Translations under genes and position numbers: made by a program
Notes under the pieces: generated by a model
Seen by the model: only the letters and a program-made list of their open reading frames with translations
Databases searched by the model: none
Told to the model about the DNA's origin: nothing
Shown: in pieces, positions 1-32,540 of the stretch
Position numbering within the stretch: position 1 is the first letter of the stretch
How the letters are laid out: each line of letters opens with the position of its first letter
Assembly (NCBI GenBank): GCA_001438205.1
Contig: LICG01000016.1
Span: forward strand, 1 to 32,540
DNA from: Cryomorphaceae bacterium BACL7 MAG-120322-bin74
GTDB taxonomy: Bacteria > Bacteroidota > Bacteroidia > Flavobacteriales > Schleiferiaceae
DNA length: 32,540 nt
Direction: 5' to 3'

Positions 1-17
1 CTTAAAATCAAACTCTT

Positions 18-737
18 ATGGAATTCTTAGAAATTTTTCAAATTGATCCAACTGATCCAGTTAGTTTCACATTTTTTATAGGATACATGGCCATGTTTGC
101 GGCGTCGGTCTTTTTCCTTTTTGAACGTAGTCGCGTAGCCGACGAGTGGAAATTAAGCTTATTAATAGCGGGCTTAATCACCGGTATAGCTGCAGTGCAT
201 TATTATTATATGCGAGACTACTATCAGTTAACGCATGAAACTCCCATTGCACTTCGTTATATTGACTGGACCTTGACGGTGCCCTTGATGTGTGTCGAAT
301 TTTACCTCATCACGAAAAAAGCGGGCGGAACGATATCCTTGCTCTGGAAACTCATTCTTGCTTCAGTTGCGATGTTGATGCTAGGCTATATTGGTGAAGC
401 GTTTTATGCCAATGAGACCCAATCCTGGGTTTGGGGGGCCCTGTCTGGTGCTGCATACTTCTACATCGTTTGGATGGTTTGGAAGGGCGAAGTGGCAGAA
501 CTTGCCGCAAATGCAGGTGGAAACGTTCAAAAGGCCGTGAATGCCTTAATGAAGTTTGTTGTGATTGGGTGGGCGATTTACCCTATCGGATATATTGCTG
601 GCACCGAAGGCGGATTGTTTGGCATGCGTGTGCTTGAAGGCTTGGACATGGACCTAGTGTACAATATTGGGGATGCTGTCAACAAAATTGGATTTGGTCT
701 AGTGATCTATGCGTTAGCCATTGGAGATAAAAAATAA
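18..737 (+). CDS. Proteorhodopsin, light-driven proton pump, probably green-absorbing
   Basis: Seven-helix microbial rhodopsin of 239 residues in the inner membrane, expected to pump protons outward with retinal as chromophore. Helix C (RYIDWTLTVPLMCVEF) gives the proton acceptor D83, T87 and proton donor E94, the DTE signature of proton-pumping proteorhodopsins. H61 in helix B matches the His that pairs with the acceptor (H75 in the SAR86 protein). K223 in DAVNK is the retinal Schiff-base lysine. The spectral-tuning position (105 in the SAR86 protein) is M91, typical of green-absorbing Bacteroidota proteins. G140 in VWGALSG aligns with W138 of bacteriorhodopsin, the place of the carotenoid-antenna opening. 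Only 17 bases of upstream sequence are present, so its promoter is outside. It stands alone: no retinal or carotenoid gene is next to it, and a terminator follows at once. Confidence 0.97.
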   Translation: MEFLEIFQIDPTDPVSFTFFIGYMAMFAASVFFLFERSRVADEWKLSLLIAGLITGIAAVHYYYMRDYYQLTHETPIALRYIDWTLTVPLMCVEFYLITKKAGGTISLLWKLILASVAMLMLGYIGEAFYANETQSWVWGALSGAAYFYIVWMVWKGEVAELAANAGGNVQKAVNALMKFVVIGWAIYPIGYIAGTEGGLFGMRVLEGLDMDLVYNIGDAVNKIGFGLVIYALAIGDKK

Positions 738-767
738 CTTCAACATGTGAGTTTTGTTTTTTGAATG

Positions 768-799
768 GAGACGCCCCGGAAACGGGGCGTCTCTTTTTT
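768..799 (+). terminator. Intrinsic terminator of the rhodopsin gene
   Basis: Perfect 11-bp GC-rich stem (768-778 with 783-793) closed by a GAAA tetraloop and followed by six T (794-799). The T-run overlaps the stop codon of the convergent lipoprotein gene. On the minus strand the hairpin is followed by an A-rich, not T-rich, stretch, so it should work only for the rhodopsin transcript. Confidence 0.92.
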
Positions 800-1919
800 A
801 TGGCCCTAGGCGATAAAGAAACCTTCTGTCACGGCATGCGATGCCATTAGGTAAGACAGCGACATAGGGCTCTAGAGCTGTCGGCATACTGTGGCTTTTA
901 CGCCAGCCACCGTGGCTTACTTGAACTAATCCTCGGTCCCAGCTGAGGTACAGTCCCAGGGGTCCTGGGCGCAATCGATCTATCCAGGATATGCCTGTCA
1001 ATTGAAACTGTTGAAGGATCTGACCGCTTAGGGGGTCAATCCAAGCCCCTTCTCCCATATGGTTCAGCATATATAGTCCCTCAGGGAGGAGTGCCCACCC
1101 TGGAACGGCCCAAGCGAAGGGGAGAGGGAGCTTCCAAAGTAGGCTGTCCCCATTCAGTTGAAAGGCATAGAGATTGTGACGGCCCGCAGCGAACAACAAA
1201 CCATTCCATTGTATGAGCGGAAGTCCCGTCCCGTCATCTTCTGCATATGGCTTGACCTGAAGGCTATCTGCCGTTTGCAGCAATAAAGAGGAGCGACCTG
1301 TTTGTGTTGGTGCATCCCAAAGGCGAAGATTTGCTGCCCATCCATTCACCCATGCGGAAGTACCATCAATCAAGGCATATTCCTGCGCGCCCAATAAGTA
1401 AGAATACAAGGTGTCCCATTGCGGAAGAGGGGCGTCTTGTGTATTCCATCTCAAGAGCCAAACATGGTCTACCGAATAGGTAGGCAAGTAGACATACTGT
1501 TGAAAAACATATCCCAGACGCGTGGTCCAAGTCCCATGACTTAGTCCGTATGGAAGAACTTCCCCTTGTCCAGTGTAGGGGTCAATTCGGATGGCTTCTT
1601 TTTCATGAAACAGCCACAACGCATCTTGGGTAACCGCTATTTCTTCCAGAACCCAACTGTCATTTAACCATCCCGAGGGGAGGGTATACGACCAGAATAA
1701 TTGACCGGTTTCCCCATGCCGAAGACCGATGGCGTTACTGTCTACCTGCACCCAAAGGTGCTTTTCCCATGCATAGGGGCCAAAACCAATGCAGGGCAAG
1801 CTATCTGGCTTAAGCGGCTGCTGCCAAATAAGAGGGGCACTATCTGCCAAGGGGTTGGTTAATGGCTGACATGCCCAAATGCACAAAAGAGAGGCTGGAA
1901 GGATGACCAAACTTTTCAT
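798..1919 (-). CDS. Putative lipoprotein with PQQ-like beta-propeller repeats
   Basis: Protein of 373 residues whose function I do not recognise. The N-terminus (MKSLVILPASLLCIWAC) is a short hydrophobic signal ending in a Cys followed by Q-P, so C17 is the likely lipidation site. The body is rich in Trp, Gly and Leu, with repeated blade-like units in which a variable/location statement is followed by a GxL(Y/F) turn (for example GLYMLNHMGEGAWIDPLSGQ). This resembles outer-membrane PQQ/quinoprotein-type beta-propellers, but no catalytic motif is visible. Its ATG overlaps the stop of the upstream hydrolase gene by four bases, so it is translationally coupled as the last gene of a three-gene operon. 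The propeller assignment is inference from repeat rhythm. Confidence 0.75.
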   Translation of the reverse strand: MKSLVILPASLLCIWACQPLTNPLADSAPLIWQQPLKPDSLPCIGFGPYAWEKHLWVQVDSNAIGLRHGETGQLFWSYTLPSGWLNDSWVLEEIAVTQDALWLFHEKEAIRIDPYTGQGEVLPYGLSHGTWTTRLGYVFQQYVYLPTYSVDHVWLLRWNTQDAPLPQWDTLYSYLLGAQEYALIDGTSAWVNGWAANLRLWDAPTQTGRSSLLLQTADSLQVKPYAEDDGTGLPLIQWNGLLFAAGRHNLYAFQLNGDSLLWKLPLPFAWAVPGWALLPEGLYMLNHMGEGAWIDPLSGQILQQFQLTGISWIDRLRPGPLGLYLSWDRGLVQVSHGGWRKSHSMPTALEPYVAVLPNGIACRDRRFLYRLGP

Positions 1920-3490
1920 CGGATGGCAGTTGCAAAGAAGGGGCCTCCGGGAATCTGACCGTTATAGATGCGCTTTAAAAGTGCCCTTGTGGTGCTTGCA
2001 TTGCGCATTTGTTGATGATTGGTGTTCGGCATGGCAACATGCGCTATTGCTCCAGGCAGACTACCGGCAGATTGTGCAAGGACAACCCCATCATTAGGTT
2101 TCTCGATGACGTACGCTTGCCATCTTTCCCAAACGACGCAAGCGGCATAGGGATCACTCCCAAAGCAATCTGAAGGGGTTTGTACCGCAGTCCAAGAAAA
2201 AGGAGGATCCATATCCCCTCTGCAACGGCACCAAAAGCCATCTTGGTTGAAGGAGAGTTTTCGTGCGCCAATGTAGCCTTTGTAGACATTATTGGCTTGA
2301 TAATACCAGCGATGCGCATCATTTGCCGCTGCGGATTCTTCTAAAGCACGTTGACGCTGCCAGGCGTGGTATAGAGAGGCGACCGGATTGTACCAGGCAT
2401 TGTTTTGAGCAATAAGGTGCGCTTGTGCTCGAGCACTTGCCAGGGCTCCTTGCGCAGCATATTGGGCCATTTGATCTACTGCCCAATCTACCAGGACCTG
2501 GTCTCCATCAAATGAAAAGGGATCCTGCGCCAAGGCAAGGCCGATGGAATCTGTCATGTACATGGAATAGGCTGTACGCCAAAACACGGGCTCTTCTTCT
2601 ACCCCATATGCCTGTATAACCGGAACGGATGGTGCCCGCGCAGAGATGCTTTGTATCCATGGTGATTGTGGTTGAATCTCGGCAACAAGGGGTTTATTAA
2701 AATGGCCCAGAGCAAAGGGAACAAATAGGTCCCCCAATGTCCCACAGGTGAATGAAATAGCTTGCTGTAATATGGGGTCTAGGGCTGGAAACCAGCGTAA
2801 TGGAGGCAAAAATTGGGGCAGCCAAAGCCATGGGCTAGAGAGCACTTCACAGGCTTCCTCTACAAATCCTTCGGCGCCATTACCTCCCCAGCTGCTCAGC
2901 GCGAATGGGGCGTCCGAACCCTCTACGGCGGAACCAAACAAAATCATCCCGCCAAAGGGCCGAGAGAACGTTATGGTGTCTTGGTATAGGCTATCCAAAA
3001 TCAATGCTTCTAGACCCCCCAGTGAATGGGCAATTAACAGGTTGTCTTCGGGAGAAATTCCATGGATTTGTTGGGCTTGCCATGCCGCACTTTGCAGCCC
3101 GGCATCCATGTCTAAAGCTGCATCCAGGAGGCTGCCGTTTTGCGCATAGGTTATAGGGGGGGCATAAACGACTTTCCGTGCAGGAAACTGAAGCGTCCCA
3201 CCATAGGCTGTCCTACTGGCGACGAGTTGCCAATTTTCACTTGAGCCCCCTAATCCATGGATATAAAAGATGGAACGGTCCCCACCTGTATAAGTTTTGG
3301 CTGAAAATACCTGTGACCCAGCCAAGGGCTCAAAAGGACGATTATGTACTTCTGGACCAGCCCCAGATAGGGCAAGGGGAGTAGAAGTACAAGGTTGGGC
3401 ATAGAGCCTGCCCGCAAGGAGGGTAACTAGGATAAAAATGAGCGCGACCGTAAAAAATATGGGTACATTTTGCGTGGAGGGCTTTTGCAT
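1916..3490 (-). CDS. Exported alpha/beta-hydrolase (lipase/esterase-like)
   Basis: Protein of 524 residues. Residues 11-31 form a hydrophobic signal segment ending in LYAQ, so it is probably exported. The hydrolase core shows the oxyanion-hole strand IFYIHGLGGSSENW (HG at 78-79) and the nucleophile elbow AHSLGG with S156. A late His in NTNHQQM fits the catalytic His, following a GAIAHVAMPN strand. These are features of the PGAP1/lipase-type alpha/beta-hydrolases. The long middle and C-terminal part (about residues 250-440), with several Trp and Cys-containing loops, is not recognised. The substrate is unknown; an ester or lipid is likely. The gene starts 9 bases after the stop of the T9SS-protein gene and overlaps the lipoprotein gene by four bases. 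Confidence 0.85.
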   Translation of the reverse strand: MQKPSTQNVPIFFTVALIFILVTLLAGRLYAQPCTSTPLALSGAGPEVHNRPFEPLAGSQVFSAKTYTGGDRSIFYIHGLGGSSENWQLVASRTAYGGTLQFPARKVVYAPPITYAQNGSLLDAALDMDAGLQSAAWQAQQIHGISPEDNLLIAHSLGGLEALILDSLYQDTITFSRPFGGMILFGSAVEGSDAPFALSSWGGNGAEGFVEEACEVLSSPWLWLPQFLPPLRWFPALDPILQQAISFTCGTLGDLFVPFALGHFNKPLVAEIQPQSPWIQSISARAPSVPVIQAYGVEEEPVFWRTAYSMYMTDSIGLALAQDPFSFDGDQVLVDWAVDQMAQYAAQGALASARAQAHLIAQNNAWYNPVASLYHAWQRQRALEESAAANDAHRWYYQANNVYKGYIGARKLSFNQDGFWCRCRGDMDPPFSWTAVQTPSDCFGSDPYAACVVWERWQAYVIEKPNDGVVLAQSAGSLPGAIAHVAMPNTNHQQMRNASTTRALLKRIYNGQIPGGPFFATAIR

Positions 3491-3499
3491 TGGGCAGGG

Positions 3500-4492
3500 T
3501 TAAAGTTGAACAAAGGGTTGTTGCAGTACATAGGGACCAAAAGTTGCTCGGATGGTGTATCGTCCAGGAGGTAAGGGAGGTGATACCCAAGTGGGTAGGG
3601 CCAGTGGGGGAGACAATTCCCATGCAACACGGCCGTTTATGTCAATCCATTCAAGTTTCTGAGGGCGAATGTCCTGAGGGGGTTGAAGCGCTAGTTGTAC
3701 GGGTTCCATCTGTCTTGGATTGGGCGATATGACCAGCTGTATATTGGGACTTTGTTGGCCTGAAGAACCTACGGGGCTTGACCTCAGGTATTGTCTCCAG
3801 ACTTGAGCGCACGTACCATTATGTAAGGTTCTTGGTTGGCTAGAGGTTTCTGCCGCAACATAAAACCCCTCCGCATGGGGGGCAAATTCCCAAATAATGG
3901 AACTGCTATCCGGTCCCCACCATTCCCAACGGGGTGGAGCACTTTGTGCTACCTGTATGAGGCCTTTCCCCGCCTCCCATTGCCATCGGCTAGGGCTCCT
4001 TTCTTGTGCCCCAAGTTGGGCCAATTCTTCTGCAGTGGGGAGCATCTTTGAAACAAAAAGGGTGGGGATTAAGGCGCCTTCATCTGCGTAAAACAAACCA
4101 GGAGGGGCGTCTTGTACAGGGGCTTCTGGCGCAGGGATCCACCTGCCTCGGTGTAGATAAGCTGCCCCATGTGGGGTCCATCGCAGCCCTTCCAATGGAG
4201 ACTCCCAGGGGGCTGATGCTTCTGTGTAATACCATTCTACCGTGGGACCTTCACCTGCATCATACCATTGCCGTGAAATAGTGCGTTGTCGAGGGAGTAA
4301 GGACTCTAGCTCGGCTACATGCAGTCCTGCGGTGTCTGCAATTTTTGCCAAACGAAGCACAGAAATCTCCTGTTCTTGACATTGATAGAAATACGGACTT
4401 TGCTGGGCCCATACCTGTGGCATAGGAGAAAGGGCCCACCCACTCATCCCGAGTAAGAAGACCTTCCATGATAAAAGAGCGTGTGGTTGCAT
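3500..4492 (-). CDS. Secreted protein with type IX (T9SS) C-terminal sorting domain
   Basis: About 330 residues from the chosen ATG at 4492. An upstream in-frame start at 4510 would put MREFGP before the signal peptide, so the later Met (MQPHALLSWKVFLLGM) is preferred. The signal peptide probably ends at VWAQQ. The central part has Trp-rich, propeller- or wrapper-like segments (RWTPHGAAYLHRGRW, RWQWEAGKGL, RWEWWGPDSSS) with no family I recognise. The last 75 residues (ISPNP..., then KLEWIDINGRVAWE, then LPPGRYTIRA) are a type A T9SS sorting domain, so the mature protein should cross the outer membrane and be surface-anchored or released. It is the first gene of the operon with the hydrolase and the lipoprotein and is divergent from sufS. 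Confidence 0.8.
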   Translation of the reverse strand: MQPHALLSWKVFLLGMSGWALSPMPQVWAQQSPYFYQCQEQEISVLRLAKIADTAGLHVAELESLLPRQRTISRQWYDAGEGPTVEWYYTEASAPWESPLEGLRWTPHGAAYLHRGRWIPAPEAPVQDAPPGLFYADEGALIPTLFVSKMLPTAEELAQLGAQERSPSRWQWEAGKGLIQVAQSAPPRWEWWGPDSSSIIWEFAPHAEGFYVAAETSSQPRTLHNGTCAQVWRQYLRSSPVGSSGQQSPNIQLVISPNPRQMEPVQLALQPPQDIRPQKLEWIDINGRVAWELSPPLALPTWVSPPLPPGRYTIRATFGPYVLQQPFVQL

Positions 4493-4585
4493 GGGGCCAA
4501 ATTCTCGCAATACCCCAAAAGGGAATTGCCATTAAACGCCTGTATCCATTTAAATTTCGGATTTTTGCACTTTAGCATCTCAACT

Positions 4586-5803
4586 ATGGCCAATCTTCCC
4601 ACTTCCGTACGCGAACAGTTTCCCATCCTTCAGCGCAAGGTGAATGGGAAACCCTTGGTGTATTTGGACAGTGCTGCCACGACCCAAAAACCTTTGGCGG
4701 TGATAGAAGCCATTGTGCGGTACTATTCAGAATTCAATAGCAATGTTCACCGCGGCGTCCATCAACTTAGCCAAGAGGCGACAGAGGCCTTTGAAGGTGT
4801 CCGCATTCAGCTTCAGCAACATCTTCATGCTGCGGAAGCCCATGAAATCATTTTTACTAAAGGGACAACGGATAGTATCAATACGGTGGCGCATGGCTTT
4901 CGATCTATCCTTCAACCAGGGGATGAAATCATTGTAACGCAATTAGAGCACCACAGTAATTTGGTGCCTTGGCAGATGTTAGCCCAACATACGGGTGCAA
5001 CGCTGCGCTATGTCCCTATGGATGGCCGAGGCGTACTGGACATGAAGGCCTATGCCGACTTGTTGTCCCCGTCAACCAAAGTGGTCGCCTTTAATCATAT
5101 ATCCAACGCCCTGGGGACGGTCAATCCCGTCAAGGAAATGACGGTGATGGCGCACCAATATGGCGCCGCGGTGGTCGTTGACGGCGCCCAAGCACTCCCG
5201 CACACTACGGTAGATGTGCAAGATTTAGATGTGGATTTTTATGCAGGATCCGCCCACAAAATGTATGGCCCAACAGGGATTGGCCTGTTGTACGGAAAAA
5301 CTACCTGGTTAGAGAAATTACCGCCGTATCAGGGGGGAGGCGAAATGATTGCGGAGGTTGCCATGGAGGTGAGCACCTATGCAGGGCTGCCTCATAAGTT
5401 TGAAGCGGGCACGCCTAATATCGAAGCTGTCATTGGTTGGGGGGCAGCCCTGACCTGGATGAACCGGGTAGGGGTGAAAAATATTCAAGCACATGAAGAT
5501 GCGTTGCTCCGCTATGCAACAGAACGGCTAGAAGCGATTCCAGGGGTTAAGATCTATGGAAAAGCACCCGAAAAGGCTGCCGTCATTAGCTTCAATGTGC
5601 ACGGCCTCCATCCGTATGATGTGGGTACTTTATTAGACCAAATGGGCATCGCTGTGCGCACGGGTCAACATTGCACCCAGCCTATTATGGATGAATTTGG
5701 CATACCGGGGACCATTCGCGCCAGCCTTGCTGCCTATACCACAAAAGAAGACCTAGATGCCTTGGTAAAGGGATTAGAGAAAGCTATTTCACTCCTTCAA
5801 TAA
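4586..5803 (+). CDS. sufS: SufS cysteine desulfurase
   Basis: PLP-dependent type II cysteine desulfurase of 405 residues. It takes sulphur from L-cysteine as a persulfide and passes it to SufE for Fe-S cluster assembly in the cytoplasm. Visible residues are the PLP lysine K225 in GSAHKMYGP and the catalytic C363 in RTGQHCTQP (E. coli SufS has K226 and C364). The TTDSIN and GAQ segments of the PLP pocket are present. The open frame extends 35 codons upstream, but family alignment places the start at MANLPTSVREQFP. Its stop is one base before the sufE ATG. The sufB, sufC and sufD genes are not in the window. A weak promoter-like element (TTG at 4526-4528, TAAATTTC at 4551-4558) lies upstream. 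Confidence 0.96.
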   Translation: MANLPTSVREQFPILQRKVNGKPLVYLDSAATTQKPLAVIEAIVRYYSEFNSNVHRGVHQLSQEATEAFEGVRIQLQQHLHAAEAHEIIFTKGTTDSINTVAHGFRSILQPGDEIIVTQLEHHSNLVPWQMLAQHTGATLRYVPMDGRGVLDMKAYADLLSPSTKVVAFNHISNALGTVNPVKEMTVMAHQYGAAVVVDGAQALPHTTVDVQDLDVDFYAGSAHKMYGPTGIGLLYGKTTWLEKLPPYQGGGEMIAEVAMEVSTYAGLPHKFEAGTPNIEAVIGWGAALTWMNRVGVKNIQAHEDALLRYATERLEAIPGVKIYGKAPEKAAVISFNVHGLHPYDVGTLLDQMGIAVRTGQHCTQPIMDEFGIPGTIRASLAAYTTKEDLDALVKGLEKAISLLQ

Positions 5804-5804
5804 T

Positions 5805-6230
5805 ATGAGCAGTATGGCAGACCGGGAAGCGGACATCCTGGAAGAATTTGAATTTTTTGATGATTGGATGGACAAGTATGAGCACTTGATAGCGCTCGGA
5901 AAAGAACTTCCACCTATGAATCCCTTGCATAAAACGGACGACAATAAAATCAAAGGCTGTCAAAGCCAAGTATGGTTGTACGCCCAGACATCTGATGCGG
6001 GCATCCAGTTTGAAGCCGACTCAGACGCTATTATTACCAGAGGTATGGTGGCCTTGTTATTGCGTATCGTGCAGGACCAATCCCCCGAAGAAATTGCCGC
6101 TTACGGCTTTGGCTTTTTAGATGATATAGGATTAACGGCACACCTTTCCCCTACAAGGGCAAATGGATTGCTATCCATGGTAAAACAAATTCGCCTTTAT
6201 GGCGTTGCATTTCAAGCAAAACGAGGATGA
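5805..6230 (+). CDS. sufE: SufE sulfur acceptor protein
   Basis: Cytoplasmic protein of 141 residues, the usual SufE length. It accepts the persulfide from SufS and delivers it to the SufBCD scaffold. The active-site cysteine is C52 in IKGCQSQVWL, matching C51 of E. coli SufE. The N-terminal helical segment DILEEFEFFDDWMDKYEHLI and the LPPM stretch are typical. It begins one base after the sufS stop and its own stop overlaps the next gene by four bases (ATGA), so sufS, sufE and the DUF59 gene must be co-expressed. Confidence 0.96.
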   Translation: MSSMADREADILEEFEFFDDWMDKYEHLIALGKELPPMNPLHKTDDNKIKGCQSQVWLYAQTSDAGIQFEADSDAIITRGMVALLLRIVQDQSPEEIAAYGFGFLDDIGLTAHLSPTRANGLLSMVKQIRLYGVAFQAKRG

Positions 6231-6547
6231 ACGATCAAAACATGCAAGCACTCGGGGAACAGGCGGTAGACGTTCTGCACACCATTTTTGACCCAGAAAT
6301 CCCTGTGGATATCTATGAATTGGGCTTAATCTATGACGTTCAAGTCAGCGAAGACGGAGACATCCACATTCTCATGACGTTGACCTCGCCAAATTGCCCG
6401 GTGGCAGAAACCCTTCCTGTAGAAGTACAGGAAAAGGTACGCAGCCTGCCAGATGCCAAAGAAGTGGAAGTAGAAATCACGTTTGACCCCCCATGGACCA
6501 AAGACATGATGAGCGAAGCAGCCCGGCTCGAACTAGGGATGCTATGA
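6227..6547 (+). CDS. sufT: SufT-like DUF59 (MIP18 family) Fe-S assembly factor
   Basis: Cytoplasmic protein of 106 residues. DUF59/MIP18 proteins act in maturation of Fe-S proteins; SUF-operon members are called SufT. The family signatures are clear: DPEIPVDIYELGLIY (about residues 20-34), then TLTSPNCPVAE with the conserved C57, then the closing VEITFDPPW(T)KDMMSEAA. The start overlaps the sufE stop (ATGA at 6227-6230), and its own stop overlaps the HMG-CoA synthase start in the same way (6544-6547). The name sufT is by family and context. Confidence 0.93.
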   Translation: MNDQNMQALGEQAVDVLHTIFDPEIPVDIYELGLIYDVQVSEDGDIHILMTLTSPNCPVAETLPVEVQEKVRSLPDAKEVEVEITFDPPWTKDMMSEAARLELGML

Positions 6548-7995
6548 TCAATCCCAGCCTAGGTATTGATGCCCTCCATTTTTCTCTCCCTCGCCTGACA
6601 TTGCCTATGGAGGCCTTGGCACAAGCAAGGGGCATTGAAGCAGATAAATTGCGTTTTGGCTTGGGCCTATCCTCCATGGCGGTATGTGACACAGATGAAG
6701 ATGTAGTCACCTTAGCGGCTGAAGCGGCATGGAATCTGATTCAGCGCGAAAAGATTGACCCACATACGCTTGGGCGAATCTATCTCGGCACAGAGTCCGC
6801 CGTCGACGCGGCAAAACCTTCGTCAACCTATGTTTTGGGCTTGCTTGAGAAGCGTTGGGAGGCCACACTCGGCCCCAGATCCTTAAAGCACTGCGATGCC
6901 CTGGATATGACCTTTGCGTGTGTTGGGGGAGTAGATGCGCTGCACAATTCTTTGGATTGGGTGCGCGCAGGTTCAGGACGCAAAGCCTTGGTCATTGCTG
7001 CGGACGTGGCCAAATATGCGCCTGAAAGCCCCGGCGAATACACGCAAGGAGCGGGGGCGGTTGCCCTGTTGATCACGGAAAACCCACGCATCCTCGCCTT
7101 GGATTCGGACTTTGGCGTGGCCATTGAGAGTGTTGGAGACTTTTTTAAACCTCGCCGAACCTTCAGCAAGGCCATCTTACTTCAGGAGGCGGCGCTCCTT
7201 CTGGGCCAGACCTTGTCCCTGGAAGATGCCCATACCTTGACGCAATCTGCCCACGCGGGCTTTTGGGGAACACCTGAAGCGCACATTGACCAGTTTTTGG
7301 AACACCCTGTTTTTGATGGGCCCTTCTCTAACGATTGCTACGTTAGTCGACTGCGTGAAGCCCTGGATCAATACCAACAGGCCAATGGGCATGCCGTTTT
7401 AAAGGACTGGGATGCGATGGTATTTCACCTTCCTTATGCTTTTCAGGGTCGGCGTATGTGGCCCGAGATTGCCGTAGAGCTCTTAGATGCAGAAGGACGT
7501 CTTCACGAAATCATAGAGGCCATTGGCCAGCCAGATGTGGACCTACAGGACCGAAAAGCTTTGGCAAAACTTTGGAGCAAAACAGCCCAGTATAAAGCCT
7601 ATGTCAACGCATTTATTGCCCCCGGGGAACGTGCTTCGCAAGAGATTGGCAACATGTACACCGCCTCCATCTTCATGGCGCTTTTGAGCACGTTGGTGGA
7701 CAGCCTTCATCAAGGGGTCGATTTGGCGCACAAACGCATTGGCTTCCTGTCCTATGGTTCGGGCTCAAAATCCAAAGTTTTTTCGGGCGTTGTGCAACCC
7801 GAGTATGCAGCCCAATTGCAAGGGGTCAAACCTTTTCACCATTTGGATCAAAGGACGTCCATCGACTTTGCCACCTATACGCAATTGCATCAGCGAAGAC
7901 TGAAGTCCCCTGCGTCCAAACCTTCTGGTGCTAGCCTAACGCACATTGGCACGGAGGGCACAGCGCAAGGGTACCGAACCTATTCCCTAGCTTAG
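6544..7995 (+). CDS. mvaS: Hydroxymethylglutaryl-CoA synthase (mevalonate pathway)
   Basis: Enzyme of 483 residues that condenses acetyl-CoA with acetoacetyl-CoA to HMG-CoA, the committed supply step of the mevalonate route to isoprenoids. Catalytic residues are visible: E84 in YLGTESAVDAAKPSS, nucleophile C126 in DMTFACVGGVDAL, and H295 in MVFHLPYAFQGRRM. The closing SYGSGSKSKVFSGVV loop is also typical. It is longer than the roughly 390-residue enzymes of Gram-positive cocci and closer to the eukaryotic length. An upstream in-frame codon (6493) lies inside the DUF59 gene. The ATG at 6544, in a four-base overlap with the DUF59 stop, is the better start. Its position inside a SUF cluster is unusual to my knowledge. 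Confidence 0.95.
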   Translation: MINPSLGIDALHFSLPRLTLPMEALAQARGIEADKLRFGLGLSSMAVCDTDEDVVTLAAEAAWNLIQREKIDPHTLGRIYLGTESAVDAAKPSSTYVLGLLEKRWEATLGPRSLKHCDALDMTFACVGGVDALHNSLDWVRAGSGRKALVIAADVAKYAPESPGEYTQGAGAVALLITENPRILALDSDFGVAIESVGDFFKPRRTFSKAILLQEAALLLGQTLSLEDAHTLTQSAHAGFWGTPEAHIDQFLEHPVFDGPFSNDCYVSRLREALDQYQQANGHAVLKDWDAMVFHLPYAFQGRRMWPEIAVELLDAEGRLHEIIEAIGQPDVDLQDRKALAKLWSKTAQYKAYVNAFIAPGERASQEIGNMYTASIFMALLSTLVDSLHQGVDLAHKRIGFLSYGSGSKSKVFSGVVQPEYAAQLQGVKPFHHLDQRTSIDFATYTQLHQRRLKSPASKPSGASLTHIGTEGTAQGYRTYSLA

Positions 7996-8002
7996 TTGAC
8001 CC

Positions 8003-8506
8003 ATGGAAGACTTGATCAGAAACCGCGTTGCTGAAAATGACCAATTGGTCGTCTTTGATTTGGAGGACTACTTCCCCCCCGTGGGCGTGCGTGAGGTAGA
8101 CCTTACCCCCTTGGCTTCAGAGGGCATAGTCCGTGAAGCAGCAGCACGGAAGTTTATAGACCACCTAGACCCTGATGACTTTGCTGACGTAGTAGTGGCC
8201 ATTACGTTTGGCGCGGAAGTCATTGTCCCTCAATGGATCTGGCCCATGGCGTCATCACGCCTTGCAGAAGCAGCGCTTTATCTCGGAGAAGGCAGCAAAG
8301 AAGCCGTTTTAGGTCAATACTACGCACAGCGTCTGAGTCGTATTGATTGGACATTCTACGCTGGAAAAAAAGTATTACTCAAGGGCTGCGGGCAATACCC
8401 TGTGCCAAACTCTGCCTATGTCCAAGCTGCCATGTACCTACGCCTGTCTGCCCAGAAGCTGATGTACGGAGAAGCGTGCAGCAACGTACCCATTTATCGG
8501 GGTTAA
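8003..8506 (+). CDS. DUF2480 family protein
   Basis: Soluble protein of 167 residues without signal peptide. It matches my memory of DUF2480, a Bacteroidota family of unknown function usually found with SUF genes. The most conserved parts are the N-terminal FDLEDYFPP, the central VAITFGAEVIVPQWIWPM, and a C-terminal block with KGCGQYPVPNSAYV (C129) and LMYGEACSNVPIYRG (C159). The two Cys in strongly conserved loops and the SUF context suggest a role in Fe-S or sulphur handling, but this is inference only. It starts seven bases after the HMG-CoA synthase stop. Confidence 0.85.
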   Translation: MEDLIRNRVAENDQLVVFDLEDYFPPVGVREVDLTPLASEGIVREAAARKFIDHLDPDDFADVVVAITFGAEVIVPQWIWPMASSRLAEAALYLGEGSKEAVLGQYYAQRLSRIDWTFYAGKKVLLKGCGQYPVPNSAYVQAAMYLRLSAQKLMYGEACSNVPIYRG

Positions 8507-8530
8507 TTTTGCCTCGGAAAATCACGCATT

Positions 8531-9328
8531 ATGGAGACCCCCACAAAGAAGACGGACTTTCGAATTCTTAGTCTAAACCGGCGTATTGAAGCGCAACGCA
8601 AGGCTATTTTACACCACGCGCTCTATCCAAAGATGATCTCTTTGAAGGAGGTGCGGGTGTTTATGGAGCACCATATTTATGCGGTCTGGGATTTTATGAG
8701 TTTGCTCAAGACACTTCAACGCTCTTTGACTTCTGTAGACACAGCCTGGGTCCCCACAGAGGACCGCGCCAGCCGAAAGCTGATCAACGAGATCGTGATG
8801 GCGGAAGAGAGTGACGTGGACCTCAATGGTGATCCAGCGAGCCACTATGAACTGTACCTCGATGCCATGCGTCAGGCGGGGGCAGAGACTCGGCCTATTA
8901 TTCGTTTTGTGCAGACGCTACAGCGCGGGTACAAACCCAAGGAAGTATTGCGGTTTAATATCGCGGAAGCAGATGAAGATTGCCTTGCCTTTTTGAATGT
9001 GACCCATGCTATTATCCAGCGGGGCAAACTACATGAAATCGCAGCGGCCTTCACCTTTGGGCGAGAAGACTTGATCCCGGACATGTTCACTGCCTTGATC
9101 AAGAAATTGTATACCGAACACCCGGAAGAACTTAGCGCCTTTATCTATTACCTCGACCGACATATTGAGTTAGATGGAGAGGAACACGGCCCCATGGCAA
9201 TTCAGATGATGCACCATCTCTGCAAAGAGGATGACCAGAAATGGGTAGAGGCAGAAGAAGCCTGTGTTGAGGCTCTAGAGGCGCGCCTGGCCCTCTGGGA
9301 TGCCATCAGTAAAAAGCTCGGAGAGTAA
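8531..9328 (+). CDS. DUF3050 family, haem-oxygenase-like fold protein
   Basis: Soluble, mostly helical protein of 265 residues matching DUF3050. Characteristic segments are ALYPKMISLKEVRVFMEHHIYAVWDFMSLLK-type sequence (residues 31-60), KLINEIVMAEESD (83-95), AAAFTFGREDLIPDMF (171-186) and YLDRHIELDGEEHGPM (207-222). The family is placed near the haem-oxygenase fold. The set of acidic and His residues (E46/H48, E92/E93, E179, H211, D215, H219) is spaced on successive helices like the metal ligands of non-haem diiron oxidases of that fold. No substrate can be named. It is 24 bases downstream of the DUF2480 gene, probably the last gene of the same transcript. Confidence 0.85.
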   Translation: METPTKKTDFRILSLNRRIEAQRKAILHHALYPKMISLKEVRVFMEHHIYAVWDFMSLLKTLQRSLTSVDTAWVPTEDRASRKLINEIVMAEESDVDLNGDPASHYELYLDAMRQAGAETRPIIRFVQTLQRGYKPKEVLRFNIAEADEDCLAFLNVTHAIIQRGKLHEIAAAFTFGREDLIPDMFTALIKKLYTEHPEELSAFIYYLDRHIELDGEEHGPMAIQMMHHLCKEDDQKWVEAEEACVEALEARLALWDAISKKLGE

Positions 9329-9398
9329 GCGCAGAGCTTAGCCAGAGGGTTGGCCAATGGGGAAACATGAGGGCGCGACATCGCGGGCGTCTGCTTTG

Positions 9399-9406
9399 TA
9401 TCTTCG
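9399..9406 (+). promoter_or_regulatory. Possible -7 box of the S46 peptidase gene
   Basis: TATCTTCG differs by one base from the Bacteroidota -7 consensus TAnnTTTG and ends 7 bases before the ATG at 9414. The identical octamer sits at the same kind of position before the carboxylase gene (15869-15876). No TTG is found at the usual -33 distance, so support is weak. Confidence 0.28.
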
Positions 9407-9413
9407 CTTTCCT

Positions 9414-11552
9414 ATGAAAAAGATTTTTGCACTCTTCCTGGCAATGTCCTTGGCATTGCCCACCACTCTTCACGCGGGTGAAGGCATGTGGATTCCTTTG
9501 TTGATGAAAAAACTCAACTACAAGGACATGAAAAAAGCAGGCCTCAAGCTTTCTGCGAAGGACCTGTATGACGTCAACCACGGTTCTTTAAAAGATGCCA
9601 TTGTGTCTTTTGGTGGATTCTGCACCGGTGAAATCATTTCATCAGAGGGCCTGATTCTGACCAATCACCACTGTGGATATGATGCGATTCAAAAGCATTC
9701 TACGTTGGAACACAATTATTTGGCGGATGGCTTTTGGGCCATGACCCGCGCGGAAGAATTGTCAAACCCAGGCTTGTTTGTGAATTTCTTGGTTCGAATA
9801 GAAGACGTGACCAAAGACATGACCAAAGTGCTCAAGGAGGGCATGTCCGAAGCGGAACGTTCGGCGGCAGTCGCGGAAAGAGCGAAAGAATTAATCGGCA
9901 AAGCCACCGATGGCACCGACTATGATGCAGATGTAGAGTCCTTCTACCACGAGAATGAATTTTACCTCTTTGTTTATGAAAAGTTTAGCGATGTGCGTTT
10001 AGTGGGCGCCCCCCCAAGTAGCATTGGCAAATACGGAGGCGATACGGACAACTGGATGTGGCCGCGCCATACGGGCGACTTCTCTATGTTCCGCGTCTAT
10101 GCTGGTAAGGATGGTAAAGCAGCAGAATACAGCGCAGACAATGTGCCTCACCAGCCCAAACACCACCTCCCTGTGAGCCTAAAAGGCGTAAGTGATGGTG
10201 ATTTTGCCATGGTTTGGGGCTACCCAGGTAGTACGGATCGTTATCTATCAAGTTGGGGCGTGCAGCAGGCCGTTGACCTCTATAATCCAACGGTAGTAGA
10301 AATTCGTGATGCCAAATTGGCGGTGATGCGTAACTACATGCAAGCGGATCCTGCGTTGAATATTTTATTGGCTTCTTCGTACGCACAAACGGCCAATTAT
10401 TGGAAGTATTACATTGGGCAAACGGAGCAATTGGTGAACAACCATGTCTATCAAAAGAAGGCGGATTTAGAAGCGCAGTTTACAGCGTGGGTAGCCGCAG
10501 AGCCGAAGCGTCAAGCCAAATACGGTGAAACGCTATCCCTCATGCAACAGTACTATGCCGCTACGGATGCCTCGGTAAAGAATCAGGTCTATCTCATGGA
10601 AGCCGTTATTCGTGGACCCTCTGCAGTGCTCTTCGCTTATCGCACAGCACGTGCGCTTGAACGCGGGGTGTCAAATCCAGAGATGATGGCGAAAATGATG
10701 CCCGCGATCCAAGGCCAAGCCGAAGGGCATTTTGCCGAATTCCATGGTGAATCTGACCGTGACTTGATGGCTGTTTTATGGAAAATGTATGCCGCCAATA
10801 TTCCTGTTGGGCAGCAGCCCCGTTTTATCCAAAATGTGGTGGAAGTTGGGAGTGATTTTGATGCCTATGCCGCACATATGTATGCGACTTCACTTTTCAT
10901 GGATCCAGCGCGTTTTGCCGCTTTCTTGGCAGCACCTGATAGCGCAACCTTGGCGAATGACCCCTTAACTAAGGTGGCCAATGATTTCCGCGAAGCGTAT
11001 TTTGGTGGCCAAGACCCCACCTTGGCAGAAAAGAAAACCAAGGCTTACCGTCTTTGGACGGCCGGTGTGCGCGAAATGTTGCCCAACGAAGATTGGTCTC
11101 CGGACGCAAACAGCACCATGCGTATGACCTTTGGGAAGGTAGGCTCGTATGAGCCCAAAGACGGGGTCACATACAACTACACCACCACGCTGGATGGCGT
11201 GATGCAAAAGGAGGACCCTACCAATCCAGAATTTGAAGTACCTCAGCGATTGAAGGATTTGTACAATGCCAAGGACTTTGGTCGTTATGCAGACGCCCAA
11301 GGCAAATTACCTGTCGGTTTGATTACGGACAATGACATTACAGGAGGCAACTCTGGATCTCCCTTGATCAATGGGAAAGGGGAGTTGATTGGGATCGCCT
11401 TTGATGGCAACTGGGAGGCGATGTCGGGCGATATTTTCTTTGAAGACGAGCTACAGCGAACGATTAGTGTTGACATTCGTTACGTTCTATTTATTGTAGA
11501 CAAGTATGCGGGCGCACGCCATTTGGTGGATGAAATGACGCTTCATTACTAA
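9414..11552 (+). CDS. dpp7: S46 family dipeptidyl-peptidase, DPP7 type
   Basis: Periplasmic serine exopeptidase of 712 residues that removes dipeptides from peptide N-termini and feeds amino-acid use. The signal peptide is MKKIFALFLAMSLALPTTLHAG. The in-frame start 19 codons earlier (9357) would put a charged tail before it and is rejected. The trypsin-like triad is H86 in LTNHHCGYD, D222 in PRHTGDFSMFR and S647 in GGNSGSPL. The spacing is nearly that of P. gingivalis DPP7. The residue deciding specificity is G665 in AFDGNWEAMSGDI. DPP7 has Gly here and prefers hydrophobic P1 residues, while DPP11 has Arg and prefers Asp/Glu. The N-terminus GEGMWIPLLM is also typical of the family. The gene is monocistronic and has its own terminator. 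Confidence 0.96.
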   Translation: MKKIFALFLAMSLALPTTLHAGEGMWIPLLMKKLNYKDMKKAGLKLSAKDLYDVNHGSLKDAIVSFGGFCTGEIISSEGLILTNHHCGYDAIQKHSTLEHNYLADGFWAMTRAEELSNPGLFVNFLVRIEDVTKDMTKVLKEGMSEAERSAAVAERAKELIGKATDGTDYDADVESFYHENEFYLFVYEKFSDVRLVGAPPSSIGKYGGDTDNWMWPRHTGDFSMFRVYAGKDGKAAEYSADNVPHQPKHHLPVSLKGVSDGDFAMVWGYPGSTDRYLSSWGVQQAVDLYNPTVVEIRDAKLAVMRNYMQADPALNILLASSYAQTANYWKYYIGQTEQLVNNHVYQKKADLEAQFTAWVAAEPKRQAKYGETLSLMQQYYAATDASVKNQVYLMEAVIRGPSAVLFAYRTARALERGVSNPEMMAKMMPAIQGQAEGHFAEFHGESDRDLMAVLWKMYAANIPVGQQPRFIQNVVEVGSDFDAYAAHMYATSLFMDPARFAAFLAAPDSATLANDPLTKVANDFREAYFGGQDPTLAEKKTKAYRLWTAGVREMLPNEDWSPDANSTMRMTFGKVGSYEPKDGVTYNYTTTLDGVMQKEDPTNPEFEVPQRLKDLYNAKDFGRYADAQGKLPVGLITDNDITGGNSGSPLINGKGELIGIAFDGNWEAMSGDIFFEDELQRTISVDIRYVLFIVDKYAGARHLVDEMTLHY

Positions 11553-11575
11553 GTAAACGTTTGCAAGCGTTGATA

Positions 11576-11608
11576 AACGGCCCTCCATGATCTGGGGGGC
11601 CGTTTTTT
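11576..11608 (+). terminator. Intrinsic terminator after the S46 peptidase gene
   Basis: Stem of 11 pairs (11576-11586 with 11594-11604, one T-G wobble), 7-base loop, and a T-run at 11603-11608. It lies 24 bases after the peptidase stop codon. Confidence 0.88.
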
Positions 11609-11636
11609 GTTCTTGAACACATAAATTCTACCTTAT
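11607..11636 (+). promoter_or_regulatory. Possible promoter of the membrane-protein gene
   Basis: TTG at 11607-11609 is separated by exactly 19 bases from TACCTTAT at 11629-11636, which matches TAnnTTTG except for the last two bases. The start codon at 11672 would leave a leader of roughly 30 bases. The TTG lies within the end of the preceding terminator. Confidence 0.35.
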
Positions 11637-11671
11637 AGACGCTATACGCCCAAACACCAAACTGTTCCTCC

Positions 11672-13105
11672 ATGTTGCACCTTGGACCTAAAGGCCTCGA
11701 AGAGGCCTACCAATCAAATCCTGCGCAGTTTAAAACCGACTTTGAAGCGGCTAAACTGAGGTCATCCAAAGATCCCTTGGCCTTGGCTTGGATCTACCGC
11801 TTGGAGCTTGAGCCGCAGGAGCCTCAGCGCCTAGACTTTGGCAGTGGAACGCTGTGGTTCACCGTGGCCATGACCTTTGCGGCCTACTTCTTTTTCCGTG
11901 TGCCAGAATGGGCGAGCTGGGCAAGCGACGCATCCGATTGGTTTGTTCCTTATATAGCCCCCCTCTTTTTGGTGCCGTTGATGGCCTATCACACGATGAC
12001 CAAGAACGCCTGGGTCCGAATGCGCGGATTTTGGTTAGGGGTTCTGGGCCTGATGGCATTGAACGTTATAACGGATATCTATTGGGGGGAATGGGATTAT
12101 GCTCGTGGTACATGGATCGATAATCTTGAAACGGAAAGGGGTAATTTGGACATCCCGGATCCGTTTGCGTTGGTGCGTCAAACGCAACAGTTGTTTTCAA
12201 TTCATTTTTCACTCCTCCTTTGGGGACTATTGGGCTTTCTTTTTACGAAGCTTTATGTGGGCGAATCTCGGGTGGACTTTGTACGTCATTCTGTTCAAGT
12301 CGGACTCTTTGCTTTCATTGTATCCCTTGCGGGGGGTGCGCTCTTGGGATTGACAGCCGGTCTCTTAAGCTTGTTAGACTCCCCAGAATCCTTCATTCAA
12401 AACCTTGCCATCTGGGGTCTTTGCGGCTTGCCCTTTTTTGGACATTATCTCTGGGTCACCAACAAGCAAGTACTAGAAAAAATATTGCCCACCCTGGCGC
12501 GCATTTTTATTCCGCTTTTCTTGCTAGTAATCTTGATTTTCTTGGTCACCTATGTTGGCCAAGGAATCGAAAACCTGCGCAACAACCGCGAAGAGCTCTT
12601 CATTTTCAATATGCTCCTCATTTTTGTGATTGGGCTGGTAATGATGCACTATGCCTTTGACGAGGATAAGCATCCTATCATCACCATGGGGGTAGGCGCC
12701 CTAGTGGCACTTACATTGGTCGCAGATGGGATTGGCTTATGGGCAATAGGGTCAAGGGTGCTAGAATTTGGCCTTACCCCCAACCGAATGACGGTACTCT
12801 TTGGCAACCTGATTTTTGCGGGAGCCCTTGGAGCTGTCTTATGGGCGATCCTGCGCGCAAAATCAGGGGAGGCAGGCCCGGTACGAAGTATGCTAAATAC
12901 CATGCTCCCTGTCTTTGTAGGGTGGACCTTAGTGGTGGTGCTGATTTTTCCGTTGTTATATGGTCGATATGATCGTGCTAAAAAAGCGCTATACACGAAA
13001 GATCATCCACAAAATTTTGATGTTTCCCCGAAAAAAGGGCCAGCGGAAGAAGCTTCGGTAGAGGATGAAGTCTCCCCAGAGGGTGAAGCGGAACGCCCCT
13101 TTTAA
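11672..13105 (+). CDS. Polytopic inner-membrane protein, possibly DUF4153-like
   Basis: Protein of 477 residues with a soluble N-terminal part (about 1-60) followed by about eleven hydrophobic segments (for example TLWFTVAMTFAAYFFFRV, FVPYIAPLFLVPLMAYHTM and LFIFNMLLIFVIGLVMMHYAF). It ends in an acidic, Pro/Glu-rich cytoplasmic tail. The arrangement, with paired long hydrophobic helices and a charged NLRNNREEL stretch before a helix, recalls Bacteroidota DUF4153 membrane proteins, but I cannot confirm the family. No transport or catalytic motif is seen. The gene stands between a terminator and the convergent parB gene, with the last four bases of the two genes shared. Confidence 0.8.
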   Translation: MLHLGPKGLEEAYQSNPAQFKTDFEAAKLRSSKDPLALAWIYRLELEPQEPQRLDFGSGTLWFTVAMTFAAYFFFRVPEWASWASDASDWFVPYIAPLFLVPLMAYHTMTKNAWVRMRGFWLGVLGLMALNVITDIYWGEWDYARGTWIDNLETERGNLDIPDPFALVRQTQQLFSIHFSLLLWGLLGFLFTKLYVGESRVDFVRHSVQVGLFAFIVSLAGGALLGLTAGLLSLLDSPESFIQNLAIWGLCGLPFFGHYLWVTNKQVLEKILPTLARIFIPLFLLVILIFLVTYVGQGIENLRNNREELFIFNMLLIFVIGLVMMHYAFDEDKHPIITMGVGALVALTLVADGIGLWAIGSRVLEFGLTPNRMTVLFGNLIFAGALGAVLWAILRAKSGEAGPVRSMLNTMLPVFVGWTLVVVLIFPLLYGRYDRAKKALYTKDHPQNFDVSPKKGPAEEASVEDEVSPEGEAERPF

Positions 13106-13965
13106 GAAAGTTTTTTTAATGCGGCTTGCAGTTCGGCATCATTCTGAAAGCGCAAGGTAATGGTCCCACTTCCATTGGCTTTTTGCACCACTTTGGTCGC
13201 CAAACCGAAGCTGTTTTCAATAGCGGTGGTGGCTGGATGCTCAGAGCTACCGGAAGGCGACGCTTTGGGCACCTGCAGGTTGCGTACGGCAGATTCTAAT
13301 TGTCGGACGGACCACCCGCCTTTGATGCATTGTGAATATAGGCTATCCCGCATGCGGTCATCCGCCACCCCAACCAAGGCGCGGGCATGGCCCATAGAAA
13401 TCTCTCGGTCCCGCAAACCGGCCTGAACCAGTGGGGAGAGCTTGAGTAATCCCACATAGTTGGCCACCGTGGACCGCTCTTTGCCTACTCTTTCGGATAC
13501 CTGCTGTTGCGTCATGCTGCATTCCTCCAAGAGGCGCGCATAGGACAGGGCGACCTCAATGGCATCTAAGTCCCGGCGCTGGATGTTTTCCACCAAGGCC
13601 ATTTCGAGCATTTCTTGGTCATTAGCCAAGCGCACATAGACGGGGACATGACCCAATCCTGCTAACTGTGCGGCGCGGAAACGGCGCTCCCCGGAGATGA
13701 TTTGATACTTGCCCGGACGCAGGTGACGCACGGTCAGCGGCTGTACGATACCCAGGGCAACAATGGATGCCGCGAGTTCTTGCAAATGTTTGGGCTCAAA
13801 GTGCACCCGTGGCTGCTTGGGATTTGCCTCAATGTCCCCCACGGCTACTTCAAAAACACCGCTTACGACCTCCTTTGCCCCAGCATCATGGCTTGAGGTG
13901 GCGGCATTGGTCTGAAGCAGGGCGGAAAGGCCCCGTCCCATAGCGGGTCGTTTGGACGTTGACAT
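13102..13965 (-). CDS. parB: ParB chromosome-partitioning CTPase
   Basis: DNA-binding protein of 287 residues that loads at parS sites, spreads as a CTP-dependent clamp and positions the replication-origin region. The start MSTSKRPAMGRGLSALL carries the Arg-rich ParA-stimulating N-terminal motif (GRGLSALL). The ParB/Srx CTPase domain has NPKQPR (49-53) and GERRFRA (92-98), then ENIQRRDL (126-133). The HTH follows (MTQQQVSERVGKERSTVANY, 151-170), and the C-terminal 40 residues would dimerise. Usually parB follows parA; here no parA lies in the window and the upstream neighbour is the divergent lepA. The 3' end overlaps the convergent membrane-protein gene by four bases, so no terminator space exists between them. 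Confidence 0.96.
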   Translation of the reverse strand: MSTSKRPAMGRGLSALLQTNAATSSHDAGAKEVVSGVFEVAVGDIEANPKQPRVHFEPKHLQELAASIVALGIVQPLTVRHLRPGKYQIISGERRFRAAQLAGLGHVPVYVRLANDQEMLEMALVENIQRRDLDAIEVALSYARLLEECSMTQQQVSERVGKERSTVANYVGLLKLSPLVQAGLRDREISMGHARALVGVADDRMRDSLYSQCIKGGWSVRQLESAVRNLQVPKASPSGSSEHPATTAIENSFGLATKVVQKANGSGTITLRFQNDAELQAALKKLS

Positions 13966-14026
13966 GGGCTCAAATATCGGAATTCTTTGGGGGCTTTTTC
14001 AAGATTTTTAGGTGGTAGCCGAAGCG

Positions 14027-14034
14027 TACCTTTG
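14027..14034 (+). promoter_or_regulatory. Probable -7 box of lepA
   Basis: TACCTTTG fits TAnnTTTG exactly and is followed by CGCTTC, close to the sequence after the tRNA-Gln box. Transcription would begin near 14041, only a few bases before the ATG at 14048. This also argues against the upstream in-frame GTG at 14012. No TTG is found at the usual distance. Confidence 0.45.
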
Positions 14035-14047
14035 CGCTTCTACAGGT

Positions 14048-15844
14048 ATGAAAGACATTCGGAATTTCTGCATCATTGCGCACATCGACCACGGTAAAAG
14101 CACCCTGGCCGATCGCCTTTTAGATGCCACACAATCAGTCACAGTTAGAGAGCAAAAAGAGCAGCTCTTAGACAACATGGATTTGGAGCGTGAGCGCGGC
14201 ATCACCATCAAGAGTCATGCGATTCAGATGGACTATACATTGCAGGGGCAGAAATACCGCTTGAACCTGATTGACACCCCAGGGCACGTAGACTTTAGCT
14301 ATGAAGTTAGTCGAAGCATTTCTGCCTGCGAAGGGGCCTTATTGGTTGTGGATGCCGCACAGGGCATTCAAGCGCAAACCATTTCAAACCTTTACTTGGC
14401 CATTGAGAACGACTTGGAGATCATCCCTGTCATGAATAAGATTGACCTTCCGAGCGCAAACCCAGAAGAAGTAGCGGACCAGATCATGGAACTGATTGGA
14501 TGCAAGCGCGAAGACATTTTGAGCGTGAGCGCAAAATCGGGCACAGGGGTACCTGAGCTGCTCGAAGCCATTGTGGCGCGCATCCCCGCGCCAGGCGGCG
14601 ACGCAGAAGCGCCATTACAAGCCGTCATTTTTGATTCTGTCTTTAACCCCTTCCGCGGCATTGAGGCCATCTTCCGAATCAAAAATGGCCGTATCCGAAA
14701 AGGCGAAAAGGTCAAATTCATGGCTACAGGAAAAATCTATCACGCCGATGAAATCGGGATACTGCGCCTAACGAAGGACCCCAAGGATATGCTGGCTGCC
14801 GGCGATGTGGGCTACATCATTTCGGGCATTAAGGAAGCCAAAGATGTCAAGGTGGGCGATACGATCACCTCCATAGACCGCCCAGCGGAAGCGGCTGTTT
14901 CTGGTTTTGAAGATGTGAAACCCATGGTATTTGCAGGTATTTACCCTGTGGAAACGGAAGAATTTGAAGAACTCCGTGGCGCGCTTGAAAAGTTGCAGCT
15001 CAATGATGCCTCCCTGGTTTTTGAGGCTGAGACCTCTGCAGCATTAGGTTTTGGGTTCCGTTGTGGCTTCCTCGGCATGCTCCATATGGAGATCATCCAA
15101 GAGCGTCTCGAGCGTGAATTTAATATGGCCGTCATCACGACCGTGCCTAACGTATCCTACCACGCCTTCAAAAAGGCGGATGTGAACAAGATGATTTTGG
15201 TCAACAATCCGACCGATTATCCGGACCCCTCTGGCCTGGACCGAATTGAGGAGCCGTTCATCAAGGCGCAGATTATCACCAAAAGTGAATTTGTGGGCGG
15301 CGTAATGAAGTTGTGTATTGACAAACGCGGCACCATTACGGGCCAGTCTTATTTGACAGCGGACCGCGTAGAGTTGAGCTTTGATATGCCCTTGGCGGAG
15401 ATTGTCTTTGACTTTTATGACCGCCTCAAGACCATCTCAAGGGGCTATGCCAGCCTTGACTATCACCCGATTGGCTATCAAGAATCAAATTTGGTCAAGG
15501 TGGATGTTATGCTCAATGCAGAACCCATTGATGCGCTGAGTGCTTTGATTCACAAGGATCGCGCCTATGATATTGGGCGACGCCTTTGTGAAAAATTGCG
15601 CGAACTCATCCCACGCCAACAGTTTGTGATTGCGATTCAGGCGGCTATTGGGGCGAAGGTCATTGCGCGCGAAACCCTTTCTGCCTTGCGGAAGGATGTA
15701 ACCGCCAAATGTTATGGGGGTGATATTTCTCGTAAACGGAAGCTACTTGAAAAGCAAAAGGCGGGTAAGAAGCGTATGCGACAGCTGGGCAATGTAGAGA
15801 TTCCACAAGATGCCTTCTTGGCGGTACTCAAACTCAACGACTAA
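14048..15844 (+). CDS. lepA: Elongation factor 4 (LepA), ribosomal back-translocase GTPase
   Basis: Translational GTPase of 598 residues, the usual LepA length. It acts on 70S ribosomes or late 30S assembly. The G domain shows G1 AHIDHGKS, the switch region RERGITI, G3 [13 protein letters not shown]4 NKIDLP and G5 SAKSG. The LepA-specific C-terminal region is present ([24 protein letters not shown], then [25 protein letters not shown]). The start at [16 protein letters not shown] agrees with family alignment. The frame is open for 12 codons further upstream, but the -7 box overlaps that part. The gene is divergent from parB and followed within 37 bases by the carboxylase gene. Confidence 0.98.
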
Positions 15845-15868
15845 ACCCATTCAAAGCGCTTCCATGGG

Positions 15869-15876
15869 TATCTTCG
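15869..15876 (+). promoter_or_regulatory. Possible -7 box of the carboxylase gene
   Basis: TATCTTCG, one base off TAnnTTTG, ends four bases before the ATG at 15881 and equals the octamer before the S46 peptidase gene. If it is real, the transcript would be leaderless or nearly so. Read-through from lepA is an equal possibility. Confidence 0.22.
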
Positions 15877-15880
15877 TCTG

Positions 15881-17422
15881 ATGAAGAAGGCTATGGAACG
15901 ACTGCAAAACCTCCGCGAAGAAGCCCAACAAGGTGGCGGAGCTAAGCGCATTGAAGCCCAACATGCTAAAGGCAAGTTGACGGCGCGCGAACGCATTGAA
16001 CTTCTTTTTGATCCCGGAAGCTTTGAAGAGCTTGGCCAGATGGTCACGCACCGCAGCACACTTTTCGGGCTCGAAAACCAACGCTACCTGGGGGATGGCG
16101 TAGTCACCGGTTATGGTAGAATCGAGGGGCGTACTGTCTATGCCTACGCCCAAGATTTTACGGTTTTAGGGGGGTCCTTGGCAGAAGCACATGCTGAAAA
16201 AATTTGCCGCATTTTGGATCTAGCCGTCCAAAATGGTTGTCCTGTCATCGGATTAAATGATTCTGGTGGAGCGCGCATACAGGAAGGGGTCGTTTCTCTA
16301 GGGGGCTATGCGGATATCTTTTATCGCAATACCCGGGCTTCGGGTGTCATACCCCAGTTGAGCCTCATCCTGGGCCCATGTGCTGGGGGCGCTGTGTATT
16401 CACCTGCGCTGACGGACTTTATCGGCATGGTGGAGGGGAGTAGCTACATGTTTGTGACCGGGCCCAACGTGGTAAAGACGGTCACCCATGAAGAAGTGAG
16501 TTCCGAAGATTTGGGGGGCGCGAGCGCCCACGCTACCAAGAGTGGGGTAACGCACTTTACCTACGCCAATGAACGCGCCGCCATTGAAGGGTATAAGAAC
16601 TTGTTGCGTTATCTGCCTCAGAATTGTGAGGATGGTGTTCCGAATTTGGACTATACACCCAGTGATGAAGCCCGCCCGCGTTTAGATACCATAATCCCTG
16701 CCAGTGCGCAGCAGCCGTATGACATGTGCGAGGTGATTGAGGATTTGGTCGATGCCGAGTCTTTCTTTGAGGTGCACGCGGCTTTTGCCGAAAACATTGT
16801 GGTGGGATTCGCCCGATTGGCTGGACGCTCAATCGGCGTGGTGGCCAACCAGCCTGCCTACTTGGCCGGCGTATTAGACATTCATGCCAGCACCAAAGCG
16901 GGCCGGTTTGTCCGTTTTTGTGATGCCTTTAATATCCCCTTGCTGGTGCTAGAAGATGTTCCAGGATTCTTGCCCGGAACAGACCAAGAATGGAACGGAA
17001 TCATCACCCATGGTGCCAAGCTTTTATATGCTTTTGCTGAAGCCACAGTCCCCCGCATTACGGTGATCACACGAAAGGCGTATGGCGGAGCCTATGATGT
17101 AATGAATTCTAAGCACATTGGGGCAGACATGAATTACGCCTGGCCCACTGCTGAGATTGCCGTGATGGGAGCCAAAGGTGCCGCAGAAATTATTTTCAAA
17201 AAAGATATTTTAGAAGCATCCAATCCGGCTGCAATGTGGGCAGAAAAAGAAGCGGAATATGCCGAAGCATTTGCCCACCCTTACCGCGCTGCAGCCCGCG
17301 GGTATGTGGATGAAGTCATTGCGCCACATCAAACCAGGGAGAAGTTGATTCGTGCCTTTGCCATGTTAGAAAATAAGGTGGCACATAACCCAAAAAGAAA
17401 GCACGGAAACATACCGCTTTAA
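15881..17422 (+). CDS. pccB: Propionyl-CoA carboxylase beta subunit (carboxyltransferase)
   Basis: Cytoplasmic enzyme of 513 residues that transfers the carboxyl group from biotin to an acyl-CoA, most likely propionyl-CoA to give methylmalonyl-CoA. It has the duplicated crotonase-type carboxyltransferase halves: [13 protein letters not shown] and [13 protein letters not shown] in the first, and [18 protein letters not shown] and [15 protein letters not shown] in the second. D406 in AYDVM is the position that in Streptomyces decides propionyl-CoA (Asp) against acetyl-CoA (Ile) use, which favours propionyl-CoA. No biotin carboxylase or carrier subunit gene is in the window, so the partner is encoded elsewhere. 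The gene ends 49 bases before the tRNA-Gln gene. Confidence 0.95.
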
Positions 17423-17426
17423 CGTC

Positions 17427-17456
17427 TTGTGAGAATGCGGGTTTGGATTAACTTTG
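17427..17456 (+). promoter_or_regulatory. Promoter of the tRNA-Gln gene
   Basis: TTG at 17427-17429, a 19-base spacer and TAACTTTG at 17449-17456 give a full match to the Bacteroidota promoter (TTG, 17-23 bases, TAnnTTTG). The start site would be near 17463, nine bases before the mature tRNA 5' end. It is the best promoter in the window. Confidence 0.72.
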
Positions 17457-17471
17457 CGCTCGCAATTACGA

Positions 17472-17543
17472 TGCCCCATCGTCTAATTGGCAGGACAGCG
17501 GTTTTTGGTACCGTCAGTCTAGGTTCGAGTCCTAGTGGGGCAA
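17472..17543 (+). tRNA. tRNA-Gln, anticodon TTG
   Basis: Cloverleaf of 72 bases. The acceptor stem TGCCCCA (17472-17478) pairs with TGGGGCA (17536-17542), and the discriminator is A. The D arm is GTCT/GGAC. The anticodon stem GCGGT/ACCGT with loop TTTTGGT gives anticodon TTG. The T arm CTAGG/CCTAG carries loop TTCGAGT. The terminal CCA is not encoded (CAAG follows). The U1-A72 pair is the usual glutaminyl-tRNA synthetase identity feature. It is a single-gene unit between its own promoter and terminator. Confidence 0.97.
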
Positions 17544-17552
17544 CAAGACAGA

Positions 17553-17579
17553 AGGCCACACGGATGTGTGGCCTTTTTT
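17553..17579 (+). terminator. Intrinsic terminator of tRNA-Gln
   Basis: Perfect 9-bp stem (17553-17561 with 17566-17574), 4-base loop GGAT, and six T to 17579, starting ten bases after the tRNA. The remaining stretch to 17695 before the convergent surface-protein stop holds nothing I can identify. Confidence 0.93.
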
Positions 17580-17695
17580 ATGCAATAGGGTGTGTATCCT
17601 GGCTGCACTGCGCGTAAAGCATACCACATTGGAATGACGGAAGCTTTGAGGGTCCCTGTGATGCCCAAGATGAGCCCGAGGACCAAAGGCGCGCC

Positions 17696-20600
17696 TTATG
17701 GGACTATGGCAAATCGCAGGATGTCATCTTCGGTGCGCAAGAAATACAGGCCACTTGGCCAATCTAAGGGAATTTCAAGGACCACACCTTCTGCTCCTAG
17801 GGTTACCCAAGATGCCCCTGACATGCTGCGGCCCATGGCATCTGTAATGTCGACATGGGGAAAAGAACCGATGCCTTGCACATGCAGTCTTCCGCCAGGG
17901 GCAATGGGATTGGGCCATAGTCCAACCTGCGGCAGGCCAGAATCATCTAACCCAACAGCCGTAAGGCTTTTGGTTAGGGTGTCAGAACCTCCGCAATCAT
18001 TGGCTACCACTAAGGTTACTTGGTAGAATAGGCCCGCTATGGCATATATGTGCGTAGGAGTTTGCCCCGCCCCCTGTGTCCCATCTCCAAAATACCAGGT
18101 GTAGCTATTTGCGCCGATGGAAAATCCAGCATCAAACTGGACATTCATCCCCGAACCATTGGACCAAAGAATATTGGCGGTCCACTCTGCGGTTGGAAGA
18201 TTACAAATCACCACCGTCGTGCTAAAGCTGGCGGTGTCACCGCAAGCATTGTAGGCCCTCAAGGTGGCTGTGTAAAGCCCTGAGGCACCATACGCATGGA
18301 TAGGATTAGGGCCTGTCCCCGTTGCACCATCGCCAAATTCCCAATCATAGCCAGAAGCACCAACGCCTACCGCGGTAAAGGCGGCAGAAAGCCCAGCAAC
18401 CATGGAGGTATAGCTGGATGAAAGCACCCCACAAACCGTAATGGGAATGGTGAGGGTATCGGCAGAGCCGCAGCCATTGGTCACGATAAGCGTGACATTA
18501 TAGGTGCCCGGAGTGGTATACGTATGCGTTTTCGGGCTGCCTGTTCCGGCGGTACCATCGCCAAAGTCCCATGCATAACTGTTGCCCGTAGTTCCCCCTT
18601 GCGCGGTGAATATGCGCGTAAGCACCAGGCCATTATAATTAAAGTTGGCCGAAACAGAAGGACAAGCCTGGGTCGTAAAGGTGAGGCCCCCCTTCCATCC
18701 ACTCACTAATCCTGGATTGCAACTGTCCCTCACGTACACATCATAGGGAGTACTTGACGTAAGTCCTGTTAATACGGTGGGGGAGGTGGCGTTGGGATGC
18801 GTCATGGTGCTAAAGCCCGGCGCAAAGCCGCTGGGACCCACCGCCAATTGAGAAAGACCGCTGAGGGTAGAGAAGCTAAGGGTTGCACCTGTTGGGGTAA
18901 TTCCAGCAGCACTCAGCGTCGTGGGGGTGACACAGGTGGGGGGAGGAGCGGCCTCCACCGAAATATCGTCTAAGCCAATCATGGCCCACCATCCACTGCT
19001 CCGGTTCCCAGTGAAGCGGAAGCGCACCGTGTCGTTTCGGTAAGCATAGAGATTCGCTATTTGCTCAGTCCAAGCTGAGGCTTTTCCGGTTTGGTCACCT
19101 GGTAAAACGGTGAGCAAACTAGTCCAACCACTGCCATTGTTGATTTCCACTTTTAGGTTGACAATGTTGCTGCCATAGAGGTGGCTCCAGAAATATAAGG
19201 CCGGGGTATCCACTGGGGTAAGGTCAATCCACGGGGTAGTTATGTGAGTGAACAAGGGACTTGTGCCGGCCACATGGGTATAGAGGTATTTTCCACTACC
19301 CCCCGCACCGCTATTGGGCCCAGTGTTGGGCCATGTCGTCGCTCCAGTGCGTGGCGTCCAAAAATAATTCGTTGTATCACTTCTACTCCAGCACAAACCA
19401 ATATCTCCTGGGTCATTCCAAAACCCACTGCTCTGGGCCCATTCTGCACCACTAAAATCTTCCGACCAAGGGGCAGAGGTTTGTGTACACAGAGTGGTTG
19501 CACCAAGGGGACCTATCCATTGACTCGTACCGCTTATGCCACAAGTATCACGAAGGTAGAATTGATAAGGGGTAGACCCTGTTAATCCCGTTACGGTGAA
19601 GGGGTTGCTGGACGCAGTGACCAAGGTGCCGGTGCTCGGTGTAAAGCCGGGAGTGCCATAAACGATTTGCCAAGGGGCACTACCTGTGGAAGTCCATGAT
19701 AGGCTGACAGAGGTAGCGGTTTTCCCTGTGATCGTCAAACCAGAGGGTTTAGGGCAACTGGGACGTTCATATACATGGAGATCATCCAAGGCAATATCTG
19801 CAGCGGCGGTAAAAGCGGTCGACTTTGTTCCTGTCCACCGCAATTTGATCGTGTCATCGGCATAGTCGCTCAAGTCAATGATAGCCTCTAGCCAGGGCGA
19901 GGTAGAAGCCGTTTGTTGTTGGCTGCTTACGGACCAGAGCGGCGTCCATGTGGAGCCGGTCGAAATAGCTAGACTCAGGCCAGAAATGTCCGCACCATAC
20001 AGGTGGTACCAGAAAGAAAGTTCGGGGGTATCTAAGGGGGCCAAGTCAATGGCTGGGCTGGTCAGGAGGGTAGAAGTCCCGTTGAGAAAACCGCTTGTTT
20101 CAGTATAAATGTACTTACCCCCAAGGGCTGGGGTGTGGTCTCCGCTCGGCCCCGTATTCCATCCAGGAAAAGCCGGCGGCCCTGGGGTCCAAAAGTAACC
20201 AGCGGTGGTATTTCTGTCCCAGCAACCTTGTAGGGTTCCGGGCTGTCCAAACGTCCCAATGATCCATGAAGTCCCATCAAAATTTTCGATGTAAGGAGTC
20301 GTCTCTGGGATACAATCCGTTGTAAAATTCACGGGACCAATCCAGTTGGAACTGGAGCCTAATACGCAACTATCTCGAACATAAGCTTGGTAGGCGGTAT
20401 TGGGACTCAAGCCTGTCAGTGTGCCGGGATTACTGGATACGGTCACGATCGTTCCACCTCCTGGGTTGATGGTTCCCGTGCCAAAGCCTACTTGCGTCCA
20501 TGAGCCGCCCCCAGCAAGCCAAGAAAGCGTTGCCGTTGTGGAGGTAGTTCCCAGAAGCTGAAAATTGGCAGGCGCAGCACAACCCGTCCCGGGTCGGACA

Positions 20601-21484
20601 TGAATGTCATCAATGGCCATATCAGCCATTTGGGTAAAAGTGCTATTGCGTACCCCCTCAAAGCGCACCATGATGGTGTCCCCTGCGAAGGCACTCAGCG
20701 ATATAACTTCATTGGACCATGCCGCAGTGCTTGAACTTTGTTGCTGACCTGTAATCGTTTTCACCGTAATCCAAGCACTGGCTCCAATGGATTTCACTTG
20801 GACTTCTAGACTCCCAATGCCGGTACCGAACATATGATACCAAAAGCTGAGTTCGGGACTGGCCACAGACCCTAAAGAAATTTGCGGCGTCCGGAGGGTG
20901 GCAGCGGTATTCGTGCCACTAAAGCCAATGACATCACAGAGGGCATACTTGCTTCGGCCAGAATGATCCGCGCTTGGACCTGTAAAGTTGTTGGGAAAAG
21001 GAACGGGATTCACCACCCAGCCATAGCCAGCAGTGGGATTTCGAGGCCAACAATTCGGAAAGGAACCCGACCCCGTCGCTGGCCATGAAGGTTGTGGGGT
21101 CATTTGGTCTTGGTCAAAATTTTCAAACCAAGGGATGACGGCGACACCACAAAGCGTGCTTGTAGCATAATAAGGGGTCCAGGCGCTGACGGATCCATCC
21201 GAACAACTGTCACGCACATAAAAATCATACCCGGTAGAGGGTTCGAGTCCAGAGGCTAAAAAAGTGGTGGCGCTGACCCAGCTAGAACGGTTTCCGTTTC
21301 CCACCACAAACCCAAGGGTTCCGTATTCGACTTGGTGGTATCCTGCGCTTGAAGCATAGCTAATCGTAATACTCGTTGTCGTTCGAGAGGCAAGGCTTAC
21401 GGTGCTTGGAAGGGAACAAGCTTTGCCGGAAAAACCTCCCCCAAAGCTCAATATCAAAACGAGCAAAAAATATCGCTTCATCAT
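17696..21484 (-). CDS. Large modular surface protein: Fn3/MAM-like repeats, three PKD domains, T9SS sorting domain
   Basis: About 1262 residues, probably a surface-attached adhesin or polymer-binding protein. The start MMKRYFLLVLILSFGGGFSGKA is a clear signal peptide; the Met one codon later is equally possible, and the frame open to 21541 adds a non-signal-like tail. Domain order, counted from 21484: four Fn3 domains at about 24-111, 302-389, 578-666 and 851-939, each ending near a YVRDSC-type strand. Three MAM/jelly-roll-like domains of about 180 residues alternate with them at about 116-297, 393-573 and 671-845 (repeated SFWYHLYG, DDTI, DDIHV). Three PKD domains follow at about 943-1176 (WDFGDGT, WEFGDGA, WYFGDGT). 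The last 78 residues (LWPNPIAPGG, then ITDAMGRSM, then LDWPSGLYFLR) are a T9SS sorting domain. No catalytic domain is seen. The gene is monocistronic and convergent with tRNA-Gln. Confidence 0.9.
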   Translation of the reverse strand: MMKRYFLLVLILSFGGGFSGKACSLPSTVSLASRTTTSITISYASSAGYHQVEYGTLGFVVGNGNRSSWVSATTFLASGLEPSTGYDFYVRDSCSDGSVSAWTPYYATSTLCGVAVIPWFENFDQDQMTPQPSWPATGSGSFPNCWPRNPTAGYGWVVNPVPFPNNFTGPSADHSGRSKYALCDVIGFSGTNTAATLRTPQISLGSVASPELSFWYHMFGTGIGSLEVQVKSIGASAWITVKTITGQQQSSSTAAWSNEVISLSAFAGDTIMVRFEGVRNSTFTQMADMAIDDIHVRPGTGCAAPANFQLLGTTSTTATLSWLAGGGSWTQVGFGTGTINPGGGTIVTVSSNPGTLTGLSPNTAYQAYVRDSCVLGSSSNWIGPVNFTTDCIPETTPYIENFDGTSWIIGTFGQPGTLQGCWDRNTTAGYFWTPGPPAFPGWNTGPSGDHTPALGGKYIYTETSGFLNGTSTLLTSPAIDLAPLDTPELSFWYHLYGADISGLSLAISTGSTWTPLWSVSSQQQTASTSPWLEAIIDLSDYADDTIKLRWTGTKSTAFTAAADIALDDLHVYERPSCPKPSGLTITGKTATSVSLSWTSTGSAPWQIVYGTPGFTPSTGTLVTASSNPFTVTGLTGSTPYQFYLRDTCGISGTSQWIGPLGATTLCTQTSAPWSEDFSGAEWAQSSGFWNDPGDIGLCWSRSDTTNYFWTPRTGATTWPNTGPNSGAGGSGKYLYTHVAGTSPLFTHITTPWIDLTPVDTPALYFWSHLYGSNIVNLKVEINNGSGWTSLLTVLPGDQTGKASAWTEQIANLYAYRNDTVRFRFTGNRSSGWWAMIGLDDISVEAAPPPTCVTPTTLSAAGITPTGATLSFSTLSGLSQLAVGPSGFAPGFSTMTHPNATSPTVLTGLTSSTPYDVYVRDSCNPGLVSGWKGGLTFTTQACPSVSANFNYNGLVLTRIFTAQGGTTGNSYAWDFGDGTAGTGSPKTHTYTTPGTYNVTLIVTNGCGSADTLTIPITVCGVLSSSYTSMVAGLSAAFTAVGVGASGYDWEFGDGATGTGPNPIHAYGASGLYTATLRAYNACGDTASFSTTVVICNLPTAEWTANILWSNGSGMNVQFDAGFSIGANSYTWYFGDGTQGAGQTPTHIYAIAGLFYQVTLVVANDCGGSDTLTKSLTAVGLDDSGLPQVGLWPNPIAPGGRLHVQGIGSFPHVDITDAMGRSMSGASWVTLGAEGVVLEIPLDWPSGLYFLRTEDDILRFAIVP

Positions 21485-21666
21485 AGGATGCAAAGATGAA
21501 AGGATTAAGGGCGACACCCCGGCCAAATTATGCAAACGCACAAATTCATTGAATGAAAGGGCTATTCTTTGCGCTCAATGACGACAATATGCCTTGTTTT
21601 TCCCTTTCCACATGGGCGGTAAACGCTACTTCTGTAGGGCAGTGCATGGATTTGCCGAAGATTTTG
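21485..21666. other. Intergenic region between divergent surface-protein gene and rimP operon
   Basis: About 180 bases with no gene that I can support. A 77-codon open frame on the minus strand (21562-21795) runs through the rimP start and has no recognisable signature. A TTCTTTGCGCTC stretch at 21565-21576 resembles the sequence around the tRNA-Gln -7 box but lacks a properly spaced TA or TTG. No good minus-strand promoter for the surface protein is visible. Confidence 0.5.
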
Positions 21667-21674
21667 TACTTTTG
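21667..21674 (+). promoter_or_regulatory. Probable -7 box of the rimP-nusA-infB operon
   Basis: TACTTTTG matches TAnnTTTG exactly, followed by CACC. Transcription would start near 21681 and give a leader of about 67 bases that contains the hairpin at 21687-21729. No TTG lies at the expected -33 position. Confidence 0.45.
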
Positions 21675-21686
21675 CACCAACTTCGT

Positions 21687-21729
21687 GAGAACTACACAGA
21701 GGGGACCGCAAGTCCCCTCTTTTGTTCTC
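21687..21729 (+). promoter_or_regulatory. Structured leader hairpin (attenuator-like) before rimP
   Basis: Inner perfect 9-bp stem 21698-21706 / 21712-21720 with a 5-base loop, followed by TTTT. It is enclosed by an outer 6-bp stem GAGAAC (21687-21692) with GTTCTC (21724-21729). The inner part alone looks like an intrinsic terminator, but no plus-strand gene lies upstream. It is therefore most simply part of the 5' leader of the rimP operon, where it could act as an attenuator or protein-binding element. Confidence 0.5.
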
Positions 21730-21747
21730 TAAACTTTTTTGAATGCC

Positions 21748-22215
21748 ATGACAAACGGGGAATTGGAAACCTTGGTACAAGAGGAACTCGCACAATGCGG
21801 GGCCTTCTTAGTGGAGTTCAGTCTCAATGCAGAGAACCAATTGCGGGTCTTTGTGGACATGAACGAAGGCCATATTTCTATTGACCAGCTGAAGAAATTG
21901 AGCAGAGCGGTTAAAGGTGCATTAGGGGATGACTCGGAGAATTACTCCATTGAAGTATCCTCCCCAGGAATGTTTGCCCCCTTTAAAGTGCCTCAGCAGT
22001 TTATAAAGCACGTGGGTCGCGAAGTGAAAGTTAACCAAATCAGCACCGGCATTACCCTGAAAGGCCTACTTGAGGCATACGATGGAGAAATGGTGACGCT
22101 GACTTGGACGGAACGTGTTCCCAAGCCTGACGGCAAAGGAAAAATGAATGTGGATGTACGTGAAACCATTGCGCTAACGGACCTCTCCAAAATTGTACTG
22201 GATTTTAAATTCTGA
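21748..22215 (+). CDS. rimP: Ribosome maturation factor RimP
   Basis: Cytoplasmic protein of 155 residues needed for 30S subunit maturation. The family core is present: LRVFVDMNEGHISIDQLKKLSRAV-type strand-helix in the N-terminal domain, the hallmark YSIEVSSPG (about residues 71-79), and an SH3-like C-terminal domain (GREVKVN, GITLKGLLEAYDGEMVTL, LSKIVLDFKF). The ATG at 21748 is chosen over an in-frame TTG at 21739 nine bases earlier. It is the first gene of rimP-nusA-infB and the nusA ATG follows its stop by 15 bases. Confidence 0.93.
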   Translation: MTNGELETLVQEELAQCGAFLVEFSLNAENQLRVFVDMNEGHISIDQLKKLSRAVKGALGDDSENYSIEVSSPGMFAPFKVPQQFIKHVGREVKVNQISTGITLKGLLEAYDGEMVTLTWTERVPKPDGKGKMNVDVRETIALTDLSKIVLDFKF

Positions 22216-22230
22216 TTTTTTTCCCGAACC

Positions 22231-23475
22231 ATGGAAAACATTGCCATCATCGAATCCTTCGGCGAGTTCAAAGATGAAAAGAACATCGACCGCGTCACCC
22301 TCATGTCCTTCATCGAGGAGGCTTTTCGTGTGCAACTTCGCAAGAAGTACGGCACGGATGAGCATTTTGATGTAATCGTCAACCCAGACAAGGGCGACCT
22401 AGAAATTTGGCGTAACCGCACCATTGTAGAAGATAGTGCCGTAGAAGACGATAACGCAGAAATTGCCCTTTCGGCGGCCTTAAAAATTGAGCCTGACTTT
22501 GAAGTGGGCGAAGAGGTTTCTGAAGAAATTAAAATGCTCGACCTAGGTCGTCGTTTCATCCTTGCCTTCCGCCAGACCCTGGTGCAGAAAGTCCAGGAAC
22601 ATGACAGCGGCGAGTTATTCAAGCGTTACAAAACCATGGAAGGTGAAATCATTTCGGGTGAAGTGCACCATGTGCGCAATCGTGAATTGATCATTTACGA
22701 TGACCAGCAGAATGAATTGATCCTGCGCCGTGATGAAATGATCCCTGAAAAAGATTTTTATCGCAAGGGCGACACGGTTCGTGCGGTGGTGAAAAGTGTA
22801 GAAATCCGTGGAACCAAGCCTTTCATTCTTTTGAGCCGAACGGCAGACAACTTCTTGGCCAAATTATTTGAAAGCGAAATTCCCGAAGTATTTGATGGCA
22901 TCATCACCGTTAAGGGGGTCGTGCGCATTCCTGGTGAAAAGGCGAAAGTGGCCGTTGAAAGCTATGATGACCGTATTGACCCTGTTGGGGCTTGCGTCGG
23001 GATGAAAGGATCTCGGATTCACGGCATTGTTCGTGAGTTACGCAGCGAGAACATTGACGTCATTAACTACACCACCAACCAGCAGCTCTTTATTCAGCGC
23101 GCCTTGTCGCCTGCGAAGATCAGCAACATGGTGATGAACGAAGAGCGCCGTCATGTAGATGTGTATTTACCTGCAGACCAGGTCAGCTTAGCCATTGGTC
23201 GTGGGGGCAATAACATCCGTCTAGCGAGCCGCTTGACAGAATATGAAATTGATGTATACCGCGAAGATGTGGTACATGAAGAGGACGTTGAACTCATGGA
23301 GTTTGCGGATGAAATTGAAGGGTGGGTCATTGAGCAGCTGCGCAAGAGCGGCTACGATACGGCCAAGAGTATCCTAAATGCTGAAATTGAAGATGTTGCT
23401 CGTCGAGCGGATTTGGAGGTAGAGACGATTGAAGAAGTCCTAAGGGTCTTGAAGAAAGAATTTGAAGATCAATAA
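22231..23475 (+). CDS. nusA: Transcription termination/antitermination factor NusA
   Basis: RNA-polymerase-binding protein of 414 residues. In order there are the N-terminal RNAP-binding domain (about 1-130, with FIEEAFRVQLRKKYG), an S1 domain (about 132-200, GEIISGEVHHVRNRELIIY), KH1 (about 205-280, RIPGEKAKVAVES and DPVGACVGMKGSRI) and KH2 (about 285-345, LAIGRGGNNIRLASRLT). A short C-terminal helical region (about 350-414) follows instead of the two acidic repeats of enterobacteria. The length is normal for Bacteroidota. If the leader hairpin before rimP is a terminator, NusA itself could regulate this operon through it. It is followed after 31 bases by infB. Confidence 0.97.
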   Translation: MENIAIIESFGEFKDEKNIDRVTLMSFIEEAFRVQLRKKYGTDEHFDVIVNPDKGDLEIWRNRTIVEDSAVEDDNAEIALSAALKIEPDFEVGEEVSEEIKMLDLGRRFILAFRQTLVQKVQEHDSGELFKRYKTMEGEIISGEVHHVRNRELIIYDDQQNELILRRDEMIPEKDFYRKGDTVRAVVKSVEIRGTKPFILLSRTADNFLAKLFESEIPEVFDGIITVKGVVRIPGEKAKVAVESYDDRIDPVGACVGMKGSRIHGIVRELRSENIDVINYTTNQQLFIQRALSPAKISNMVMNEERRHVDVYLPADQVSLAIGRGGNNIRLASRLTEYEIDVYREDVVHEEDVELMEFADEIEGWVIEQLRKSGYDTAKSILNAEIEDVARRADLEVETIEEVLRVLKKEFEDQ

Positions 23476-23506
23476 ATTTAACACGTAGCAGCGAAATTTG
23501 CCATCT

Positions 23507-26263
23507 ATGAGTAGTTTCCGAATTAGTAAGGTTCTCAGTGAGTTGAACATCGGCCTCGATACGGCCGTGGACTACCTCAAGTCCAAGGGCCATGAGGTAG
23601 AAAAGAATCGCAACGCCAAAGTTGACCAGGGGCAGTACGATCTCTTGCTGGAGAGTTTTGCTTCGGATAAAACCAGTAAAGACAAGGCAGAGACGCTGAT
23701 TCAGCAGAAGCGCGAAGAAAAAGAAGCCATTCAGGCAGAACGTGAAATTGCAGAAAAGGCAAAGCCTGAGGTGATTCGCGGAACAGCCAAATTGGAGGGC
23801 CCCAAAATTTCGGGCAAAATTGATTTGACCCCTAAAAAAGCGGTACCTGCCCCTGTCAAAGTAGAGGCCCCTAAAGTGGAGGTCAAGGCAGAACCTGAAG
23901 CAATAAAGGAAGCGCCAAAAGCCCCGGCCGTCAAAGAAGCCCTGGCTGCACCTAAAGAGACACCTGCAGCTCCAGAGCCAAAGGTTGAAGCCGCATCAGC
24001 CCTTGTAACGGGGGCGTCTGAAGCGCCCGAAACAGCTGCTTCCGCTCCTGCTCCTGATGCTCCTGCAAACATAGATGCTCCAACTGGGAAAGTTGACCCA
24101 CTACATACCACGCAATATAAGAAGCTGGACGGACCCAAACTCACGGGGCAAACCATTGACCTTGCACAGTTTGCTAAAAAACCAAAACCACCGGGCGAGG
24201 CAGGTAAGCGGAAGCGAATCAAAACAGAGGGCCTTCAAAAACCTGCGGCTGGCGGTGGTCGCACAACTACAGGCGCTGCCTCGGTGGGCCCCCCCCGTCG
24301 TGACATCACCAGACCTGGATTAGGATCTCGACGTGGCCCAGCTCCTGCGGGAGCCCCCAAAGAGGTCTCCAAAGAAGATATCGCACGCAAGATCAAGGAA
24401 ACTCTCGAGAAACTTGGGGGTGGCCGCAAATCGCGTGGCTCTAAAATGCGTCGTGATAAGCGTGCTGAGCGTACAGAACGCCGTGAAATTGCAGAACTTG
24501 AGCGTATTGAAGGCGAAAAGACCCTCAAACTCACCGAATTTGTGACGCTTTTAGAGGTAGCCAACATGATGGACGTTTCTGCTACAGAAGTCATCTCTAC
24601 CTGTATGTCCATGGGCATAATGGCGTCCATGAACCAGCGCTTGGACAAGGAAACCTTGACCATCGTAGCCGATGAATTCGGATTTGAAGTAGAATTTGTG
24701 GACAAAGAGATGCAAGAGGTCTTCAACGAAGAAGACATTGTTGCCAACTTGGTTACGCGCTCTCCTATTGTAACCGTCATGGGTCACGTTGACCACGGTA
24801 AAACCTCATTATTGGACTTTATCCGTAAGGACAATGTCATTGCAGGCGAAGCAGGAGGCATCACCCAACACATTGGCGCCTATTCTCTACAACTTCCTGG
24901 CGGTCAAACAATTGCGTTCCTTGATACCCCGGGTCACGAGGCCTTTACGGCGATGCGTGCACGTGGTGCGCAGGTGACGGACATTGTCATCATTGTCATC
25001 TCGGCAGATGATTCCGTTATGCCCCAGACCAAAGAGGCGATTAGCCACGCGCAAGCTGCGGGCGTGCCCATGGTTTTTGCCATTAATAAAGTGGATCGCC
25101 CCGATGCAAATCCTGAGCGAATCAAAGAGCAATTAAGCCAAATGAACTTACTGGTAGAAGATTGGGGGGGCAAGCTTCAGTCACAAGAAATTTCTGCCAA
25201 GACAGGTCTAAATGTGGACAAACTCCTTGAAAAAGTATTACTAGAAGCCGAAATGCTGGATCTGAAAGCAGACCCTAACCGTATGGCGAAGGGAACGGTT
25301 ATTGAGGCAACGTTAGACAAGGGGCGTGGCTATGTTACGACCTTATTGAACCAGTCAGGCACCTTGCGCATTGGCAATTACATCCTTGTAGGTCCCTACA
25401 GCGGAAAAGTGCGGGCCATGATGGATGAGCGCGGAAACAAACTTACAGAGGCTGGACCTTCTATGCCGGTTTCTATTCTTGGTTTGGACGGTGCACCGCA
25501 GGCGGGTGACAACTACATTGTCATGGAGGACGAGCGCGAAGCAAAAGCCATTGCCACACGCCGTCAGCAATTATCGCGTGAACAGAGTGTTCGTTCTCAG
25601 AAGAACTTGACCTTGGAAGAAATTGGCCGTCGTTTGGCCGTGGGAGACTTCCAGGAATTGAATATTGTTTTAAAAGGAGACGTGGATGGCTCCATTGAAG
25701 CATTGGCAGATTCCTTGCAGCGTCTCAGTACAGAAGAAATTCAGGTGAATATTATTCACAAAGCAGTCGGTGGAATCACGGACAGTGACGTTTTGTTGGC
25801 GTCTGCTTCTAAGGCGGTTATTGTCGGCTTCCAGGTTCGTCCTGCAGCAACGGCAAGAAAGTTGGCCGATAAGGAGAACATCGAGATCCGTCTGTACAGC
25901 ATCATTTACGATGCAATTAACGATATCAAAGATGCCATGTCGGGCATGCTTTCTCCTGATGTTAAGGAAGAAATCACCTGTACGTTGGAGATACGCGAAA
26001 CCTTTAAGATTTCTAAGGTGGGTACAATTGCAGGCTGTATGGTGACAGATGGAGCCATCACACGCAATACCCGTGTTCGTATCATTCGCCAAGGCGTTGT
26101 GGTATATACAGGGGAATTGGGCTCCCTCAAGCGCTTTAAAGACGACGTAAAAGAAGTCAAGAAGGGCATGGATTGTGGTTTGAATATCAAGAACTTTAAC
26201 GACATTAAAGTAGGGGATATCATCGAAGGATTCCAAGAAGTGGAAGTCCAACGTGAGCTCTAA
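23507..26263 (+). CDS. infB: Translation initiation factor IF-2
   Basis: GTPase of 918 residues that brings initiator tRNA to the 30S subunit. The [16 protein letters not shown] is preferred to an in-frame TTG nine bases earlier. The N-terminal part (about 1-330) is low complexity, Ala/Pro/Lys/Glu-rich and partly repetitive ([18 protein letters not shown]), then Arg/Gly-rich, as usual in Bacteroidota. An IF2-N domain at about 340-405 ([21 protein letters not shown]) follows. The G domain begins near residue 420 with GHVDHGKT (426 on), [19 protein letters not shown] and SAKTG, and is followed by domains II, III and the fMet-tRNA-binding C domain ending [18 protein letters not shown]. It is the last gene of the operon. 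Confidence 0.98.
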
Positions 26264-26281
26264 TCTGACCTTTATACAATT

Positions 26282-26313
26282 AAAAAGCGGGCCTGAAAAG
26301 ACCCGCTTTTTTT
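26282..26313. terminator. Bidirectional intrinsic terminator between infB and the aldehyde dehydrogenase gene
   Basis: Perfect 10-bp stem (26282-26291 with 26302-26311) with an A-run on its left arm and a T-run on its right, loop of 10 bases. The T-run for the plus strand reaches 26313, and the A-run gives the minus strand its own T-run. It can therefore stop both infB (stop at 26263) and the convergent dehydrogenase gene (stop at 26339). Confidence 0.9.
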
Positions 26314-26338
26314 ATGCTTGAAATTCGGGTCGCCCCCT

Positions 26339-27739
26339 CTAAAGCCATCGGGTGACCCAGCCAATGATCTTGGCCTTTAATGGGGTGTAAGGGGCCGCGA
26401 TGAGCATGGTTGGGGACCAGCGTCCACGCCGATAGATACTGCGTGCATTTGTAAATTCTCGGAAGCCCCAAATGCCATGTGATTTGCCTATGCCAGAGTT
26501 ATTGACTCCACCAAAAGGCAAACTTGGGTGCATGTAGTGCAGGTAAAAATCATTGATGACCGTCCCCCCAGCGCGGGTAGCCTCAATAACCCCATTGCTC
26601 CAATCTCGGTCGTGGCTCAATAAGTATAACACCAAGGGCCTAGGCTGGCTATTCATGAGGGTTAGGGCATCGGCGGTTTCTACAAAGGTTCGAATGGGAA
26701 GAATAGGCCCAAAAATCTCTTGACAAACCAATTCCAAGCCATCGGGAATATCCCATACCAGCGTGAGAGGGAAATAGCAGGTAGCGCGATCAGGGGCATC
26801 TACCTGCCAAACTGAAGCACCTGCCTCTTTGGCCTCTTTTAGCCAGGCTTCAAGCCGATCCCAATGACGGGGATGTACAATGCGGCAGAAGTCTGGGTTT
26901 TGGCTTGGGGTTTCCCCATAATGTTTTTGTACCCCGCGCTGAAAGCCCTGAATGAATCCATCTAGCTGGTCTTTGCGCACGAGTGCATAATCCGGGGCGA
27001 TGCATACCTGCCCAGCATTGAGCCCTTTTGCCCACGCCACCTTTTTTCCCGCAGCTTCTGCGCCATATTTGGGATGCACCAAAACGGGTGACTTGCCACC
27101 CAATTCTAGGGTGACGGAAGTAAGGTGTGCTGCCGCACCTGCCATGACCTGGCTGCCAATCTTAGGTGAGCCGGTAAAAAAGATGTGGTTCCAGGGATGC
27201 TGTAATATGCCTTTGGCAACTTCCACATCGCCCTCGACCACCGTGACTTCCTCTGCAGGAAAAACATCGGCGATGAGACGTGCTAAAAATGCTGAGGAGG
27301 CTGGAGACAGTTCAGAGGGCTTCAGGGCAACAGAATTCCCTGCAGCCACCGCATATACGAGGGGAACTAAACAGAGATTCACCGGAAAATTCCAAGGGGA
27401 TACAATCAAAACGGATCCCTTTGACTCGTAACGCACCTCCGCCTTCCCAGGAATGAGGGTTAGGGGTAGGCCATGGCGTTCGGGCCGCATCCAACGGCGC
27501 AAGTGCCCCACAACATAGTCAATGCTAGAGGTGACCGGTAAGATTTCATTTAAGTCTGTATCGGGGGCTGCACGGTTAAGGTCAGCCCGGAGGGCTGCAT
27601 GTAGCTCATTACGGCGTTCCACCAGGGCTTTTTTCAATGCGCGAAGTCGCGCAATCCGCTGACCTGCTGTGCGGCGACCTATCACTGGGGCAGATGCCGC
27701 CAAGCGCGAATAAACAGAAGTAAGTTCAGGCGTCGTCAT
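26339..27739 (-). CDS. NAD(P)-dependent aldehyde dehydrogenase, class 3-like
   Basis: Enzyme of 466 residues that oxidises an aldehyde to the acid. Catalytic residues are N117 in SPWNFPVNL, the general base E212 in TLELGGKSP and nucleophile C246 in NAGQVCIAPDYAL. The last is the ALDH3 form of the active-site loop, and the length (about 460, shorter than class 1/2) also fits ALDH3. The C-terminal HYMHPSLPFGGVNNSGIGKSHG and the slightly hydrophobic end recall fatty-aldehyde dehydrogenases. The ATG at 27739 is chosen over an in-frame TTG at 27748. The substrate is unknown, but long-chain or carotenoid-derived aldehydes are possible. It is probably monocistronic: 55 bases separate it from the ABC ATPase gene. 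Confidence 0.93.
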   Translation of the reverse strand: MTTPELTSVYSRLAASAPVIGRRTAGQRIARLRALKKALVERRNELHAALRADLNRAAPDTDLNEILPVTSSIDYVVGHLRRWMRPERHGLPLTLIPGKAEVRYESKGSVLIVSPWNFPVNLCLVPLVYAVAAGNSVALKPSELSPASSAFLARLIADVFPAEEVTVVEGDVEVAKGILQHPWNHIFFTGSPKIGSQVMAGAAAHLTSVTLELGGKSPVLVHPKYGAEAAGKKVAWAKGLNAGQVCIAPDYALVRKDQLDGFIQGFQRGVQKHYGETPSQNPDFCRIVHPRHWDRLEAWLKEAKEAGASVWQVDAPDRATCYFPLTLVWDIPDGLELVCQEIFGPILPIRTFVETADALTLMNSQPRPLVLYLLSHDRDWSNGVIEATRAGGTVINDFYLHYMHPSLPFGGVNNSGIGKSHGIWGFREFTNARSIYRRGRWSPTMLIAAPYTPLKAKIIGWVTRWL

Positions 27740-27794
27740 AAGGCACAATCCATTAACCCATCACCCCGAATGTACGCAGAGAGTTTGCTTTTGC

Positions 27795-28487
27795 CTAGCG
27801 ATTAGGGGTATCGCTTTCAATTTGCCCATCGCGCAAGCGAATAATGCGGTGTGCATGCTGGGCAATTTCTTCTTCATGTGTTACCACGACGAGGGTGTTT
27901 CCTGCCTTGTGGATGTCATCAAACAGACGCATGATTTCTAACGAAGTCGTACTATCAAGATTTCCAGTGGGTTCATCCGCCAGAATCATCGAGGGGGTAT
28001 TGACCAAGGCCCGCGCAATGGCCACACGTTGTCGTTGACCGCCTGAGAGTTGGTTTGGATGGTGGTCCATACGGTCGTCTAGACCAACCTGACCCAACAC
28101 TTCTTCTGCACGCAATGTCCGCTCCTCTTTGCTCTTACCAGCATAGACGAGTGGAAGCGCCACATTTTGCAAGGCAGTTTGACGAGGAATCAGATTGAAA
28201 GTTTGGAAGACAAAACCAATTTCTTTGTTTCGGACGGCGGCGAGGTCATTGTCATCCATGCGACTTACATCGCGTCCTGCAAGCGTATAGCTACCGGCAG
28301 TGGGGGTGTCTAGACAGCCGAGCAGATTCATTAAGGTGGATTTACCACTCCCAGATGGGCCCATCAAAGCGACATATTCTCCTTTTTGGATGTCAAGGTC
28401 AATCCCTTTCAGGACATAGACGGTTTGTGCACCCAATTGAAAATCTCGGGTGATCCCCCGGAGCGAAATAACAGCGTTGGATTCCAT
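27795..28487 (-). CDS. ABC transporter ATPase, LolD/MacB type
   Basis: ATPase of 230 residues with Walker A GPSGSGKS (43-50), Q-loop Q95, signature LSGGQ (147-151), Walker B MILADE and the H-loop His in VVTHEEE. The insertion-free length and the TGNLDS segment are typical of the LolD/MacB/FtsE group, which drives mechanotransmission or extrusion of lipoproteins, peptides or drugs through a separate FtsX-like permease. No permease gene is next to it. It starts six bases after the TonB-receptor stop, as the last gene of the copper-type operon. The permease may be elsewhere, or the gene may be a passenger of the operon. Confidence 0.93.
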
Positions 28488-28493
28488 AGGAGA

Positions 28494-30641
28494 CTAGAGG
28501 ACAATATTAGTGCCAAGGTAGACCATCCTCCCAAAAATGGGCCCCCAAATGCGGGTGGCATCAAAGTTGGATTGGAAGTAGGGATCAGAAGGGAGCAAGG
28601 GACTCCCTGTTTGTGGATCCATAGCACCATCAATAGGATGAGCTTGCCGAATATTGAGGACATTCTCTAGACCGAGATAGAGATCCCCGTGTGCAAAGTC
28701 TTTGCGAATCTGTGCATTTAAAAGCGCAAAGGCAGGGGCATAATCAACCGAAGGCCACGCCCAGGGGTCTATGCCAGGAATGGGCTGTTTGCTATAACGT
28801 TGCAGCGTAGCATCTAGGGTCCAGTCTCCTTTGAATTCGCGACTAAGGTGTGCCATCATGCGGTGTGGTGCCACAAAGGGAACAGAGAGCATGCGTCCAT
28901 AGCCCCCCCCTATTGGATTAGGCATGACATACATCGCCTGTAAATCTTGGAAACGATAGGCTATGCGTAATTCGGTCCGTTTATCCACATGATAAAACAA
29001 ACTGGCCCCCCAGGTGGCAGAAGTCATCACGGGTCTCTCCGATCCAAACTGGGTTTGCGTCGGATATATTGCGCGGACCCCTGGAGTCCAGTAATCATGT
29101 ATAATGGCCTTGCTAAACTGTGTCAAATGTGCATCAGCCTGTAATGAGCCCGTCATATAATTTAGGAGAAAAGACCATTGATAACTGAAGCCAAAATTGC
29201 GGGCTGTTTCGAGGCTCAGTATGTCACCCCCAAGGACTTGACCATATTGAAACCATTCCACGGTGCGCTGGCTGGCAAGGCGCCCCCATTCTTCCAAGAG
29301 AGGAAGGGCCATGCGAAACCCCCGTCCCGCATTAAAACGAAATGTATGCTTTTCGCCAGGCGCCCAACGGAGATGGAACCGAGGAGAAAACTGATGTCCT
29401 GCAATGGAATGAAGATCATACCGAACCCCTCCTACTGCGGTAAACGAAGGGAGAGGCGACCAAGTCCACTCGCTGGATAAACCGACGCCTTGCTCCACCC
29501 ATGGCTGTCCCTGGCCCAACATGGGGTGGGTGATGGAAAGATCATATTGATCGCGTAAAAAAAGAACACTCGACGTCTGAGATAAGGTTCCCCATCCATG
29601 CTGAAAAAGGATTTGAGCAAGTCCGCCATTCTGAGCCCCTCCCCATTGACTATGGAGGGTAGCGGGCAAATCGCTGCCCATAGATCCCTTCATTTGATGG
29701 CTGTACAACTGGAAAATTGTACCTACGGATTGGTTTGGATTATCGGGGTTTACCCATCCCATTTTTGATGTGAAGGCGACGCGCCCTTGTTTCATAGCAG
29801 AAGACCAAAGTGATTCCGTATTTGTTCCAGGGGCAAAAGCACGGGCAATCTGCCCCCCTTCTTTCACATCCTCTAGGGCGTGAAACGTATAGATTCCTTC
29901 CCACCCGTTTTGTCCAAAATATCGCGCGCGGAGCATACCGTTGACCTGATACCCTAAGGGATTATCCATAAAGCCATCGCCATTGATATCGGTCGCTTGC
30001 TGGCGGCCGCTAAAATGCCCCAAGCTGGAAAGCATCCACTTTTTATTTATACGCACCCCGTATGCTTCATTTACTTCAAAGCGTCCTCCTTGGTTCAGGT
30101 AGGCATTTAGTTGAATATCTCCGCGACCCTCCGCTCCAGGGGCTTCTGCTGCTTCAACTAGGTCCTCAGGCTTTAAAAGCTCCACATTGATTTGACCTGT
30201 CATACTTTCAAACCCATTGTTGACCGAACCAATACCTTTGGTGAGCTGGATACTATGCACCCATGATCCCGGAATAAAATTGAGTCCCGAATTGGACAAT
30301 AACCCTCGTACCAATGGGGTCATTTCTACTTGTATCTGGGCGTATTTTCCAGCAAGGCCAAACAGTTGAATTTGCTTTGTTCCCGTTACGGCATCTGTAA
30401 AGGCCACGTCAATCGACGGGTTGGTTTCAAAGCTTTCGGATAAATTGCAGCACGCTGCTTTTCGTAGCTCGGTGCGGGAGATATTGACCTGTAATGTAGA
30501 GGACTTGCTGTTGATAGATAGCCCATTGGCGGCTTCATAAATAACCACCTCTTCGATCTGTAGACGGCTATAAAGGGTGGTATCTACTTGCCCAAATAAA
30601 GTAAAGGGAAATAGCAGGGCAAAATAGCGTAACCGATACAT
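28494..30641 (-). CDS. TonB-dependent outer-membrane receptor, probably for copper or a copper complex
   Basis: Beta-barrel receptor of 715 residues, starting at the ATG MYRLRYFALLFPFTLFGQ (signal peptide). An in-frame TTG four codons earlier overlaps the HMA gene stop and is less likely. The plug domain follows directly (about 30-160: IEEVVIYEAANGLS, RTELRKAACCNLSESFETNPSIDV, IQLFGLAGKYAQIQVE, LTKGIGSVNNGFESMTGQINVEL) with no carboxypeptidase-like N-terminal extension. The CCNLSESF plug motif is, as I remember, common in Bacteroidota receptors next to HMA proteins. The rest alternates strands typical of a 22-strand barrel, and the C-terminus ends FGRMVYLGTNIVL. The substrate is inferred from neighbours only: HMA protein, MbnH-like peroxidase and MbnP-like protein. 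Confidence 0.92.
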   Translation of the reverse strand: MYRLRYFALLFPFTLFGQVDTTLYSRLQIEEVVIYEAANGLSINSKSSTLQVNISRTELRKAACCNLSESFETNPSIDVAFTDAVTGTKQIQLFGLAGKYAQIQVEMTPLVRGLLSNSGLNFIPGSWVHSIQLTKGIGSVNNGFESMTGQINVELLKPEDLVEAAEAPGAEGRGDIQLNAYLNQGGRFEVNEAYGVRINKKWMLSSLGHFSGRQQATDINGDGFMDNPLGYQVNGMLRARYFGQNGWEGIYTFHALEDVKEGGQIARAFAPGTNTESLWSSAMKQGRVAFTSKMGWVNPDNPNQSVGTIFQLYSHQMKGSMGSDLPATLHSQWGGAQNGGLAQILFQHGWGTLSQTSSVLFLRDQYDLSITHPMLGQGQPWVEQGVGLSSEWTWSPLPSFTAVGGVRYDLHSIAGHQFSPRFHLRWAPGEKHTFRFNAGRGFRMALPLLEEWGRLASQRTVEWFQYGQVLGGDILSLETARNFGFSYQWSFLLNYMTGSLQADAHLTQFSKAIIHDYWTPGVRAIYPTQTQFGSERPVMTSATWGASLFYHVDKRTELRIAYRFQDLQAMYVMPNPIGGGYGRMLSVPFVAPHRMMAHLSREFKGDWTLDATLQRYSKQPIPGIDPWAWPSVDYAPAFALLNAQIRKDFAHGDLYLGLENVLNIRQAHPIDGAMDPQTGSPLLPSDPYFQSNFDATRIWGPIFGRMVYLGTNIVL

Positions 30642-30649
30642 TAGGGTAT

Positions 30650-31000
30650 TCAATGATGAGACTTCGTCACATCCTCATTGCGGTACTTGCAGCAGGCGTG
30701 CACCTTGGCGTAATCTTCGTCTTTGGCTTTTACCTGGGGGGTATCATGGCCTACTGCCGCGACCGCTTGGTGGAGCGCAAGTTCTTTCACCTTTTTAGGA
30801 TTGAATACGACATAGGTCTCATGGCTTTCGCGATCCCAATCCGCTGTCCAAACGCCATCGATAGCTAACAGGGCGGTTTCAATGCGCTTTTCACACATGC
30901 CACAAACGCCATCCGTTTGAAAGCGGACTTCCGCTTTTTTTTGCGCCATGGCTATAACAGGAAGAAATAACAAGGCAATTAGGGTCAGTCGCTTTTTCAT
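30650..31000 (-). CDS. Small exported HMA-domain metal-binding protein (metallochaperone)
   Basis: Protein of 116 residues with signal peptide MKKRLTLIALLFLPVIAMAQ and one heavy-metal-associated domain. The metal site is C33-G-M-C36 in TDGVCGMCEKRIE, at the usual loop before helix 1, and the fold continues with TADWDRESHETYVVFNPKKV as in CopZ/MerP. Beyond the domain are a CC pair (C103, C104) and a C-terminal HH, which could bind more metal. It is likely periplasmic and carries Cu(I) or a similar ion from the receptor side. Its start overlaps the stop of the peroxidase gene by four bases, and the receptor ATG follows eight bases after its stop. Confidence 0.93.
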   Translation of the reverse strand: MKKRLTLIALLFLPVIAMAQKKAEVRFQTDGVCGMCEKRIETALLAIDGVWTADWDRESHETYVVFNPKKVKELALHQAVAAVGHDTPQVKAKDEDYAKVHACCKYRNEDVTKSHH

Positions 31001-32091
31001 AGGAAGGGATTTAAGTATAAGGTGTCTGTTTCGATTCGGGTATCCGTCAGGGTATTCAGGAAGGCTACCAAGGCTTGACGTTGCACAAAGGTCAAATTTA
31101 GGCCTTTTGTCCCGGAATGGACTTGGATGAAGCCCACCATGCTTGGGTCTAAATTGGGAGAAGTGGGCTCAACTGCTGCGTTGTAGAATTCGATGACTTG
31201 CTCCAGTGTCTGAAAGCGCCCGTCGTGCATATAAGGGGCCGTGTACGCAAGGTTGCGAAGAGATGGAACTTTAAACTTTCCTTGGTCGGTGGCAAGACCC
31301 GTAACATGCCCCAAGCCAAGGTCTGTTAAGGCCGTATCCAGACCATTGTTCATGAACTTATGGTTTGTAAACAACGCGCCGCCGTGGCAATGGAAGCAAT
31401 CGGCACCGGGCGTTGGGCTATTGGGATTCGACTCGCCATTAAAGAGTTGCATTCCCAAGGCTTCTTCTGCCGTGAGACTTTCTACCCCCGCTTCAAATCG
31501 ATCGAATTTGCTGTCGCCGCCGCTCAGAATCGTGAGCATAAACTGCTCTAAAGCTAGCCCCATGCGTTCTGGGGTCACAACATCATCACCAAATGCAGAG
31601 GTAAAAGCTGCTTGATAACGGGTTTGACGCTGGAGTTTGTCAACCACATGAAGGACGTCCTCTTTCATTTCAATGGGATTGGAAATGGGCTCAAGGGACT
31701 GCTCTCGAAGACTCGGCGATCGGCCATCCCAAAAGAAGACTTGGTGCCACGCTAAATTGTGTAATGGCATGGAATTGCGATCGCCTACAGAGCCATCAAC
31801 GCCGGTGCTGAAAACATTCCCATGATCCGTAAAGCCGAACGAGGGGGAATGGCAAGATCCACAACTTTGTGCACTGTCCAAGGACAATATGGGGTCGTAA
31901 AAGAGTTGTCGGCCAAGAAGAATGCCTTCTACCGTTAAGGGATTGTCCTCTGGCAGATTTGGCTGCGGCATTCCGGGGGGAATAGGCAGAACATAGGGTG
32001 TAGTGATATGGGGTTTGTGGCCCCAGTCATCGCCACAGCTGGACCATAAAATGGCCGCTGAACATGCGAACAGGAGGGACCTTAAACTCAA
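30997..32091 (-). CDS. Di-haem cytochrome c peroxidase family lipoprotein, MbnH/MauG-like
   Basis: Protein of 364 residues of the bacterial di-haem peroxidase/MauG superfamily. The two haem c sites are C77-G-S-C80-H81 and C232-F-H-C235-H236. The second-haem ligand region reads SLRNLAYTAPYMHDGRF, where both a Tyr and a Met are near the ligand position, so ligand type needs alignment. The N-terminus MSLRSLLFACSAAILWSSC looks like a lipoprotein signal with C19 lipidated. The start codon is TTG: it overlaps the TGA of the upstream MbnP-like gene as TTGA, and no ATG occurs before the signal peptide. Next to an MbnP-like gene it most likely plays the MbnH part, oxidising a Trp of its partner to kynurenine. 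A peroxide-detoxifying role is the alternative. Confidence 0.92.
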   Translation of the reverse strand: MSLRSLLFACSAAILWSSCGDDWGHKPHITTPYVLPIPPGMPQPNLPEDNPLTVEGILLGRQLFYDPILSLDSAQSCGSCHSPSFGFTDHGNVFSTGVDGSVGDRNSMPLHNLAWHQVFFWDGRSPSLREQSLEPISNPIEMKEDVLHVVDKLQRQTRYQAAFTSAFGDDVVTPERMGLALEQFMLTILSGGDSKFDRFEAGVESLTAEEALGMQLFNGESNPNSPTPGADCFHCHGGALFTNHKFMNNGLDTALTDLGLGHVTGLATDQGKFKVPSLRNLAYTAPYMHDGRFQTLEQVIEFYNAAVEPTSPNLDPSMVGFIQVHSGTKGLNLTFVQRQALVAFLNTLTDTRIETDTLYLNPFL

Positions 32092-32540
32092 GGCGTTTGT
32101 TTTTCTAAAGAAGAAAAGCGGAAGCTGTTGCGCAAGTTTTCGGCCAACTTATTGGCTAATCCATTGTCAAACGTACTATGCGTAAAATCTCCATCTTCCA
32201 CTGGACTCAAGTCGTGCAGGGCTTTAAACATCCCTTCCAAGTCTAGATCAAGGTTGAGTCGCATGTTGTAGGTAAGATCCAATGATGTCATGATGTGTAT
32301 ATCCATCTTGTTCTCATCCAAAGCAATGTGATAGAGCCAAGGGGCTTCCATCCCCTCTTTTTGATAGTAGCCCTCCGTCGCAGCAAAAATGTATCCACCT
32401 GTCCAGCCCCAATGTAGGTTATTGACGGAAGGATTGAGTGCGTGCGTGCCAGACCAAACGGTGGGGTCACCATGATTGTTCGTGCTATCCAGGCCAATAC
32501 TAAAGGCAAACCCCGTATAGTTGCCTGGTGCAATGACACT
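32088..32540 (-). CDS. MbnP-like copper-binding protein, 5' end cut by the window
   Basis: C-terminal 150 residues of a protein whose N-terminus lies beyond the window. It begins SVIAPGNYTGFAFSIGLDST, then NNHGDPTVWSG, NNLHWGWTGGYIFAATEG and WLYHIALDENKMDI, and closes with a helix-rich DLDLEGMFKALHDL tail. This order matches the MbnP family (copper binder of methanobactin-type operons), including the G-D-P turn and the HW(G)W motif near which the partner MbnH oxidises a Trp to kynurenine. Family members are usually lipoproteins or periplasmic. The stop overlaps the TTG start of the MbnH-like gene. Family assignment is by memory of these motifs and the adjacency of the peroxidase; which Trp is modified cannot be told here. 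Confidence 0.75.
   Translation of the reverse strand, partial: SVIAPGNYTGFAFSIGLDSTNNHGDPTVWSGTHALNPSVNNLHWGWTGGYIFAATEGYYQKEGMEAPWLYHIALDENKMDIHIMTSLDLTYNMRLNLDLDLEGMFKALHDLSPVEDGDFTHSTFDNGLANKLAENLRNSFRFSSLEKQTP

Follow-up and report, generated by a model that had tools for sequence, protein, structure and literature searches.

We propose that the right end of the window carries an envelope copper-acquisition operon, in which an MbnP-MbnH pair heads a Bacteroidota module of an HMA-domain protein and a TonB-dependent receptor and takes the place of the protein family HYC_CC_PP. In this reading, to which we give a probability of just under 0.6, a kynurenine-copper lipoprotein would capture copper, and import across the outer membrane would supply it to periplasmic copper enzymes. 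The gene families, the motifs, the conserved gene order, the lack of a detected HYC_CC_PP gene and the SCO1 neighbour in relatives are all read from sequence.

Gene order at the contig end

The window, meaning the whole stretch of DNA analysed here, is one complete contig (C16 of genome G000) of 32540 bases, from a genome of 1.74 Mb in 77 contigs that is 96.8% complete. At its right end, five minus-strand genes follow one another in the order MbnP, MbnH, HMA protein, receptor and ATPase. The order, strand and spacing are as claimed in a preliminary description of this DNA, with overlaps or gaps of at most 8 bases. The MbnP/MbnH, MbnH/HMA and HMA/receptor junctions each overlap by 4 bases, the last turning into an 8-base gap if the receptor starts at a later ATG, and the receptor and ATPase genes are 6 bases apart. 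Pfam models backed the proposed identities of all five proteins (MbnP, CCP_MauG, HMA, TonB barrel and ABC_tran), with the receptor plug just short of its cut-off (22.5 bits against 23.9).

We observed that every junction is kept in the genus wherever the contigs continue. MbnP of the window's type is followed by MbnH in 17/17 genus loci and MbnH by the HMA gene in 17/17, while HMA precedes the receptor in 20/20 and the receptor precedes the ATPase in 19/19. The count of 20 is made up of 19 labelled loci plus L036, where a 273-base receptor end is present, and includes genome G013 twice; L040 and L043 (genomes G009 and G011) were excluded from the first two counts because their MbnP is of another, GMYWSW type. 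Since the order is kept across the genus loci, the five-gene arrangement is beyond chance. The receptor is present in 21/22 genus genomes and an MbnP in 19/22. A natural loss of MbnP in G006 and G016 was considered and rejected because their contigs end just beyond the HMA gene. Assemblies end within the HMA-MbnH-MbnP stretch or immediately above it in the window (at 32540) and in G006, G013 (C25), G016, G018 (C84) and G021 (C30), and this spot may therefore be hard to assemble or variable.

The ATPase gene (27795-28487, minus strand; ABC_tran 125 bits) encodes a LolD/MacB-type ABC protein that scores 246 bits against the NCBIfam LolD model, below the cut-off of 307.75; two further ATPases of the same genome reach 243 and 225 bits. 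An orthologue, 68-82% identical, occurs in 15/15 sister-genus genomes. Among the 13 of these with the receptor, it lies about 2 kb away in one (G032), at least 70 kb away on the same contig in four and on another contig in eight. The earlier inclusion of the ATPase in the copper path did not hold up, as its orthologues are family-wide and mostly unlinked to the receptor, and we rejected a role as copper importer on the same grounds. It is probably a family-wide gene that is co-located in the genus and a near sister as a bystander. The next gene downstream, after a 46-base gap, encodes an aldehyde dehydrogenase (26339-27748, minus strand; PF00171), which follows the ATPase in 13/19 genus loci and is likewise listed as a bystander.

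Elsewhere in the window, a rhodopsin gene (PF01036, 149 bits) occupies positions 18-737, and three long minus-strand open reading frames of 373, 524 and 336 aa, the third possibly spurious, span 798-4510 and had no Pfam match at 1e-5. None of the 19 window proteins was named MbnA, MbnB or MbnC by Pfam at that threshold. The presumed marine origin of the bacterium is doubtful, one member of the genus being Baikal-G4.

The HMA-receptor module and its link to HYC_CC_PP

The exported HMA-domain protein (30650-31000, minus strand) matches PF00403 at 27 bits (cut-off 24.8) and carries a C33xxC36 and a C103C104 pair, all four Cys being invariant in 12/12 aligned sequences. Its NCBIfam matches, a metal-binding selenoprotein family, MerTP/MerP and CopZ, all fall below cut-off. 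The TonB-dependent receptor (28494-30653, minus strand; PF00593 42.5 bits) bears a AACCNLSESFETNPSID motif in the plug region (C68C69) that is invariant in 9/9 aligned sequences; against solved structures it found no near relative (best E 0.0014). Pfam and the invariant Cys residues thus bear out both identities, an exported CxxC HMA protein and a TonB-dependent receptor.

To place these two genes in a wider context, we surveyed the Bacteroidota. A relative of the receptor is present in 103/395 genomes (E up to 1e-40), about a quarter; one match was taken from each after scoring its two best candidates, so that the figure carries no copy numbers. The sample of 116 loci outside the genus has two sources: a scan of 534 relatives, which kept 80 loci, 76 of them used here, and the 103 receptor-bearing genomes, of which 40 were taken. 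Some loci of the sample are the same contigs (L134/L202, L170/L196). The 76-locus part is biased to receptors with two motifs because the scan used those motifs. HMA adjoins the receptor in 92/116 of these loci and a HYC_CC_PP gene lies within 3 kb of it in 101/116, as found with our own profile, which was built from 74 proteins of the same 116-locus sample; neither gene is present in 7/116. NCBIfam NF047658 confirmed HYC_CC_PP for 6/6 proteins scanned. In the sister genera, 11 receptor loci have a readable flank, with HMA next to the receptor in 11/11 and HYC_CC_PP close by in 9/11; both MbnP and MbnH are absent from these 11. From these frequencies we take the module to be HYC_CC_PP, HMA and receptor, which by sequence is a widespread Bacteroidota operon. 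The neighbourhood survey thus reverses one part of the preliminary description, in which HMA and receptor were additions to MbnP-MbnH: it is MbnP-MbnH that joined a widespread HMA-receptor module, in the genus and in two loci outside it.

The direction of copper flow is deduced, and the receptor sequence names no substrate. This leaves room for copper detoxification or periplasmic buffering, in which MbnP and the HMA protein would sequester Cu(I) and the receptor would import co-regulated other cargo, such as a siderophore or a cofactor. In favour of such a function, metal defence often involves HMA and CxxC proteins. However, membership of the TonB-dependent family marks the receptor as an importer, the HMA gene sits beside it in most loci outside the genus, and the analogous CorA is made at low copper according to the available text of PMC3912023; we therefore regard detoxification as unlikely.

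Returning to HYC_CC_PP, the family model detected it in 0/22 genus genomes, in comparison to 11/15 sister-genus genomes. The model misses some members (that of G026 was found only by our own profile), and within the genus our profile was run on the loci only. Among the 18 HYC_CC_PP genes of the sister genera, 8 have a receptor and 7 an MbnP within 3 kb; these 15/18 compare with 0.15 expected by random placement. Outside the genus, HYC_CC_PP is directly beside MbnP in 5/57 MbnP loci (L060, L070, L083, L088 and L090). This proximity to receptors and to MbnPs ties HYC_CC_PP to both systems. In the genus, as judged from the predicted genes, MbnP-MbnH occupies the place that HYC_CC_PP holds in relatives.

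Two loci outside the genus, L127 and L156, hold all of these genes in the order HYC_CC_PP, MbnP, MbnH, HMA and receptor, and their MbnHs are close to each other. A third, L171 (4119-8968), reads HYC_CC_PP, a 253-aa protein, MbnH, HMA and receptor, with no MbnP. The 253-aa protein matches AhpC/TSA weakly, carries a T9SS sorting tail and is perhaps another substrate. In the results for the 395 genomes, inspected by eye, no MbnP outside the genus came closer than 20 kb to a receptor on its own contig, the nearest being about 23 kb away in G221. The MbnP and MbnH profiles used to label the loci were built outward from the genus and may miss far relatives.

A tree of 65 MbnH rows, built without L113-L116, which duplicate genomes of the genus, and without frames shorter than 300 aa, places the MbnH of the genus with those of sister-group operons that lack HMA-receptor (support 100/98); L127/L156 and L171 branch in other parts of the tree. 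The HMA-adjacent state changes three times on this tree, also when starred branches alone are used, with L048 treated as HMA-adjacent though its contig ends. The three changes may represent a separate joining each time, or a single joining with two losses; we dropped the claim that more than one joining is shown, since one gain and two losses fit as well. Under either history, the association of MbnPH with the module is not confined to the genus.

The genes flanking the module are mostly housekeeping genes among the families listed. In a scan that took every third locus (129 proteins, 39 loci), no copper signature was seen among the 25 commonest of 120 families, and the copper reading therefore rests on MbnPH, HMA and SCO1. 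The metal handled by HMA and receptor might then be another (zinc, nickel, mercury or iron chelates, for example), with MbnPH and SCO1 serving a copper function of their own from the same transcript in one genus. Flanks free of copper bias outside the genus, among the families listed, would fit this, as would the HMA protein matching MerP and CopZ models about equally. We nonetheless consider it quite unlikely, given that two loci outside the genus have MbnPH within the operon, flanked by HYC_CC_PP and HMA, and that 15 of the 18 sister-genus HYC_CC_PP genes neighbour a receptor or an MbnP.

MbnP, MbnH and the SCO1 neighbour

The window holds the 3' part of an MbnP-like copper-protein gene (32088-32540, minus strand; 150 aa), its 5' end lying beyond the contig end at 32540. 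With about half of the profile available, this partial protein scores 62 bits against PF20243 (cut-off 27), a clear family match, and it is the sole MbnP match in its genome. The TIGR04052 equivalog model gives the truncated protein 25.6 bits, below its cut-off of 140. Its 150 residues contain no Cys, and the four-Cys motif of the TIGR04052 criterion is absent from them. Each of 11 full-length genus MbnPs has one Cys, and an early Cys is common to 18/18 full-length MbnP relatives.

A WxW motif, W44-G-W46 of the partial protein (32403-32411, minus strand), is invariant together with His33, His43, His71 and His121 in 19/19 aligned MbnPs of the window's type (LHWGW or LHWDW), namely the window, 16 further genus loci, L080 and L070. 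The first Trp of WxW becomes kynurenine in the MbnP of Methylosinus trichosporium, and we take W44 to be the corresponding residue here. A 2021 PNAS paper reportedly treats MbnP and kynurenine. The residue two before WxW is Leu in the window MbnP; among 69 WxW-bearing rows, repeats included, it is Met in 42 and Leu in 24. If a Met at this position is a copper ligand, the site of the window MbnP differs. A profile of 13 MbnP rows matched PDB entry 7l6g, presumably the MbnP of M. trichosporium, at E 1e-5, and a single full-length genus MbnP (L034) had no match in the PDB. A structure predicted for the L115 MbnP from 6 rows had a mean pLDDT of 51.7, too poor for use. The GMYWSW-type MbnPs of L040 and L043 lack SCO1 alongside. 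In G009, the MbnP of L040 forms a pair with an MbnH that is not followed by HMA and exists besides the HMA-receptor cassette of that genome; in G011, the MbnP of L043 sits at a contig end.

MbnH (30997-32091, minus strand) is a MbnH/MauG-type di-haem enzyme and predicted lipoprotein, identified by CCP_MauG (179 bits), TIGR04039, a match to 6e1c and alignment. TIGR04039 is the best among the models matched at 224.3 bits, under its cut-off of 362.85, and the score against the MauG model is below cut-off as well. The best solved match is 6e1c, 'Di-heme enzyme', with classic peroxidases also among the matches. In 11/11 genus sequences the predicted lipid-attachment residue Cys19 is invariant, as are the Cys and His of the first haem motif CGSCH (31849-31863, minus strand) and the second haem motif CFHCH (31384-31398, minus strand). 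Tyr303 (31183-31185, minus strand), also invariant in 11/11, is aligned to Tyr 294 (by count) of the MauG chain; peroxidase 1iqc has Met there. Trp121, with the same invariance, aligns with the Trp at position 93 of that chain. We take Tyr303 to be at the place of the MauG axial Tyr and Trp121 to be the Trp between the haems. The proposed MbnP and MbnH identities, with two CxxCH motifs in the latter, are thus sustained by PF20243, CCP_MauG and these MauG-type residues. That MbnH is an ordinary di-haem peroxidase for oxidative stress with MbnP as an inert partner is very improbable: scores below the TIGR04039 and MauG cut-offs and the classic peroxidases among its matches would agree with it, but the Tyr in place of Met, 6e1c as the top solved match and the WxW-bearing MbnP ahead of MbnH in every one of the 17 genus loci speak against it.

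In L060, L067, L074, L083, L088, L099 and L100, MbnP is followed by two tandem MbnH paralogues, and the MbnH tree puts the second copies on a branch of their own.

The window ends inside MbnP, and the upstream neighbour was read in relatives. A divergent SCO1/SenC gene stands beside MbnP in 17/17 readable genus loci with the window's MbnP type and also in the sister-genus locus L080; two of these proteins score 78 and 79 bits against PF02630, and the rest were found by a profile made from those two. SCO genes also occur within about 3 kb of MbnP in L063, L094 and L103, from other genera. SCO proteins deliver copper to cytochrome oxidase, with COX2 as the usual SCO1 client. COX2 (CuA domain) was found weakly in 8/22 genus genomes although SCO1 is conserved, and it was not found in the window's genome; it is accordingly a weak candidate for the client, which we set aside. 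Inspection by eye of the stretch between SCO1 and MbnP yielded no motif to put forward. The divergent SCO1 gene of relatives strengthens the copper reading of the preliminary description.

A candidate copper path and its known relatives

In the envelope copper-acquisition reading, MbnH would oxidise the first Trp of the MbnP WxW motif to kynurenine and so create a Cu(I) site. MbnP, as a lipoprotein, would capture copper at the envelope, and the receptor would bring copper, as such or as a chelate, through the outer membrane. In the periplasm, the CxxC of the exported HMA protein would then receive the copper, and the protein would hand it over, in the genus plausibly to SCO1 from the divergent gene. 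Both SCO1 and its clients are on the periplasmic side, so a cytoplasmic importer would not be needed. This chemistry and order of steps, the location of MbnP, copper as the metal and the direction of transport are modelled on CorA/CorB, MbnP/MbnH and CrtA. Of the path of capture, maturation, import and hand-over suggested earlier, MbnP, MbnH, HMA and receptor would remain as a candidate path by the same analogy, and the ATPase falls outside it.

The closest likeness is to the methanotroph MbnP/MbnH (TIGR04052/TIGR04039), where a WxW MbnP lies beside an MbnH-type di-haem enzyme with a TonB receptor near. The window's pair differs in its lack of the four-Cys motif, in its union with HMA and with a different kind of receptor and, in relatives, in the divergent SCO1. 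MbnPH pairs that neighbour MbnT-like TonB transporters and are not part of a methanobactin operon have been on record since 2013 (PMC3621798, available text). CorA/CorB of Methylomicrobium album and MopE/SACCP of Methylococcus similarly place a Cu(I) kynurenine protein beside a di-haem peroxidase, and CorA, with its kynurenine copper site, is copper-repressed and surface-bound (PMC3912023, in part). Unlike the window's operon, this system comes with no mention of a TonB receptor in the available part of PMC3912023, and CorA/MopE has no marked sequence similarity to MbnP in that of PMC3621798. CrtA receptors supply respiratory oxidases with imported copper, and ScoI is encoded in a few of their operons; set beside the window's by operon description, they resemble it in this pairing, but have CruR and PepSY_TM proteins, with HMA unmentioned in the available text (PMC12914433). 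MbnPH near TonB transporters and copper TonB receptors with Sco genes are, as far as these partial texts go, already known (PMC3621798, PMC12914433). The Bacteroidota HYC_CC_PP operons (NF047658) share the HMA-receptor core, and differ from the window's genus in having HYC_CC_PP where it has MbnP-MbnH.

The preliminary description held that this gene order was not known as described. The association of MbnPH with TonB transporters is in print, in the available text of PMC3621798, and this part of the claim fell; the part that stood is that a HYC_CC_PP/HMA/receptor module, its link to MbnPH and the displacement were not found in the literature searched, most subscription papers lying outside it. 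A paper naming the HYC_CC_PP family was not found in the same literature.

More tentatively, and short of an even chance, HYC_CC_PP, HMA and the CC-motif receptor could together be a general, unrecognised Bacteroidota copper-import system, with HYC_CC_PP and MbnP-MbnH as exchangeable copper-capturing front ends. The kynurenine-copper protein would then have displaced a cysteine/histidine protein in the genus, and both would serve together elsewhere. If true, the replacement of HYC_CC_PP by MbnP-MbnH would be the first functional lead for this small exported family.

An explanation of outer-membrane copper import in Bacteroidota was not found in the literature searched. A receptor family with its usual partners and a link to known copper chemistry offers a concrete candidate, open to testing in cultured strains. 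In conclusion, the gene pair at the front of a widespread, unstudied metal-uptake operon suggests how this group may collect copper.
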